DNA of 64,000 nt from Planctomycetota bacterium (GTDB taxonomy: Bacteria; Planctomycetota; Phycisphaerae; UBA1845; UTPLA1). Positions within the stretch are counted from its first letter, which is position 1. Every line of letters starts with the position of its first letter. The notes under the pieces were generated by a model. The model was not told where the DNA came from. It made no database searches and worked only from the letters and a program-made list of their open reading frames with translations. The position numbers were made by a program, and so were the translations under genes. Where the stretch lies: NCBI GenBank assembly GCA_016235815.1, contig JACRIM010000046.1, positions 1-64,000 on the forward strand. Direction: 5' to 3'. This document shows, one piece after another, positions 1 through 64,000 of this stretch.

Positions 1-65
<65 letters not shown>

Positions 66-283
66 CCCTAGAATTGTCAGAAAACGACATGCTTGTCACT
101 CAACTTATGCTTAGTAAATTACACATGGAGACTTGCCCTATACCCACATTTGCATCAAAAAAAACTGATTCTGATAGGCAAGCAGACTGTGCCGTTGAGT
201 TTTATGCGTCCGGTCGCATCGCGTAAAGCAGCTTCATTGCCAATTGATATTCGTGTTTCAACTTGGTTTTCGAGGGCCCCTAG

Positions 284-1447
284 ATGATTTCTCACATACA
301 CATGTTTTTGTCCGTTGTTCTTGCCTTGGCAACCGCACAAGATACGAATTCGCCTGCAAACAGCATTCGAAGTATCCCGCCTATTGATGCCGGTCTAAAG
401 ACTGGACCCGAAATGGCAAAAGGAGAAGTTGAAGGCGCGGAGAAGCAGAGGCAACTTACTGAACTACGGCACGCGATAGCGAGAATTGACACCGCACTAG
501 CGTCAGCCGCAAGTGACAAGACGTTGACTCTCTCGCTCGAGGCCGAGAAGCAGGAATTGCTTACAAGACGAACAGCACTCTTGAAAACAGCGCCTGACGA
601 TCCGCCGGAAGAAGCGTGGGCACTACTTCGCGCGCGACTTGGAGAAATACGTGCCATCGGCCAATCAACCGCGCCGATTAATATGTCCGATGCACAGCGG
701 CTGGTCGACTCACTTTACACTAATATCGATCCAAAGCTCAACAGTAACCTCCAACATTCAACGCTAACCAACATTGAGCGCTGCGGTTCTGCCAAGACCA
801 CGCCCGTGGCGGTTCGAAAGTACCTACGCGACAGTGTGTTGGATTACCACAATGCCGCGGCGGGGCAGTGTGACAGCAGCAATCAAGGCGCCTTGTGTTC
901 ACCTCTCTCGATGCTGGCATTGGCCCGGGCGATAGCCGGGACATCAACTCCCAATGACGATGAAGCCGTTGAAGTGTTCATGCAGCTTCATTCAGCAGCT
1001 ACCGAAAAGTGCGATGAGCTTCAGTGGGGTCGCGAGGGTGCCATCCTTAAGGAGATCTTCAAAAAGACAAGTGAAGGCTATCTTGTTGATGGAATCGATA
1101 CGCAGGAGCTTGAGGTGGTGGCAGTCGAATCATTGGAGCCTGAGGACATTGCGCGTTTACTTCGTCGCATTCGACGGTTGCTTCGCGCTCCACCTCAACG
1201 CATCTCTTCGCAGACACTAGCCGCCATTGATCAGAATTTGGTTCGACTTGCCGGACTTGACCTTAATCAAAAAAACTGGGATGCGTGGGGCGATGCCGTC
1301 GTTGCGATGGAACCTTCTCGTGCGACACCCAGTTTGCGTGCAATTGTTGTTCAGTCGACAGCCCGACCAGCTTCAGCAAAGTCAAACCGGCTCAAAAGAG
1401 CAATCAAGATGTATTCCAGTTTTGAAGAGAAAGCACCACCGCACTAG
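284..1447 (+). CDS. Secreted protein of unknown function
   Basis: A 387-residue protein I do not recognise. It starts with a hydrophobic stretch (FLSVVLALATAQ, residues 7-18) that fits a signal peptide cleaved before about residue 20, so it is probably exported. Residues about 45-110 are rich in E, K, R, L and A and are probably helical or coiled-coil. Two Cys lie in the middle (RCGSAK; QCDSSN) and another in KCDELQ. The start at 284 has a GAGGG Shine-Dalgarno about 8 bases upstream; an in-frame ATG at 302 is the alternative. The gene precedes a second small secreted protein on the same strand, but 81 bp separate them, so co-transcription is only possible. Its GC is lower than that of the genes from 2.1 kb onward, which may mark it as accessory. 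Confidence 0.75.
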   Translation: MISHIHMFLSVVLALATAQDTNSPANSIRSIPPIDAGLKTGPEMAKGEVEGAEKQRQLTELRHAIARIDTALASAASDKTLTLSLEAEKQELLTRRTALLKTAPDDPPEEAWALLRARLGEIRAIGQSTAPINMSDAQRLVDSLYTNIDPKLNSNLQHSTLTNIERCGSAKTTPVAVRKYLRDSVLDYHNAAAGQCDSSNQGALCSPLSMLALARAIAGTSTPNDDEAVEVFMQLHSAATEKCDELQWGREGAILKEIFKKTSEGYLVDGIDTQELEVVAVESLEPEDIARLLRRIRRLLRAPPQRISSQTLAAIDQNLVRLAGLDLNQKNWDAWGDAVVAMEPSRATPSLRAIVVQSTARPASAKSNRLKRAIKMYSSFEEKAPPH

Positions 1448-1528
1448 AGTTTGTGGAAATCCTTTTTCTATGTTTAAGATAATTGTACCTCACGATGGTG
1501 TGGGGTGCAGTATTTTGGAGGAACATCA

Positions 1529-1771
1529 ATGAAAGGCAAACTAACCAAAGCGGTATGTGCAATTATTGCGATAGGTGCGATATTGCAATATGTAAACGGG
1601 CAAGATTGCCCCGTGTACGTTAGCGATCCCCACGAGTGCGCGACACAATGCGGAGATGAACTGTCTGGCTGGGATTGTTGCGACGCCAGCTTTACCGGCG
1701 ATGAAAACCTCCACTGCTGGCTCGATGTATGGTGTCGATTCAATCCCAATTCGCTCGCTTGCACCGGTTAG
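1529..1771 (+). CDS. Small secreted cysteine-rich protein
   Basis: An 80-residue protein. The ATG at 1529 is preferred over the upstream in-frame start at 1505 because GGAGGA lies 7 bases before it and because the protein then begins with a standard signal peptide: MKGK, a hydrophobic core (VCAIIAIGAILQYV) and a break after NGQ. The predicted mature part is about 55 residues and holds eight Cys (DC, EC, QC, DCC, HC, WC, AC), enough for four disulfides. It is acidic and rich in W, D and C. No family is recognised. A strong intrinsic terminator follows 30 bp after the stop. Function is unknown; a disulfide-stabilised extracellular peptide is the plain reading. Confidence 0.75.
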   Translation: MKGKLTKAVCAIIAIGAILQYVNGQDCPVYVSDPHECATQCGDELSGWDCCDASFTGDENLHCWLDVWCRFNPNSLACTG

Positions 1772-1801
1772 CTGGTATTGCCTGCACGATTGCATGTTTG
1801 A

Positions 1802-1831
1802 GCCCGCAGTCACACAGCTGCGGGCTTTTTT
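1802..1831 (+). terminator. Rho-independent terminator
   Basis: An 8-bp perfect stem, GCCCGCAG at 1802-1809 pairing with CTGCGGGC at 1818-1825, encloses an 8-base loop and is followed directly by six T (1826-1831). It lies 30 bp after the stop of the small Cys-rich gene and ends that transcript. Confidence 0.9.
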
Positions 1832-2128
1832 GTCACCCGAGATCATGGGTTTGAAGGCATGCCTGTCCTCGTGGAGCCTTGGGCAGACTCAAGTTCATTT
1901 TTGCATACGAGCTGTCGCCAGCGACCGCGTTATTCCAGCTCCCGTTCGCTTTTATCGCCTGCTGTTGACGCTTGGTTGTCAACACAAGCGAGATCCCCAG
2001 GCTATTTTGAAGGAGCCCGATGGCGATCAGGGGGCTGGCGCTGTAAGCAGTCATTCTTGGAATTTTCATGACAGGATGTCGCTGCCGTTACCGTCTCATT
2101 CCCATACAACATGGGAAAAGGTGAGCCA
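1832..2128. other. Intergenic, no gene seen
   Basis: About 300 bp between the terminator and the alpha/beta hydrolase gene. Short open frames here lack Shine-Dalgarno sequences, family motifs and the GC-rich third positions of the neighbours. It presumably holds the promoter of the hydrolase gene, but no clear -35/-10 pair is visible. Confidence 0.5.
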
Positions 2129-3175
2129 ATGCCGAGCAAGTGGATTCGAATCGGCCTTTTGACTGTCGTGGGAGCGTACGTCGCGGCATTTACGCCGGCT
2201 CAAGCCGAGCCGCCTACGTGGTCTGTCGCGTTTGACACAAACGAAAAGCTCCCGAAGGAGTTCAAACAATTCACCATAAAGCGGGCTGACGGCTCCGACA
2301 TGACCGCCTTCCTCGGTCATTGGAGCGAAGATCACAATGCGAAAAAGCCGCTCATCATCTTCTGCGAAGGCTCGGGCGCAGGCTCGCTCTTCATGAAGGT
2401 CGGCGACAAAATTGGGTCCAGCCTCTTTGGCATTCTCGCCAAGGCGGCGTGCAAGGATTACCACGTCGTTTCCATTGAAAAGCGCGGCGTGAAGTTCCTC
2501 GATCGCGGCCCCGCGCCCGGCTCGGGCGAAGGCGCCTCCGACGAATACAACGAACATGCCACGCTGGAGGATCGCACCGACGACGTGTGCCTGCTCATCG
2601 CGGAATTGCTCAAGCAGCCGACGGTCGACGCATCGCGCGTGCTGGTTGTCGGGTCGTCCGAAGGGGCCGACGTCGCCGCCGCGGCCGCCGCCAAGGAGCC
2701 GCGCATCACGCATTGTGCCTGCATCTCCGGCGGCGGCGTGTGCCAGTTCTTTGATTTCGCCGTGCTTCGTCGCAAGCAAATGCAAAAGGAAGGCGCGTCC
2801 GCAGAGGAGATTGAAAAGTCCGTCGAGGAGTTGGAATCGCAGTATCAGGCGATCCTCCGCCAGCCGCGAAGCATCAAAAAGTTCTTCATGGGCCACGCCT
2901 ATCGACGTTGGTCGTCCTTCACGCTGACCTGCCCGGCCGACAGCCTCAGGAAATCATCCTGCAAGCTCTTCCTCGCGCACGGCTCCGCCGACGAAAGCGT
3001 GCCGGTGGAATCCTTCGACGCCTGCGTGTTTGACCTGATCCGCAGCGGCCGGGAAGAGATGACAATCAGGCGTTACCCCGGCCGTGGTCACGGTCTCATG
3101 ACGCCGGGCCTGAACGGAGCCGACGCCTTCAAGGAACTCTTCGACGATCTGCTCAAGTGGGCCGCAAAGGGTTGA
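2129..3175 (+). CDS. Exported alpha/beta hydrolase
   Basis: A 348-residue protein with a signal peptide (MPSKWIRIG..., hydrophobic core then AQA at about 25-27). It has the alpha/beta-hydrolase nucleophile elbow G-S-S-E-G with Ser at about residue 177 (preceded by VLVV) and a catalytic His in GRGHG at about 321. The acid is probably the Asp of the SADESVP segment. This layout fits the dienelactone-hydrolase or prolyl-oligopeptidase-like group of esterases and peptidases; the substrate is unknown. The start at 2129 is chosen because AAGGTGAG precedes it by 5-8 bases; an in-frame ATG at 2111 would only add six residues. The 3' end overlaps the convergent PHP gene by 23 bp. Confidence 0.8.
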   Translation: MPSKWIRIGLLTVVGAYVAAFTPAQAEPPTWSVAFDTNEKLPKEFKQFTIKRADGSDMTAFLGHWSEDHNAKKPLIIFCEGSGAGSLFMKVGDKIGSSLFGILAKAACKDYHVVSIEKRGVKFLDRGPAPGSGEGASDEYNEHATLEDRTDDVCLLIAELLKQPTVDASRVLVVGSSEGADVAAAAAAKEPRITHCACISGGGVCQFFDFAVLRRKQMQKEGASAEEIEKSVEELESQYQAILRQPRSIKKFFMGHAYRRWSSFTLTCPADSLRKSSCKLFLAHGSADESVPVESFDACVFDLIRSGREEMTIRRYPGRGHGLMTPGLNGADAFKELFDDLLKWAAKG

Positions 3176-4034
3176 CCGGCCGCTCGCCGCGGAGACGTTC
3201 CAGCCATTCATATGGCACCCGGCGCTTAGCGAATCCGGTCCCGCGCGTGACGGCTGTGCCGAGCGTGTGAAAGTCCGAGCCGCCGGTGGTGAGAAGTTCA
3301 AATCGCGCTGCCAACTCCGCGGCGAGTTTCGCCGTCGCGTCGTTGTGATCGGGATGGGATATTTCGATCGCGCTCAACCCCCCGTCGCGCAGATCGCGAA
3401 CCATTGTGGCAAGTTCAAGGTGTGACGACGTTTTGATCCGCCCCGGATGCGCCAACGACGCGACGCCACCCGCTTCGCGAATAATTCGAATCACCTCGGC
3501 GCCCGTCGGAGCAACGCGTGGCACATAGGCCGGCGCTTCATTTCCCAGATACCGCGAAAATGCCTGCTGAAAACTGCTCACCGCTCGTTGACGAATCAAC
3601 TCGTCGGCGATGTGCGGCCGGCCAATCGCCGCGCCGGCGTGCCGCTTACAAATCGCGCGATAGTCAATGACAACCCCCATACACCGCAGCCGCGCGATGA
3701 TCTCCTCATTCCGCGCGTGCCGATTCACCACCATTTTCGCGAGCGCATCGACCAATCCCGCGTTCGTCGCATCGATGAAATAGCCGAGGATGTGCAGTCG
3801 ATGGCGACCATATTCGGCTTCCATCTCAATGCCCGGCACGAATTCCATTCCGAGCTGAGTCGCCGCGTCCTCGGCCTCCGCAAGCCCCGCCGTCGCGTCA
3901 TGATCGGTGAGTGAAACCGCCGAAAGCCCGCGCGCCGCGGCCATTTCCATGACCTTGCACGGCGCGTATCGCCCGTCCGACGCCATGGAGTGCAGGTGCA
4001 GATCGATCCAGCGTCGCGCGGGAACCATCATCAT
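3153..4034 (-). CDS. PHP-domain phosphoesterase (RNase AM / nucleoside-bisphosphate phosphatase type)
   Basis: A 293-residue PHP-fold metal-dependent phosphoesterase of the YciV/TrpH group. The N-terminal metal motif HLHS (residues 13-16) is followed by SDG, then TDHD at about 43-46, GIEME at about 69-73 with HILGYF after it, and SLAHPG and GSDFH motifs in the C-terminal half. These supply the trinuclear metal site of the family. Characterised members remove phosphate from 3',5'-nucleoside bisphosphates or trim RNA 5' ends (RNase AM). Three ATG codons in a row open the gene; the first is annotated. The gene begins 3 bp after the cysC stop, so the two are probably co-transcribed. Pairing with the APS-kinase gene is suggestive, because PAPS use yields adenosine 3',5'-bisphosphate, a substrate of this family. 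Confidence 0.85.
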   Translation of the reverse strand: MMMVPARRWIDLHLHSMASDGRYAPCKVMEMAAARGLSAVSLTDHDATAGLAEAEDAATQLGMEFVPGIEMEAEYGRHRLHILGYFIDATNAGLVDALAKMVVNRHARNEEIIARLRCMGVVIDYRAICKRHAGAAIGRPHIADELIRQRAVSSFQQAFSRYLGNEAPAYVPRVAPTGAEVIRIIREAGGVASLAHPGRIKTSSHLELATMVRDLRDGGLSAIEISHPDHNDATAKLAAELAARFELLTTGGSDFHTLGTAVTRGTGFAKRRVPYEWLERLRGERPVNPLRPT

Positions 4035-4037
4035 AAT

Positions 4038-4649
4038 TTAGATGATGCCCATCTTCTGCAGGCCGGCCGCGAGCTGCGCGACGCAATCCTCCAGTTTATG
4101 CTCGGCCGTTTTGAGCGTGATCTCCGGCTTGAGCGGCGCCTCATAGGGGTCGCTCACGCCGGTGAAGTTCGGGATCTCCCCCGCGCGGGCCTTCTTGTAA
4201 AGACCCTTTGGGTCGCGCTTCTCGCACTCATCCACGGGCGTGTCGATGAATACCTCGACAAACGGCAGCTTGCCCGCGTCGTGCAACTGCCGCACGAGAT
4301 CGCGGTCGGCTCGATAGGGACTGACGAACGACGTGATGGTGACCACGCCGGCATCGCCGAAGAGCTTCGCCACTTCGCCGATGCGCCGGATGTTCTCCGC
4401 GCGGTCGGCGGCTGAGAAGCCGAGATTCTTGTTCAGACCGTGGCGAATGTTGTCGCCATCCAACACATACGCCAGCCGGCCCTGTTGAACCAGGGCGTGC
4501 TCCAGTGAAAACGCAATCGTGCTCTTGCCGCTCGAGGGCAGCCCGGTCAGCCAGATGGTGCAGCCCTTCTGCCCCAGCAGCTTCTCGCGCGATCCGCGCT
4601 CGACATGCCCCTCATGCCATACGACGTTTGTTGCCTTGATCTCGCTCAT
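4038..4649 (-). CDS. cysC: Adenylylsulfate (APS) kinase
   Basis: A 203-residue APS kinase, which phosphorylates adenosine 5'-phosphosulfate to PAPS in the cytoplasm. It shows the Walker A motif GLPSSGKS (residues 36-43), the DGDN motif with the following RHGLN segment, the FVSPYR motif, FVEVFIDTP, and the GLYKKARAGEI lid typical of CysC. Length is standard. The ATG at 4649 is chosen because CGGAGAAAGC stands directly upstream; a GTG at 4670 would add seven residues without support. It lies directly upstream of the PHP phosphatase gene and near cysK, giving a small sulfur-metabolism neighbourhood. Confidence 0.95.
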   Translation of the reverse strand: MSEIKATNVVWHEGHVERGSREKLLGQKGCTIWLTGLPSSGKSTIAFSLEHALVQQGRLAYVLDGDNIRHGLNKNLGFSAADRAENIRRIGEVAKLFGDAGVVTITSFVSPYRADRDLVRQLHDAGKLPFVEVFIDTPVDECEKRDPKGLYKKARAGEIPNFTGVSDPYEAPLKPEITLKTAEHKLEDCVAQLAAGLQKMGII

Positions 4650-4682
4650 GCTTTCTCCGTACCGTCCCACCGGGACAATTGC

Positions 4683-5100
4683 CTAATCATTTCGCCAGTC
4701 GTCAATGACAAGAGGATAACCGAGCAACTGGATACGGCGAAAGTGGTCGATGTTGCCGGTCGCAAGGTGTAATCTCTCATGAATACAGATCGCCGCAATG
4801 AACGGCTCGGCCGATGGGTTGACCGCCGCGATCGAGATCCGCGAAGATTCGCCCTGCAATCACTGAGGCCTCTACAGTCAACGAGACCGTTTCGAACATT
4901 GTTAGATCTGCGATGAATCGTTCAAGGCGGCCTGAGTCACCACGCTTATGAAATCCTTTCACGATTTCTGCAACCGTGACGACGCTTATTGTGATCCGCG
5001 AGTGTTCGGCCAAATAATCAGTGGCACGCGCAATGACGTTCGGATTCTTTCCCCTTAGAACCTCGGAAAAGATATCCGTATCGAGAAGGGTCTTATCCAC
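4683..5100 (-). pseudogene. VapC-type PIN-domain toxin, frameshifted
   Basis: The first part encodes a PIN-domain RNase toxin: LLDTDIFSEVLRG (first catalytic Asp), then SVVTVAEI with the conserved Glu. Translation from the GTG at 5100 overlaps the antitoxin stop in the usual coupled way (GTGGATAA). The frame breaks after GQPIGRA: the annotated frame stops at 4777, while the family's C-terminal half continues in another frame (EPFIAAICIHERL, then HLATGNIDHF, ending at the TAG at 4683-4685). Reading through needs a net change equal to +5 bases. Adding back one CGAGC unit at the break restores GRAEPFIAA, so a 5-bp tandem repeat probably lost a copy. The toxin as written would lack its last catalytic acids. 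An assembly error is the alternative. Confidence 0.85.
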
Positions 5101-5326
5101 CTGCTGCTCGAAGGGGTCTTTCGCGGTCGGCCATCGCCTCTGAGACGATGGCATCCATCAGATCACTGGCATCGCCAAAAAGGCCAATGCAAGAACGATT
5201 GTCCGAGTGCTCCTGGCGCAAATAAACCACCACGTCCGCAACTTCGCCACTCGGAAGCTCCGACGATTCGATTTCGATCCGCCCACCTGGGCGAATCTCC
5301 ACAGTTTTTCGGAACGGTTTCCTCAT
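5093..5326 (-). CDS. Antitoxin of the adjacent VapC-like toxin
   Basis: A 77-residue protein whose stop overlaps the start of the PIN-domain toxin by 8 bases, the normal arrangement of a toxin-antitoxin operon. The N-terminus (KTVEIRPGGRIEIESSELPSG followed by VVVY) is a short beta-rich segment like those of small antitoxins paired with PIN toxins. The C-terminal part is acidic and helical and would bind the toxin. It appears intact although its partner is frameshifted. It is separated by 66 bp from cysK upstream, so it may have its own promoter. Confidence 0.7.
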   Translation of the reverse strand: MRKPFRKTVEIRPGGRIEIESSELPSGEVADVVVYLRQEHSDNRSCIGLFGDASDLMDAIVSEAMADRERPLRAAGG

Positions 5327-5392
5327 ACGTGCATTTTAGCAAGCTCGGCTCAATTTCTCAAAGCAACCGCCACTGCGCCGCCCCATGTCGTC

Positions 5393-6340
5393 TTACGACA
5401 CGTCCTGAAACATGGCCGACGTCAAATACCGCTCCCCGCACGACGCCAGGATCACCACGATCATCTTTCCCGCGCTTTCGGCCCGCTGCGCCACCGTGTT
5501 CGCAGCGCAGAGTGCAGCGCCGGAGGAAATGCCGCACAAGATGCCCTCTTCCTTCGCAGCCCGGCGTCCCCACGTCATCGAATCAGCCGTGTTCACGCGA
5601 ATGATCTCGTCGTAAACCTTCGTATTTAGTATGCTCGGCACGAAGCCTGCACCGATTCCCTGGATGCCGTGCTTGCCTCGCTGGATCGGCTGACCGGCGC
5701 GCTGCTGGGTGAGGACCGGCGACTCCTCGGGCTCCACTGCTACGACATGAAACGACGGCTTCTTCTGTTTGATCGTCTCGCCGACGCCCGTGATTGTGCC
5801 GCCCGTGCCGATGCCAGAGATGAGCACGTCCGCTCGTCCATCGGAATCTTCCCAGATCTCCTGCGCCGTCGTTTTGCGATGCACGTCGGGATTTGCGGCA
5901 TTGTCGAATTGCTGCGGAATGAAACTGTTCGGCGTGTTCGCGGCAAGCTCGCTCGCCTTCGCAATCGCCCCGGGCATTCCCTCAGCGGCGGGCGTCAGCA
6001 CCAGATTCGCCCCCAGTGCCTTCAGCATCATCCGCCGTTCGAGGCTCATCGACTCCGGCATGGTCAGCGTCAGTTTGTATCCCTTCGCCGCGCAGACAAA
6101 CGCAAGTGCGATCCCCGTGTTTCCGCTCGTCGGCTCGATGATGTGCGTGTCCTTGTTGATCTTCCCGGCCGCCTCGCCGGCCTCGATCATGCTCTTGCCG
6201 ATTCGATCCTTGACGCTGGAGAGCGGGTTGAAGAACTCCAGCTTGGCATAGACCTCGGCCTTGGACTGAATGATGCGGTTGACCCGCACCATCGGCGTAC
6301 GGCCGACGGTTTCGAGGATGCTGTTGTAAAGACGAGCCAT
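5393..6340 (-). CDS. cysK: Cysteine synthase A
   Basis: A 315-residue PLP enzyme that makes L-cysteine from O-acetylserine and sulfide. The PLP lysine lies in SSVKDRIG (about residue 45), the substrate-binding loop is PTSGNTG (about 69-75), and the phosphate-binding loop is GTGGTITG. The C-terminal motif GISSGAA and the ending [10 protein letters not shown] are those of CysK/CysM enzymes. Length is standard. It is followed 66 bp later by the toxin-antitoxin pair and then cysC, so sulfur assimilation genes cluster here. Upstream is the Spy-like gene, about 100 bp away. Confidence 0.95.
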
Positions 6341-6441
6341 GAATCACCTCCGCCGAAAAAGCAAAGAAGACATTCTAACGTCGGGGATTCTATTCACGGC
6401 GATTGCCGCCGACCACGGACGAATGGTGGAGCCGACGGTTG

Positions 6442-7320
6442 TTACGGTTTCGGCGCTGCAGGCTCGCCCGGCTTCGCCCCTGCCGGATTCCCGTCCGCCG
6501 GCCTCGCTTCCTCCGCCTTCGCAGACCCATTGGGCTTCGGCGCCTCGCCTCGGCCCTTGGCTCGCGCCTCCACCTGCTCGCGCTGCGCCGGCGTCAGGAT
6601 CGCCATCACGGAGTCGTACAAGCGCAGCCCGGCCTGCTCGCGCGTGACTCGATCTTTCAGCCCCTTCTCCAGCTCCTGGTGTTGTTTGAAGACGTCGCCG
6701 ATCTGCGTCTTCTGCTCGCTTGTCAAATCGGTCACTCGATCCACAAATGCCTTCAGCATCCGCGGATTCTGCCGCAGGCGGCTACGCACATCGGTCGCTG
6801 TTCGGTCCGTCCAGATTCGATCGAAGGCCTCGCGCTGATCTTCGTGCATCACGGCCCGCACTTTTTCCTTGAAGACCGACTGCATGTTCGTCATTCGCTC
6901 GCGCACCGGCTTGGTGCGCTCGGTGAACTCCGTCCGAAGCTGCTGCAATCGGTCGCCGAGTTCCTTCATCTTTGCCTGGTCGCCGGCTTCCTGGACCTTG
7001 TTCAACTCGGCCCGGATCTTCGTCATCTCGGCGATCGTCTCCGGCGGCATCTTCATCTGTTCCCGCAACGCCGCCATAATCTGCTCATTCTCAACAGCGA
7101 GCTTGTCCACCTGCTCGCTCTGCGCCGGGTCCAGCTTCAACTCCGCCTTGAGCCGCTCCACCATGGCCGCCGACGTCGAAGGCTCCGGCCGTGCCGCCCG
7201 CATTCGATCGCGAATCTCCTGTGGTGTCGGCTCGCGGTGGTGCTGATCGGGCTGGCTTGTCTGCCCCATCACAGGAATCGCAGCAACGAACGACAGCAAA
7301 CAAACGACAGCAGCCTTCAT
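6442..7320 (-). CDS. Exported Spy/CpxP-like LTxxQ protein
   Basis: A 292-residue secreted protein, mostly helical. The start at 7320 (MKAAVV) is chosen because GGAGAATTGCC precedes it and it gives a clean signal peptide (VVCLLSFVAAIPVMG). An open frame extends to 7419 but lacks a ribosome-binding site. The mature part has two repeats of the Spy/CpxP type with LDPAQSEQVDKL and LTSEQKTQIGDV, plus LTPAQREQV near the end. These LTxxQ motifs mark periplasmic stress or chaperone proteins. The C-terminus is low-complexity, rich in A, P, K and G. The role here is unknown; a periplasmic chaperone or metal-stress function is inferred from the family. Confidence 0.75.
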   Translation of the reverse strand: MKAAVVCLLSFVAAIPVMGQTSQPDQHHREPTPQEIRDRMRAARPEPSTSAAMVERLKAELKLDPAQSEQVDKLAVENEQIMAALREQMKMPPETIAEMTKIRAELNKVQEAGDQAKMKELGDRLQQLRTEFTERTKPVRERMTNMQSVFKEKVRAVMHEDQREAFDRIWTDRTATDVRSRLRQNPRMLKAFVDRVTDLTSEQKTQIGDVFKQHQELEKGLKDRVTREQAGLRLYDSVMAILTPAQREQVEARAKGRGEAPKPNGSAKAEEARPADGNPAGAKPGEPAAPKP

Positions 7321-7415
7321 GGCAATTCTCCAATAGTTGGTAGACCCACGGCGCGCTCCACCGTTAGCCGGGCCGGCCCCACATCCTCTTACACCCAAAC
7401 GAAGGTTCGGCCGCG

Positions 7416-8735
7416 TCATTTCCCAATCCCCGGTTGCGGCGTCGGCAGGCCGTTTTTGGCGACGTCCTCAAACGCCTCGCAAAACATATCCAATTCCGTC
7501 AGGCTCGTATAGACGTTGGCCGACACGCGGATCCCTTCGAACTCGTCGTGCTTGATGGGCACAACAATGATCTTGTGTTTCTCCCAAAAATGCTCGGTGA
7601 GCTTCCCCGAATCCACCCCTTCCAACTGAATGGTCCCAATGGCACACGAATGGGCGGGATCAAGACTGGTATGCATTCGAACATTCGGCAGCTTCATCAA
7701 CCGCTTGGCCCAATAGTCGCGAAGGTAGCGCAGCCGATCCGCCTTGCGCTCGGCGCCGATGCCCTCCCAGAATGTCAACGCCTCGGCAATCGCCAGACGC
7801 CCCGCGTCGGGGTGCGTGCCGATCTCCTCGAACTTGCGAATGTCGTCCGACCTGGGCTTCTCCGCCGCCGTCAGCGGCCACACGTCTTTGATCCGATCCT
7901 TGCGAACATACAGGAAGCCGGTGCCGATCGGAGCCGTGCACCACTTGTGCAGGCTCACGCCGTACATGTCGCATCCGATCTCGCCTCCGTTACACGGAAA
8001 CTGTGCGAATGCATGGGCCCCATCGACAATGGACCAAATCCCGCGCGACCGCGCCAAGGCACAGACTTCCTTCACCGGCAGGATTTGACCCGTCATAAAT
8101 ATTGAGTGCGATACGAGAATCACCCGCGTCTTCGGCGTGATCGCCTTCTCAAACAAGCTCACGATCTCCGGCATCGAACGCGCCGGCGTGGGAATCTTGA
8201 ATTGTTTCAGCACAACGCCTTCGCGCGCGGCCCGCTGCTTGATCGTGGTGATCATCCGCGGGTAATCCTGCGTGGTCGTCAGGATTTCATCGCCCGGTTT
8301 CAGGTCAATTCCGTTGAGGGCGATCTGCAACGCCTCGCTGGCGTTTCGCGTGATCGCCATCTCGCCCGTCGCGCAGCCGAAGGCCTTCGCCAGCCGCGCC
8401 CGCACGTGCTCCACCTGCGGGTCCATGATCGTCCACAACGTTCGCACCGGGGCGTTGTTGGTGAATGTCAGGTGCCGTTCCTGCGCGCTCATCACCAACC
8501 GCGGTGCCGGGCAGCATCCGCCGTTATTCAGATTGATGATGGACCGATCGACATCGAACGCCTGCTGAATCTGAAACCAGAAGGATTCGTTGCCGCCCAT
8601 TCCCCCGCCGCCGCCGCCACCTCCACCGTCGCGCTCCGCAGCCGCCAGCCGCGCGGGCCAGTCCTCCTTGAGAAACGACACCACGCCCAGCGCAGCGCCC
8701 GTTGTCCGAAGAAATGCACGTCGGTCTTGAATCAT
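7416..8735 (-). CDS. Tat-exported class V aminotransferase (isopenicillin-N-epimerase-like)
   Basis: A 439-residue fold-type I PLP enzyme of the class V aminotransferase/CefD-like group. It begins with a twin-arginine signal (DRRAFLRTTG, then a hydrophobic stretch), so it should be exported folded with its cofactor. A run of nine glycines follows at about residues 37-45. The family core includes NNGGCCPAP, TRNASEAL, VDGAHA and the PLP lysine in SLHKWC. Members catalyse epimerisation, desulfuration or lyase reactions on amino acids; which one occurs here cannot be read. It lies divergent from the M28 peptidase gene, with about 135 bp of shared promoter region. Confidence 0.85.
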   Translation of the reverse strand: MIQDRRAFLRTTGAALGVVSFLKEDWPARLAAAERDGGGGGGGGGMGGNESFWFQIQQAFDVDRSIINLNNGGCCPAPRLVMSAQERHLTFTNNAPVRTLWTIMDPQVEHVRARLAKAFGCATGEMAITRNASEALQIALNGIDLKPGDEILTTTQDYPRMITTIKQRAAREGVVLKQFKIPTPARSMPEIVSLFEKAITPKTRVILVSHSIFMTGQILPVKEVCALARSRGIWSIVDGAHAFAQFPCNGGEIGCDMYGVSLHKWCTAPIGTGFLYVRKDRIKDVWPLTAAEKPRSDDIRKFEEIGTHPDAGRLAIAEALTFWEGIGAERKADRLRYLRDYWAKRLMKLPNVRMHTSLDPAHSCAIGTIQLEGVDSGKLTEHFWEKHKIIVVPIKHDEFEGIRVSANVYTSLTELDMFCEAFEDVAKNGLPTPQPGIGK

Positions 8736-8871
8736 GCGACACCCTCGTCCGAATCGTACTCGGAACCCTCAAGGCGGCAATCAAAAACCGCCCTCATTCC
8801 AAATCCCCAATTGCGGGCCATGCCGAATCCCCTATCATTTCAGCCTTTCGCAAACACCCCCGGGGATACCC

Positions 8872-10269
8872 ATGACCCTCCGAACGCGCCTCGTTTTTTC
8901 AGTTTGCCTCTCACTTACCACCGGCTGCTCCATCCACGATCGCTACCGCGCCTCGGCCGACCGCATCATCGACGCCACGCTCGCCTCCAACGACTCGTGG
9001 AAGAAGATGCACGAACTTTGCGACGGCATCGGCCACCGGTTGAGCGGCTCCCGCGAACTTGAACGCGCCGTCGACTGGGCCGTCGCCAGCATGAAGGCCG
9101 ACGGCCACGAGAATGTCCGCGCAGAACCCGTCATGGTGCCGCACTGGGTGCGCGGAAATGAATCCGCCATGATGATCGAACCGCGCACGACACCCCTGGT
9201 CATGCTCGGCCTCGGCGGCTCTGTCGGCACTCCGCCCGACGGCATCACCGCCCCGGTCGTCGTCGTGGGCGATGAAAAAGAACTCGACGCCCTCGGCAAC
9301 GGCGCCCAAGGCAAGATCGTGTTGTTCAACAACCCCATGCCGCCCTACGACAAAAAGACCGGCTCGCACTACGGCGAAACCGTGCGATTCCGCGGCAAGG
9401 GCGCCATCCTTGCTTCGCAAAAAGGCGCGATCGCCTGCCTGATCCGCTCCGTGACTGCACGAAGCATGCGCACGCCGCACACCGGCGCAATGCGCTACGA
9501 CGACAAAGTGAAAAAGATCCCCGCGGCGGCGATCACCACGGAAGACGCCGACATGATCGCTCGCCTCGCGAAGAGCGGAGCGCAGGTCGTCGTCCGCCTC
9601 ACCATGGAAGCCCGCACGGAACCCGACGCCCCAAGCGGCAACGTCGTCGCGGAGATTCGCGGCCGTGAAAAGCCTGACGAGGTCGTCGTCATGGGCGGCC
9701 ACATCGACTCATGGGACGTCGGCCACGGCGCACACGACGACGGTGCCGGCATCGTCATGTGCATGGAGGCATTGAACGTCATTCGCAAGCTCGGCCTACA
9801 ACCCCGCCGCACCATCCGCGTCGTGCTCTGGACGAACGAAGAAAACGGCCTCGCCGGCGGCAAGCAATATGCCAAAGACCACGCCGCCGAGATTCCAAAC
9901 CTCATCGCCGCGATCGAAAGCGACTCGGGCGGCTTTGCACCCGATGCCTTCTCCGTCGAATGCAAGGACAAGTCGCGCGAGGAAGTCGCTCATCGCCAGA
10001 TCAATGACATCTCCCGGCTCGTCGCCCGCCTTGGGTCATTCAAAATCTCATGCGGCCACTCCGGCGCAGATGTCAGTCCCATGAAGGACATGGGCGCAAT
10101 GCTGATGGGCTTTTCCACCGAAGGCGAGAAGTACTTCGACTACCACCACACCCCCGCCGACACACTCGACAAAGTGAACCCCGACGAACTTTCGCGCTGC
10201 GTCGCCAGCATGGCCGTGATGACCTACGTCCTCGCCGACATGCCCGAGCGTCTGGGCACGCCTCGGTAG
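8872..10269 (+). CDS. M28-family zinc aminopeptidase, lipoprotein
   Basis: A 465-residue exported peptidase. The start at 8872 gives a lipoprotein signal peptide with the lipobox LTTGC (Cys at about residue 20), so the enzyme should be membrane-anchored. The open frame reaches back to 8734 without support. A PA-type domain lies at about 120-240. The M28 dizinc site is complete: H277 in GGHIDSWD, D289 in HDDGAG, E323/E324 in NEENG, D351 in ESDSGG, and a His of YHHTPADT at 425-426. The enzyme should release N-terminal amino acids from peptides outside the cytoplasm. Its TAG stop falls inside the palindromic repeat that follows. Confidence 0.9.
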   Translation: MTLRTRLVFSVCLSLTTGCSIHDRYRASADRIIDATLASNDSWKKMHELCDGIGHRLSGSRELERAVDWAVASMKADGHENVRAEPVMVPHWVRGNESAMMIEPRTTPLVMLGLGGSVGTPPDGITAPVVVVGDEKELDALGNGAQGKIVLFNNPMPPYDKKTGSHYGETVRFRGKGAILASQKGAIACLIRSVTARSMRTPHTGAMRYDDKVKKIPAAAITTEDADMIARLAKSGAQVVVRLTMEARTEPDAPSGNVVAEIRGREKPDEVVVMGGHIDSWDVGHGAHDDGAGIVMCMEALNVIRKLGLQPRRTIRVVLWTNEENGLAGGKQYAKDHAAEIPNLIAAIESDSGGFAPDAFSVECKDKSREEVAHRQINDISRLVARLGSFKISCGHSGADVSPMKDMGAMLMGFSTEGEKYFDYHHTPADTLDKVNPDELSRCVASMAVMTYVLADMPERLGTPR

Positions 10270-10347
10270 GGTCCGCTGTGCGGACCAGTTCAGGTACCGC
10301 GGATGGCAAGGTGTTTTTCTTGAATCGGTCCGCACAGCGGACCCTAC
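10266..10347. repeat. Inverted pair of a 21-bp palindromic repeat
   Basis: Two copies of a 21-bp sequence with the core GGTCCGCTGTGCGGACC lie in opposite orientation at 10266-10286 and 10327-10347 as perfect reverse complements, separated by 40 bp. Each copy is itself a near palindrome (GGTCCGC/GCGGACC around TGT), so the pair can fold as two small hairpins or one large one. The left copy supplies the TAG stop of the M28 gene; the right copy ends 13 bp before mutM. A third copy lies inside dnaE2 at 25872-25892. It looks like a dispersed REP-like element. Confidence 0.9.
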
Positions 10348-10360
10348 AGCTGACAATTCC

Positions 10361-11179
10361 ATGCCCGAACTCCCCGAAGTCGAAACCATCATTCGCGGCC
10401 TGCGACCCACCGCTGATGGCGCGACCATCGAGGCCGTCACCATCCTCCGCGCCGATGTCATCCATGCCGGCCGCTCCGCCATTCGCGCCGCGCTCCCCGG
10501 CCGTCGCATCCAATCCCTCGGTCGCGAAGGGAAGCGCATCCTTTTCAACATCGACTCCGGCGCGCTCCTCGTCATTCACCTCGGCATGAGCGGGCGCCTC
10601 ACACTCGAACCAACCGACGCACCGCTTGCCAAGCACACGCACTTTCGCATCGGCCTCAAAGACAGCGTCAACGAAATCCGCTTCCGCGACCCACGGCGCT
10701 TCGGCGGCGTCTGGTTCTTCCCAACCGCGGCAGACGCGGCGCAAAGCGGCATCAAACCCCTCGGCCCCGATGCCCTCACCATCCGCGTGCCGGTCCTGCG
10801 CGAACTCGCCCGACGCAAACGACAGATCAAGGCCCTGCTGCTTGACCAATACGCCATCAGCGGACTCGGCAACATCTATTGCGACGAAGCCCTTTTCTCC
10901 TCGCACATCCACCCGCTCACACCCGCGACCGCCCTTTCCGAGTCGCAAATACGCAACCTTGCATGCAGCATCCGAAAGACGCTCAACGCCTCGCTCAACT
11001 CCGGCGGCTCAACCCTCATGGACTATCGCACCGCCGACGGCAACGAAGGCCGCTTTCAGAGGCTCTTCCGCGTTTATGACCGCGAGGGCGAGCCGTGTCG
11101 ACGGTGTGGCAAGATCATCGAGCGAATCATCGCCGCCGGCCGGTCGACCCATTTCTGCCCGAAGTGCCAACGCCTTTAG
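10361..11179 (+). CDS. mutM: Formamidopyrimidine-DNA glycosylase
   Basis: A 272-residue bifunctional DNA glycosylase and AP lyase that removes 8-oxoguanine and ring-opened purines. The N-terminus MPELPEVET carries the catalytic Pro2 and Glu3. Further family marks are HLGMSGRL, RFRDPRRFG, SGLGNIYCDE (helix-two-turn-helix region) and a C-terminal zinc finger with CRRCG and FCPKC. All catalytic and zinc residues are present and length is typical. It sits between two exported peptidase genes with no functional link, directly after an inverted repeat. Confidence 0.96.
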   Translation: MPELPEVETIIRGLRPTADGATIEAVTILRADVIHAGRSAIRAALPGRRIQSLGREGKRILFNIDSGALLVIHLGMSGRLTLEPTDAPLAKHTHFRIGLKDSVNEIRFRDPRRFGGVWFFPTAADAAQSGIKPLGPDALTIRVPVLRELARRKRQIKALLLDQYAISGLGNIYCDEALFSSHIHPLTPATALSESQIRNLACSIRKTLNASLNSGGSTLMDYRTADGNEGRFQRLFRVYDREGEPCRRCGKIIERIIAAGRSTHFCPKCQRL

Positions 11180-11204
11180 ACTACCCGCGAACAAAGGAAC
11201 TCCT

Positions 11205-13028
11205 ATGTCAATCATCTGTGTCGCATTGTCTGTCATGGCACTCGGCCAGAAGCCGGTGAATTGGAATACCGTTGCGGAGGAGACGAACTACCGCCGGACG
11301 AGCACCCACGCCGAGACGATCAAGTACTACCACCAACTTCAGGCAGCCAGCCCGTGGGTGTATGTCAGAGAATACCCCTATTCCACGGGGGAAAATCGCC
11401 CGTTTCATACCATTATCGTGTCCACGGATCGGCTGGAGAAACCCGACACGCCTCGTAACCCCGACAAAGCGGTGATCTTCGTCGTTAACGGCGTTCACTC
11501 CGGAGAAATTGAAGGAAAAGACGCGTGCATGGCCCTTGTGCGCGACATTTGCATCACCAAGAAACACGCCTCACTACTGAATCACATCATCCTTGTCATC
11601 CTTCCCATTTTCAATATCGACGGACATGAAATGCGGGGCAAGTACAACCGCATCAACCAGAACGGCCCTGAGGAAATGGGCTGGCGCTGCACGGCGGACA
11701 ACCACAACCTCAACCGCGACTACATGAAGGCCGACACGCCGGAGATGCGGGCGCTGCTTAGGCTCTTCCACGGTTGGAAACCGCACCTCTGGTTCGACAC
11801 CCACACCACCGACGGCGCCGACTTTCAGTATGACGTCACCTTCGCCGCCGCCATCGGGCCTGAAAACGCCCCATCGGTCGCTGACTATGTGAACAACCGC
11901 CTGCATCCGCATCTGCTCAAGACGCTCGCCGAGGACGGCCACACACCCGCGATCTTCTTCGAGATGCGCGATCGCATGGACCCGGCCAAGGGCATCGACG
12001 CCAACCTCGGTTTTGCCCCGCGCTTTTCCACGGGCTACGGCGCGATCACGAATCGGCCGTCCATCCTCGTCGAAACGCACATGCTTAAGCCCTACGATGT
12101 TCGCGTGAAGGCGACCTACAACTTGATCTTGCGTACGTTGGAATTGGTGGCCGCCGATCCCAAGGCACTGATTAGCGCGGTGAAGAAAGGCGACGAGTAC
12201 GCCGCGAATCTCTACAAGGATGAAAAGGCGCGCGTGGTGCTGGCCACGTCGCAGCCCGCCGACGACGAGGGCACGCCGATGGTCTTCAAGGCCTATGACG
12301 TAAGCACCAAACGAAGCGAGGCCTCCGGCGCGGAATACCCCGTCTGGGATCGGTCAAAGCCGATCGACGTGCCGACGAAGTTCTTTTCCAAGTTCACTGC
12401 AACGCGCGACGTCAAGCCGCCGGCTGCCTACATCATCCCGCCGCAGTGGAAGGACGTGATTCAACGGCTCAAGTTTCACGGTCTACGCACGGAATCGCTC
12501 GAAAAGATCGTCACAATCGAGGTCGGTTCCTACCGATTCAGCGAAGTGCGCTGGAAGGAACGCGCCTTCGAGGGTCGGCATGAAGCCTCATTCAAATCCG
12601 AGCCGATTCGGGTGACCCGCACGTATCCGAAAGACTCCGTCGTCGTGCGCCTCGACGATCTGAAAGCCGTGCTGGCTGTGCATCTATTGGAACCCGATGC
12701 CCCGGACTCGCTCGTCCGCTGGGGCTTCTTCGATACCATCTTCGAACAGAAGGAATACTACGAAGACTACGCCATGGCCCCCATTGCCGATCGAATGCTG
12801 GCCGAGGACGCGATCCTGAAGAAGGAGTTCGACGCCTGGCTCGCCGCAAACCCGGACATGGCAACGAACGCCCGCGCCCGGCTCGACTTCATCTATCAAC
12901 GCTCGCCCTATTGGGACAAACGCAAGGACATCTATCCCGTTGGCCGGATCGAACAGGCCCGCGACATTCCGAGCAATCCCAAGTCGGATGAAACCCCAAA
13001 TCCAAGAGGTTACAAGATCCAAGGATGA
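11205..13028 (+). CDS. M14-family zinc carboxypeptidase
   Basis: A 607-residue protein with an M14 metallocarboxypeptidase domain in the first 320 residues. The zinc ligands are visible: H98 and E101 in NGVHSGEIEGK and H200 in DTHTTDG. E290 in VETHML is the candidate catalytic Glu. The ATG at 11205 follows AAAGGAA and gives a short hydrophobic N-terminus (IICVALSVMALG) that may be a signal peptide. A much longer open frame upstream overlaps mutM and is not real. The C-terminal 280 residues are a less conserved domain. The likely role is extracytoplasmic peptide hydrolysis, together with the M28 enzyme upstream. Confidence 0.88.
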   Translation: MSIICVALSVMALGQKPVNWNTVAEETNYRRTSTHAETIKYYHQLQAASPWVYVREYPYSTGENRPFHTIIVSTDRLEKPDTPRNPDKAVIFVVNGVHSGEIEGKDACMALVRDICITKKHASLLNHIILVILPIFNIDGHEMRGKYNRINQNGPEEMGWRCTADNHNLNRDYMKADTPEMRALLRLFHGWKPHLWFDTHTTDGADFQYDVTFAAAIGPENAPSVADYVNNRLHPHLLKTLAEDGHTPAIFFEMRDRMDPAKGIDANLGFAPRFSTGYGAITNRPSILVETHMLKPYDVRVKATYNLILRTLELVAADPKALISAVKKGDEYAANLYKDEKARVVLATSQPADDEGTPMVFKAYDVSTKRSEASGAEYPVWDRSKPIDVPTKFFSKFTATRDVKPPAAYIIPPQWKDVIQRLKFHGLRTESLEKIVTIEVGSYRFSEVRWKERAFEGRHEASFKSEPIRVTRTYPKDSVVVRLDDLKAVLAVHLLEPDAPDSLVRWGFFDTIFEQKEYYEDYAMAPIADRMLAEDAILKKEFDAWLAANPDMATNARARLDFIYQRSPYWDKRKDIYPVGRIEQARDIPSNPKSDETPNPRGYKIQG

Positions 13029-13147
13029 CCCGGTTCCGATATCAGGCCAATCCGGCCGCAGTGCCGCGCGATCGTCACGCCATGATCACCACGATCCGAT
13101 AGTGAGGCGGACTCCTTTCATTGTCCCCACGCTTCGGAGCACGCGCC

Positions 13148-13477
13148 ATGAGCGTTCGACTTCTCTCCGGCAACGATCGACAGCACCCGCGAACGCGTCG
13201 CATCGGATACCTGATGTGGCGATTCCCCGGCACCGACGCGCAACAGACCGGCTGGCTGCTCGACTCCTCCCTCGGCGGCACGGCCTTTGCCTGGCGCGGA
13301 GAGACGGCCCCACCGCGCGACGCGGTGATCGAGACGCGCGAGGAAGGGGACCTCGCCCGCAAGCCGTGGCGACCGAGCATCGTCCGGCACTCTCGCAACG
13401 TCCACGATGATCTATGTGTCGTCGGCGTCGAGCACATCGACTGCAGCCGAACCAAGATCGTTGATAAAGTTGAATGA
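13148..13477 (+). CDS. PilZ-like small protein
   Basis: A 109-residue protein. The ATG at 13148 has GGAG about 8 bases upstream. The pattern of two nearby Arg (HPRTRR), then a short beta stretch, then GWLLDSSLGGTAF with a D-S-x-x-G motif, resembles the PilZ fold that binds c-di-GMP through RxxxR and D/NxSxxG. The match is by eye only, and the domain could be a degenerate relative without ligand binding. It lies just upstream of a candidate structured RNA but has no obvious operon partner. Confidence 0.5.
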   Translation: MSVRLLSGNDRQHPRTRRIGYLMWRFPGTDAQQTGWLLDSSLGGTAFAWRGETAPPRDAVIETREEGDLARKPWRPSIVRHSRNVHDDLCVVGVEHIDCSRTKIVDKVE

Positions 13478-13564
13478 CCCTCATCTCCCCGAAATACACA
13501 TCGAACGGCCCAGTCGACCGTGGTAGGTGCTGATCTTATTCCGGTTACCTGCCATTCCGCGCGC

Positions 13565-13570
13565 TATAAT
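13565..13570 (+). promoter_or_regulatory. -10 box of the structured RNA
   Basis: A perfect TATAAT at 13565-13570 stands 7-10 bases before the presumed start of the structured RNA. No good -35 box is seen at 16-18 bases upstream (GGTTAC at 13543 is the nearest candidate), so the promoter may depend on an activator or be weak. Confidence 0.5.
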
Positions 13571-13576
13571 GTGCCG

Positions 13577-13721
13577 TAACTCATACGACGCGATCCACGA
13601 ATCGCTTCGGTGTTGGATGACTAATCAAAAGGGCAACCCGGCGAAAGCCGTGAGGCCCGTTGAAGAGTAAGCCGACGTAGTCGAACACGCTTCGGTGTTC
13701 AACCACGTCGGCGTTTTTGTT
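13577..13721 (+). ncRNA. Candidate structured RNA (riboswitch/attenuator or small RNA)
   Basis: Between a TATAAT box and a strong terminator, with no open frame, lie three stacked hairpins. The first contains CGAA/TTCG around TCGC (about 13598-13609). The second has GGGC (13631-13634) pairing with GCCC (13655-13658), an internal loop, then CGGC-GAAA-GCCG at 13639-13650. The third is the terminator. The GGGCAA...GAAA arrangement recalls the first arm of c-di-GMP-I riboswitches, but the conserved GACGCAAAGCC strand is absent, so I do not assign that class. It could be a leader that attenuates the gene at 13890 or a free small RNA. A covariance-model search would decide. Confidence 0.45.
13671..13721 (+). 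terminator. Rho-independent terminator ending the structured RNA
   Basis: GCCGACGT at 13671-13678 pairs with ACGTCGGC at 13705-13712, and an inner stem GAACAC (13683-13688) pairs with GTGTTC (13695-13700). A T-rich tail (TTTTTGTTT) follows from 13714. It lies about 170 bp before the next gene, so it either ends a small RNA or works as an attenuator. Confidence 0.8.
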
Positions 13722-13889
13722 TCCAATGTGGGAAATGCCTGTATCCCCACCTTCAGTTAAGTCAGCGAAGCGGTCAGCAGGCCTGTCGATTTGGAAAATG
13801 GTGACCCTTACCCTTCGATAGCGCCTGCCCACAAATGGACAATCGGTCGGCGCGGCGATCACCGCGCTGCCCCTAATGGAGTAAACGAA

Positions 13890-14195
13890 ATGGCCAAGCA
13901 AATGAACCGCAACCGCAGCAGAGCAAATGGCGGAACCAAATCCCATCAGCAAAAGGGAAAGCAACAGGGGCACAACACGGGCAAGCTGGCATGGAAGAGC
14001 AACCTCGATCACACCGACACTCAACCCGGCACCGGTCAGACGGGCCAGCACCCGCACGAAGGCGAGCCATTCGGGTCAACGCCCGGCGAAGTACGCGGCC
14101 ATGCGGGCGGCAAAAAGGGCCAGGCGATGGGCGGGAAGCGCGGAACAGCGAACAGCCGCAAGGCGAAAGCGAAGCGCGCTGGAACGAAGAAGTAA
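13890..14195 (+). CDS. Small basic, probably disordered protein
   Basis: A 101-residue protein, extremely rich in K, R, G, Q, N, S and T, with almost no large hydrophobic residues. It starts MAKQMNRNRSR and ends KAKAKRAGTKK. GGAG lies 8 bases before the ATG. The composition is that of an intrinsically disordered nucleic-acid-binding protein, with a central acidic/His patch (HTDTQPGTGQ then HPHEGEP). No family is recognised. It follows the candidate structured RNA and may be regulated by it. A nucleoid or ribosome association is conceivable but is only inferred from charge. Confidence 0.65.
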   Translation: MAKQMNRNRSRANGGTKSHQQKGKQQGHNTGKLAWKSNLDHTDTQPGTGQTGQHPHEGEPFGSTPGEVRGHAGGKKGQAMGGKRGTANSRKAKAKRAGTKK

Positions 14196-14238
14196 ACGGC
14201 CGATCGTTTGCGAAATCCAAGTCGACGGAGATGAATTA

Positions 14239-15726
14239 ATGAAACGAGCTACGCAGCATGCAGCACGCAAGCGCAACGCAGCGTCGGAGAAGGGACACGA
14301 TCGCTGGGTAGTGCGAGTCTGCGCATCGGCCGTAGCGGCTCTGGCGATATTGAACGCCGCAGCGCCGGTGCGGGCCCAGTGCGATGGCGTGTGGACGAAA
14401 CGAATGCCCGCCGCCTCGCCGTCTGCCCGCAGCAATCACCAACTGGCCTACGACAGCGCCCGGGGCGTAACCGTCCTCTTCGGTGGCGGATTTGGCGACA
14501 GCACCTCCGGCATGAACAATGAGACATGGGAGTGGAATGGCACGAGCTGGTCACAATGGTCCCCCGCCACGTCACCCTCGCCGCGCACTTTTTTCGGCAT
14601 GGCTTATGACATCGCCCGCGGCGTGACCGTGCTGTTCGGCGGCTACGACGACGCCACGAACGCTCCGAGCGGACAGACATGGGAGTGGGATGGCACAAAC
14701 TGGTCGCAAAAATCCCCCGTCCCAGCGCCATCGGCCCGCTTTGGGCACGCAATGGCCTACGACAGTACCCGGAACGTGACGGTACTGTTCGGAGGATACG
14801 ATGGAGTGAACACACTCGCCGAAACGTGGGAATGGGACGGAACGAGCTGGGTACAAAGAACTCCTGGAATGTCGCCTTCCCCTCGCACCGGCCTTGCCAT
14901 GGCCTATGACGGCGTCCGTGGGGCGACCGTGCTTTTCGGCGGAAACCTCAATGCCGAGACGTGGGAGTGGAACGGCACCACCTGGACGCAGAAGTTCCCG
15001 TCCACTTCTCCTGCTGCTCGTCTGTTCCTTGCAATGGCCTACGACAGCGGTTCGGGTGCGACCGTGCTCTTTGGCGGCACCACGGGAAGCGGTCTCGTTG
15101 TCGATACCTGGAAGTGGGACGGGACAAACTGGTTTCAACAGTCCACCACCACCGCGCCGACAGGGCGCTACTATCACGCGATGGCGTATGACATCAACCG
15201 GAGCGCCGTCGTACTCTTCGGCGGAGTTTCGAATGATACTGGCGTTGCTACTAACACCAACGAGACGTGGGAGTGGAGCGTGCCCACCTTCCAGATATCT
15301 CTTCAGCCGGCGGCGCAAATCGTCGGTGTCGGCCAGGCCGCAATACTTTCCGTCACCGCCACCGGCCCCGGTCCATTCTCGTACCAATGGCGCTTGAACG
15401 GCAATCCGCTTGCCGACGGTGACGGCATTTCCGGATCGGCCACGGACACGCTGATCATCAACCCCGCGTCCACCGCGAACAACGGATTCTACGGCTGTCA
15501 GGTGAACACTCTCACCTGCCAAACGATCTTGAGCGATTTCGTCGAACTAACGATTGATCCATGTAAGGCCGTGGGAACGACCGGCGACGCCGACGGAAAT
15601 GGCATCTTGGATTCGTGCGAAACACCAACCTGCGGCGCGTGCGGCGCTGGCATGGCGACGATGATGCCGATGCTCCTGGTCGGAATGATCGGCCTGCGAC
15701 GGACGCGCACAGTATTCCGAAAATAG
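14239..15726 (+). CDS. Secreted six-repeat kelch protein with C-terminal sorting tail
   Basis: A 495-residue exported protein. The ATG at 14239 follows GGAG by 8 bases. A long basic N-region precedes the hydrophobic stretch of the signal peptide (VCASAVAALAILNAAAPVRA). Residues about 45-350 hold six kelch repeats of about 50 residues with VLFGG and TWEW motifs and R-x-x-x-AYD turns, enough for one beta-propeller. An Ig-like segment follows (SYQWRLNG...). The C-terminus has CGACGAG, a hydrophobic helix and a basic end (GLRRTRTVFRK), like Cys/Gly-led membrane-sorting tails such as MYXO-CTERM. Likely a surface-anchored binding protein; the ligand is unknown. A paralogue with twelve repeats lies at 56.7-59.0 kb. 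Confidence 0.85.
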   Translation: MKRATQHAARKRNAASEKGHDRWVVRVCASAVAALAILNAAAPVRAQCDGVWTKRMPAASPSARSNHQLAYDSARGVTVLFGGGFGDSTSGMNNETWEWNGTSWSQWSPATSPSPRTFFGMAYDIARGVTVLFGGYDDATNAPSGQTWEWDGTNWSQKSPVPAPSARFGHAMAYDSTRNVTVLFGGYDGVNTLAETWEWDGTSWVQRTPGMSPSPRTGLAMAYDGVRGATVLFGGNLNAETWEWNGTTWTQKFPSTSPAARLFLAMAYDSGSGATVLFGGTTGSGLVVDTWKWDGTNWFQQSTTTAPTGRYYHAMAYDINRSAVVLFGGVSNDTGVATNTNETWEWSVPTFQISLQPAAQIVGVGQAAILSVTATGPGPFSYQWRLNGNPLADGDGISGSATDTLIINPASTANNGFYGCQVNTLTCQTILSDFVELTIDPCKAVGTTGDADGNGILDSCETPTCGACGAGMATMMPMLLVGMIGLRRTRTVFRK

Positions 15727-15728
15727 CC

Positions 15729-16598
15729 TCAACGCCCAAGTACTTCACGGACTCGAATGTCGGTGTCTTCCTTCAGTCGCTTCACCACGTCCGCCCCGCT
15801 GAGTTCAGGATGAGACTTTACAATCTCGGCGGCGTAAAGCCTCACCCACCATCGCGGATGGCGTGAGAGTGTTTCAATCTCGCGCACGACTGCCGCATCC
15901 ACTGCACTCCGCTCCACAAATCCATACCGCCGTTTCCAGAAAAGCTCCGAGACCACGTGCTCAGACCAAAGGATCGGCTTGATCTCGTCCGGAGCGCGAA
16001 GTTGACAGGCGCGCACCATGGTTTGCAGTGCCGTGCCCGGATCTGATGCGTACATGAATTGCACAAGTGAGGACTGCGGCTCACGCCCCGATTGCACATC
16101 CGCCTCGATTAGGGCGCGATAAGCGGAATAGTCCGGCGGCCGGGTGGCGGAGCGATCCTCGTACCCCACGAGTAGTTCCTTCACGATGCCGCGAATGGCT
16201 GCGTCTTTGTTGTCCAAGTGCGGCACCAGTGCCTCCACGATGACGCTTTTCGGAGCAGCGATCCTCGCCAGCACCTGTCCGACAAAGGCCTTGGTTCGCG
16301 TTTCCTGCTGATGCCGGGCCGCATACCACACCAACTGCGGAACAACCTGCCGACCATCGTCCCCTTGTCCTGCGATGATTTGATCCACCTGGCGATTGAA
16401 GGCCGGCTTGTCCGTCGTGCTGAACAGATTCGCAAGGCTTGCCTGACATGCGTTGTCCGGCGTTATCTCAACGACTTGATCGTCGGCCGCTTTCGTCGCG
16501 GCATTCATGTGTGTGATCGCGATGATCGACACTACGAAGGCCGGACGGACGCGTTGCGCCAATCCGCCGGCCAGCCAATCGACTTTAGAACATGTCAT
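15729..16598 (-). CDS. HEAT-repeat-like exported protein
   Basis: A 289-residue protein. The ATG at 16598 is chosen because TTGGAG precedes it; the open frame also allows a TTG at 16610. A hydrophobic N-terminal stretch (FVVSIIAITHMNAATKAA) fits a signal peptide. The rest is alpha-helical, with HEAT-like units such as VIVEALVPHLDNKDAAIRG and HPRWWVRLYAAEIVKSHPEL, so it is probably a binding scaffold. The function is unknown. It follows the dockerin-type hydrolase gene by 15 bp in the same direction, so the two are likely one operon. Its 3' end nearly abuts the convergent kelch gene. Confidence 0.7.
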   Translation of the reverse strand: MTCSKVDWLAGGLAQRVRPAFVVSIIAITHMNAATKAADDQVVEITPDNACQASLANLFSTTDKPAFNRQVDQIIAGQGDDGRQVVPQLVWYAARHQQETRTKAFVGQVLARIAAPKSVIVEALVPHLDNKDAAIRGIVKELLVGYEDRSATRPPDYSAYRALIEADVQSGREPQSSLVQFMYASDPGTALQTMVRACQLRAPDEIKPILWSEHVVSELFWKRRYGFVERSAVDAAVVREIETLSRHPRWWVRLYAAEIVKSHPELSGADVVKRLKEDTDIRVREVLGR

Positions 16599-16613
16599 AG
16601 CAAACTCCAATTC

Positions 16614-18059
16614 TTACGGGATCAGCCGCGCTGCGAGATTCACCTCGATAAAACCCCTGACCTCCGAAAAGTCGTCAACCTGGAAGTGTGTAGCGCCTGC
16701 GCCCCACCCGGTCGTTTCCACATTTAAGCCGCTCGGCGGCGGATCGGAGTTCGGCACCGGCCCGCCATCAAGGAAGAAATCGGCGAAGCTGCCCACTTGA
16801 TAGTGATTTGCGTGATAGCCAGTGCTTGGTGGGCGGCGGCGTTCCTGGGAGACATCAAAATCCGAATCGTTTTCTACCGCGTCCACGTACGAGGTGACCA
16901 CAATCTCAAACAGCCCGATGCCGGGGCGATCGTTGTCGAGACGCTCGGCGAGGTCATGGGTGGACCCTCCGCCGTGGCTGTATCCAAAGATAGAGACTTT
17001 GTCGACCAGTCGGCTGCCGATCGCATTAGTCACTTCGCTAAGCACCGGGCCCGAACCATCCGCAGCAACGTCATCCTCATCATGAACATGAACGTCGTAG
17101 CCCCGGGCATACAGTGCGTTCGCAACAACAAACGTGCCCTGGTTTGCATCGACCGGGACGGAAGGAACTTGATCCTCCCCACCCAACGCCATGACGATGC
17201 TCCTGAACGTGTGGAATCTGACCGTATCCAATGAGTACGCACCGACGAACGGTTCGAGGTGCAGCTCCCCACTACCGTGTGCAGCCGCGGCCCACTCCAC
17301 CCAAGCCGTGAGCGATGTCCCGCTGCCGGCCAGCGCCAGTGCATCGGTCCTGTCGTTGGTGAATAAGATTTCCGTACCGGGAAGTTTGGTCCGCGTGGTC
17401 CACACGCGAAGCGCGCTGTTCGTTCGCCGCAGGGCAAGGGCAATGCCGGGCTGGTTGTTTTCAATCGTCAGCTCGATCAGATCATCTTCGCCGAAAGGGT
17501 CGCCATCGCCCGGAGCATTGATGCGGATGCCCGGACCCGATACCGCGTTCTCCTCGTCAGCTTCAGAAACAGCAGTCTTCGCGAACGGAAAATAACCCGC
17601 GCCATGTTGCGGACGGTAGGCGGTCAGGTTGCCAAATCGGCATGAATTCAATTGACATATGCTGCCCGCCCCCAACCAGATTCCTGCACAGCTTGATTGA
17701 ATCGTCAGCGCACAAACATCAGCGCCGGTGCAACAGGCCCCTATCGGCTGCGGAGTCAGCAGGCAGTCGACGAAGAGCTGAATATCACGCCCGTCCAGGA
17801 CTCCGTTTTCGTCAAGGTCTCCTGCGCATACGGAACACCCAGACGCCCCCAGGACCAGGGCGTCAACAAAGGGTGCGATATCAAATGGATCGCGGAATGA
17901 ATCGCAGTTTGCGTCGCAAGAATCGCACAGCCGACTCGATACCGCAACGTCGGCTGTCGGACCGCGCTGATCGTCGCCAGCGACACCTGAAACCGGAAGG
18001 TGGATCGCTACCAAAAACGCGCCGAAGAAACACGAATTCCTGCGATCGACCCCCATCAT
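16614..18059 (-). CDS. Secreted protein with dockerin-type motif and alpha/beta-hydrolase-like domain
   Basis: A 481-residue protein with a signal peptide (CFFGAFLVAIHLPVSGVAG). The start at 18059 is preferred because AGGGAGA lies just upstream. Residues about 50-105 carry a dockerin-like calcium-binding pattern (DANCDSFRDPFDIAPFVD, then GDLDENGVLDGRDIQLFVD), common in Planctomycetota surface proteins. A Cys-rich segment follows (GACCTGADVC...). The C-terminal 150 residues contain FGYSHGGGS, a G-x-S-x-G nucleophile elbow, and later a His-rich region, suggesting a lipase or esterase-type fold. Calcium binding and surface assembly are inferred; the substrate is unknown. Co-directional with the HEAT-like gene. 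Confidence 0.75.
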   Translation of the reverse strand: MMGVDRRNSCFFGAFLVAIHLPVSGVAGDDQRGPTADVAVSSRLCDSCDANCDSFRDPFDIAPFVDALVLGASGCSVCAGDLDENGVLDGRDIQLFVDCLLTPQPIGACCTGADVCALTIQSSCAGIWLGAGSICQLNSCRFGNLTAYRPQHGAGYFPFAKTAVSEADEENAVSGPGIRINAPGDGDPFGEDDLIELTIENNQPGIALALRRTNSALRVWTTRTKLPGTEILFTNDRTDALALAGSGTSLTAWVEWAAAAHGSGELHLEPFVGAYSLDTVRFHTFRSIVMALGGEDQVPSVPVDANQGTFVVANALYARGYDVHVHDEDDVAADGSGPVLSEVTNAIGSRLVDKVSIFGYSHGGGSTHDLAERLDNDRPGIGLFEIVVTSYVDAVENDSDFDVSQERRRPPSTGYHANHYQVGSFADFFLDGGPVPNSDPPPSGLNVETTGWGAGATHFQVDDFSEVRGFIEVNLAARLIP

Positions 18060-18445
18060 GGTTCTCCCTTGAAACACCGGCATCATCATACACGAAGCAA
18101 TGCGGGCGGAAGTAAAGCCCACTACCCCGCGGCCACCTGATTGAGCGTTGGCTTTACCGGTGACCATTGCCACGATTCAGGAGAGGAAGAAGACTATAAC
18201 AGTGCTCCTTTTACTTGTTAAGATTATTTCTCATCGACTGCACGCCTCCCGGCTCATCCGGCATAGAGAATAGCGAGCAGCGTGTGCTTTTTCGAATCCC
18301 GCCGCTACCGCCATTCGCGCCATATCAGCATTGCAAAAAGCAAATGAAACCCCTTGGTCGCCCGTCGATCGACCACCGCGAAACGCCGCGCGGCTCCTCG
18401 GTTCGATCCCAACCACGTGCGCCGGGAACCGCCGGCACACGCTGA
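18060..18445. other. Intergenic, no gene seen
   Basis: About 390 bp, partly AT-rich (18180-18235), between the malic-enzyme 3' end and the dockerin-type gene start. It should contain the promoter of the latter (minus strand). A GGTTCGATCC stretch at about 18400-18409 looks like a tRNA T-loop, but no acceptor or anticodon stems can be drawn. Confidence 0.5.
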
Positions 18446-20149
18446 CTACAGCGCCGTCTCTGGAATCGGCACGTAATCCGGGAACCACATGCCGTCGCGA
18501 GCCGTGCGCTCGATCTCGTCGTCGGCAAGCAAGCGGCCGTAGCCGGCGTCGCGGGCTTCGCGCATGACGGCGCAGGCCACGTGGAAGCTGATGTCGCGAA
18601 GTTCCTGCTGACTGGGATAGAGCGAACCGGTGGCGAGCCTTGCGCGAGTTGTGCACAGGGCCAATGTTTTGGCCGCGGCGAGCAACATGCGATCGTCGAT
18701 CTCGTGCGCCTCCGACAGAATCGCCCCGAGTCCGAGGCCGGGGAAGATGAAGGCGTTGTTGCCCTGGCCGATGACGATTTCCTTTCCGTTGTGATTCACA
18801 TTCGGGAAGGGGCTGCCGGTCGCGACGATGGCGCGGCCGTCGGTCCAGCGAATGGCGTCTTCGGGCTTACACTCGCACTTGCTGTTGGGGTTGCTGAGCG
18901 CAAAGATGACCGGCCGATCCACGTGGCGGGCCATCTCACGGATGATGCGTTCGGTGAAGAGGCCGGCCTGTGCGCTGACGCCGACGAGAATGGTCGGGCG
19001 GAATTGCTCGACCATCTGCTCAAAGGTGATCTCGTCTGGGTTCAGGATATCCCAATTCGCGAGGATGTCGGGCTTCATGGCGAACTCGCGCTTGTCGGCA
19101 CTGAGGTCGGTACGAGCGTGATGGACGAGGCCCTTGGTATCCATGAAGGCCTGCGCGCCGCGGACGATATCAGCCGGGACGTTGGAGGATTCCATCAACA
19201 TACGAATGAGTCGCGCGATCCCGATGCCCGCAGCGCCCGCGCCGGCAAAGAGAATGCGGTGTTCAGCCAGCGGCGTTTCGATGACCTTGAGGGCATTGAT
19301 GATGCCGGCGGCGGCAACGGCCGATGTGCCCTGGATGTCGTCGTTGAAGCTGGGCAGCCGGTGGCGATAGCGCTGAAGATTCTTGAAGGCGAGGTCCTTG
19401 TGGAAGTCCTCCCACTGCAGGACCGCGCCGGGAAATACCTTGATGACGGCTTCGACGAATTGATCGATGAATCGCTCGTATGCAGCGCCTCGTAGTCGCT
19501 GACGACGATAGCCGCAGTACATCGGATCTTGCAGGAGCGTATGATTGTCCGTGCCGACGTCGAGACTGATCGGGAGGCAATGCTCGGGCCGCAGCCCTGC
19601 TCCGGCGCAATAGAGTGCGATCTTCCCGCGGGGGATGCCCATGCCGCCGGCGCCCTGATCGCCGAGGCCGAGGATGCGTTCATTGTCGGTGACGACGATG
19701 AGCCGAATGTCGTGTGGGCTGGCGTTGCGTAGCAAATCGGGGATGCGGTCCTGATCGTCGGGGGTGATCCAAAGTCCGTGCGGACGACGGATGATGTGGC
19801 TGAAGCTCTGGCAGGCCTGGCCGACCGTGGGTGTGTAAACGATGGGCATCAATTCTTCGAGATGCTCAACGAGGACGCGGAAGTAGAGCGTCTCGTTGCG
19901 ATCGCGGAGTGATTCGAGGCCGATGTATTTCTCCAACGCGTCGTTCTTGCGGCGCAGGTGTTCGATTTCCAGAGCGACCTGTTCCTCGATGCTAAACACT
20001 CGGCACGGCAGCAGGCCGCGCAGCCCGAGGGCGTCGCGCTCGGATTCGGTAAATGCGGTGTCCCGGTTCAGGCGTGCGTCGTCCAAGAGTTGCCGGCCTC
20101 GCGGGAAGGTCGGTGCGGCGGGTGATGCGATTTCGAGGGTACCGTTCAT
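18446..20149 (-). CDS. maeA: NAD-dependent malic enzyme
   Basis: A 567-residue oxidative malate decarboxylase making pyruvate, CO2 and NADH. Family marks in order: GLRGLLPCRV, YTPTVGQACQ, VVTDNERILGLGDQGAGGMGIPRGK (split here by the catalytic Tyr/Lys region), SLDVGTDN, ED-rich metal site in QWEDFHKDLAF, the NAD-binding loop FAGAGAAGIGIA, and FALSNPNSKCE. Length matches the large single-domain malic enzymes (MaeA/SfcA). It is transcribed away from imuA, with a 330-bp region between. Role: links the TCA cycle to pyruvate. Confidence 0.95.
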   Translation of the reverse strand: MNGTLEIASPAAPTFPRGRQLLDDARLNRDTAFTESERDALGLRGLLPCRVFSIEEQVALEIEHLRRKNDALEKYIGLESLRDRNETLYFRVLVEHLEELMPIVYTPTVGQACQSFSHIIRRPHGLWITPDDQDRIPDLLRNASPHDIRLIVVTDNERILGLGDQGAGGMGIPRGKIALYCAGAGLRPEHCLPISLDVGTDNHTLLQDPMYCGYRRQRLRGAAYERFIDQFVEAVIKVFPGAVLQWEDFHKDLAFKNLQRYRHRLPSFNDDIQGTSAVAAAGIINALKVIETPLAEHRILFAGAGAAGIGIARLIRMLMESSNVPADIVRGAQAFMDTKGLVHHARTDLSADKREFAMKPDILANWDILNPDEITFEQMVEQFRPTILVGVSAQAGLFTERIIREMARHVDRPVIFALSNPNSKCECKPEDAIRWTDGRAIVATGSPFPNVNHNGKEIVIGQGNNAFIFPGLGLGAILSEAHEIDDRMLLAAAKTLALCTTRARLATGSLYPSQQELRDISFHVACAVMREARDAGYGRLLADDEIERTARDGMWFPDYVPIPETAL

Positions 20150-20422
20150 GGGAAATCTCCTGTCATCCAGCGGGCGGAGGTCGCGCCCACCTGATACCTA
20201 CAAGCATTCGCCGTGCCAGAAGCCATGCCGATTTGCCCCAGACGAAGCCCGACAGGCCGGTCCGGCGCGGCAATCGTCGTGTCTGCATCCTCAGCAGGTG
20301 CGGATTCTCGCGACCCTGAGGCTGCGGATAACCGCGGCCGGTCCGCTTTCACGAATCTGCTGAGTTCGATTCGCCATAACTCTCGTGCCTGCAAGAGCCT
20401 GCCGCTGCCCTGCCAATGCCCC

Positions 20423-20451
20423 TTGATCCTGCCGCGCCGATACCCTAACAT
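20423..20451 (+). promoter_or_regulatory. Candidate promoter of imuA
   Basis: TTGATC at 20423-20428 and TAACAT at 20446-20451 are separated by 17 bp and lie 26 bp before the imuA ATG. The cassette should be SOS-controlled by analogy with other ImuABC operons, but I see no LexA box of the familiar types (CTGT-N8-ACAG, GAAC-N4-GTTC). The remaining 20150-20422 stretch holds no gene that I can support and presumably includes the malic-enzyme promoter. Confidence 0.4.
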
Positions 20452-20476
20452 ATACCAAACATGCGGAGCCGTGGCC

Positions 20477-21319
20477 ATGAGCACAACCCGACACGTCAAC
20501 CTGCGCGAGCTGACCGACCGAATCCGGGCCATCGAGCAACGCTGCGAAATCTCCGACGGCTGCGATGAGCCGGCAGCCGACCGCATTGCCACGGGCTGGA
20601 CCGACATCGACGCCGCGCTGGGTGGTGGATTGGCCGCAGGCGGATTGCACGAGTGGTTCGGCGTGGAAGACACGGCACGCGGCGAAACGCACCCGGCCGA
20701 CGCTCGATGGACGCCACCGCTTTGCATTCTGGCTCACCTGGCGTGGCAGGCCTTCGATCGATCTTCATCCTCGCCGTGGGTCGTCTGGGTCGGCCGAGCA
20801 TGTCATCCATATCCGCGTGTGCTGGTTCGTGGCGCGGATCGTCGCATGCTGGAGCGATCGCTGTTTGTCTCGCCACGCGATGTCGCCGGGCGCGTGTGGG
20901 CAATGGATCTGGCGCTTCGTTCACAGGCGGTCGGGTTTGTCGTCGCCGATGGCAGCGGGCTTGATCGTTCCGCGACGCAGCGGATTCAACTGCTGGCGCG
21001 GGCGCAGGCCAAGGTCGTGCTGGCCGTCTGCCCACCGCGGCAACGGTCCATCCTCTCCGCTGCGCAGACGCGCTGGCTTGTCCGCACCGCGCATGCGCCG
21101 GGGCAGCGGCGGCCCGGCGAGATTCACCCCGGATGGAGCGTCGAACTGCTGCGCTGCAAAGGAATGCGGCCTACCCAAGATCACCCTTCGTGGTATCTGG
21201 AGTGGAATCGTGCCGAGGGCGTTGTCCATTGTCCTGCCCGACTGGCCGATCTGGCTGGCTCGCCGCAACAGCGGGAGGTGCGAACCGAATCGCGTCGCCG
21301 CCGGTCGGCGTCGGCCTGA
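20477..21319 (+). CDS. imuA: ImuA, RecA-like component of the mutagenesis complex
   Basis: A 280-residue RecA-fold protein lacking a normal P-loop, the accessory ImuA (SulA-like) subunit of the ImuABC translesion mutasome. The N-terminal part has RIATGWTDIDAALGGGLAAGGLHE split around the RecA-like start of the core, typical of ImuA, followed by WVGRACHPYPRVL and FVVADGSGLDRSATQRI. The ATG at 20477 has GGAG nine bases upstream. The end of the gene overlaps imuB by 110 bp in another frame. With imuB and dnaE2 directly downstream it forms the complete damage-induced mutagenesis operon. Confidence 0.88.
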   Translation: MSTTRHVNLRELTDRIRAIEQRCEISDGCDEPAADRIATGWTDIDAALGGGLAAGGLHEWFGVEDTARGETHPADARWTPPLCILAHLAWQAFDRSSSSPWVVWVGRACHPYPRVLVRGADRRMLERSLFVSPRDVAGRVWAMDLALRSQAVGFVVADGSGLDRSATQRIQLLARAQAKVVLAVCPPRQRSILSAAQTRWLVRTAHAPGQRRPGEIHPGWSVELLRCKGMRPTQDHPSWYLEWNRAEGVVHCPARLADLAGSPQQREVRTESRRRRSASA

Positions 21320-22763
21320 AGCGTGGCTGTTGTGGACGTCGCAGCACAGCGTGCAGTCCGTGGCCTGCTGCTGCGAGCGATCGCACCGCGCCGGCGTTCG
21401 CCCGGGCATGACGCTGGCTCATGCCCGCTCGCTCTGCGCGGGTCTTGCAGTTCGCGATCAACCGCTCTCGCCCGACACCGACGCCGCGGCGCTTCGACGG
21501 CTGGCCCGATGGATGCTGCGCTATGCGCCCGTCGTCGCGCCGGAAGACCCTGACGGGCTTATGCTGGATATCGCGGGGTGTTCGCATTTGTTCGGCGGTG
21601 AGCGCGAGCACATGCGCCGAATCGCCGATGCCCTGCGCCGCTGGGGTCTTCGACCCCGGCTGGCCGCCGCGCCGACATTTGCCTGCGCCCGGGCTGTCGC
21701 GCGCTTTGGCGAATCGGATTTGACGCAGATTGAAGACGACATGATCGGTGAGGCCCTCTCGCCTTTGCCGGTCGCAGCACTTCGTGTAGAGGCGAAAACG
21801 GTCGATGCCCTTGCCGATGTCGGCATCGAACGCATCCGCCACGTCGCCGCCCTCCCGCGCGATGAACTGGCAGCACGATTCGGCCGTGAGCTGTTGATGC
21901 GACTGGATCAGGCGACCGGGGCAGTGAACGAATCAATCGAGTCGATCCGGGCCGTCCGCCGGTTCATCGTGTCGCACGCCTTCGACGGCCCCGTTCGCCG
22001 CATCGCGATCATCGAGGCTACGACGCGGGAGCTTCTCTCGCGCCTGCTCGGTCAGTTGCAGTCTGTTCAACGGGGCATCCTCGAACTGGACGTGGAACTG
22101 TGCCGCGTCAATGGCGAGCCGCAGACCCTTTACCTGCGCCTGACCCATCCGAACCGGGACCACGCGCACCTGTGGAAACTGCTCTGGCCGAAGCTGGAAC
22201 GCGTGCATCTTGGTTTCGGTGTTACCAACATTGCGCTGCAAGCCTCGCGCACGCAGCGTCTGAAAAACGAACAGGCTGCCTTCCTGCGCGAACCTTCTTC
22301 TTCGCATGAGCCTGCTGCCCTCGGTGAACTTGTGGATCGGCTGGTTGATCGTCTCGGCGGTGCGGCCGTCACGTGCGTCCATCCCGCCGAGTCGTACATT
22401 CCCGAGAAGGCGTTTGTGTACACCGCATTGCGCGAGGTCGCGCCGCGCGAGGCAACGCGCCGCCCCACCGTGGAACCGGCGGTCAACCCCGCGCCGCGCC
22501 CGTCGCATCTGTTCGAATCACCCGAGCCGATCCGTGTCATGTCGCTTGTGCCCGATGGACCACCCGTGTGGCTGGAATGGCGGGGCCGCGCAAACAAGAT
22601 CGTCGTCGGAATCGGGCCGGAGCGGATCGCAGCGCCGTGGTGGGCGCGGGGCATCGCGGCCGTGCGTGATTATTACGACGTGGAGGATGAAGAGGGCCGG
22701 CAGTTGTGGGTCTTTCGCGACGGCGCATCGGGCGAGTGGTACGTGCATGGCCAGTGGATATGA
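21210..22763 (+). CDS. imuB: ImuB, Y-family polymerase-like clamp adaptor
   Basis: A 517-residue Y-family DNA-polymerase homologue that in other bacteria binds the beta clamp and recruits DnaE2 without polymerising. A GTG at 21210 is chosen because GGAG lies 7 bases before it and the first residues (SIVLPDWPIWLARR) match the usual ImuB start. The palm-like segment CERSHRAGVRPGMTLAHAR and the DIAGCSHLFGG motif are clear. The little-finger and C-terminal domains follow. The start lies within imuA, a 110-bp overlap, longer than the usual few bases. DnaE2 begins 15 bp after its stop. Confidence 0.88.
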   Translation: MPRALSIVLPDWPIWLARRNSGRCEPNRVAAGRRRPEAWLLWTSQHSVQSVACCCERSHRAGVRPGMTLAHARSLCAGLAVRDQPLSPDTDAAALRRLARWMLRYAPVVAPEDPDGLMLDIAGCSHLFGGEREHMRRIADALRRWGLRPRLAAAPTFACARAVARFGESDLTQIEDDMIGEALSPLPVAALRVEAKTVDALADVGIERIRHVAALPRDELAARFGRELLMRLDQATGAVNESIESIRAVRRFIVSHAFDGPVRRIAIIEATTRELLSRLLGQLQSVQRGILELDVELCRVNGEPQTLYLRLTHPNRDHAHLWKLLWPKLERVHLGFGVTNIALQASRTQRLKNEQAAFLREPSSSHEPAALGELVDRLVDRLGGAAVTCVHPAESYIPEKAFVYTALREVAPREATRRPTVEPAVNPAPRPSHLFESPEPIRVMSLVPDGPPVWLEWRGRANKIVVGIGPERIAAPWWARGIAAVRDYYDVEDEEGRQLWVFRDGASGEWYVHGQWI

Positions 22764-22778
22764 CGGGGAGTAACGTCC

Positions 22779-25700
22779 ATGCCCGATCCTCCTGATCGAA
22801 AGGTACACGATCATCCGTTCAAGCGCGCCGCGCCGGCCGAGGCGGGCCGCGCCGGCTACACACCCGCGCCCACGGCCTACGCCGAACTCGCCGTCACCAG
22901 CAACTTCACGTTTCTCACCGGCGCGAGCCATCCCGATGAACTCGTCCATTGCGCCGCCGCGATGGGCCACCATGCCATTGCGCTGACCGACACCAACTCC
23001 CTCGCCGGGATCGTTCGCGGGCATGTCGCTGCACAAGAAGTCGGCATTCCGTTCGTCGTCGGCTGTCGGCTTCGTTTCGTCGAACCGGCGGGATTGTCAC
23101 TGTTTGTGTATCCGACCGATCGCGCCGCGTATGGGCGGCTGTGTCGACTGCTCACGCTCGGCAAACGGCGCGCGCCCAAGGGCGAATGCCATCTATGGCT
23201 GGATGATCTCGACGGGCACACCGAAGGATTGCTCGCTGTTGCGTGGTTCGCAGCGCCGACGGACGACAACACGCCGGACATCATTCGCCGTCTCGCGCAT
23301 TGGTTCGACGACGATCGGCTGTCACTCGCACTGGCCCGCCTCTACACGCCGAACGATCCGCCCTATCAGGCCGCCGCCGTCGAGCACGCCCGCCGCGAGG
23401 GCATTCCGCTGGTGATCGTCAACGACGCGCACTATCACACGCCACAGCGACGCGCCCTGCATGATGTACTCACCTGCGTTCGCCACGGCTGCACCCTCGA
23501 CGAAGCCGGGTTTCGACTTTTCTCAAACGCCGAGCGGCATCTCAAGCCGCCCGACGAGATGGCCCGCCTTTTCGCTGAGCATCCCGTTGCGCTTACTCGC
23601 ACCGTCGAGATCGCCGCGCGGGCGTCTGGTTTTTCACTGGATCAACTTCGCTATGAATACCCGCACGAGGTTTGCCCGCCGGGCCTTTCGCCGATGCAAC
23701 ACCTGCGCGAATTGACGTGGCGATGCGCCGATGATCGCTATCCGCAGGGCGTGCCGGTGAAAGTTCGGCAACAAGTCGAGCATGAGTTCACGCTGATCGA
23801 AGAACTCAACTACGCGCCGTACTTCCTGACCGTGCATGACATTGTCATGTATGCACGCTCGCGCGACATCCTCTGTCAGGGGCGCGGCGCCGCGGCGAAC
23901 TCGGCCGTCTGCTTTTGCCTCGGCGTCACCTCCGTCGACCCCGACCGAATCAACGTGCTCTTCGAGCGATTCGTCAGCCGTGAACGCGACGAACCACCGG
24001 ACATCGACATCGACTTCGAACACGAACGCCGGGAGGAAGTAATCCAATACATCTACGCGAAGTATGGCCGCGACCGCGCCGGCCTGACCGCCGAAATCAT
24101 CTCCTATCGCAGCCGCAGCGCGGTCCGCGACGTCGGCAAGGCGCTCGGCCTGTCACTCGACGCCGTCGATCGCATCGCCAAGCGCGTGCACGACTGGCAC
24201 GACGACGGCTTCACCGATGAGACACTCGCGCAGCTCGGCCTCGACCCCGCCGACCCGACGCTGCGCCTCTTCCGACGCCTCGTGCAACTGATCGTCGGTT
24301 TCCCGCGCCATCTGTCGCAACACGTCGGCGGCTTTGTGATGTCGCGCGGCCCGCTGTGTGAGCTGGTGCCCATCGAAAACGCCGCCATGGAAAACAGAAC
24401 CGTCATTGAATGGGACAAAGATGACATCGAAGCGCTGGGAATTCTAAAGGTGGATGTGCTGGGGTTGGGGATGCTGACGTGTATTCGGAAGGCGCTTGGC
24501 TTTGTGAATGCCTATCGGGAGGCACAAAGGCACAAAGGCACAGAGGCACAAAGGGGAGAGCGGCCTCCGTGCTTGCAAATCAAGAATAACGAGTGGACAA
24601 CATGTCAAGTGGAAAAAGATACATTGAAAGGAGTCCCGGATGAATACAATTCGCACATTTCGAGATCTGGTGGCTTGGCAGAAGGCAATGGATCTGGCTT
24701 GCCGCGTCTATTTGTCGACCGACTCGATGCCGACAAAGGAGCAATTCGGCCTGACAAATCAAATGCGCCGGGCGTCAATATCGGTGCCGTCGAATATCGC
24801 GGAGGGGTACGCACGGCAAAGCCTGAAGGATTACATGAAGCACCTTCGCATCGCCCGTGCCTCCCTGGCGGAGCTTTCCACGCAGTGGGAACTCACTCAG
24901 CGAATGAAGATGATTGTGGACGACAAGACCCTCACAGCACTCATCGCGGAAGTGGATCGAATCATCCAGGGGTTATTAATGAAACTCGAGACCAAGCGAC
25001 CCAAGAAATAGATACGGCCGCCGAACCCTCTGTGCCTTTGTGCCTCTGTGCCTCTGTGCCTTTGTGCCCTCGTGCCTCTGTGCCTCTGTCCCTAGCAAGT
25101 ATTCCCCCCGAGGACCCCCACGTCTACGACATGATCTGCAAAGCCGACACCATCGGCGTCTTTCAAATCGAATCGCGTGCGCAAATGTCCATGCTGCCGC
25201 GGCTCAAGCCTCGCTGCTTTTATGATCTTGTCATCGAGGTCGCGATTGTTCGGCCGGGGCCGATTGTCGGCGACATGGTGCATCCATACCTGCGCCGGCG
25301 AAACGGCGAGGAACCTGTCATCTACCCCGATGAAAAAATCGAACGCGTGCTCGGCCGGACGCTGGGTGTGCCGCTCTTCCAGGAGCAGGCCATGTCGCTG
25401 GCCATCGTCGCCGCGGGGTTCACGCCGGGCGAGGCTGAGAATCTTCGCCGCACGATCAGCGCGTGGAAGAGTCGCAGCAAGGACGCCATCCCGCGCTATC
25501 GACGCCGCTTCATCGAGGGCATGGTCGGCAACGGCTACGAACAGAAATTCGCGGAGCAATGTTTCGAGCGGCTCAAGGGCTTCAGCGAATACGGCTTTCC
25601 CGAATCGCACTCGGCCAGCTTCGCGCTGCTGGTGTATGCATCCTCCTGGTTGAAGTGTTACTACCCCGCCGCATTCGCCGCCGCCTTGCTGAACAGCCAG

Positions 25701-26684
25701 CCGATGGGTTTCTACGCACCGGCCCAGATCATTCGCGACGCCCGCGACCACGGCGTGGAGGTGCGGCCGGTTGATGTGAATTGGAGCGCGTGGGATTGCA
25801 CACTAGAAGGCACAGAGGCACGAAGGCACAAAGGCACAAAGGGAACAGGGAAGGGGGAACAGGGAACAGGCGTAGGGTCCGCTGTGCGGACCAATGGCTC
25901 TCAAGATTCAAGTTTCAAGACTCAAGGCTCAGGACTCAAGACTCAGGACTCACGTGCGATTCGGCTGGGCATGAGAATGGTGCGCGGGCTGCGCGAGGTG
26001 GATGGCATAGCGATTGCAGATACTGTGCGGCGGCATGGGCCATTCGCATCCGTGGTCGATCTCTGGCGAGCCTGCGAAGTCTCGGCGTCGGCGCTGCACG
26101 CCCTCGCCGCGGCGGATGCATTCGGCTCCATGAAGCTCGACCGCCAACAAGCCCTCTGGGCCGTGCGTTCGCTTCGAGGCAAACCGCTGCCGCTCTTCGA
26201 CGCACCGTGGCGCGAATCCGAACAGCAGCAACACACGACGACCCTGCCCAACATCACCCCCGAGGTTGAGGTCATCCGCGATTACCAATCCGTGGGCCTC
26301 TCGCTGAAATCGCACCCCATCGCCTTCATCCGCGATGCACTCGCCAAGCGACGTGTGCTTACCGCGGCGCAGATCCGCGACGAACGCGCTTGTCCGCACG
26401 GCCAGATCGCCGCTGTCGCCGGCCTTGTCCTCGTCCGCCAGCGCCCCGGCACGGCCAAGGGTGTCCTGTTCATGACACTCGAAGACGAAACGGGCCGCGC
26501 CGATCTGATCTTGCGGCCGCATGTGTTCGAACGCTACGCCACGGCCGCACGCTATGCCCGCATCGTCCTCGCCCGCGGCCGTATCGAACGCGACGGGTTG
26601 GTGGTGCACATGCTGGTGAATCGCGTGGAGGAGTTAACGGAGGAGTCGCTCGCGCTACCGCCGATGTCACGCGATTTTCATTGA
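22779..26684 (+). CDS. dnaE2: Error-prone DNA polymerase DnaE2 (ImuC) with two in-frame insertions
   Basis: A 1301-residue C-family polymerase, the translesion enzyme of ImuABC; relatives are about 1050-1080. GGGGAG precedes the ATG. The N-terminal PHP domain reads AELAVTSNFTFLTG, lacking the metal-binding HxH. The palm is intact: D408, D410 and D412 in PDIDIDF and D559 in KVDVLGLG. After NAYRE (residue 580) come about 190 extra residues encoded by a mobile element (24520-25091), then the family sequence resumes at LASIPPEDP. Residues about 1012-1059 are a second foreign insert of short repeats, after WDCTLEG and before AIRLGMRM. An OB fold lies at about 1205-1290. Removing both inserts gives normal length. 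If translated as written, the inserts fall in loops and may be tolerated; activity is not proven. Confidence 0.9.
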   Translation: MPDPPDRKVHDHPFKRAAPAEAGRAGYTPAPTAYAELAVTSNFTFLTGASHPDELVHCAAAMGHHAIALTDTNSLAGIVRGHVAAQEVGIPFVVGCRLRFVEPAGLSLFVYPTDRAAYGRLCRLLTLGKRRAPKGECHLWLDDLDGHTEGLLAVAWFAAPTDDNTPDIIRRLAHWFDDDRLSLALARLYTPNDPPYQAAAVEHARREGIPLVIVNDAHYHTPQRRALHDVLTCVRHGCTLDEAGFRLFSNAERHLKPPDEMARLFAEHPVALTRTVEIAARASGFSLDQLRYEYPHEVCPPGLSPMQHLRELTWRCADDRYPQGVPVKVRQQVEHEFTLIEELNYAPYFLTVHDIVMYARSRDILCQGRGAAANSAVCFCLGVTSVDPDRINVLFERFVSRERDEPPDIDIDFEHERREEVIQYIYAKYGRDRAGLTAEIISYRSRSAVRDVGKALGLSLDAVDRIAKRVHDWHDDGFTDETLAQLGLDPADPTLRLFRRLVQLIVGFPRHLSQHVGGFVMSRGPLCELVPIENAAMENRTVIEWDKDDIEALGILKVDVLGLGMLTCIRKALGFVNAYREAQRHKGTEAQRGERPPCLQIKNNEWTTCQVEKDTLKGVPDEYNSHISRSGGLAEGNGSGLPRLFVDRLDADKGAIRPDKSNAPGVNIGAVEYRGGVRTAKPEGLHEAPSHRPCLPGGAFHAVGTHSANEDDCGRQDPHSTHRGSGSNHPGVINETRDQATQEIDTAAEPSVPLCLCASVPLCPRASVPLSLASIPPEDPHVYDMICKADTIGVFQIESRAQMSMLPRLKPRCFYDLVIEVAIVRPGPIVGDMVHPYLRRRNGEEPVIYPDEKIERVLGRTLGVPLFQEQAMSLAIVAAGFTPGEAENLRRTISAWKSRSKDAIPRYRRRFIEGMVGNGYEQKFAEQCFERLKGFSEYGFPESHSASFALLVYASSWLKCYYPAAFAAALLNSQPMGFYAPAQIIRDARDHGVEVRPVDVNWSAWDCTLEGTEARRHKGTKGTGKGEQGTGVGSAVRTNGSQDSSFKTQGSGLKTQDSRAIRLGMRMVRGLREVDGIAIADTVRRHGPFASVVDLWRACEVSASALHALAAADAFGSMKLDRQQALWAVRSLRGKPLPLFDAPWRESEQQQHTTTLPNITPEVEVIRDYQSVGLSLKSHPIAFIRDALAKRRVLTAAQIRDERACPHGQIAAVAGLVLVRQRPGTAKGVLFMTLEDETGRADLILRPHVFERYATAARYARIVLARGRIERDGLVVHMLVNRVEELTEESLALPPMSRDFH
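24520..24551. repeat. Left 8-bp tandem array of the dnaE2 element
   Basis: Four direct units of AGGCACAA/AGGCACAG at 24520-24551, followed by AGGGG. They are reverse-complementary to the right array at 25028-25091 and match four units in the second dnaE2 insertion at 25808-25839. Confidence 0.95.
24640..25011 (+). CDS. S23/IVP four-helix-bundle protein
   Basis: A 123-residue protein of the 23S rRNA intervening-sequence family (four-helix bundle, S23). It shows the family pattern in order: FRDLVAWQKAMDLACRVY, then a P-x-x-E-x-FGL segment, QMRRASISVPSNIAEGYAR, and HLRIARASLAEL. The Shine-Dalgarno AAAGGAG lies 6-7 bases upstream of the ATG, so it looks independently translatable. It is read in a frame different from dnaE2, inside which it lies entirely. 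Known relatives sit in excised rRNA fragments or, as Avd, assist diversity-generating retroelements by binding nucleic acid; the function in IVS elements is not established. Intact reading frame suggests recent arrival or selection. Confidence 0.9.
   Translation: MNTIRTFRDLVAWQKAMDLACRVYLSTDSMPTKEQFGLTNQMRRASISVPSNIAEGYARQSLKDYMKHLRIARASLAELSTQWELTQRMKMIVDDKTLTALIAEVDRIIQGLLMKLETKRPKK
25028..25091. repeat. Right 8-bp tandem array of the dnaE2 element
   Basis: Eight consecutive 8-bp units (CTCTGTGC, CTTTGTGC, CTCTGTGC, CTCTGTGC, CTTTGTGC, CCTCGTGC, CTCTGTGC, CTCTGTCC) at 25028-25091, the inverted form of the left array. In the dnaE2 frame it encodes a Cys/Leu/Pro/Ser-rich stretch. Confidence 0.95.
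25808..25955. repeat. Composite short-repeat insertion in dnaE2
   Basis: A second in-frame insertion in dnaE2 stacks four repeat families. First, four AGGCACAR units at 25808-25839. Second, four GGGAACA-type heptamers at 25841-25868. Third, one copy of the palindromic repeat with core GGTCCGCTGTGCGGACC at 25872-25892. Fourth, seven TCAAGAC/TCAGGAC heptamers at 25901-25949. The polymerase frame stays open, adding about 48 residues between WDCTLEG and AIRLGMRM. Confidence 0.9.
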
Positions 26685-26701
26685 AGCAGAATGGGGTTGA
26701 A

Positions 26702-27943
26702 TCACCGCATCGCCTGCGGCCGGGCCTTGATCAGCATCGCGTCGGCCCAGTCGGCGTGATCGGAGATATCGAGATCATCGGCATCGAGCGTTTCAAGCGT
26801 CAACGACTTCACGCCGGATACATCCACACTAATCGGGATCGGCGCTGAATCGCCGCGTAACACGGACGACTTGAACAGTTCACGGCCGTCCGCGACGACG
26901 CAAAGGATCACACTACCGTGACCCGCGCCCGAGCCGGCCGCATTCGCGGAATCGTCGATGCCGCCCTGCGCGGTGAATCGTTCGAAGTCGCCATTTAACT
27001 CGAAGGCAAGGCTGCACACCGCGTGCGTGCCGATGCCCTTGTCGAACGAACGGCCGCGCATGACCAGCGGTGCGCCCGTAACACTACGATCCATCCGCGG
27101 AGGAAACTCGACGTCGAGAATGGAATGCACTCTTGACGAAGCGGGCCGCAGATCGGACAGATACACAACGCGCTCACTCCGGAAACGCAGCTCGTCCACG
27201 GATTCCCACGGGGCATCGATCGCACCGAGCGGGCCGGCGTCGAGCCGAATGTTCGCATCGTCCGTCGCAGAAAGACGGCCCGGTATTTCACTGCCGGTCA
27301 GCAGACGAACGGTGCACGGCGCGGGCTTCACGGGCGCGTTCGGCGCGGCGAAGACGGCGGCATAGGCCGCGTCGAGCGCCACCTTCTGCGTCTTGCGGCC
27401 GATCGTGAATTCGATGCCCTCGGGCGAGATTCGCTCGATCGCCCCCGCCACCACGACCGGCTTGTCTTCCTTTACGACGATCAGCACATCCTTATCCTTC
27501 GGCGGCGATGCCAGCCGCGCCGACAATTCGTGAGACGCCGCGGCATGTTCGGGCACTGCGAATCTCACGGCCGCGAGTCGATCCATCGGAAGATCGAGCG
27601 GCTTGGGCAAACCCGCTTCGACGCGAACGACTCGCGCGCCACCGCTCGCGACAAGCTGCCCGGTGATTCGCTCGCCCCCCACGAGGTGAAAGAACTGGCG
27701 GATCGGCAACTCGTCCGTCGTAGGCCGCTGCGCGCGAAGCGGCACGATGCGTTTGATGTCGTCCAACAGCATCGGCTCAGCGCCGGGCGGATCGAGCGTC
27801 ACCCGACCATCCGGCGCGACACCAACCACGCGAGCATCGAACGCTTTGCCGATCAATGGCTCGATGCGCACAACCGGTCGGGGCGACGGGGCGACGCCGA
27901 ACCCGGCCACGATGAGCATGACAATCAATGAAAGGCGAATCAC
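26702..27943 (-). CDS. Exported NPCBM-domain protein
   Basis: A 413-residue protein, last gene of the ten-gene operon. The GTG at 27943 overlaps the upstream stop as GTGA, so translation is coupled. A hydrophobic start (LSLIVMLIVAGFGV) is a signal peptide or anchor. The C-terminal 150 residues match the NPCBM fold: SFDKGIGTHAVCSLAFELNG, FTAQGGIDD, VILCVVADGRELFKS, LTLETLDADDLDISDHADWADAML. Such modules are thought to bind carbohydrates. The middle part has repeated short beta stretches (ITGQLVASG..., EIPGRLSATD...). The ligand is unknown; a cell-surface glycan is plausible. Confidence 0.8.
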   Translation of the reverse strand: MIRLSLIVMLIVAGFGVAPSPRPVVRIEPLIGKAFDARVVGVAPDGRVTLDPPGAEPMLLDDIKRIVPLRAQRPTTDELPIRQFFHLVGGERITGQLVASGGARVVRVEAGLPKPLDLPMDRLAAVRFAVPEHAAASHELSARLASPPKDKDVLIVVKEDKPVVVAGAIERISPEGIEFTIGRKTQKVALDAAYAAVFAAPNAPVKPAPCTVRLLTGSEIPGRLSATDDANIRLDAGPLGAIDAPWESVDELRFRSERVVYLSDLRPASSRVHSILDVEFPPRMDRSVTGAPLVMRGRSFDKGIGTHAVCSLAFELNGDFERFTAQGGIDDSANAAGSGAGHGSVILCVVADGRELFKSSVLRGDSAPIPISVDVSGVKSLTLETLDADDLDISDHADWADAMLIKARPQAMR

Positions 27944-29049
27944 GGCGCTGGCTGGTCCTTTGAAAGTTCGCGGTAGTACTGCTCCAACAGTTCGCGATAT
28001 CGGCTCGGGAACTGTTTCTGTATCGACTGAAGCACCTGCTCGCGCTCCTTCGGCGGCATTTTGCCCCACGTGTCACCGGGGCGGGCGCGGGTTTGGCGAA
28101 GCACGGCATCCTTGTCCGAGCCGCCGGGAAGCGCCGACTGCTTCGCACCGCCGCCGGGTTGATTCTGATTCGGCTGGTCTCCCTTGCCGCCGCTGCTGTT
28201 GTTTTGATTGTTCGACTTCTCCTGATCCTCGGCCTCCTTGATAAGATCTTCGAGCATGGCGATGGCGCGTTCCTGCTTCTCGCGCACGGGCTGCCCGGTT
28301 TCGCCGTGGGAAATCTGGCGACGGGCCGAGTTCATCAGGTCGTGCACGTCGCCGAGTTTTCGCGGCGTTCGGCGCGAAAGCTCCGTAACAATCTGCACGG
28401 CCGTCACACGAAGCCGCTCGGGGGCTGCGGGGAAGCGTTTGAGGAAGTCTTCAAGCGTGGCCTGCGCACCGTCATAGTCGAGCGTGTGAACCTGGCAGTA
28501 GCCGAGCATGAATTGAAGATGATCGGCGGCGAGCGTGAAACGCGCGATGGGGTTGTGCTTCTTACGCACACGATTCAACAGCGCGAGGCATCGTTCGAAT
28601 TGCTCCAACTCCACGAGTGCGGCGGCGGCCTGCTGCGCGGCGGCGACGGCGAGATACGCGTCGTCCGAGTCGGCGAGCGGTTCGAGCGCATCGACCGCCT
28701 TGGCGGGCTTTTCCTTTTCGATGAGACCGAGGGCCTCGCCGAATTTGGGAGACAACACTGCGAGGGAAAGATTGATGAAGCTCTTGGGGTCGGAGTCGCC
28801 CGGCTTCGCGCGGAGGTTCGCCACGAAATCCTTGGCGAACTTTTCGTAGCTGGTGTTCGATTCGACCGTGCGCAGGAATGCGGCGATGACCTCATCTGCG
28901 GGAACGACCTCTCCCACCGGCTGTGTCGCGGGAACAGGTTTGAAAACGACCGGACCAGAAAGACCAGCCCCGGGCGCAGGTGGCTCACCCGGCGCATCAG
29001 ATTGCGCCAGTAAGACGGCGAACGTCAGATGTAAGATGCCAATGTACAT
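27940..29049 (-). CDS. TPR-like helical protein of the Bat-type operon
   Basis: A 369-residue protein with a short signal peptide (YIGILHLTFAVLLAQ). Residues about 50-250 are helical with TPR-like spacing (ALEPLADSDDAYLAVAAAQQAAA; GYCQVHTLDYDGAQATLEDFL). The segment at about 275-330 is low-complexity, rich in N, Q, G and S, and the C-terminus (PSRYRELLEQYYRELSK) resembles conserved ends of Planctomycetota operon partners. It probably mediates assembly with the neighbouring coiled-coil and VWA proteins. GTGA overlap with the downstream NPCBM gene. Confidence 0.65.
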   Translation of the reverse strand: MYIGILHLTFAVLLAQSDAPGEPPAPGAGLSGPVVFKPVPATQPVGEVVPADEVIAAFLRTVESNTSYEKFAKDFVANLRAKPGDSDPKSFINLSLAVLSPKFGEALGLIEKEKPAKAVDALEPLADSDDAYLAVAAAQQAAAALVELEQFERCLALLNRVRKKHNPIARFTLAADHLQFMLGYCQVHTLDYDGAQATLEDFLKRFPAAPERLRVTAVQIVTELSRRTPRKLGDVHDLMNSARRQISHGETGQPVREKQERAIAMLEDLIKEAEDQEKSNNQNNSSGGKGDQPNQNQPGGGAKQSALPGGSDKDAVLRQTRARPGDTWGKMPPKEREQVLQSIQKQFPSRYRELLEQYYRELSKDQPAP

Positions 29050-29087
29050 CGTGCCTTATCAATAGTTATCGTCGCGCGGCCGAGTTC

Positions 29088-30926
29088 TCACTGAGCCTTG
29101 GTCATGGATTCGTGCATTTCCCTGGCCATCGTCGCCACTTCTTCCTGCCGCTTGGCAAGGCGCTGCAGCCGTTCGCGAGATTCGGGCGTGCCGCCGACTT
29201 TGGCCTGCTCGGCCTTGAGGGCGGCCGTCGCGGCATTCACGCGAAGCTGGCATGATCGAAGCAATTTCAACTCGGCCGAACCGGGCAGGAGCGGTTGCGG
29301 GCTGTTGTTCCCGGCGGCACCTTCGTTTTTGCTTTCGTTCTCGGCCTCTTCCTGCTTCTTCTTTACGGCATCGAGCAGTTCGCGAAGGGCCTGTTCGATG
29401 CCGTCCTGAAGGCGGCGGACATCCGCGGGGATCGCGGTCGGCGTGAAGAGCGTCGCCGCTTCTTTGGCATCGTCGCGCACCTGGCGAACGATCTGCGGGA
29501 AGATCACGGTGGTGCCTTCCTCCGTGAGAATGTAAAGCGTCGCATCGGCATCGTCACCGACGCTCTTTTGCCGCGTCGAAATCTCGGTCACTTCAAGCTG
29601 GTCGCTGCGTTTCCATTCCCCGGCGGGCAGTTCAACGAGCCGCTGCGAAGCTTTGGAACACTCAATCTGCTTGGCCAGCATGGCACGGAAACGGGCCTCC
29701 AGCGCGGCGAGCATTTCCTCCTGCTGCTCTTTGCGAAGTTGTTCGAGGGTGTCCTCCAGTTTTTTCTGGGCCTCTTCGAGTTTCTTCAGCGCTTCCTCCT
29801 GCTTCTTCGCGGCTTCATCGGGCTTGGCTTCGTCCAGCTTCTTCGCGGCGTCGTCCTGCAACTTCGACGCGTCGTCGAGTTGTTCCTTCTTGATGCCATC
29901 TTGTTTGGGGTCCGATGGCGATTTCGAAGCGTCGGATGGCTTGTCTCCGGATTTCTCCGGTGACTTCTCGCCGCCCGGTTCACCCGAGGGATTCGGCTGT
30001 TGCTCCGGCGACTCGACATCCTTCGAAAGGCCTTTTGTTTTCTCCGCGGTTTGCTTTTGCGCGGCGGACTGCTCGGGGAGAGGCTTCTTCTGATCGAGCT
30101 TCCTGAGATGCTCCTCCAGCTTCTCAATGGCGGACTGAAGTTTCTCCTCGGCTTCCTTTTGCGACTCGCCTGCGTCAGGAACCTGCTCTTTGGCAAGCCA
30201 ATCCTCGGCGGCCTTCATCTTGGTCGCAGCAGCGGAGAGTTCCTCGGTTGCGGGTTGGCCCGGCAGCGATTTCATCTTTTCAGTGAGTTGCTCGGTTGAC
30301 TTCTTAAGTTCAGCCTGTTCACTGCCCGTTTGCTTGGCATCGGCGTCCTTGTCGGCGGTCTTCTTTGACAAATCGCGTTGTTTGCCGAGCGTGTCCTTGG
30401 CTGATTGAATCGCATCGGCGACGGCCTTGGCCTGTTCCGGGGTTGTGGCGGATGATTCGGCGTCGGCCTTCTGCTGCTTTTGCTCTTTGATGATGTTGTC
30501 GAGCTTCTCGCGGAGTACCTGCAACCGGTCAATCTCCTTCTTGCGGTCTCCGATCTTCTCCGGCTCTTCGATCATGAGTTTGAGAAGGCTCTGCAGGTCG
30601 GTAATGACGGCCTCCTGCGCGGTCGCCGCATCGGCAAACTGCTCCTCGCGAAGCTTCTTGGTGATCTCTTCGAGTTTTCGCCGGACGGCCATGCCGCGCG
30701 AAGCGCCGAGTGATTCAAGAAGTCGGGCGGCTTTTTCCGGATCGGATTGCTTTATCGCCTGGCTGATCTGAAACATGCGATCTTCAAGCCGTGTCACGCG
30801 CTCGCGCACGACATCCTGGCGGTCGGCAAGCGAACCTGCGGGTTTGGCAGGCTCCTCCTGCGCGAAGAGCGACCCGGTCGCGCAGGCGACAACGACGATC
30901 GACAATAGCATCCGCATCAGGCTCAT
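29088..30926 (-). CDS. Exported long coiled-coil protein
   Basis: A 612-residue protein with a signal peptide (MLLSIVVVACATGSLFA). Nearly all of residues 35-440 are charged and helical, rich in E, K, Q, A and L with heptad-like spacing, interrupted by a P/S/G/K linker around 300-350. A compact, less charged segment follows at about 440-520 (ISTRQKSVGDDADATLYILTEEGTTVIFPQ). Found as a conserved neighbour of MoxR/BatA genes in Planctomycetota by my recollection of such operons; its function is unknown. Its ATG overlaps the stop of the upstream gene (ATGA). Confidence 0.65.
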   Translation of the reverse strand: MSLMRMLLSIVVVACATGSLFAQEEPAKPAGSLADRQDVVRERVTRLEDRMFQISQAIKQSDPEKAARLLESLGASRGMAVRRKLEEITKKLREEQFADAATAQEAVITDLQSLLKLMIEEPEKIGDRKKEIDRLQVLREKLDNIIKEQKQQKADAESSATTPEQAKAVADAIQSAKDTLGKQRDLSKKTADKDADAKQTGSEQAELKKSTEQLTEKMKSLPGQPATEELSAAATKMKAAEDWLAKEQVPDAGESQKEAEEKLQSAIEKLEEHLRKLDQKKPLPEQSAAQKQTAEKTKGLSKDVESPEQQPNPSGEPGGEKSPEKSGDKPSDASKSPSDPKQDGIKKEQLDDASKLQDDAAKKLDEAKPDEAAKKQEEALKKLEEAQKKLEDTLEQLRKEQQEEMLAALEARFRAMLAKQIECSKASQRLVELPAGEWKRSDQLEVTEISTRQKSVGDDADATLYILTEEGTTVIFPQIVRQVRDDAKEAATLFTPTAIPADVRRLQDGIEQALRELLDAVKKKQEEAENESKNEGAAGNNSPQPLLPGSAELKLLRSCQLRVNAATAALKAEQAKVGGTPESRERLQRLAKRQEEVATMAREMHESMTKAQ

Positions 30927-33118
30927 CGCTTCTCCGGGCGGCTCGTCGCGCCGGGGCTGAACAAATCGTCCGCCTGCTCTTCCAAACGGGTCTGGGTCTG
31001 GCGGTTCACGTCGGTTTGCAGGCGAATCACGTCACGCAACATCCCCACCGCCTCGTTGTATCCCTCCCATTTTAGCATGTTGGCCAGCACAGCGTTCATT
31101 TGTTGAATCAATCGGCCCATGTGCTGCTCCACATCCTCAGCGCCAGCGCGGTCAAATGCCGGTCGCAGGCGCTCCATCGCATCGGCGGCGGCCGGCACGT
31201 CGAGATTCACCAGCGTTGTGAGCGGATCGATAACGCCGCCTTCGAGACGCTTGCGCACCGGACCATCGGCAAGTTGATTGACTTTCAACTCCGCGAAGAT
31301 CTGCTCGAATTGCCGGCGCACTGTTTTCAGCCGACCGATCTGGGCACGCTGCGCCGATTGTTCGCGGGCGTATGCCGACGCGAAGTCAGCCGCGGCCATC
31401 CCACCGGCCGCGCGGTCGTGAAGATCCTCGACGCGCTTCTTGAGCTGTTCCTGGCTCTTAAGCAGTTGCTCAAACTCGCGACGCCATTCGCTCTCGCGGC
31501 GACTCAGTTCGGCGAGGAACTCCTCGGGCGTCACCACGCGAAGCAGGTAGGCGGCCGACTCGGCTGTGTTGGTCAGCGTGGCGGACGAGCCTTCAACCGG
31601 GCGAGTGGACACACCCGCAGGTTGGTAATCCGTCGCGCGCACACCGAGCCGCACCTGATCGCCGATCTTCGCGCCCAGCGCGGACATCGGCCATGCAAAC
31701 GTCTCGGCATAGCGCGTCATCTTCGGCTCGAAGCGCGGGAGCTTTTCGGATTGGCCCGCCGTCGGTTGGGTCGTGGCGGCGTCGCCCGCAACGGAGACCT
31801 GAAACAAGAGTTCCGCGGAGCGAAGCGCAAGGTTGTCCTCACACTCGACGGCGACATCCAGCACGGCCATCGGCGTCACCATTTCTCCGGCGCCGGGCAG
31901 CGAGAGACGCACCTTCGGCGGCGGATCGTTCTGCAACCGAATGGCCAGCGTGACCGGGTGAAGATCAGACAATCCACCCTCGTCCTTCAGGTCGAACGAA
32001 TAGGAGCCGCCGGTCTGCGGCGCGAATTCGCAATGAAGCGATTTCCCCGACTCGATCGTTGCTTCGGCAACTCGCGTGCCGGCGTGCTGGAGCGATGCAG
32101 CGGTGACGGCCTTGTTCGAGACGGCGTCAATGCGAATGGTCGAGCCGCGAAGCGCGTCGATCGCGGTTTGATTCACCGGAAATTTCGTCGGAGCCGCCTC
32201 GGCATAAGCGGGCGGACTGACCGTCACCGTCAACTCTGCAATCCCGGGGCGCTCGAGGGCCAGCACGTCGTACCAGTTCGTATGCTCGTCGACGCCGAAC
32301 TTGGCCACGAGAAATCGGAGCTTCATGGAGGCCGTGAGTGGACCGTATTCAAGGAGAAACTGATCGCGGCCGCGCTGGGCCATGTCGCGTAACAGCGTCT
32401 TGCCATCAGGAAGCTCGATCTCGGCGCGAAGCGTGGTGGGGATTTCTCCTTCGGCCGTGGCAACCAGCGTGAAGTCATCGCCCAGCGGCCAACGAATGCG
32501 ATTCTGCGTAAGCCCCTCCACAACAATTCGCGTGCGCGAAGGCCATGCCGTGTCCTGAAGCAACAGGTCGCGGGCGATAAATGCGGCGATGTAATCAGGC
32601 GACAATGTGCAGGCCGCAAGCGCGATCGCAATGGCGCCGACCCCCACCAGCGCGAACCTCCGGTGGCGCGACGCGTTAAACAACTCCGGCATCGGTGATG
32701 CGGCCACGGCCCGCGCAGCGCCCTCAATGACAGCCCGAACCATCGCCGGCGAATCGCGCTTGGAGTCGGGCGGCGATTGTGTGAACGAAACGGCGGTGAG
32801 TAGTTGGTCACGCAAATCCGGCCGGGCGCGTTCGACGAGTGCGGCGATGTCTTCCGTGGTTATACGAATGCTCAATGGCCGCACGATGAATTGCCAAAGG
32901 TGGTAGCCGACCGTCGCGACGACCATGACGAGCAACGCCGCACGCGGCCCCGTGCCGAGAACGAGCATCAGATCCAGCGCAAGGTGCAAGGCAACCATTC
33001 CGACGAGCACGGCAGCGCAGCGTGCAACGCCCGCGAGAAGCAGCCGACCGCGCAGCCGCCGACCCAGTCGGTCCAGGGGCGCGAACGCATCACGTTGAAA
33101 TGCGGCGGTCACATCCAT
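30923..33118 (-). CDS. Membrane protein of the Bat-type operon (DUF4175-like)
   Basis: A 731-residue protein with two N-terminal membrane helices at about 30-75 (LVGMVALHLALDLMLVLG; ALLVMVVATVGYHLWQF) and a third at about 155-175. The large extracytoplasmic part has Ig-like beta segments (LTVTVSPPAYAEAAPTKFP, SYSFDLKDEGGLSDLHPVTLAIRL) and a long coiled-coil at about 525-720. This layout matches DUF4175-type proteins found in Bat operons of several phyla. It starts 3 bp after the upstream stop and its own stop overlaps the next start (ATGA). Confidence 0.7.
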   Translation of the reverse strand: MDVTAAFQRDAFAPLDRLGRRLRGRLLLAGVARCAAVLVGMVALHLALDLMLVLGTGPRAALLVMVVATVGYHLWQFIVRPLSIRITTEDIAALVERARPDLRDQLLTAVSFTQSPPDSKRDSPAMVRAVIEGAARAVAASPMPELFNASRHRRFALVGVGAIAIALAACTLSPDYIAAFIARDLLLQDTAWPSRTRIVVEGLTQNRIRWPLGDDFTLVATAEGEIPTTLRAEIELPDGKTLLRDMAQRGRDQFLLEYGPLTASMKLRFLVAKFGVDEHTNWYDVLALERPGIAELTVTVSPPAYAEAAPTKFPVNQTAIDALRGSTIRIDAVSNKAVTAASLQHAGTRVAEATIESGKSLHCEFAPQTGGSYSFDLKDEGGLSDLHPVTLAIRLQNDPPPKVRLSLPGAGEMVTPMAVLDVAVECEDNLALRSAELLFQVSVAGDAATTQPTAGQSEKLPRFEPKMTRYAETFAWPMSALGAKIGDQVRLGVRATDYQPAGVSTRPVEGSSATLTNTAESAAYLLRVVTPEEFLAELSRRESEWRREFEQLLKSQEQLKKRVEDLHDRAAGGMAAADFASAYAREQSAQRAQIGRLKTVRRQFEQIFAELKVNQLADGPVRKRLEGGVIDPLTTLVNLDVPAAADAMERLRPAFDRAGAEDVEQHMGRLIQQMNAVLANMLKWEGYNEAVGMLRDVIRLQTDVNRQTQTRLEEQADDLFSPGATSRPEKR

Positions 33119-33121
33119 CGG

Positions 33122-35566
33122 TCAGAGCAGCTTGCCTTTCTTGCGCAAAATCCACTCAAGCGTCAGGAACGCAACGAGTACGGACAGGACATAGTAATTA
33201 TCCCACAGCGGTCGCGGTCGCTCGCGGGTGACATAGGTACGGCTTCGATCGGGAATCAGCTCGGGCAGGCGCGAGGCCTCGTCGATGTCGAAATACGCAC
33301 CAGCGACGGCCTGTGCGAATTGCCGCAGGACATCACGATTCATCGCGGTGTTTCGCATTTCGAGATCGGGCTGCATCACCGCGATATCGCGCGTGCCGAG
33401 CGTCTCCGGACCCGAGCCGGGCAGACGCACGGTCAGCCGCGTAGCGCCGGTGCGCTCCGCGGTGAATCGTCCTTCGTAATATCCTTCTCGTGCCGGCGTC
33501 GGCGTGAGTGTGATGGTGCGTTTGGTCGAATCGGCGCCATCGGGCGGAGCGACGTCCGCGCTCACCTGCGGTAGCAGCATGGGGTTGAACTGTTCGTCCA
33601 GCGCGCGAACCGTCACCACGACGGACTCGCCAAGTTCATACTGATCCTTTGCGGTCTGAATGAGGCACCGCGTCTTGCCGCCGAGAAGTTTGCCCTCGAC
33701 CAGATACCGAAGAAGCTGCGTCCAGAATCGGTTGAAGTAGACGTCGTCCGTCCGCCGCCAGCGCCATGTCGAGTTCAGTCCAAGGAACGCCGACCGGCCG
33801 ACGCCCACGAACTGCGTGGCCAGCAGCACATGCGACCCAAAGGCACTGACCATCCGAGGATCGCTGTGGCGCAGCAAGACCTGAGCCACCGGCTTCTCGC
33901 GTCGAACGGGATAATGCCAATACGCGCCGTCCAACGCAGACCAAACGGCGCGATTGTCTGCCGGTACGTCGGACATTCGAAGAAGCGGGTCGCCGATGAC
34001 CGCATCGGGAATTTGCAGCGGCCACGAACGGGTTTGATAGTGGCCGAGGTCGTTCATGGTGATCTCGGCGTCCGGGTCGGGAACAACAGGCAACAACTCC
34101 ACCAGCGCCGTCGTGTTCGGTGAGCGCAGGAACTTTCCCGTGTACTTGTTCCCCGCGGAATAGAGCAGCCCGCCGCCGTGATCGGCCACGAATGACACGA
34201 GCAGACCGCTCAACGTCGGCGACAACTCGGATGGATCGACGTCCATCAGGATGACGGCATCGTATTTGAACAGAACTTCCTGTTTCGTCGGAAGCTCGGT
34301 GATCACCGTTGTTCCATCGCGCACGGCCTTCTCATCGGCCGATTGCAACCAGCAGGAGACATCCACCGACTTATCGCGTTCCAGCATTCGGGCGAGATAG
34401 CGATAGTCGTAACTCGGCGCGCCGGCGACGAGCAGAACGCGCATCTTGTCATCCAGGATTTGCACCGATGGCAGCAATTCGCGCTCGTTGTCGGATGCCA
34501 CTGACTCACCGGGGAGCTTCGGTATCCGCGCGGTGTATGCGGCCTTTCCCGGCTTGGCGAGCTTGCGCTCGAACACCGCCGGTGCAAGCCGGCCGTCAAC
34601 GTCGGGGTGAATCGTCTTCGTATCCACGACCTGCGGATTCGCCGCGTCACCGACTTTCTCAAGAAGCTCAACGGTAATGGGGCCGTCGCCCGTATTTTTC
34701 GAATCGATACGGACCGACACTGAGAACGGATCGTTCTTGAACACGGCTCGCGGTGCGGTGATCTCAGTAATGGCCGCGTTAATCGGATCGGCCGGATCGC
34801 CCACGCCGACGACATAGGACGGGATTCCCTTCTGCCTGAGCATCGAGGCGATGGCGGCAACCGGCTCTCCTTGATTGAAGCCACCATCCGTGAGAATAAC
34901 GACACCCGCGATGGGCGCGCCGCCGACGGTGTCGATCGCTCCGCGGACCGATGCGGCCAAATTCGTGGCCGGACCGACTGGTTCAAGCACGATGAGGGGC
35001 GGCGCATCCGGCGCCGTGGTCGTGTCGGGATTTGCAAACTGGCCGATCATCGAAGCGGATTCGCTGAAGGCGAAGAGCCGCGTGGCGTTCTTTGCGGCAA
35101 GCCGTTCAATAAACGTCGCGCCATCGGCGGACAAAAGCCTGTCGACAAGCTGACTCCTCGATGGAGCCGGCGCATCCGTCTGTCGCGGACCGAGGAATTG
35201 CTCCACGCGCTTCGCGTCGTCCGGATTTCGATATGCGTCGATCAGCGACATGCTCGCGGACGAATCTGCGAGCACGAGCGTGCAAGCCTCCTGACGCCGG
35301 TGGACATAGTTCACGAGCACCGGTTCAAGCCCGATGACGCCGAGGAGGATCAGCACAATTGCACGGCAGACGATCATCGACCATCGCAGGGATCGCGAAA
35401 CCGTGCCGCGGGCCTCGCGCTGATACAACCAGAATACGGCATAGAGAATGACAACGGTCGCGATAACGCCGACCAACAGCGGGTTGCCGGAGGACCAGCG
35501 GGCAAATTCGACGTGCTGCTCGACGCGTTGAGTGCGAAGCGACTGGGCAATCAGGAGCGGCGTCAT
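33122..35566 (-). CDS. VWA-type membrane protein with amidotransferase-like domain
   Basis: An 814-residue protein. The ATG at 35566 overlaps the upstream stop (ATGA); a longer open frame is ignored. Two N-terminal membrane helices (GVIATVVILYAVFWLY; AIVLILLGVIGLEPVL) precede a VWA-like domain with the MIDAS motif DSSAS and later ILTDGGFNQG. Further on, VLLVAGAPSYDYRYL starts a class I glutamine-amidotransferase-like fold, common in this family and usually without the catalytic Cys. A final helix (YYVLSVLVAFLTLEWIL) and KKGK anchor the C-terminus. It should present VWA domains outside the membrane, acting with MoxR. Confidence 0.8.
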   Translation of the reverse strand: MTPLLIAQSLRTQRVEQHVEFARWSSGNPLLVGVIATVVILYAVFWLYQREARGTVSRSLRWSMIVCRAIVLILLGVIGLEPVLVNYVHRRQEACTLVLADSSASMSLIDAYRNPDDAKRVEQFLGPRQTDAPAPSRSQLVDRLLSADGATFIERLAAKNATRLFAFSESASMIGQFANPDTTTAPDAPPLIVLEPVGPATNLAASVRGAIDTVGGAPIAGVVILTDGGFNQGEPVAAIASMLRQKGIPSYVVGVGDPADPINAAITEITAPRAVFKNDPFSVSVRIDSKNTGDGPITVELLEKVGDAANPQVVDTKTIHPDVDGRLAPAVFERKLAKPGKAAYTARIPKLPGESVASDNERELLPSVQILDDKMRVLLVAGAPSYDYRYLARMLERDKSVDVSCWLQSADEKAVRDGTTVITELPTKQEVLFKYDAVILMDVDPSELSPTLSGLLVSFVADHGGGLLYSAGNKYTGKFLRSPNTTALVELLPVVPDPDAEITMNDLGHYQTRSWPLQIPDAVIGDPLLRMSDVPADNRAVWSALDGAYWHYPVRREKPVAQVLLRHSDPRMVSAFGSHVLLATQFVGVGRSAFLGLNSTWRWRRTDDVYFNRFWTQLLRYLVEGKLLGGKTRCLIQTAKDQYELGESVVVTVRALDEQFNPMLLPQVSADVAPPDGADSTKRTITLTPTPAREGYYEGRFTAERTGATRLTVRLPGSGPETLGTRDIAVMQPDLEMRNTAMNRDVLRQFAQAVAGAYFDIDEASRLPELIPDRSRTYVTRERPRPLWDNYYVLSVLVAFLTLEWILRKKGKLL

Positions 35567-37815
35567 GCAACGGCCCTCCTGCCAAAGTGCCAGGCAAGCC
35601 CGTGCTCGATCATCAGGACTGTCACCGCCAAGAGAAGCAGCGACCACCAGAATTCCTGCCGCGTCGCCGATGCATCGGCCGTGAACGCGCTGACATCGCG
35701 AACATAGTCGCACTTCAACTCGCCCGCTGCCGCTTCCAGTCCGCTGCGTCCGGCCGGGGCAAGATCCGATTCGCGCGAATCGGGATTCACGGCAATGAGG
35801 GTGCGGGCCGGATCTCCCGCAGCCGTCATGAGTTCGAAGGACCACACGCCGCATTGCGCCGCGCCGTCATAGCTCCATGCAGCGGAAGGACCATCCGCGA
35901 TCAGTGTTATTTCGGGATCAACCGGATAATTCGGTGAACGAAGTCGGGCGGCCGGCTTGAATTCGGAAGGATCGCACGGAAGCACCAGCGGATTGCCGAC
36001 CGTCACGTGCGTCGGCGCGGATTGTGCGCGCGACACGGAGGATGCCGCCTCAAGTAGCATCGGAACATAGCTGAAATTCGCGGCCCAGTCATTCCACTCT
36101 TGATCGGCGGAAGTCGTAATGACCAGCACAGTCCCGCGGCCGAACGAACCGATCACGATGGCCGGCGAATGCTCGGGATTGTCATACCGAGCGAGCACCT
36201 GCGGCCCGGCGGTTGCGGGCTGCGTCGTCGGCGCCGGTATTTCAACGGCCGTGAACTCAAGCACGCGAACCGTACGAAGCAATTCCGCGAGCGGACCGGC
36301 GAACGAACGAAGGATGGGATGATTCGCATCCCAGTCTCCGGGGTGAAACGGCTGTTGCCCGGGCGCGGCAACAACCGAATCGCGAATCATGACCGGAAGC
36401 AGCCCGCGACCCTCGGCGAACAGTTCGCGGTTGTAGAACTCGGCATCAATCTGATCGCCGGTGAAGACGATAAGCCCCCCGCCGGCGCGCACGAACGACT
36501 CCAACGCCTGACGCGCACCAGCGCCGATGCGATTCACATTTGCAAGAATGGCGAGCTGATAGCGATTCCACTCCACGCCGTCGAGTTCATGTTCGGTCGT
36601 CGTCGTGATATCGAACCCGCTCGCCGCACGCCCGGCAGGGCGAAGGGCCGTTCGCAGCAGATATGTCTCATCGCGTAGCGGATCGCTGCCCGGCTCGCCG
36701 TTGACAATGAGTGCGTGAATCGCAGAAACAACATGCGCGCCGATGCTTCGCGTGTTATCGAGCGCCAACTGGTCGGACGATGCGGCCGCGCCGGCAAGCT
36801 GCAATCGAAGCTGATTCGGACCTTCCACCGGAATGGTCACGTCGATCGGCTCTCGCACGGTCTGATTCGGGCCGATTCGCGGGATGATCACCGGCGGCAG
36901 CGTCTGTTCGGCGATCGACGCGGTGAGTTCGAGCTGCTCCACGGCGGTGGATGAAAAGTTGGAAACGGCAACTTCAAACCGCGCGGGGACTCCGGCAGCG
37001 ACCTGTGGCTGCATGGCCGCAAGATCCGTCAACGCAAGGTTCTTTGGTGCATCCGCCGACACATCGACCAGCGTCACGCGACAGGCCTTATTCTTCGCAA
37101 TCAAATCCGCCAGCGGCGCGAGCGCGGGGCACGTTGGTTGATCGGCCGTCTTCGTCCAGTCAACGCGCTGAAAGTCAGACACGATGTAAATCGCGGTGTT
37201 GGCCTGCGACGGCGCGGCGCGAACAAGCTGCGCGACGGCCTGCGCTGCATCCGAAAATCGCGCGGCCACTTGCGACGGAACGATTCCCTCCAGCGCATCC
37301 TCGACGCGCCGGGCATTTTCCGGAGCGAGGCTCGGCAGCGCACACAGCGCCTGACGCGGCCGACTGGCAAGCACCAGCGTCAACGTGTCTGCCGGTGAAT
37401 CGTTTGCGGCCGCATGCGCGATTTGCTTCACGGCGGCCGTGGCGTGAGAAAACACCGTCTGCCCATCGCCGACGCGGCAACCCATGCTGAAGGAGTCGTC
37501 CAACAGGATGATCCGCTCTGTTCGGCCGAGCGAGCCTAGCAGGGAACCGACCGTGCCGGCCGAGAGAAACGGCCGGGCCACCATCAGCGCGATCAACAGC
37601 ATCGCCAGACATCGCAGCGCCAGAAGAATCAGTTGCTCTATCCGCACGCGCCGACGATTGTGACGGTGTGCTTCAAGCAGAAACTCCATCGCGGCCCACT
37701 CGACGCGGCGAAAACGTCGCTTCGAGAGAATATGAATGAGAATCGGGCTTGCCACGGCGGCGGTGCCGGCCGCAAGCGCGGGATTTAGCAAAAACGTGGA
37801 GAGCCAGGTCAGCAC
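35563..37815 (-). CDS. BatA-domain/VWA membrane protein
   Basis: A 750-residue protein. The GTG at 37815 is preferred because GGGAGG lies about 5 bases before it and the protein then begins like the family (LTWLSTFLLNPALAAG, ASPILIHILSKRRF). The N-terminal BatA domain is followed by RRVRIEQLILLALRCLAMLLIAL split into the second helix, then a VWA domain with MIDAS DDSFS. The rest has beta-rich and Rossmann-like parts (LALIVNGEPGSDP-like region) and a C-terminal membrane helix. The stop overlaps the next gene's start. Together with DUF58 and MoxR it forms the BatA-type core of the operon. Confidence 0.85.
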   Translation of the reverse strand: MLTWLSTFLLNPALAAGTAAVASPILIHILSKRRFRRVEWAAMEFLLEAHRHNRRRVRIEQLILLALRCLAMLLIALMVARPFLSAGTVGSLLGSLGRTERIILLDDSFSMGCRVGDGQTVFSHATAAVKQIAHAAANDSPADTLTLVLASRPRQALCALPSLAPENARRVEDALEGIVPSQVAARFSDAAQAVAQLVRAAPSQANTAIYIVSDFQRVDWTKTADQPTCPALAPLADLIAKNKACRVTLVDVSADAPKNLALTDLAAMQPQVAAGVPARFEVAVSNFSSTAVEQLELTASIAEQTLPPVIIPRIGPNQTVREPIDVTIPVEGPNQLRLQLAGAAASSDQLALDNTRSIGAHVVSAIHALIVNGEPGSDPLRDETYLLRTALRPAGRAASGFDITTTTEHELDGVEWNRYQLAILANVNRIGAGARQALESFVRAGGGLIVFTGDQIDAEFYNRELFAEGRGLLPVMIRDSVVAAPGQQPFHPGDWDANHPILRSFAGPLAELLRTVRVLEFTAVEIPAPTTQPATAGPQVLARYDNPEHSPAIVIGSFGRGTVLVITTSADQEWNDWAANFSYVPMLLEAASSVSRAQSAPTHVTVGNPLVLPCDPSEFKPAARLRSPNYPVDPEITLIADGPSAAWSYDGAAQCGVWSFELMTAAGDPARTLIAVNPDSRESDLAPAGRSGLEAAAGELKCDYVRDVSAFTADASATRQEFWWSLLLLAVTVLMIEHGLAWHFGRRAVA

Positions 37816-37876
37816 GCGGCCCTCCCGGGTGGTCGCGGCGAACACGCTCGCGGATTAATTACGAATGCGGGATTGT

Positions 37877-38800
37877 TCACGCGCGGGCCTTTACCCAATG
37901 CGACCGCGCGGTGAAGTATCGGCGGAGCGCGATGTCCAACGGGTCCGTCGTGGACAACTCGACGAATTCAATCTTCGCACCGGCGCAGGCCCCTCGAAGG
38001 CGCGTGACAAACGCATCCAGCGCGGCGAGGTAGCCCTGCCGAAGCGACTGCGGGTCGATCAGCAGGTTTTGATTGACAGCCTCCAGCCCTTCGAACAACG
38101 TGTGATCCTGGAATGGAAACGTCCGCTCATCGGCATCGAGCAGGTGCATCACGATGACTTCATGATTGCCATGGCGCATCGATTGCAACCCGGCGATCAA
38201 CTCGTCCGCGTCCGCGAGCAGGTCGGAGATGATGACAACGATGCTCCGCCGGCGGAGGTTTCTCGCCAACTCCGCAAAGAGTGCCTTACCGCCGCTCGGG
38301 TGTTCGAGCCGAGCCTGCTCCAGTTGTCGTATGATGGAATGCAGATGAGCGTGGTGCGACTGTGGGGCCACGTTGGTACGGATGCGGTCGTCAAAGAGCA
38401 TCATCCCCACGGCGTCCTGCTGATGCGTGAGTAAGTACGCCATCGACGCCGCAAGGGTCGCGGCGTATTCGAATTTCGTGAGCCGATCGGGGCGGAGTTG
38501 CTGCGTCGGATAGCGCATGGACGACGAGCAATCGACGATGACGTGCGCCTGAAGATTCGTCTCTTCCTCATATTGTTTGATATAGAAACGATCCGTCTTG
38601 CCATAGACCCGCCAGTCCAGGCGGCGAAGGTCGTCGCCGGGGACATACTCCCGATGTTGCGCGAACTCGACGGAGTACCCGCTGTACGGACTGCGATGCA
38701 TTCCGCTGATAAAGCCCTCAACGGCATAGCGGGCGCGCAATTCCAGATCGCTGATGCGAGCGAGTACGTCGGGCCGCAGATAATTTCTGGATTCCGCCAT
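37877..38800 (-). CDS. DUF58/VWA-like protein
   Basis: A 307-residue protein of the DUF58 family. It has the family core SGYSVEFAQHREYVPGDD, LRRLDWRVYGKTDRFYIKQYEEE (written as two parts) and a VWA-like MIDAS DCSSSM, then VVIISDLLADADEL. DUF58 proteins are nearly always next to MoxR ATPases, as here: moxR ends 27 bp upstream. No membrane helix is seen, so it probably acts in the cytoplasm as the partner of MoxR. The exact reaction is unknown in the family. Confidence 0.9.
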   Translation of the reverse strand: MAESRNYLRPDVLARISDLELRARYAVEGFISGMHRSPYSGYSVEFAQHREYVPGDDLRRLDWRVYGKTDRFYIKQYEEETNLQAHVIVDCSSSMRYPTQQLRPDRLTKFEYAATLAASMAYLLTHQQDAVGMMLFDDRIRTNVAPQSHHAHLHSIIRQLEQARLEHPSGGKALFAELARNLRRRSIVVIISDLLADADELIAGLQSMRHGNHEVIVMHLLDADERTFPFQDHTLFEGLEAVNQNLLIDPQSLRQGYLAALDAFVTRLRGACAGAKIEFVELSTTDPLDIALRRYFTARSHWVKARA

Positions 38801-38827
38801 GCAGAGTGCCGCGTGATGTTCAATGCG

Positions 38828-39886
38828 TTAGAGGTTCACGGTCTTAGCCACGCGCTCGTCCTTGAGCAGGCCCTCGCCATGCGCCGGGCTGTGGGCGAGC
38901 AGATCCTGAATAAGCTTGTCCGGCGTGTAACCCTCGGCCTGCGCGGCGAAATTGGTAATCACGCGATGGCGTAGCACCGGGGCCGCCAATGCCCGAATGT
39001 CCTCCGTCGCAACATGGTAGTTCCCGCGAAGCACCGCCCGCGACTTCGCGCCAAGGATCAGGAATTGCACGGCCCGCGGACCCGCGCCCCACGCCACGTT
39101 TTTCTTTACGAACTCCGGCGCCGATGGTTCGGACGGACGCGTTCGCCGCACAAGGTCCAGCGCATGCTTCACAATCGGCGGCGCGGCCGGGACGCGACGC
39201 ACCACGCGCTGTAGTTCGAGAATCTCCTCAGCGCTGATCACGCGTTCCACCGCCTGCGTCACTTCCGTGGTCGTGCTTGTGGCGATTTCAAACTCCTCGT
39301 CGTAGGTCGGGTACCCGATGTAGATCTTGAACATGAAACGATCCTGCTGCGCCTCGGGCAACGGGTACGTGCCTTCCTGCTCGATTGGGTTCTGCGTGGC
39401 CAGCACAAAAAACGGCGCGGCCAGGGCATGACGAACGCCGCCGACCGTGACCTGCCGCTCCTGCATCGCTTCAAGCATCGCGGCCTGTGTCTTGGGCGGC
39501 GTGCGGTTGATCTCATCCGCGAGAATCACGTTCGCAAAGACCGGCCCGGGCAGGAACTTGAACGCGCGCTGCCCGCTGCTGCGATCCTCGGCAATGACCT
39601 CGGTACCGGTGATGTCGCTGGGCATCAGGTCCGGCGTGAATTGAATGCGATTGAACGCGAGATTCATGCACCGCGCGAGACTGGAAATCATCAACGTCTT
39701 GGCCAGCCCGGGGACGCCTTCAAGCAGGCAATGCCCGCCCGCGAACAGCGCAATCAATAATTGCTCGATGACCTCATCCTGCCCCACGATGATCCGACGC
39801 AGCTCCGTTCGAAGCCGTTGGAAGGCGTCGCGAATTTTCTGCGCGGCGGCGAGATCAGCGTTGTCCGGTGTATTCGATTGCATCAT
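38828..39886 (-). CDS. moxR: MoxR-family AAA+ ATPase
   Basis: A 352-residue AAA+ ATPase. Walker A is GVPGLAKT (residues 57-64); Walker B is VILADEINR; the MoxR segment [19 protein letters not shown] and sensor 1 ([21 protein letters not shown], in two parts) are clear. MoxR proteins act as chaperones that load metals or activate VWA-containing partners. The VWA partners are encoded directly downstream. The first ATG is followed at once by another; the first is annotated. All ATPase motifs are intact. Confidence 0.95.
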
Positions 39887-39945
39887 GAAATGCTCTCATT
39901 CGTTCGAGTTAGGCCCCCACGGCACACACCAGTCGGCGAATTCGC

Positions 39946-41046
39946 CTACCGCTGCATGATCGGGAGCGTGTTGTACGGCAATTGCAGAATCATCAGGCTG
40001 ACGGCCGTGCCATAAATCTTGCCGACGCCGTCGCCATCCCATGCCCCATCATCCTCCTGCGTCGCAAGCAGGTGCGCCGAGACCTTCGGGTAATAGTCCT
40101 TCCATTCATTCTCTCCGGCGAGGTACATCACCTGCGCCAGATACATGTGCGCATAAAACCAGTGGCCCCACGTTCCACCGCGGCGATCGCCGATCCCGAT
40201 GTTTTGCTTGCAATAGCGCAGGGCGTTGAGTGCCAGCGGATTGTCATACTGCCCGGCGTTAAACCAACACGCGACGGCGGCCGCGGTGATCGGCGGGCGC
40301 GAGCCGGACATTCCGACGCGATAAGCGATGCCGCCGTCGGGCTGAATCGAGTTCTCCAGATACTTCATGGCCCGATCGACGACGGTCTTCGGAACGGCGA
40401 TGCCGGCGTTTCGCGCGGCTCGCATGGCTTGCACCTGCGTAATCGTGACAGAGCCTTCGTCGCCGTTCATGTCCGGCGTGTACAGCCAGCCGCCGAGATT
40501 GCTCTGCGAACGCGCGATCAGGTCGACGCCGCGTTGAAGCGTGTACTTAATCTCAGCAAGCCGATCAGTGTCCTCCTCCATGCCCATCATCTCCGCGAGA
40601 AAGAGCATGGAAAACCCGTGGCCGTACATGGAACGCGTCTCTTCGTCACCCGCACGGCAGATCAACCCGTTCTTCTGCGTCGAACGCAGGATGTACGTCA
40701 TCGCCCGGCGGATATTCGGTGAGTATGGCCCCTGCGTCGGCGTACTGCCCGAACTTGCGAATGCCATGCCTGAAAGCGCGGTCATGGACACCGGGTACGA
40801 GCCCATGTGACCCGTCTCGCGCAGGGCGCCGTCCGAGCCTTGCTTCGCCGCGAGATACTTCAGCCCCTTCTGGATCGCGACATCGATTTGCGGTGTGACC
40901 AGCGGCGGGAGTTTGGGCGGCGGCTTTCCCATGGAGGGAAGTGAGCAGAGCAAAAGCTGCACCGCCACCACGACGCCGAAGGCGCAAGCCCATCGACTGG
41001 CATGGCCGTTGGCGGTGTTCGCAACATTGGTCTTACCCGTGCTCAC
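39946..41046 (-). CDS. Exported squalene-cyclase/prenyltransferase-like alpha-toroid protein
   Basis: A 366-residue protein with a signal peptide or anchor (ACAFGVVVAVQLLLCSLPSMG). The mature part has repeated helical units with G-G-W and Q-x-x-D-G-A/G motifs (AIQKGLKYLAAKQGSDGAL, GGWLYTPDMNGDEGS, QPDGGIAYR, TQEDDGAWDGDG), the pattern of the alpha/alpha toroid of squalene cyclases and prenyltransferases. The cyclase catalytic DxDD is not present, so it is unlikely to make hopanoids. Proteins of this type are frequent in Planctomycetota operons with MoxR. The GTG start overlaps the upstream stop (GTGA). Confidence 0.8.
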   Translation of the reverse strand: MSTGKTNVANTANGHASRWACAFGVVVAVQLLLCSLPSMGKPPPKLPPLVTPQIDVAIQKGLKYLAAKQGSDGALRETGHMGSYPVSMTALSGMAFASSGSTPTQGPYSPNIRRAMTYILRSTQKNGLICRAGDEETRSMYGHGFSMLFLAEMMGMEEDTDRLAEIKYTLQRGVDLIARSQSNLGGWLYTPDMNGDEGSVTITQVQAMRAARNAGIAVPKTVVDRAMKYLENSIQPDGGIAYRVGMSGSRPPITAAAVACWFNAGQYDNPLALNALRYCKQNIGIGDRRGGTWGHWFYAHMYLAQVMYLAGENEWKDYYPKVSAHLLATQEDDGAWDGDGVGKIYGTAVSLMILQLPYNTLPIMQR

Positions 41047-44000
41047 GGTGTGTCCTGATCCTCCGGCAATCCAAGCCGGTCCGATGCTGCGGCCGGCCTC
41101 TTCATCGCAGAATCGCTCCGCGCCAGAACATAGTACCCGTACGGCGACACGGCGATAATTCGCTGGTCCAGCACGATCACGTCCTTAACCAACTGCGAAC
41201 GCGAACCATCCCGTCCATCGAGCCGCCCTTCCAGCACCGGCGGATTCTCGATCAGCGACCGGCCGCCTGCCTTGTCGAGCACGAGAATCTTCGGCGGGCC
41301 AAGCTGTGGTCGATCTCGTTGGCCCGGGCGATTCTCGCGATCGTCCGTCCCGTATTGCACAACAGTAACCCACTCCGGCGAAGCCGAAATCATCTGTCTG
41401 TTGATCGAGGCGTAGGGGCCGAGTTCACGCTGCCACGGTGTTGCCCCTGCCGCGAGCGGAATGGACCGGATGACAAAATTCGCCTTTTCACCAATTGTCT
41501 TGGTGAACAGCAGCAGCCGAAGGGATGACGCAGAACCCTCCGTCGCGCCTTTCACTCGATCCAGGCTCATTTCAATCGGCGGCAACGTCAGCGCGTCCAG
41601 CGTCAGGCGACGCAACGATTCACCGTTTTCCGCGCGAAAGACCTCGATCTCACTTCCGGGATAGGTGACCGCAAGGTGCTCGTCGTCGAGCCGCCGAACA
41701 TCAAGCACGCCGGCCGGCGCGGGGCGATTCCACAACGTGCGGCCCGTCAGCAAATCGCGCCCCACCAGCCCGCTCGCGCTGCCATAGGAAATCACGCGGC
41801 GGTTGATGGAAAACGGAATCGCGAACGGTCGATTGGCGTTCTCATCGGAATCCGCCGCGGCCATCGTCGGAGTACGGCGCGATTTCGATTCAATCGAAAA
41901 CTGATTGTGAACTCGGCCCGTCTGGGCATCAAGCACACAGACGCCCGGGGGTTCGGTCTCAATCGCAACGACATAGCCTTCGGCCTCGGCGAGTGCAACC
42001 AGTCGCTTGCCGGGGAATCGCCTGCGCCATTGCGGCGCGGCGCCTTGCCGTGCCGGAACTGCGACAAGCGTTGCACAATCCGTAGCGAGAATGACTGTAG
42101 GACCGACGGATATCAAAGGCGGCTCGGGAAGCGCGCCATTCGCGCGATCCAGCGGCACCGGCGGCCACAACATTCGCCCGGTCGAGAGCCCCACGGCACA
42201 TGCCTGCATCCCCAAATCCAGCACCGCAACAGGACCGGCGTACGCGGCGGCCTGCGCCGTGAGTCGAATGTCATCGCCATCAGGATTCGGTTCGTCATCG
42301 AGCGGAAGGTTGATCACGTTGGACCAGAGCGACCGCGTCCCGACCGATGCCGTCGCGCTCAGCCCCTTCACCTGCTTCAAAATACGAAGGGGAACTACGC
42401 CGGCCCGCGAATCGAGTGGATGTCGTGCATCCCAGAAACTTCCAACATCAGGCCGCCCCAGGCTCGCCGCGCTTTCAAGGGCCACGACGTCAAGCGATGT
42501 GGCGTTGGACAGTACCGACGGAGCATGACCGACCGATTCCAGCGAGCGAAGCAGACCGTTGAGCAGTTCGGACACCGACGTCGGCGCCGCCTTCATCGGA
42601 AGCGGCGGAAGTTCCTTCGGCAATTTCAACGACGCGGCATCGCGTTGCAATTCCTCGATCAATGACCTCGCTCGACCGGGTTCCACCACCGGCAACCCCG
42701 GCCCCGGATAAGCCAGGGCAATGGCCAATCGCAATTTCAAAGCGCTGATGCCATCGCGTGATGCAGAACACCGTACCGCCCGTTCGACGGAGCGACTCAG
42801 GTAGTACACGCCGGATTCGTAGTCACCGTCAGCGAAACTTCGTCGAGCGATTAGATCATCGAAATCAAACCCAAGGCTGTTCGCCCCGACAGCATCACTG
42901 GCGCAGCGCACCGATTCAATTGTTTCGAGATTGAGCTTGCTGAGTTCCAGCGGCGCATTCGTCGGCCATCGCAATGGCTCCAGCGACTGGAGCACGTTTT
43001 TCAGATCCGCCATGTCAAGCTTGCCGTACATCGCGTCAAGCTGCGGCGCGATTCGTGCCGACACCGTCGTATCCAGCTCCGGCTCCACCGACACCGACAG
43101 ATCGCCATACTCGCGCGCTGATTTCAATCCGGCCACAAACGCCCCCGGCCAATCTTTCTTCTCTCGCAGGTAGTCAAACTTCGCCAGTTGCACCTGCGCC
43201 TGATCGTCCTTCGACATCGCAACGGCCGCCGCCCGATCGAGGAACGACATTCGTACTGAATCGTCGGAAGTCGAGGCGAGATTGACCAACGCCGTTACGC
43301 GTTGCCTGCGAATACGGTCTGAAAGCTCCACCGCCTCCGGATCGGAAGGCTTTTCAACTGCCTTCTCCGATTCGGCCTTCTCCAGCAAATCCAGCACCGT
43401 CCCCCATTCCTTTTTCGTCGCGGCCAGCCCCGCGAGGCGGAGCAGCGCCTTGCGATCGTTCGGATTCTGCTCCAGCACCGACTCGGCCATTCGACGCGAT
43501 CGCTCCACATCGGGAAACTTGGCGATGCCCTCGGCGTTCACGCTGTACAGCGCGCCGTCATAGACAAATAGATTGCCGAACGGTTCATCGAGCGCGACGG
43601 CCTCGCCCACGCGCTCGCCGGTATCGGCCTTGAGTCGAATCAGCCCCGCGTCGGTCGGCACGAAAAGTGTCTCGCCGCACAGCGCCGGCCGACCGACGAG
43701 CGGACTCGCGCTGAACGACCACGCACTCTGCCCATTGGCGATATCGAGCGCAAGAAGGGTCTTGCCGGCCACGAACGCCCGTCGAGCATCGGCGCCCACC
43801 AGGTAGCGATGTGAGCCACGCGGGAAACTCCACACCTGCTTGCCCGTCTGTCGATTGAACGCCAGCAGCGACTCACCATCAGTCGGCGCGAGGAGGACCA
43901 ACCCCCCACTCGCCAGCGGCGCGGACGACAGCCATTCATCCGGCTGCGCCAACCCTCCGGTCGCCGGCCCAAACGGCCCCCACTGGCGCGGGGCGGCCCG

Positions 44001-45665
44001 CTGCGACACAGTAAGCGGGGCACGCTTGTACGCCGTCTGCCAGCGAAGCGAAAAATCATGCGTTGAAATCGCGATCAACATTCCCGCGCCGGTCGGAACG
44101 AACAGCGTTCCCTGATGCACCGTCGGCGGAAGTACACCATTCATCGGAAACATGCCCGGTTGCCCGGACCCGAGAAGAACCAGTTTCGCGATCTTCCCAT
44201 CCCGTTGCAGCGCGGCCAGATACAGATCGGCCCCGATCTGCACCGGCGTCACCAGCAAATCATTCACCGCGATGGGCGGGGCAAGAAAATGGGCATGTCG
44301 CAGGCCGTCTTCCACCGGCCCGCCGCGCCCCTTGGTCCACACCGCCTTGCCTGATTCCGCCTCATACGCGCGAAGCGAATTCGGCTCGGCAAACTCATCA
44401 CCGACAAAGATATTGTTCGGAGGCGGCACACCCTCTTTGGTCGGAAACTGCTCGTTGCTCGTACCGATCTGCTCGATCATGAAGACAAGCCCGAGCGCCG
44501 TCGACAACGCACCGCGATATTCATGAAAGAGCGACCGCGTGGTGAACTCATCCAGTCGGTCGGTGTTGTCGACGTTGTACGTCCCCATCATCTGCCGCTG
44601 CGCTTCCACGCGAGGATCGCGTGTCGGCCGCTTCGGCACCGCTCGCCACAATCGCTCGAACGCCTCCAGATCGTGTGCGACCAATCCCTCGGGGCACGTC
44701 GTGAAAAGATGCCGCCCGTCGAACGCCATCTGCCACACGACGGGCCGGCCGGTCTTCTTCGTCAGGCGCAGCACGTTGGGAAGATTGACGCGCTGCGCGC
44801 CAAGCAGACTATCCCGCTGCGACGCATCGGCGGTCAGCGCAGGCTCAACAGCCGTGAGCTGCCGCGCGGCGCTCGTCGCGGCCGCGGTCGTATCCTTTGT
44901 CTTGCTTAGAAACGACTCGATCATCGCCACGCGTCCGGCCTGATCCGCCGGCGCGGTCGACTTCAGTTGCTCGAGCGTTTGTTGCGCCGTTGTCGAATCA
45001 CCGGACATTGCCGCGGCAACCACCAGTTTTTGCAGTGTCTGCCACACCGGGATCGTTGCGTGCGAAAGGCCCAGCAGTTGATTCAACAGATCCACTGCCT
45101 CGCCGAATTCCTGCGCGTCAATCAATCGTGCCGCCAACAGATTGATCGCCTCCGGCCCCGGCGTCGTGTGTGGGAAGCGCGACGCAATCCGACGTAATGC
45201 CGGCAAATCACCCGCTGACTGTGCGGCGGCCAGTTGCCCTCTCACGTCCGCGTCGTAAAGCAGGCGATAGGTCTGCAAGCCCTCCGCGGGCCACGATGCG
45301 ATTTGCTCCTGCGCACACCGCAGCGCGGAGATGAATTGTTGCCCGTCATCGGGCGACACGGTCTTATCGCCGAATTGCTCGACGACGCGCATCAGCGTGT
45401 CCGCCGCGAGTTTCCAATCCTGTTGCGCCGCGGCATCCCGCGCCCGTTTTAACCAGCTCTCCGCATCACGATCGCTCGGCGGAACCAATCCCTCGCGCTC
45501 GGTCCGCGGCGCAGGCGCCGGCGGATCGCCAACGGCAACGCCGAAACCAATGAGCACGAGAGCGCCGGCAGCCGCGAAGAACGCAAAGCCGCGACGAATC
45601 CTGCCGGGTTGACGAAAAAACGGATGCAACGTGGTTATCCTAGGTGGGCGCAAACTCGCATACAA
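41043..45665 (-). CDS. Large PQQ-like beta-propeller protein with TPR-like regions
   Basis: A 1540-residue protein, first gene of the ten-gene operon. A hydrophobic segment (RRGFAFFAAAGALVLIGFGVAVG, given in parts: FAFFAAAGALVLIGFGVAVG) anchors or exports it. The N-terminal part is TPR-like (ESWLKRARDAAAQQDWKLAAD...). Two or more sets of PQQ-type repeats follow, for example LLAFNRQTGKQVWSF, LLALDIANGQSAWSF and VCVLDAQTGRVHNQF. Between them is a helical TPR-like region with AESVLEQNPNDRKALL. It resembles BamB-like scaffolds rather than a quinoprotein enzyme. The start is uncertain: candidates are TTG at 45665 and 45629, with no strong Shine-Dalgarno. Confidence 0.75.
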   Translation of the reverse strand: MYASLRPPRITTLHPFFRQPGRIRRGFAFFAAAGALVLIGFGVAVGDPPAPAPRTEREGLVPPSDRDAESWLKRARDAAAQQDWKLAADTLMRVVEQFGDKTVSPDDGQQFISALRCAQEQIASWPAEGLQTYRLLYDADVRGQLAAAQSAGDLPALRRIASRFPHTTPGPEAINLLAARLIDAQEFGEAVDLLNQLLGLSHATIPVWQTLQKLVVAAAMSGDSTTAQQTLEQLKSTAPADQAGRVAMIESFLSKTKDTTAAATSAARQLTAVEPALTADASQRDSLLGAQRVNLPNVLRLTKKTGRPVVWQMAFDGRHLFTTCPEGLVAHDLEAFERLWRAVPKRPTRDPRVEAQRQMMGTYNVDNTDRLDEFTTRSLFHEYRGALSTALGLVFMIEQIGTSNEQFPTKEGVPPPNNIFVGDEFAEPNSLRAYEAESGKAVWTKGRGGPVEDGLRHAHFLAPPIAVNDLLVTPVQIGADLYLAALQRDGKIAKLVLLGSGQPGMFPMNGVLPPTVHQGTLFVPTGAGMLIAISTHDFSLRWQTAYKRAPLTVSQRAAPRQWGPFGPATGGLAQPDEWLSSAPLASGGLVLLAPTDGESLLAFNRQTGKQVWSFPRGSHRYLVGADARRAFVAGKTLLALDIANGQSAWSFSASPLVGRPALCGETLFVPTDAGLIRLKADTGERVGEAVALDEPFGNLFVYDGALYSVNAEGIAKFPDVERSRRMAESVLEQNPNDRKALLRLAGLAATKKEWGTVLDLLEKAESEKAVEKPSDPEAVELSDRIRRQRVTALVNLASTSDDSVRMSFLDRAAAVAMSKDDQAQVQLAKFDYLREKKDWPGAFVAGLKSAREYGDLSVSVEPELDTTVSARIAPQLDAMYGKLDMADLKNVLQSLEPLRWPTNAPLELSKLNLETIESVRCASDAVGANSLGFDFDDLIARRSFADGDYESGVYYLSRSVERAVRCSASRDGISALKLRLAIALAYPGPGLPVVEPGRARSLIEELQRDAASLKLPKELPPLPMKAAPTSVSELLNGLLRSLESVGHAPSVLSNATSLDVVALESAASLGRPDVGSFWDARHPLDSRAGVVPLRILKQVKGLSATASVGTRSLWSNVINLPLDDEPNPDGDDIRLTAQAAAYAGPVAVLDLGMQACAVGLSTGRMLWPPVPLDRANGALPEPPLISVGPTVILATDCATLVAVPARQGAAPQWRRRFPGKRLVALAEAEGYVVAIETEPPGVCVLDAQTGRVHNQFSIESKSRRTPTMAAADSDENANRPFAIPFSINRRVISYGSASGLVGRDLLTGRTLWNRPAPAGVLDVRRLDDEHLAVTYPGSEIEVFRAENGESLRRLTLDALTLPPIEMSLDRVKGATEGSASSLRLLLFTKTIGEKANFVIRSIPLAAGATPWQRELGPYASINRQMISASPEWVTVVQYGTDDRENRPGQRDRPQLGPPKILVLDKAGGRSLIENPPVLEGRLDGRDGSRSQLVKDVIVLDQRIIAVSPYGYYVLARSDSAMKRPAAASDRLGLPEDQDTP

Positions 45666-46630
45666 TGAGAACGGTCGCCGCGGCGACGGTTTTCAAAGGA
45701 TTCACCCTCGTGAGCGAAGTGGCAGAAACAGGCGACCCGCGCGTCACAAAGGCGTCACATGGACCCGGCGTACAGGGTCGAAGTCGCCCAACACTCGCCG
45801 AAGGCCTGAGCGCTGCCCTGCACTTCCTCTTCCCCATTAACTCGCGCGGCAAGGTACAGGCGGCATTGGCGTTCGAGAGCGCCCACGTCTGGTTTGTCCC
45901 CGTCGGCCTTCTCATTGGGCTGGCCTGGGCCGGATTGTTCAAAAGCACTTGGCGGCTTTATGGCGAAGTGGCCAGCCTGCGCGTGATTCCCCCGTTGGCG
46001 ATCGTCATCGTGGAGAGTCTGATCACCGGGCCTTTCCTTATGCTCGGCCTGGCAAGAACCGTTAATCTCCTGACCAGCGCCCGCCCGTGGCGCCCCCCGA
46101 TCGACGCCGCTGAACCGCTTTCGCCTGCCGGGACTCTCGCCCTCGCGCTTTCCGCCCTTTCATTGTGGGTCTTTATTGCCAGCATCCCGCCGACCTCCGG
46201 GTGGTGGCCGCCGCCGGACGATTGGCGATATCCCCTGCGGCACCTTTACCCCGCGCCGATCTACCGCTCACTCGTCCTCGCGCCCATCTGGGGACGCTGG
46301 GCACTCCTGCTCGCGGGAACCGTCGGCCGCACCGCCAAGTATGCCGACGACCAGACCGTGGCCCTGTGTCGCCCTCTTGCCCCAGGCCGCCTCCTGCTTC
46401 ACACGATCTTTCCAATGACGATCACATCGGCCTATCTGAGCCGCGATGGAAACTACTTAACAGGAATTATCGTAGGCATGATCGTGTTCCTGGCGGCCTA
46501 TGTGCCAAGCGTCGTCATGGCTCGGCGCGGCGGCGGTCAGACGCGCCAGTCCCTTTACGCCGTCGGGCTTGTGGGCCAACTTTCCTTCCTTGCCGCATAC
46601 CGGGCTTTCTGGCCGCTCGTTCACGGGTAG
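45665..46630 (+). CDS. Polytopic membrane protein, distantly CobS-like
   Basis: A 321-residue protein with about seven membrane helices. Its order of hydrophobic segments and the ending (GRWALLLAG..., then RRGGGQTRQSLYAVGLVGQLSFL, in parts) recall adenosylcobinamide-GDP ribazoletransferase (CobS), which joins the lower ligand in cobalamin synthesis. The catalytic HLDGLAD-x-x-DG motif of CobS is not visible, so it may be a diverged relative with another lipid or nucleotide substrate. Start uncertain: ATG 45665, or a GTG at 45711 that follows AAAGGA. It is divergent from the ten-gene operon and its 5' end overlaps the start region of that operon. Confidence 0.45.
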   Translation: MRTVAAATVFKGFTLVSEVAETGDPRVTKASHGPGVQGRSRPTLAEGLSAALHFLFPINSRGKVQAALAFESAHVWFVPVGLLIGLAWAGLFKSTWRLYGEVASLRVIPPLAIVIVESLITGPFLMLGLARTVNLLTSARPWRPPIDAAEPLSPAGTLALALSALSLWVFIASIPPTSGWWPPPDDWRYPLRHLYPAPIYRSLVLAPIWGRWALLLAGTVGRTAKYADDQTVALCRPLAPGRLLLHTIFPMTITSAYLSRDGNYLTGIIVGMIVFLAAYVPSVVMARRGGGQTRQSLYAVGLVGQLSFLAAYRAFWPLVHG

Positions 46631-46680
46631 GATTCAAACCCGGTGCCCTTCATTGATATTTCGCGGGCCCGAGGTTTCCA

Positions 46681-49251
46681 ATGCGCGTCGTTGAGGCCGT
46701 TGATCTCACTGCCGGTGTGACGTCAACAGAAGAGGCCCCCTCGCGCGCCCCCGCGCCATTGCTGCCGGTTGCCGTGGGAATGATGGCGGGTGTCCTGCTC
46801 GACGATCGCGCGGCGCTGAGTGCCTGGTTTTACGCTGTTGCACTGGTGATCACCACCTCGCTCATCCTCGCGATGAAGCTGCGAATCCACTCCCATTTGG
46901 TCTTGCTCGTCCTTGCCTCGGCAAGCATCGGCGCCCTCCGCTATCACCTGGCCTTCCGAACAATTCCGGCCGATCACATCGCGCATCGCACCGCCGACGA
47001 GCCGGTGTTGTGCCACCTTCGCGGGCGCGTGCTGACAATCCCGGATATCCGCGAACCGGACCCGAGCGTGCCGCGCGCCTACGAAGTCGGACCCAAGACC
47101 CGGTTCCTGCTGGAAGCATCGCTCGTCGACTCAGGTCATTCGATGGTCCCCGCGTCCGGACGGATCGCGGTCTCCATCAAAGAGCCTGTCCTGCGGGTGC
47201 GGGCCGGCGACATCGTTGAGATGACCGGCTGGCTTTATCGACCGAGACCACCCGCAAACCCCGGCGAATACGATCGGGCGCTGGCAAGTCGCCGCGCCGG
47301 CATTCTCGCGGGAATGTCCTGTGATCATGCCGAAGGCGTGCGGGTCATCGGCCACACCGGACGCGGATTGTTGGACACACTCCGCCTCCGACTAAGCGCC
47401 TTGCTCCTGCACGAATGCCTCCCGGAAGACGACCCCGGCGCCGGTGTGATCGCCGCTGTCGTACTCGGCCATCGCGACTCTGTGCCAAAGGCCATGAACG
47501 ACGCGTTCGTCCGCACGGGAAACGCACACTTCCTCGCCGCCAGCGGCATGAACGTCGCCTGGGTGGCATTGACCGGCTGGGTTGTGCTCGCCCTTCTCGG
47601 AGTCTACTACCGCACACGTGCCATCGTCATGGCATTGCTCATCGCCGTGTATGTCCTGACCGCCGAGCCGGAGCCTTCCATCCAGCGCGCCGGCGTCATG
47701 GGGCTGCTCGGTTGCCTCTGCCTATTCCTCCGGGGACGCAGAAGCGTGCTCAACTGGTTGGCCTGTTCCGCCGTGGTTGTCTTAATGGTCGACCCGGCCG
47801 ACTTGTTCCGACCCGGCTTTCAATTGAGTTTTCTCGGCGCCCTCGCCGCTTCTCACGTGGCGACTACCATTCGCACCTACGCTACACCACGCATCATCCA
47901 CGCAGCCGACCGAATCGGCCTTCGACCCTATCTCGTCGCCTATGGCTTCATGCCGCACGAGGCCGACCCGCACATCGACCTCGACACATCGCTGCGCGGC
48001 TCGCTCGCGGTTTGGTTCGTCAAAGCGCTGGGGCTGACCGCGACGGTATCGCTGGCCTGTTGGATCGCGACGGCACCGCTGTGCTGCTATGCGTTCGGAC
48101 AGATCACCCCGTGGGGCGTCCTCGGAACGATGATCCTCTGGCTACCGGCCTTGCTCGCCACCATCGTCGGGTTCGTCAAACTCGCGCTGGGGATCGCGTT
48201 TCCGTCGTCAGCGATCTTCTTGGGACCGTTGCTGGCGTGGGCAACAAACTGCATGACGGCCGTAGTGGATTTCCTTTCACACCTTCCCGGCACGATGATC
48301 GACGGACGAAAACCCTCACTTGCATGGGTCTTGGCGACCTACGCCGTCATTGCATGGGGCGTGTATTGGCCGGGGGTCCGCAGATTCCCCCACCGATTCA
48401 AAATCGCGACACTGATAATTCTCCTATGGTGGGCGATACCGCCGCGATGGGTTACGCACGACGCCGACGCGCTCAACGTCTGGATGCTCGCGGTTGGAGA
48501 TGGAACCGGCACGGTGGTTGAGTTCCCGAATGGGAAAGTTGCCGTGGTGGATTTCGGCACACGTTCACCCTTTGCCGCTGGGAACGTGGCCACGGCGTTT
48601 CTTCGCGAGCGCGGCATTCGTCGCGTCGACACGGTCTTCATCTCACACACCGACTTCGACCACTTCAGCGGGATAGAAGCCATCGCGCGGGAGTTTGAGC
48701 TTGGACGCCTGATCGTCAACGATCACTTCGAACCATACATCCGGGAGAATTCCGCATCGTGGCGTTTTCTCAAAACGATCCACGAAGCGGGCGTGCCCGT
48801 TGAAATCGTTAACGGCCCAAAAACATTTGACGAGTTTGGCGACGTACACCTGGAAGCAATCTGGCCGCCGCCCCTGTCCGAGGAGCAATTCGCGGCGGAC
48901 AACGAACGGTCAATGGTGTTGAGCCTGACCTATCAAGGCCGGCGTCTGTTGCTCACCGGCGACATCGCTAAACAAGGCATGGCGGGCCTGCTGCAAAAGG
49001 GAAACGTGACGGCCGACGTGCTCGCGCTCCCGCATCACGGAAGCGTCGTCACAAACACAAAGCCTTTCATCGACGCCGTGAATCCTACCATTTGCGTGCG
49101 ATCCAGCGGCCAGCGCCGATCCATGACTCGCAATGGCATCGAAGCAATCGTCGGCAATCGGAAGTACTTCAACACCTCCGACGACGGTTGCGTGCTGGTC
49201 CGTATTGAAAAAGGAAATGCCACGGCACAGGCGATCATGCGGGCGAAGTAA
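46681..49251 (+). CDS. comEC: ComEC/Rec2 DNA-uptake channel
   Basis: An 856-residue ComEC protein, the inner-membrane channel for single-stranded DNA in natural transformation. The N-terminal OB-like region (residues 90-210) is followed by the competence domain with GHRDSVPKAMNDAFVRTGNAHFL, ASGMNV and QRAGVMGLLG, many membrane helices, and a C-terminal metallo-beta-lactamase-like domain with VGDGTGTVVEF, HTDFDHFSG and LPHHGS. All three usual parts are present. It lies 50 bp after the CobS-like gene and may be co-transcribed. Other competence genes are not in the window. Confidence 0.92.
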   Translation: MRVVEAVDLTAGVTSTEEAPSRAPAPLLPVAVGMMAGVLLDDRAALSAWFYAVALVITTSLILAMKLRIHSHLVLLVLASASIGALRYHLAFRTIPADHIAHRTADEPVLCHLRGRVLTIPDIREPDPSVPRAYEVGPKTRFLLEASLVDSGHSMVPASGRIAVSIKEPVLRVRAGDIVEMTGWLYRPRPPANPGEYDRALASRRAGILAGMSCDHAEGVRVIGHTGRGLLDTLRLRLSALLLHECLPEDDPGAGVIAAVVLGHRDSVPKAMNDAFVRTGNAHFLAASGMNVAWVALTGWVVLALLGVYYRTRAIVMALLIAVYVLTAEPEPSIQRAGVMGLLGCLCLFLRGRRSVLNWLACSAVVVLMVDPADLFRPGFQLSFLGALAASHVATTIRTYATPRIIHAADRIGLRPYLVAYGFMPHEADPHIDLDTSLRGSLAVWFVKALGLTATVSLACWIATAPLCCYAFGQITPWGVLGTMILWLPALLATIVGFVKLALGIAFPSSAIFLGPLLAWATNCMTAVVDFLSHLPGTMIDGRKPSLAWVLATYAVIAWGVYWPGVRRFPHRFKIATLIILLWWAIPPRWVTHDADALNVWMLAVGDGTGTVVEFPNGKVAVVDFGTRSPFAAGNVATAFLRERGIRRVDTVFISHTDFDHFSGIEAIAREFELGRLIVNDHFEPYIRENSASWRFLKTIHEAGVPVEIVNGPKTFDEFGDVHLEAIWPPPLSEEQFAADNERSMVLSLTYQGRRLLLTGDIAKQGMAGLLQKGNVTADVLALPHHGSVVTNTKPFIDAVNPTICVRSSGQRRSMTRNGIEAIVGNRKYFNTSDDGCVLVRIEKGNATAQAIMRAK

Positions 49252-49260
49252 TCGGCAGGT

Positions 49261-50718
49261 TTATGTACCCACGGTAGACGTGCCGCGGTGACGTATCCAA
49301 AGATAGGTCATCAGTCCCGCTCCCATCAACCCGAACGGCAACATCGAGCCGAACCACGCCATTGGGTTTATTGGAGCAATAATAGAACCTTTGGTTGCCA
49401 CTTGTGTCGTGGTCATGGCTCCGGATTTCGCGAGATAATCAAATAGTACGCCAACACCAAGCCCAGACAACATGGAACCGTAGTATTGAAACGAATCGAT
49501 AATGCCCGCAGCACAGCCGGCCATTTTTCTTCCACCCAAATCCATCGGCGCGGCAGCCCCAAGAATCGAATGGGTCGAGTTGCAGAAGGCGGCGATTCCC
49601 ATCACGACGATGGCCGTTGCCACGGGCGAGCCCCCAGCGCCCTGCGGCATCAACATCGCCACGACCGTCAATGCAATTTGGCCTAAGTAAAGGACCGCCG
49701 CGACGGGAGCGCGGCGACCATTAAAGAACCAATCAGACACATACCCCGACGCCATGGAACCTAGGGTCGCAGTAATGGGCAGTCCCCAGACGAAAAACGT
49801 GAACAGCCCGGTCTCTTTACCGGCTCCCCAGACGTTGAGCAGATAGCTCGCCCACCACGACGCGATCGAGCCGCGTACAAACCCCGTGCAAAAATAGGCC
49901 CCCGCGATGAACCAAACAACCCTGTTAGATGCAATCTTGCGAAACACATCCCTAAGTTTGAATCGGTCCGTCGACGTATCGCCTTCCTCGTCATGTTGAA
50001 CGGAAAACCCCGCTTCCTCCGGCGTGTTCTTCACAGCCAGATTCATGATGATCGTGACAACGATAATTACGACCGGCGGCACAAAAAACATATAGTGCCA
50101 GTGGAGTTTCGGAACCGTTAACGTAAAGAACATCAGCGGAATGGCCACACCGGTTGCTAGCACCTGAGCCAACTGGCCCGCGCCGATCTGTCCCAGGTTG
50201 ATCATGGCCCCAAACACGCCTGCAAAAGCGCCTCGCTCCTTTCGCCGAAACCACGCGGTATTGATCTTAATGAACCCAGGCGCCCCGAATGCCTGAAAGT
50301 AACCGTCCGCCGTTCGAATGAGGATCAGAACCGGCAAGATCGCGGCACCAAGAGAAAACCACGCACCCGGGCCATGGAATTTCCAGGCCGCCAATCCAAA
50401 TAGGACGTTCAGGATGACGGTCGTAATCGCACCGATCGTCATGGCCCGCTTGCCGCCAATGCGATCGGTGATCAATCCGTTGACCATTTGACCGACCGCG
50501 TAAGCGCCGTCACGGCCGGTCTTGATTCCACCGTAGTCACGGTTGGTCAGGCCAAGGTCACGCTGAACATCCGGCGCGACCGGGTCAAGGTTGTACCGAC
50601 ACAAATAATACGACGCGTACGTCAGCCCAAGAAATATCCAGTTTTGCCCGCGGCGCAGGCGATAGCCCGGCGGATGGACGATGGGCGCGGTATCGTTCGC
50701 GGGTGACGTGGACTGCAT
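49261..50718 (-). CDS. MFS transporter of the organophosphate:phosphate antiporter family
   Basis: A 485-residue MFS transporter with about twelve membrane helices. The ATG at 50718 is chosen over the open-frame start at 50808 because AAGGGAAACGG precedes it. Family marks: YASYYLCRYNLDPVAPD near the first helix (the conserved Y-R-N pattern of GlpT/UhpT-type carriers), TDRIGGKRAM in loop 2-3, and RTADGYFQAFGAPGFIK. Such antiporters exchange glycerol-3-phosphate or hexose phosphates for phosphate. The exact substrate cannot be read. It is divergent from the enolase-superfamily gene. Confidence 0.85.
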   Translation of the reverse strand: MQSTSPANDTAPIVHPPGYRLRRGQNWIFLGLTYASYYLCRYNLDPVAPDVQRDLGLTNRDYGGIKTGRDGAYAVGQMVNGLITDRIGGKRAMTIGAITTVILNVLFGLAAWKFHGPGAWFSLGAAILPVLILIRTADGYFQAFGAPGFIKINTAWFRRKERGAFAGVFGAMINLGQIGAGQLAQVLATGVAIPLMFFTLTVPKLHWHYMFFVPPVVIIVVTIIMNLAVKNTPEEAGFSVQHDEEGDTSTDRFKLRDVFRKIASNRVVWFIAGAYFCTGFVRGSIASWWASYLLNVWGAGKETGLFTFFVWGLPITATLGSMASGYVSDWFFNGRRAPVAAVLYLGQIALTVVAMLMPQGAGGSPVATAIVVMGIAAFCNSTHSILGAAAPMDLGGRKMAGCAAGIIDSFQYYGSMLSGLGVGVLFDYLAKSGAMTTTQVATKGSIIAPINPMAWFGSMLPFGLMGAGLMTYLWIRHRGTSTVGT

Positions 50719-50810
50719 TCCGTTTCCCTTGGGCTGAAGGACTGTACTTGCCGGTCCGCAGCCGAGCAACCCGCGACGCGCGTCCCGAAAAGCCCCGTAC
50801 AATCGCACTC

Positions 50811-52004
50811 ATGTCGCGGCCGACACCCATCTCGAAAATCACACTCCACCGGCTCGCGATTCCCATGAAGCAATCCTTCCGCCACGCCACCGCCGAGCGA
50901 TCGGTCAGCGAGCCGCTCATCGTCGCCCTCGAATTCGCCGATGGCACGATTGGCTATGGGGAAACGCACCCGCGCCCCTATGTCACCGGCGAATCCATGG
51001 ACGACGCCGTGCGCAGTATTCGCGATGTCTTCGTCCCTCCCCTCGTCGACTTCCACCCGTCGAATTTCGGAGAAGCCATCGAAGCCGCTGCGTCTCTTCC
51101 AACCGTCGACCCAACTGGTAAGGTCATCACCGCCGCCCGCGCCGCCGTCGAACTCGCCATGCTGGATGCCTACGCAAAGGCCTTCGAGCGTTCCTTCGAA
51201 ACAATCGCCGGATGGTTGAGTGAACCCTGGCTCGGCCCGCCCGGCAGCGCTGCAACCGCCCGATTCAGCGGCGTCGTCTCCGGCGAAAGCCCCGACCGCG
51301 TGGCTCGAAGCATTCGCAAGATGCGCCTTATCCGTCTGCCGCACTTCAAACTGAAGGTCGGCGATGCCGACGACGACGCACGCATTGCCGCCGCCGTCCG
51401 AGTTCTCGGCAGGGCGTTGGAAAAAGGCCGCGTGACACTTCGCCTCGACGCCAACGAAGCGTGGACGCTGGAGCAGGCCGCAGCCAATCTGGAACGCTGG
51501 GAGCAATATCCCATCGCATCGGTCGAACAGCCCCTGCCCAAAGGAGCGATCGACGACTGGGCCGCCCTCGCTGCACGATCAAACATCCCCCTCATGGCCG
51601 ACGAATCGCTGGTCACCTATGAGGACGGCGAAGAACTCATCACTCGAAAGGCGGCCAGCGCCTTCAATATCCGCATCAGTAAAAATGGCGGTCTTATCCC
51701 CGCGATGCGGCTTGCCATCCTTGCCCAAAAACACAACATCCAGTGCCAGCTCGGGTGCATGGTCGGCGAGACGAGCATCCTCTCGGCCGCGGCACGTTGG
51801 TTCTTGCAATTGGTACCGGGAATCACGTACGCTGAGGGGAGTTTCGGGAGCTTTCTCTTGAAGGATGATGTCGTGCGTCGCGGACTGCGGTTCGGGTGGC
51901 GAGGAGGGTGGCGGACAATGCAGGGACACGGCCTCGGCGTGACGATTGATGCTTCGAGGCTGGCGGCGCTTTCCGACCAGCCTCCGGTAACGATCGTCTT
52001 CTAG
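50811..52004 (+). CDS. Enolase-superfamily epimerase/lyase (dipeptide epimerase-like)
   Basis: A 397-residue enzyme of the muconate-lactonising subgroup of the enolase superfamily. The acid-base lysines are K180 and K182 in FKLKVG and K291 in RISKNGG; metal ligands are D213 in RLDANE, E239 in SVEQPLP and D264 in MADES. This set is shared by dipeptide (Ala-Glu) epimerases, N-succinylamino acid racemases and o-succinylbenzoate synthases. The capping-domain GYGETHPRPYVTGES loop favours an epimerase, but this is inference. The start at 50811 trims an unsupported N-terminal extension from 50703. Confidence 0.85.
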   Translation: MSRPTPISKITLHRLAIPMKQSFRHATAERSVSEPLIVALEFADGTIGYGETHPRPYVTGESMDDAVRSIRDVFVPPLVDFHPSNFGEAIEAAASLPTVDPTGKVITAARAAVELAMLDAYAKAFERSFETIAGWLSEPWLGPPGSAATARFSGVVSGESPDRVARSIRKMRLIRLPHFKLKVGDADDDARIAAAVRVLGRALEKGRVTLRLDANEAWTLEQAAANLERWEQYPIASVEQPLPKGAIDDWAALAARSNIPLMADESLVTYEDGEELITRKAASAFNIRISKNGGLIPAMRLAILAQKHNIQCQLGCMVGETSILSAAARWFLQLVPGITYAEGSFGSFLLKDDVVRRGLRFGWRGGWRTMQGHGLGVTIDASRLAALSDQPPVTIVF

Positions 52005-52109
52005 CGAGGCAATGGTACGATTCGGGCTTTGATTTAACCTCTTGCAGGACATAGAGTAAGGTGTCAAGAAGCGGCACGATGCCGTGCCATACCCAAGGGT
52101 ACTTTCCGC

Positions 52110-53363
52110 ATGGCGACTGAACCTGTCGGACAAAAAACCGGCGCAGGCATGGACAGCCAGATCGGCAAGGCCGTCGTCGATGCGCGCCTCGCCACCGCTG
52201 CGGAGGTCGCCGCCTGCGTCAACAAGCAGAAGCAACTCAAAGAGACTGGCCGTGATCTTCCCCTCTCCGAAATCCTCGTCAAAGCCGGGATAATCACGGC
52301 CTCACAGTTGAAACGCCTCGCAAATCCGGCGGATGACTCGATGTCATCCTCCCTACAGCAGATCCCCGGCTACCAGATCATGCAGAAAATCGGAGCCGGA
52401 GCCATGGCCAGCGTCTACAAGGCCAAGCAACTCTCCCTGGACCGCTTCGTGGCCATCAAAATCCTGCCCAAGCGGCTGAGCGAAGACCCCGAATTCGTAA
52501 AGCGGTTCATCAAAGAAGGTCGCGCCGCGGCCAAGCTGAACCACAACAACATCGTCGGGGCCTTGGACGTCGGCGAGTATGCCGGCTTCCATTATTTCGT
52601 AATGGAATACATCGACGGCAAGACGGTCTACGACGAGATGGCCGTCAAGAAGGTGTACGGCGAAGCCGAGGCCCTGAAGATCATCACCCAGGTCGCACGC
52701 GCGCTGGAACATTCGCACGAGAAAGGATTTATCCACCGCGATGTTAAACCCAAAAACATCATGATCACCAAGGATGGCACCGCCAAGCTCGCCGACATGG
52801 GCCTTGCCCGAGAGGCCGGCGACGCAGTGGCAGCCGCCGCCGAAAAAGGCCGCGCCTATGGAACGCCCTATTACATCTCCCCCGAACAGATTCGCGGCGT
52901 CGAAGATGTCGACTTCCGTGCTGACATTTACTCCCTCGGTGCAACGCTCTATCACATGATTACGGGTCGAGTCCCCTTCGACGGAACCTCACCGACACAG
53001 ATCATGCAAAAACATCTGAAGGAGCCGATCGTCCCGCCGGACCATCTGAATCCCTCGATTTCAACGGGTTTGGCCGAGGTCGTCGAGCGCGCCATGGCCA
53101 AGGATCGCGCCATGCGATACAACTCCACCACCGACATGCTCGTCGACTTGGAGCGTGTTTCACGGGGCGAAGCGCCGCTTCAGGCACGCTCCGCCATGGA
53201 CGACAAACTTCTGGAAAACCTCAGCGACGGAGAAGACGCCGGCCCCAGCTACAAATCAAATGAAGGCGCATCCGGCGGTTCCATGTCTCCCCTCCTCATC
53301 GCCGGCGTCATCGTCGAGGCGGTCATCATCCTCATTCTGGTAATCGTATTGATCGCCAAGTAA
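52110..53363 (+). CDS. Membrane-anchored Ser/Thr protein kinase
   Basis: A 417-residue Hanks-type kinase. An N-terminal extension of about 85 residues (helical, VVDARLATAAEVAACVNKQ and AGIITASQLKRL, like a bacterial GspE-N or 'adaptor' segment) precedes the kinase domain. Motifs: glycine loop IGAGAMASVYKA, K117 in VAIKIL, HRDVKPKN with catalytic D211, and DMG in place of DFG. Activation-segment GTPYYISPEQ is present. A single C-terminal helix (LLIAGVIVEAVIILILVIVLIA) leaves the kinase in the cytoplasm with almost nothing outside. It precedes a FliA-type sigma factor gene by about 300 bp; a regulatory link is possible. Confidence 0.9.
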   Translation: MATEPVGQKTGAGMDSQIGKAVVDARLATAAEVAACVNKQKQLKETGRDLPLSEILVKAGIITASQLKRLANPADDSMSSSLQQIPGYQIMQKIGAGAMASVYKAKQLSLDRFVAIKILPKRLSEDPEFVKRFIKEGRAAAKLNHNNIVGALDVGEYAGFHYFVMEYIDGKTVYDEMAVKKVYGEAEALKIITQVARALEHSHEKGFIHRDVKPKNIMITKDGTAKLADMGLAREAGDAVAAAAEKGRAYGTPYYISPEQIRGVEDVDFRADIYSLGATLYHMITGRVPFDGTSPTQIMQKHLKEPIVPPDHLNPSISTGLAEVVERAMAKDRAMRYNSTTDMLVDLERVSRGEAPLQARSAMDDKLLENLSDGEDAGPSYKSNEGASGGSMSPLLIAGVIVEAVIILILVIVLIAK

Positions 53364-53666
53364 CCACCAACCGGTAGTAGTCGCAATTCTCGACATCCGA
53401 CGCGCAGAAAATGCTCCTCCCCGCGCCTCTGAAATTATTTTATTTCACAGGAAGATTTTGCTGGCCATCACCCCAATCGTCCGCTAGTATTTCACTGCCG
53501 CACAAAGCATCCATGGAGGTATGCAACGCAGTTCGCACAATTCGGCAAGGATGCCGAAATCGAAACTACCTACATCTCATTTCAGGTTGGTCGACCATGG
53601 ATAAACCCTTGATTCGGCCTCGCAATTGCCTGGCCTTGTCTCGGCGAAAACAACGGAGTGTTTCGC
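53364..53666. other. Intergenic, promoter region of the sigma factor
   Basis: About 300 bp without a credible gene. It is AT-richer around 53430-53470. A short open frame here (53411-53731) lacks a Shine-Dalgarno and is not supported. Confidence 0.5.
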
Positions 53667-54440
53667 ATGAAGTCGGCTCGTCAAGACGTAGATTCCCTTT
53701 GGAAAAAGTACCTGACCGGAAAACCAATTAAGCTTCGTAATCTGCTCGTGGAGCACTACCGACCGCTCGTCCACATGATGGCCGCCCGGCTCGCCCAGAA
53801 GCTTCCCGCCCAGATTAGCTACGACGAAATCTGCTCGGCCGGTTACGACGGCCTGATGGAGGCCGTCCAGGCCTACGACCCCTGCCACAAGGCCAAGTTT
53901 GAGACCTTCTGCCAGCAGCGTATCCACGGTGCCGTCATGGACTGGCTCCGCTCCCTCGATGGCCAATCCCGAACCGTTCGCAGCTTCGAAAAGCAGCGCA
54001 TGCTCAGCAAGGAAGCCCTCGACTCGGCCCTCGGCCGCCCCCCCACCGAAGAAGAAATCGCCCAGAAAATGGGCATCGGCGGCGATCGCTTCTCCGAACT
54101 CTCGCGCCTCTCCCGCCTCGGCCATGAGGTCCACCTCTCGGCCGTGCAAAACGACGACAACAACCACCGCGGCTCCCCCGGCGGTTGGGACGTCAGCGAC
54201 AGCAGTGCGGTCGATCCCTCGCAGCGCATCTCCCGCCAGATGCTCACCGACTACATCGCCCGCGGTCTGAATCGCGAAGAGCGGCTCGCCCTCATCCTTT
54301 ACTACGTCGAAGGCCTCACCATGGCCGAGATCGGTCTGGTCCTCGACCTCTCCGAATCCCGGGTCAGCCAGATCCACAAAGATGTCATCAACCGCCTCCG
54401 CCGCCGCTTCAAGGATGAAGTGGCCGAAATGGTGGCGTAG
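53667..54440 (+). CDS. fliA: Sigma-28-type (FliA/WhiG) RNA polymerase sigma factor
   Basis: A 257-residue sigma factor. Region 2 is clear (YDEICSAGYDGLMEAVQAYDP, given in parts, then FETFCQQRIHGAVMDWLRSLD), followed by region 3 (RPPTEEEIAQKMGIGGDRF) and region 4 (LNREERLALILYYVEGLTMAEIGLVL, SESRVSQIHKDV). This is the FliA/SigD/WhiG group. FliA normally drives late flagellar genes, but no flagellar gene is in the window, so it may serve motility elsewhere or another programme. Start ATG 53667; a GTG at 53658 is possible. Confidence 0.88.
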   Translation: MKSARQDVDSLWKKYLTGKPIKLRNLLVEHYRPLVHMMAARLAQKLPAQISYDEICSAGYDGLMEAVQAYDPCHKAKFETFCQQRIHGAVMDWLRSLDGQSRTVRSFEKQRMLSKEALDSALGRPPTEEEIAQKMGIGGDRFSELSRLSRLGHEVHLSAVQNDDNNHRGSPGGWDVSDSSAVDPSQRISRQMLTDYIARGLNREERLALILYYVEGLTMAEIGLVLDLSESRVSQIHKDVINRLRRRFKDEVAEMVA

Positions 54441-54503
54441 TGGTCCGTTACGGGTAGTCGCAAATCCTGACCGCGCTCGGCCTGTTGTAGAATCGGCGGC
54501 GCG

Positions 54504-56642
54504 ATGAGTGAAAGCACTCCAGTCCAACGTGGCGGCCCGCGCGAGGCGATCTCACTGCCTCGCGCGGCACTCGGCTGTGTGCTGATCGGCGCACCAGTCC
54601 TTGCGGTGCTCTGGCCGGTGCTTCATACGACCGCACTGATCTTTGATGATCCGCTTTACTTGCTGAACAATCCGCTCGTCCGCGACCCAAGCCTCGCCAA
54701 CGCGTGGACAATCCTCACCCAGGTCCGCAACCCGGCCACCGTCGAAGGCTACTACCACCCGCTCGGGCTGATTTCACTGATGCTCGATTACGCCATGGGG
54801 GCAAGGCCGGAAAACCTGTTCATCTTTCGCGCGACCAGCCTCGCCTTACACATTGTCACGACGATTCTCGTATCCCTCGTCATACATCAGTTGTTCAGAA
54901 ACACACCCGCCACGCTTCTGTCAGGCCTCGTGTTCGGCCTGCATCCATGCAACATTGAATCGATTGCATGGCTGTCGGATCGCAAGACACTTCTAGCCGG
55001 CGCGTTTTCGGTCGCGGCCCTTGCTTTTCATCTGCACTTTCTGAGAACCAAGCGCACGCGATTTCACGCCCTCGGAATAATGGCCTTTCTCCTGGCGCTT
55101 CTTGCAAAGCCCATGAGCGTGCCGCTGCCGGTCGTACTGGTCTTGCTCGATGCCTGGCCGCTCAATCGTCTCAATGCGAAGGCGATCATCGAAAAATGGC
55201 CGTACTTCGTTCTTTCCGCGGTCTTCGCCGTTATCACCATGATTTCGCAACCCCCGCCGCCCCCGGGCATTCCAGCGCCGCCGTCGGAGTACGGCTTAGC
55301 CTTGCTGGTCATGCTTCATAACGCCGGGTTCTACACCGTCAAAACCATTTGGCCCTACCCGGTCAATGCTTTGTATCCCTTTCCCCGGCCGCTCCAATTC
55401 AGTAACCCGGAAATGGCGGTGTATGTCGTTGTGGCCGTCTTGATGGCCGCCGTCTGCGCGCTGCTCACGCGGCGCACCCGTTCCATCACCGTCGCGTGGA
55501 TCGGCTTCTTGGCGATGCTCCTCCCCGCCATCATGGTGCCGATGCAACCATATCTGGGGTCCGTATCCCACACCGAGGCCATCGCGGCCGATCGCTTCAC
55601 CTATATCGCGAAAGTGAGTCTCCTCATCGCCTTTGCCGGCGGACTTCATCATTTGGCCCGCTTGGGCGAGCCTAAGACGCGTCATTGGATCGTCCTCGCG
55701 CTGATTGCTTTGTTCACGCTCGGTGAAGCCGTGGTTACTCGATCCTATCTAACCGCCTGGCGCGATACGCCCACCATGGCGCGGCACCTAGCCCGGACAG
55801 TCCCCACCAGTGCGCACGTACACGTCGCGCTCGGCAACGTTTTGAGCGGAGAGGGTCGTTTCGACGAGGCCTTGCCGGCCTATCAGACCGCCATCCAACT
55901 GGAGCCGAGCTACCAGGGACACGAAGGCCTTGCAGCGATCCTCACCCGAAAGGGCAATATCGACGAAGCGGAGAAGCACCTGCGCGCCGCCCTTGCCATC
56001 AACCCACGAAGTGCCAAAGCCCATCAGAACCTCGGCCGGATCCTCCAATTCCGCGGACAGATCGCAGAGGCGATAACGGAAATTGAACGCGCCGTGGAAT
56101 GTTCACCGCGATCCAGCGCCGCATGGGTGGATTTGGCCATTGCCCACTTTAAGAATCGCGAAATTGATAAAGCGCGACAGCATTTTCAGAGGGCCTTGGA
56201 AATCGACCCGCGAGATTTCCGGGCGCGCGACCAATACGGGTGCCTGCTGATTGTTCAAGGCCGGACCGCGCAGGCACTCGACGAATGGCGTCGCGCCGCA
56301 ACGATTGATCCGCAATCCGTAAAAACGCTGAACAACCTCGCATGGATCCTGGCGACCAGCGAGGACGCGTCGATCCGCATGGGAAAGGAAGCGGTGTCGC
56401 GCGCCGAGGATGCAGTGCGGCAAACCGCACATCAAGACTTCTCAACGCTCGAAACGCTCGCCGCCGCCTATGCCGAAGAGCGCCGTTTCGACGATGCCGT
56501 GAAAACTCTTACACAAGCAATCGAAGCCTGTCGTCGAAACGCCGGGCAGGATTGCGACACCCGGTTTGCGTCGCAGCTCGCCGCCTATCAGGAACGCCGG
56601 CCCTTTCGACAGCGAATTGACCCCAATGCGTGGTACCCCTGA
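54504..56642 (+). CDS. Polytopic membrane protein with C-terminal TPR repeats
   Basis: A 712-residue protein. The first 430 residues hold about ten membrane helices, and the first extracytoplasmic loop contains FDDPLYLLNNP, a D-D motif like those of GT-C glycosyltransferases (PMT/TMTC type). From about 435 to 690 lie six or so TPR units (HVALGNVLSGEGRFDEALPAYQTAIQLEP; HQNLGRILQFRGQIAEAI; ...). TMTC-like O-glycosyltransferases have this same order. A role in protein or lipid O-glycosylation is therefore inferred. No partner genes are adjacent. Confidence 0.75.
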   Translation: MSESTPVQRGGPREAISLPRAALGCVLIGAPVLAVLWPVLHTTALIFDDPLYLLNNPLVRDPSLANAWTILTQVRNPATVEGYYHPLGLISLMLDYAMGARPENLFIFRATSLALHIVTTILVSLVIHQLFRNTPATLLSGLVFGLHPCNIESIAWLSDRKTLLAGAFSVAALAFHLHFLRTKRTRFHALGIMAFLLALLAKPMSVPLPVVLVLLDAWPLNRLNAKAIIEKWPYFVLSAVFAVITMISQPPPPPGIPAPPSEYGLALLVMLHNAGFYTVKTIWPYPVNALYPFPRPLQFSNPEMAVYVVVAVLMAAVCALLTRRTRSITVAWIGFLAMLLPAIMVPMQPYLGSVSHTEAIAADRFTYIAKVSLLIAFAGGLHHLARLGEPKTRHWIVLALIALFTLGEAVVTRSYLTAWRDTPTMARHLARTVPTSAHVHVALGNVLSGEGRFDEALPAYQTAIQLEPSYQGHEGLAAILTRKGNIDEAEKHLRAALAINPRSAKAHQNLGRILQFRGQIAEAITEIERAVECSPRSSAAWVDLAIAHFKNREIDKARQHFQRALEIDPRDFRARDQYGCLLIVQGRTAQALDEWRRAATIDPQSVKTLNNLAWILATSEDASIRMGKEAVSRAEDAVRQTAHQDFSTLETLAAAYAEERRFDDAVKTLTQAIEACRRNAGQDCDTRFASQLAAYQERRPFRQRIDPNAWYP

Positions 56643-56660
56643 CCACGAGCTCCACGTCCA

Positions 56661-59018
56661 TCACTGGGCAAGCACCGTCGCAACAAATCCCGGCAGATCG
56701 TCAACGCTGATGCCCCCGCTGAAATCAAAATCGCACAGACAGCGTTCGGCATTGGTCACGCTCGGCGACAGCAACACACCGATAAATAACGCAATGTCGT
56801 CGCCATTTACCCAGGAATCGCCATTCACGTCGCCGCTCGGAGCACCAGGGCACATCACCAACGTCGCGCCCGCCGTCACCGTCGTTCCACATTCGTCTGT
56901 CACGACCGCGTCATAAACCCCCGCCAGTGTTTCATCCAGGGGAAAGACGACAAGATGCAAATCGGTCGCCCCGGAAATGGACACCCCGTTTTCCAGATAC
57001 GCCCCGTCCCGCCGCCACCGCACGAACATCGGCGGCTGAGCATCCATCGCGACCACGAATTCGGCTGCATGACCCACCCAGGTCATCGCACTCGCCGGCT
57101 GTTGGGTTATCACGGGGGGACGCGAATCACCGATCCAGGTGTCGCCCAGCATGTTCGCATCATCATTGCCGTCAAATACGACAAGCTTCTGATTCAGCGA
57201 GTCATACATCATCACATGCCCGGACCGCGCCGAAGGCATCGGAGATTCATCCTGAGACCAGCCGGTTCCATTCCAGATCCATGCATCACCCAGGTTCGCA
57301 GATCCCGTATTCCCTCCATAAAGAACAACTTTCTTTCGCTGCGAGTCATAAGCAAGCGTGTGCCCGGTTCGCGCCGCCGGCCCCCCGGTCGACCGTAGTT
57401 GCCAGGCTGCGCCGTCCCACTCCCAAGTCTCACCGCTGTACATCGACCCCGAGCGACCGCCGAAAAGGACCGACACGTTCCGCCATTCATCAAATGCCAT
57501 TGACGCTTTTTCTCGCGCCGACGGTCCGGTGGTCGATCGAAGGCTCCAGGCGGTCCCATTCCACTCCCATGTCTCCCCGTTGTCGCCCGACGAAGTCTCG
57601 CCTCCAAAAAGCACCGACACGCTGCGAGACCTGTCATAGGTCATGCTGTGGTACTTCCGCGCCGACGGACCAGAGACCGGCCGGAGCGTCCAGGTGTTTC
57701 CGTTCCATTCCCAGGTCTGCGAGCTTAGCCCGCTGGTTCGCCCACCGAACAACACAACAACCGACCGCGCCGAATCGAAGGTTATCGCGTGTCCCGAACG
57801 CCACGACGGCGGGTCGATCGTCTGACGGTTGCTCCATACCCCGTTGTCATACTCCCACGTTTCATTGTTATTCCCGGTGTCTGCGTCCCCGCCGAAAAGC
57901 AGGCCCTTGTTCCTTGCTGAATCAAACACCATCGCGGAGTTGAATCGCGGCGACGGCGCAGAGACCGGCGCGTACTGCGACCATTCGCTCCCGCTCCATT
58001 CGTACGTCTCGCCGTAATTGTTGCCCTCCGACAAACCACCGAAGAGCAGCGTCCGCTCCAGTGACGGGCAATAGCTCAGTTGCACGGCATACCGGGGTGA
58101 AATGCCCGCCGTGGCCCGAATCGTCCATGCGTTTCCGTTCCATTCCCACGTGTCATTCGCCGGCCCTTCATCGTCGAGGCCTCCAAAGAGCACCGTGCGC
58201 TGCCGCATCGGATCGTAGGTCAGGCCCTGGAACATCCTCGGCTCCGGCCCGGTCGTTCCCCGAAGCGTCCACACCGCTCCATTCCACTCCCATGTGTCGC
58301 CAAGATGGGTCTGGCCCGTAGACCCTCCAAAAAGAACGATCACCTGTCGATCAGCGTCATACGTCATCCGTTGACCGAATCGCGGCGAAGGCGCCGCCCC
58401 ATTCTTCAACGTCCACGACGTTCCGTTCCATGTCCACGTCTCACCAAAAACCGTTGAGCCGTTGTATCCGCCGAAAACCACATGCACCCCGCGCGCCACG
58501 TCATACGCGGATGAAACATACGCCCGCGCGGTCGGTCCATTCACATTGATCTGAGTCCATGCCGAACCGTCCCATTCCCACGTATCAGAGAAAAAACTGG
58601 ACGATCGATTGCCCCCAAACAGAAATGTTTTCCCCCGAACCATGTCATAGGACATCGCGACATGCTCGCGCGCACTGGGGCCGATGGTCGCAACGCATTG
58701 CCATTGGCCGCCGCTGAACTTCCACGTGTCGCCACAAAAAAACGCTGCGCCGGCATGACCGCCGAACAGCAGCGTTACATTTCGACTCGCGTCATAGGCA
58801 AGCCCATATCCGTGACGAATGCTGGGGCCGCGCGTTTCGTTTGCCCATTCCAGACAGTCCTGCGCAAACGTCGCGTCGCTCGAGGAGTAAATAAAGAACA
58901 GACCGGCCAACACCGCGAATGGAAGCGTCCACCGCCATGGTCGCCCATGGGTACGGGTCGCCCCATACCTGGTGCAACGTATGAACTTGAAATCGTTGAC
59001 TTGATCGTGTCGCCGCAT
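56661..59018 (-). CDS. Secreted twelve-repeat kelch protein with dockerin end
   Basis: A 785-residue exported protein with a signal peptide (LPFAVLAGLFFIYSSSDATFA). Residues about 60-645 contain twelve kelch repeats of about 50 residues with LFGG (one YGG, the last FDG) and TWEWNG motifs, enough for two six-bladed propellers. An Ig-like segment follows (FVRWRRDGAYLENG). The C-terminus carries a dockerin-type calcium-binding pair (GDVNGDSWVNGDDIALFI; CDFDFSGGISVDDLPGFV). The repeats are near-identical, so it grew by duplication. Likely a cell-surface or complex-bound recognition protein; binding target unknown. Confidence 0.85.
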   Translation of the reverse strand: MRRHDQVNDFKFIRCTRYGATRTHGRPWRWTLPFAVLAGLFFIYSSSDATFAQDCLEWANETRGPSIRHGYGLAYDASRNVTLLFGGHAGAAFFCGDTWKFSGGQWQCVATIGPSAREHVAMSYDMVRGKTFLFGGNRSSSFFSDTWEWDGSAWTQINVNGPTARAYVSSAYDVARGVHVVFGGYNGSTVFGETWTWNGTSWTLKNGAAPSPRFGQRMTYDADRQVIVLFGGSTGQTHLGDTWEWNGAVWTLRGTTGPEPRMFQGLTYDPMRQRTVLFGGLDDEGPANDTWEWNGNAWTIRATAGISPRYAVQLSYCPSLERTLLFGGLSEGNNYGETYEWSGSEWSQYAPVSAPSPRFNSAMVFDSARNKGLLFGGDADTGNNNETWEYDNGVWSNRQTIDPPSWRSGHAITFDSARSVVVLFGGRTSGLSSQTWEWNGNTWTLRPVSGPSARKYHSMTYDRSRSVSVLFGGETSSGDNGETWEWNGTAWSLRSTTGPSAREKASMAFDEWRNVSVLFGGRSGSMYSGETWEWDGAAWQLRSTGGPAARTGHTLAYDSQRKKVVLYGGNTGSANLGDAWIWNGTGWSQDESPMPSARSGHVMMYDSLNQKLVVFDGNDDANMLGDTWIGDSRPPVITQQPASAMTWVGHAAEFVVAMDAQPPMFVRWRRDGAYLENGVSISGATDLHLVVFPLDETLAGVYDAVVTDECGTTVTAGATLVMCPGAPSGDVNGDSWVNGDDIALFIGVLLSPSVTNAERCLCDFDFSGGISVDDLPGFVATVLAQ

Positions 59019-59468
59019 GGCAACTGCTCACACAACTGCAGGAATCTCAGCCAGTTACGCGCCCGCAGAGAACCCCCGAGATTAAGAACCTCTCCGTACC
59101 AATTCAGTATACGTACCGATATACCGAAAACGGCCGCCGAAAGTCAATTTTGGAAGAAGGTGCCAAGGCCGCTATTCGGTGTGTGTCCGAACCCATTTAC
59201 TCGCGACTTTCGTCGGCCGTCAGCCAACTAACGACTCGTTCAAATCAAGAAAAACTCGTTGGAGGCAGCCTGTTATCGGTGAACGAAAAGTCGCTCCAGG
59301 ATCAGCACTCAGCCCTCGCATTTGCATCAAAAACGCTCCTAAACTGCTGCGAAAAAACAACTTATGTTAATATCAGGCTTGTTGGTCGAGCCGTAATATC
59401 TCGCCCATTTTTACTCGTGCCGACATCTTCCAGACTCTCTTTTTTTTTTTGATTTCTTTGCGAACTCA
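59019..59468. other. Intergenic, no gene seen
   Basis: About 450 bp between divergent genes. The small open frame at 59150-59452 has no Shine-Dalgarno or family match. A run of ten T at about 59443-59452 is not preceded by a hairpin, so it is not a terminator. Confidence 0.5.
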
Positions 59469-59498
59469 TTGACATGGGGGGGGCTAATCGGGTGTAAT
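59469..59498 (+). promoter_or_regulatory. Sigma-70-type promoter of the PEP-CTERM gene
   Basis: TTGACA at 59469-59474 and TGTAAT at 59493-59498 are separated by 18 bp. The transcript would have a 5' leader of about 155 nt with two hairpins (AGAAGGC/GCCTTCT near 59510-59531 and a GC-rich one near 59540-59560) before the PEP-CTERM gene. Confidence 0.65.
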
Positions 59499-59660
59499 AG
59501 GGTGAGAAGTAGAAGGCGACCGAAGCCTTCTGGCCGTCCTGTGCGTGCAGGGCGGATGAGTTGAGGAGAGAAGTACCTATCAAGTATTTCATTGTTTGGT
59601 GTGTGTGAGCCGTTCCCTTCGTGGGAGAGCGCACTTCACCGTAATATGGAGGATGAGAAA

Positions 59661-60530
59661 ATGTTGCGAGTAGTGGGAAGAGTTGGCCTGATGGCCACGG
59701 CGATGGCGGTTCTTGCCGCATCGTCTGCGTTTGCTGTGAATCCGCGCCTCGGTACGCCCAGTGCGGCGGCGATTCCCGGCACCGATGCAATCGGTCCCCG
59801 AACCTTCACCGGTTCTGGTTTCGAGCAGTCGGAAGGCTTTAATGTCGGGTCGATCAGTGCGACCCAGGGTTGGAATTGCTTTGGTGCCGCCAATGCAACT
59901 CCTCCGGGACCGCGATGTCCGACCGGCGTTGTGCCCAAGGGTAATGGGTCGAATCAGAGCGTGCTCCTCGACCAGAACTTCAATTTCCCGAACAGCACCA
60001 ACATCGGCATTCGCACCCCGGTTCACAAGGACTTCTTCGTCCCGACGATCAATGTTGATCTTCGCATTGATGACAACGGCGGTTCGAACTACAACGTGTC
60101 CCCGCAGGCCCCTTCGCAGACGTTCAACACGTCGCGCGTCGTCTTCGCCTACACCGGTTACATCTATGTGCTGGATGATCCGGGAACCGGCCTTGCCTTC
60201 GTACCGATTGGTTTCTGGACCCCGGATACGTGGTTCACATTCCAGTTCGACTACGACTATGCCAACGAGCTTGTGACCTACTCGATGGGTCCCGACAAGG
60301 ATAACTTGGTCCCGCTCTACACTGGCGGCCAGTTCAATGGCTTCTACGGCGGAACCCAGGTTGAAGAAATTGTCTTCTTCAGCGACAACTTCCAGAACAC
60401 CGGCAGCGGTTCGTTCTCGGGTGGCCCGGCGGGTGTCTATGTTGACAACGTCCGACTGAAGCCCGAGCCAGGCACCCTCGCCATGCTCGGAATCGGCGCC
60501 CTGTTGGCCCTCCGACGCCGCAGCCGCTAA
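59661..60530 (+). CDS. PEP-CTERM exported protein
   Basis: A 289-residue exported protein. The ATG at 59661 has GGAGG 8 bases upstream. A signal peptide (VGLMATAMAVLAASSAFA) starts it, and it ends with the PEP-CTERM signal: PEPGTLAMLGIGALLAL then RRRSR. The signal directs removal and anchoring by an exosortase, which is not encoded here. The middle part is beta-rich with N/G/F/D-rich strands (IDDNGGSNYNVSP, FQFDYDYANELVTYSMG), a possible LamG/jelly-roll binding fold. It has a strong promoter, a structured leader and a strong terminator, so it is probably expressed at high level. Confidence 0.85.
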   Translation: MLRVVGRVGLMATAMAVLAASSAFAVNPRLGTPSAAAIPGTDAIGPRTFTGSGFEQSEGFNVGSISATQGWNCFGAANATPPGPRCPTGVVPKGNGSNQSVLLDQNFNFPNSTNIGIRTPVHKDFFVPTINVDLRIDDNGGSNYNVSPQAPSQTFNTSRVVFAYTGYIYVLDDPGTGLAFVPIGFWTPDTWFTFQFDYDYANELVTYSMGPDKDNLVPLYTGGQFNGFYGGTQVEEIVFFSDNFQNTGSGSFSGGPAGVYVDNVRLKPEPGTLAMLGIGALLALRRRSR

Positions 60531-60560
60531 TTGCGGTTACGGTTAACGGTTTGGTTTTTA

Positions 60561-60602
60561 AAGCCCCGCTTGGTGGAAACGCCAAGCGGGGCTTCTTTTT
60601 TT
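60561..60602 (+). terminator. Rho-independent terminator of the PEP-CTERM gene
   Basis: A 13-bp stem, AAGCCCCGCTTGG at 60561-60573 pairing with CCAAGCGGGGCTT at 60582-60594, with an 8-base loop and a run of T to 60602. It lies 30 bp after the stop codon. Confidence 0.95.
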
Positions 60603-60758
60603 AATTCGCCCGGCTCCGCCCCCACTGCCGGACAAACTTCTTCAGGAATTTACGCGACGACGGCAAAGCGTTTTGCTATAACTCCTGTCAACAATGCAGC
60701 CCATGAATCGCCGGGAATGCAGTCTTGGATACAGGGCTTTATCAGGAGCAGCCAACGA

Positions 60759-60983
60759 ATGAACACGACGTCTGCAAAGCTAAACAGCCTCGTCGAACGA
60801 CGGCAGGAAGTTGAACGAGAACTTTCAGACATCATCGCAAGCAAGGCCGCATCTCCCCAGAACACCGCCTTGGCGGACCTCGAGTCCATCCTCAACAGCG
60901 AACTCAGCCGAATCGACGAGCAGATGAAGCAGCTCAACGCCTACCTAAACAGCGTCCAGGACGCCCAGCAAGACCAAGCCTGA
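60759..60983 (+). CDS. Small helical protein of unknown function
   Basis: A 74-residue protein. The ATG at 60759 has AGGAG ten bases upstream; an open frame from 60531 lies mostly in the terminator region and is not used. The protein is helical and charged (LVERRQEVERELSDII; LNSELSRIDEQMKQLNAYL), likely a short coiled coil. No family is recognised. It has no clear operon partner. Confidence 0.6.
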   Translation: MNTTSAKLNSLVERRQEVERELSDIIASKAASPQNTALADLESILNSELSRIDEQMKQLNAYLNSVQDAQQDQA

Positions 60984-61268
60984 CGCTTCCCGGATTTTGG
61001 TAAGGTTTCTCCACCGAATCGCTCGCGCCCCCTGTCTCAATCGCTCACGAAGCCCGCCTGACACTCACGACAAATACTCCACCCGCGTGGTACGATGGCC
61101 TCCATTGCGTTGAATGAACGGTGGATGTGCATCTCGTCGTTCAATCGCTCTACACGTGGTCGAAACGCGACCGGTGCATCGCAAAGCCCCGCGCGAAGTA
61201 ATGTCGGTCGCGCCGGCAAGAATGCTCTCAAAATGCGAAGACGAATCTTGACCTTTGGAGTAAATCTC

Positions 61269-63161
61269 ATGCTCACCAGACGCCTTGCGTTGCTGATCGC
61301 CATCCTTGGAATCACGCTGTCGAGCTATTCCCATGCCGATCAGCCCACCGTCCAGCAGTTCGTCAAAATGCGTTGGCCCGTCGCAGGCCGACTCGCCCCG
61401 GACGGGCGCTTCTATTACATCCACAACCCGGATGGCCTGGCCCAGCTTTATGTCCGTGCCGCCGGCGGAAAGGACGCCACCAAGCTCACCGACTTCCCCG
61501 ACGGCATGATGGGCTACACCATGTCCGACGACGGCAAGTGGATCGTCGTGTCGGCCGGCGTCGGCGGAAATGAACAGTCCAATCTCTTCTTGCTTGACAC
61601 GAGCACGAATCGACTCCGCGCCCTCTTTTGCCACCCCGAGATCGTGTTCGACTCCGTCACCTGGCGGCGCGACAGCAAGGCCTTCGCCTTCAAGGCCAAC
61701 GACATCTCCCGTTCCGACTTTTACGTCTATGTCTACGACATCGCGAAGAACGCCACAAAGCGTGTCATGGCGGAAAAGGGCGACTATTCCCCCGTCGACT
61801 TCACCTCCGACGGCAAGCGTCTGATGATCGTCAAAAGCAACTCGGCCACCCACACCCAACTCTTCGAGGCCGACATCGAATCCGGAAAATCCCGTGAGGT
61901 CACGCCCGCGTCGGAAGCATGGGCCTACGAACCCGTCGGCTACACCAGGGACGATCAGTCCTTCGTCGTCATCACCGATTACCGCGGCGACACGGCCGCC
62001 TTTGCAACGCTGAATCTCTCCGGCGGCGGCATCAAGAAGCTGTTCCCGCAATACGATTCCATTGAGGCCGACCAAGGCACTTTCAACACGGAACGGACGC
62101 TCCTTGCCGTCTGCCTGAATGAAGATGGCTACCGCTCGATGCATCTCTACACCATGCCGGAAGGCAAGGAAGTTGCATCGCCAAAACTCCCCCGCGGCCT
62201 CATCGGCAACATCGACTTTGCCGGCGAAAATCTGATCTTCTCCATGGACAACGCCAACACGCCCGGCCTGATCTACAAGTGGCCCCTCGGCAAACCCGAT
62301 GCAGCCCCCGTTGCGCTCACCGAGGCCGACACACAGGGCATCGATGTGTCAAAGTTCCGCCTGCCCGAACTTGTCCGCTACAAATCGTTCGACGGACTGG
62401 AAGTCCCCGCGTTCGTCTACCTGCCCGCCTCATACAAGAAGGGCGCCAAGATCCCATTCATCATCGAATATCACGGCGGACCGGAAGGCCAATACCGCCC
62501 GTCGTTCAATCGCATTTATCAGTATTTCCTCACCCGTGGTTACGGCGTCATGGCGCCGAATGTCCGCGGCTCCTCCGGCTACGGCAAGAAATACCTCGAG
62601 ATGGATAACTACAAAAAGCGAATGGACAGCGTCAAAGACGGCGTTGCCGCTGCCAAGTGGCTTGCCGATCAGGGCTATGCCGAACCGAAACAGATCGCGT
62701 CCTACGGCGGCAGCTACGGCGGCTTCATGGTCATGGCGACGATCACCGAAGCCCCCGATGCCTACGGCGTCGGCTGCAACATCGTCGGCATTTGCAACAT
62801 GCAGACCTTCCTCGAGCGCACCAAGGATTACCGCCGCAAGCTTCGCGAAGTCGAATACGGCCCGCTCTCCGACCCCGAGTTCTTGAAGAGCATTTCTCCG
62901 ATCTACAAGGTCGATCGCATCAAAGTACCGCTGCTCATCGCCCACGGCGAAAACGACCCGCGCGTCCCGATCTACGAGGCCCGCCAGCTTTATGACAAAA
63001 TGAAGCAACTCAACAAAGACGTGGAGATCCTCGTCTTCCCCGACGAAGGCCACGGATTCCGCAAGGAAAAGAACCGCATCACCTTCGCCGAAACGTTGAC
63101 GGAGTTCTTCGACCGGCACCTCAAAAACAGCCCCAAGGCTCGGGAGAAGAAATCGAGCTAA
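61269..63161 (+). CDS. S9-family serine peptidase (prolyl oligopeptidase-like), exported
   Basis: A 630-residue peptidase. The ATG at 61269 has GGAG upstream and gives a signal peptide (LALLIAILGITLSSYSHA); the open frame back to 61095 is not used. A seven-bladed-propeller-like N-terminal domain (residues 30-370, with WD/TolB-like repeats such as DGKWIVVSAG) precedes the alpha/beta-hydrolase domain. The catalytic triad is S482 in GGSYGG, D563 in GENDPRVP and H595 in DEGHGF. It should cleave peptides after Pro or Ala-type residues in the periplasm, complementing the M28 and M14 enzymes at the other end of the window. Confidence 0.92.
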   Translation: MLTRRLALLIAILGITLSSYSHADQPTVQQFVKMRWPVAGRLAPDGRFYYIHNPDGLAQLYVRAAGGKDATKLTDFPDGMMGYTMSDDGKWIVVSAGVGGNEQSNLFLLDTSTNRLRALFCHPEIVFDSVTWRRDSKAFAFKANDISRSDFYVYVYDIAKNATKRVMAEKGDYSPVDFTSDGKRLMIVKSNSATHTQLFEADIESGKSREVTPASEAWAYEPVGYTRDDQSFVVITDYRGDTAAFATLNLSGGGIKKLFPQYDSIEADQGTFNTERTLLAVCLNEDGYRSMHLYTMPEGKEVASPKLPRGLIGNIDFAGENLIFSMDNANTPGLIYKWPLGKPDAAPVALTEADTQGIDVSKFRLPELVRYKSFDGLEVPAFVYLPASYKKGAKIPFIIEYHGGPEGQYRPSFNRIYQYFLTRGYGVMAPNVRGSSGYGKKYLEMDNYKKRMDSVKDGVAAAKWLADQGYAEPKQIASYGGSYGGFMVMATITEAPDAYGVGCNIVGICNMQTFLERTKDYRRKLREVEYGPLSDPEFLKSISPIYKVDRIKVPLLIAHGENDPRVPIYEARQLYDKMKQLNKDVEILVFPDEGHGFRKEKNRITFAETLTEFFDRHLKNSPKAREKKSS

Positions 63162-63211
63162 CCCGTTGCCCGGCGAGGCTTTACGCCAACCCGGCCCTGA
63201 CGGTCGGTGAC

Positions 63212-63240
63212 TTGATCTTGTAGAACCGATCCCCTACACT
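63212..63240 (+). promoter_or_regulatory. Candidate promoter of rplA
   Basis: TTGATC at 63212-63217 and TACACT at 63235-63240 are separated by 17 bp and lie about 100 bp before rplA. A hairpin TCGGGG/CCCCGA follows at 63258-63272 in the leader, a place where L1 leaders often carry an autoregulatory site; that role is only possible here. Confidence 0.4.
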
Positions 63241-63343
63241 ACGTGGCTCGCAATCGCTCGGGGCCTCCCCGATTCTGATTGCCTCGCTCGACCACGAGCG
63301 CGTAATCGTGGCAGACCATTTGTGTCGTTAGAGGGTCTATTTC

Positions 63344-64000
63344 ATGGCAAAGAAGGATAAGGATCAGGCTGCGCCAAACGCAGCCCCGAAGGGTCCGCCG
63401 CCGGCCGAAGGCGACAAAGCCCAGGCCGCGCCAAAACCAAAAAAGGCAAAGAAAGAAGCCGTCGACGACGGCAGCGGCAAGCGCAAGAAGCGCGGCCGAC
63501 CGATGCGCGGCCTCAGCAAGCGTCAGAAGAATCTCGCCGGCAAGGTCGAATTCGGCAAGCGATACGAACTGACCTCCGCGGTGAAGATTCTCAAAGACAT
63601 CACCCAGGGCACCAAGTTCGACCAGACCATCAACATCGTCTTGCACCTCGGCATCGATCCGAAGCACGCCGATCAAATGATCCGCGGCTCCGTCTCGCTC
63701 CCCCGCGGCATCGGCAAGACCAAGAAGGTCATTGCCTTCTGCGAAGGCGATGACGCCGAAAAGGCCAAGGCCGCCGGTGCGATGGAAGTCGGCATGGACG
63801 ATCTGATCAAGAAGGTGAACGACGGCTGGACCGATTTCGACGTCGCCATCGCCCACCCGCGATCCATGGGCAAGGTCGGCAAGCTCGGCCGCGTGCTCGG
63901 CCCCGCCGGCAAAATGCCCACGCCGAAGAACGGCACCGTGACGGACCAGATCGAACAAGCAGTGAAAGAATTCGCCGCGGGCAAGATCGAATTCCGCAAC
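63344..64000 (+). CDS. rplA: 50S ribosomal protein L1, 3' end beyond window
   Basis: The first 219 codons of rplA; the frame is open to the window edge. The family core starts at about residue 57 (LSKRQKNLAGKVEF) and includes FDQTINIVLHLGIDPKHADQ (in parts), VSLPRGIGKTKKV, HPRSMGKVGKLGRVLGPAGKMP (in parts) and GTVT. It has an unusual N-terminal extension of about 55 residues, low-complexity and Lys/Ala/Pro-rich (PKPKKAKKEAVDDG, KRKKRGRPMRG). rplK, the usual upstream neighbour, is absent: the S9 peptidase lies upstream instead. Confidence 0.95.
   Translation, partial: MAKKDKDQAAPNAAPKGPPPAEGDKAQAAPKPKKAKKEAVDDGSGKRKKRGRPMRGLSKRQKNLAGKVEFGKRYELTSAVKILKDITQGTKFDQTINIVLHLGIDPKHADQMIRGSVSLPRGIGKTKKVIAFCEGDDAEKAKAAGAMEVGMDDLIKKVNDGWTDFDVAIAHPRSMGKVGKLGRVLGPAGKMPTPKNGTVTDQIEQAVKEFAAGKIEFRN

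Follow-up and report, generated by a model that had tools for sequence, protein, structure and literature searches.

An 82-bp inverted pair between a peptidase gene and mutM in this genome raises the question of what kind of repeat can end one reading frame and run through another, and of how such a repeat spreads. The window, meaning the whole stretch of 64,000 nucleotides analysed, belongs to contig C28 of a 4.58 Mb genome (G000) in 60 contigs. The unit GTAGGGTCCGCTGTGCGGACC is found at 10266-10286 on the forward strand (unit 1) and as a perfect reverse complement at 10327-10347 on the reverse strand (unit 2), and consists of a GTAG tag and a hairpin with a 7-bp stem and a 3-nt loop, GGTCCGC-TGT-GCGGACC. 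The perfect inverted pair described by the first-pass annotation is thus present, as a head-head dimer (10266-10347, 82 bp) with the GTAG ends outermost. Upstream lies a peptidase M28 ORF (8734-10269, forward strand; Pfam Peptidase_M28, E 5.7e-32, near-complete domain at profile positions 1-190 of 193), whose stop codon, as the same annotation had proposed, comes from the repeat: it is the TAG at 10267-10269, part of the tag of unit 1. Directly downstream is mutM (formamidopyrimidine-DNA glycosylase, NCBIfam equivalog; 10361-11179, forward strand), and unit 2 lies 13 bases upstream of its ATG. The third unit, a singlet at 25872-25892 on the forward strand, is placed inside dnaE2 (error-prone DNA polymerase, 1365 bits; 22779-26684, forward strand), within a composite low-complexity insert; there it is read in frame as GTA GGG TCC GCT GTG CGG ACC, giving VGSAVRT, and the stop-free phase reported earlier for this copy holds. 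With up to 3 mismatches allowed, the window contains 6 matches where 0.44 are expected, and 0 of 100 shuffles reached 6.

A count of copies throughout the genome, together with their phase relative to genes, had been suggested as a check, and a total of only three copies, or copies that all coincide with terminators, would have spoken for something other than a mobile repeat. The exact core occurs 60 times (34 forward, 26 reverse), the reversed control pattern does not occur (n=0), and a core with any 3-nt loop is found at 68 sites. In an alignment on the core, the 5' GTAG tag is intact in 57 of the 60 copies, and besides the tag only a C at position -5 (40/60) and an A at +1 after the hairpin (46/60) stand out in the flanks. 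There are 16 close exact pairs (at most 130 bp), oriented head-head in 10 cases, head-tail in five and tail-tail in one; by a hand calculation, the probability of at least 10 head-head pairs under random orientation is about 0.002. Placement was assigned with a simple hexamer-based gene caller, a crude tool that missed mutM in the window, so that the resulting counts are estimates: 36 copies are intergenic, 12 form TAG stops at gene ends, with an exact -4 overlap with the gene end, and 12 lie within called ORFs, where same-strand copies take phases 1 and 2 only and never the TAG-stop phase.

The RNA of the window's REPIN, between the M28 gene and mutM, is predicted to form a single long hairpin (-60.3 kcal/mol, z -10.3). 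Such a strong hairpin, and the many copies found directly 3' of genes, would fit an intrinsic (or bidirectional) transcription terminator, with the other copies as shared terminators. This reading is nevertheless very improbable: the REPIN at 10266-10347 has no T tract, there are 0 terminator-like sites across 10000-10600, 12 copies lie within ORFs, some of them inside protein domains, and the sequence identity among copies is far above what a terminator needs and comes with a GTAG tag and an association with a RAYT gene.

The copies inside ORFs are found in genes for a protein kinase, a GH20 glycosidase (3 copies), a FabA-domain synthase (2 copies), an O-antigen ligase and DnaE2, and further ones occur in the N-terminal region of an ScpB protein and at the C-terminus of an epimerase-like protein; a cupin gene carries a whole head-head REP pair in frame. 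A coding insertion like the Rickettsia palindromic elements (RPE), whose added peptide is either selected for or tolerated, would account for the in-frame copies in dnaE2, the kinase gene, the GH20 gene (three), the FabA-domain synthase gene (two), the cupin gene (a whole REPIN) and others. It would not account for a family that is mostly non-coding, with 36 intergenic copies and 12 at stops, hence 48 of 60 outside called ORFs, nor for a GTAG rather than a CGTC tag and an associated RAYT, which CGTC repeats do not have (PMC3733652). As an explanation of the repeat as a whole it is hardly credible; the GGTCCGC REP resembles RPE inside genes, yet it is another family.

The first-pass annotation had noted that the window holds no RAYT transposase, and a search of the whole contig that contains the window likewise found no Y1/RAYT gene. 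The suggested search for such a gene flanked by the same unit succeeded elsewhere in the genome: a REP-associated tyrosine transposase (RAYT) is encoded at G000:C29:132161-132730 (NF047646 equivalog, full-length match, 191.5 bits vs a cut-off of 80), and REP copies stand on both sides of it, at 132091 and 132748 on the forward strand and at 132141 and 132872 on the reverse strand. One of these flanking copies supplies the stop codon of the gene adjoining the RAYT gene. The HLH and YIHYNPV motifs were recognized in the RAYT sequence by eye only. Other genes of the Y1_Tnp family are present at G000:C31:3056-3400, C47:34187-34528, C43:51041-51379 and C52:2260-2610, none of them seen adjoining a GGTCCGC REP.

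Because of the high copy number, the tag, the dimers, the flanked RAYT gene and a cluster of RAYTs that share the same stem (described below), the unit is very probably a RAYT-associated repetitive extragenic palindrome (REP) of the GTAG superfamily, with its GTAG tag, 7-bp perfect hairpin and 3-nt loop, and the segment 10266-10347 a REPIN. The repeat has probably been spread by the transposase. Studies of E. coli, Stenotrophomonas and Marinomonas describe the steps of RAYT action: the enzyme recognizes a single-stranded hairpin, uses GTAG as a guide and cleaves at CT or CA (PMC8266576). The REPIN has been proposed as the mobile unit (PMC3116915). By family membership we infer that a RAYT acts on the GGTCCGC REP in the same way: as an HUH/tyrosine enzyme it would recognize the single-stranded hairpin together with the GTAG guide and cleave beside the hairpin, and REPINs would move as single-stranded intermediates (by analogy with PMC8266576 and PMC3116915). 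Insertions would then persist where they are harmless, namely in intergenic DNA, at gene ends, where phase 0 of the tag gives a TAG stop, and in the read-through phases inside genes, where a 21-bp unit, being a multiple of three, may be read through. The dnaE2 copy, like other singlets, is probably either a remnant that can no longer move or a secondary arrival. A different idea, that GTAG is a pre-existing target tetranucleotide, as TTAC is for IS608, and that the stop codon is therefore older than the insertion, was set aside because in published work GTAG is the guide and cleavage occurs at CT or CA, and there was no empty site for a test.

Within the order, the core is distributed unevenly, at 0 to 117 copies per genome: many genomes have 0 copies, some of the same family have 40-72, and two other families have 65-117. 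This range bears on the possibility that selection maintains the unit at fixed positions as a protein-binding or regulatory palindrome (an operator, an SOS box, or a signal for recombination or DNA uptake). Its stem is a perfect and highly conserved palindrome and its sites are often common to two species of one genus, as would fit such a signal; an asymmetric tag, copies within kinase, cupin, GH20 and dnaE2 genes, numbers from 0 to 117 among relatives and the same unit beside flanking RAYT genes are not what it would predict, and the chance that it is correct is slight.

In several other genomes the GGTCCGC REP is accompanied by a related transposase gene. The closest RAYTs, in G014 and G019, are flanked by the same GGTCCGC stem, and so are RAYTs of Adhaeretor, Botrimarina, Lamprocystis and one more planctomycete, and many RAYTs of other genomes are flanked by GTAG hairpins with lineage-specific stems (GGTGGGC, GGTGGGT, GTCGGG, GATGGGC). 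At one locus of G003 (L193), GTAGGGTGGGTTGTACTCAACCCACC-type hairpins are densely arrayed upstream of the RAYT gene; with their 9-bp stem and 4-nt loop they represent a second GTAG family. Exact matches to a 20-mer in public genomes include, among the matches listed, many Planctomycetota and Chromatiaceae, the latter being Lamprocystis, Thiodictyon, Thiosymbion, Thiococcus and Thiorhodococcus. The REP loci of Chromatiaceae that were first fetched had no RAYT nearby; a whole-genome search of five Chromatiaceae genomes gave one RAYT flanked by the GGTCCGC stem, that of Lamprocystis (Gammaproteobacteria), which is 61% identical.

In a tree of 32 RAYT proteins, the seven that are flanked by the GGTCCGC stem cluster, with Lamprocystis included: the stem changes 2 times vs a mean of 6.5 after shuffling, and 0 of 500 shuffles were as low. 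Support for this cluster is moderate (81/68), and ten other RAYTs of Chromatiaceae form a separate clade (97/94). Since Lamprocystis has the same stem and a related RAYT while the other Chromatiaceae RAYTs fall in a separate clade, the sequences suggest that a RAYT-REP unit was transferred between phyla, in one direction or the other. RAYT and REP do not match up one for one. In G003 and G006, which hold 72 and 40 GGTCCGC copies, the best RAYT matches are flanked by GGTGGGT; the RAYT of G012 falls inside the GGTCCGC cluster, yet it is flanked by GGTGGGC; and in G023, which has 65 GGTCCGC copies, no close RAYT match was found.

The first-pass annotation had gone further and suggested spread by precise insertion of a REP/RAYT-like element. 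The REP/RAYT-like part of that proposal stands, while precise insertion is a deduction, to be set beside what a comparison of genomes revealed. Empty sites were sought by comparing 2 Mb of G014 with the REP loci of G006 and G016. Between G006 and G014, which belong to the same genus and share about 82-92% DNA identity, most of the examined REP sites are shared. At two loci (L302 and L415), a REP with spacer lies between existing REPs in just one of the two species; at another (L275) the sequences diverge at the REP, and two more (L403 and L413) are rearranged. No clean pair of an empty and a filled site was found among the loci examined in G014 vs G006 and G016. What is seen between G006 and G014 is vertical inheritance and REP-to-REP recombination.

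The dnaE2 gene of the window, which hosts the third unit, has two extra in-frame inserts when compared with about half of its relatives. The composite insert with unit 3 (~25805-25953, forward strand, ~aa 1010-1058, in frame) combines the REP with minisatellite-like arrays of GGCACAAA-type, GGGAACAG-type and ACTCAAG-type units, and G013, G001, G007 and G014 lack it or have only a very short version. The larger insert (~24503-25098, forward strand) adds ~190 aa in frame and is bounded by inverted GGCACAAAGGCACAGAGG-type arrays that are 97% complementary. Within it, in the +1 frame, lies an ORF (~24640-25011, forward strand) for a four-helix-bundle protein of the 23S_rRNA_IVP type (PF05635, E 5.5e-32, 112 bits), across which the dnaE2 frame is open. 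The notion that the larger insert is itself a DNA repeat was discarded: its short-repeat edges are the only part found elsewhere in the genome, and its middle is the IVP gene. Arrays of GGCACAAA/GGCACAGA-type 8-nt units occur at 25019-25098 and 25805-25850 of the window and at ~40 places in the genome, in both orientations.

An IVP gene is found at the same dnaE2 site in 7 of the 18 aligned dnaE2 genes of the order, and the rest have no IVP gene there. In two of the seven, dnaE2 has a second IVP gene elsewhere along its length. Every one of these IVP genes uses the +1 frame and leaves the dnaE2 frame open; because the genes were located as long ORFs, disrupted examples could have been missed. 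These second genes (L260 in G032 and L261 in G029) lie near aa 326 of their own dnaE2, and the G032 copy is only a shorter open segment. Under synonymous shuffling, each frame is open with a probability of 0.02-0.32, and the IVP frame is better conserved than the dnaE2 frame (44-66% vs 26-38% identity). In a tentative interpretation, which we hold at somewhat below even confidence, foreign inserts have repeatedly landed in dnaE2 in this order; the IVP segment could then encode two proteins, and the REP with its arrays would mark a second site of this kind. Translation of both frames would make it a nested insertion element that preserves the host frame, of a class not reported before. A literature search that lacked most subscription journals returned no paper on an IVP insert in dnaE2, and this insert is possibly more novel than the REP.

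Other IVP genes of the same genome (L266 on C49, L269 on C2 and L270 on C32) are, by eye, flanked by inverted short tandem arrays whose units differ in sequence (GGGGGATC-, GACAATTG- and AATAGCG-type), and the one on C32 sits, also by eye, between atpG-like and atpD-like genes. Elsewhere in the window, two ORFs on opposite strands (14444-15290 and 57256-58600) contain repeats of ~144-153 nt with similar ETWEWNG-like units and probably encode repeat-rich surface proteins.

The system described here places a REP and its associated RAYT in planctomycete-type bacteria, distant from the model systems of E. coli, Pseudomonas and Stenotrophomonas. Many of the compared RAYTs stand beside a hairpin stem of their own, which offers a natural series for the study of stem recognition by RAYTs, and the in-frame copies within enzyme domains are test cases for the tolerance of proteins to REP peptides.

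GTAG REPs have been described in Planctomycetes and other phyla, with a stem of 6-13 bp and a short loop; they form head-head dimers at spacings of 20-100 bp, lie mainly 3' of genes and frequently provide TAG stops with their ends, and for some species REPs inside dnaE2 are listed (Di Nocera et al. 2013, PMC3733652). The present repeat shares the GTAG end, the stem and loop sizes, the head-head dimers, the mostly non-coding placement near the 3' ends of genes, the TAG stops and the dnaE2 copy with that superfamily, of which both the TAG stops and the insertion in dnaE2 have been established traits since 2013 (PMC3733652). The string GGTCCGC does not occur in the running text of PMC3733652, a paper that lists 24 families, and searching the literature for the core sequence itself found no paper. 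RPE likewise consist of palindromic repeats within open reading frames that add short peptides; unlike the mostly non-coding repeat of this genome with its RAYT, RPE-4 and RPE-6 are CGTC-tagged and have no transposase association (PMC3733652). Like REPtrons, the RAYT gene is flanked on both sides by its own REP, and as in the group 3 Stenotrophomonas REPtron Sm a perfect stem with a 3-nt loop adjoins the GTAG (PMC8266576). The stem sequence is different from that of REPtron Sm and its length is 7 bp rather than 8. Pseudomonas REPINs number in the hundreds, unlike the small population found here, with 10 exact head-head pairs. The organization of two inverted REPs and a spacer, with one predicted hairpin, is that of the REPIN, a proposed mobile unit (PMC3116915). 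The repeat between the M28 gene and mutM is, then, part of an ordinary and well-formed REP/RAYT system of a known class, from a family that purple sulfur bacteria, although unrelated, also carry, along with a related transposase gene.
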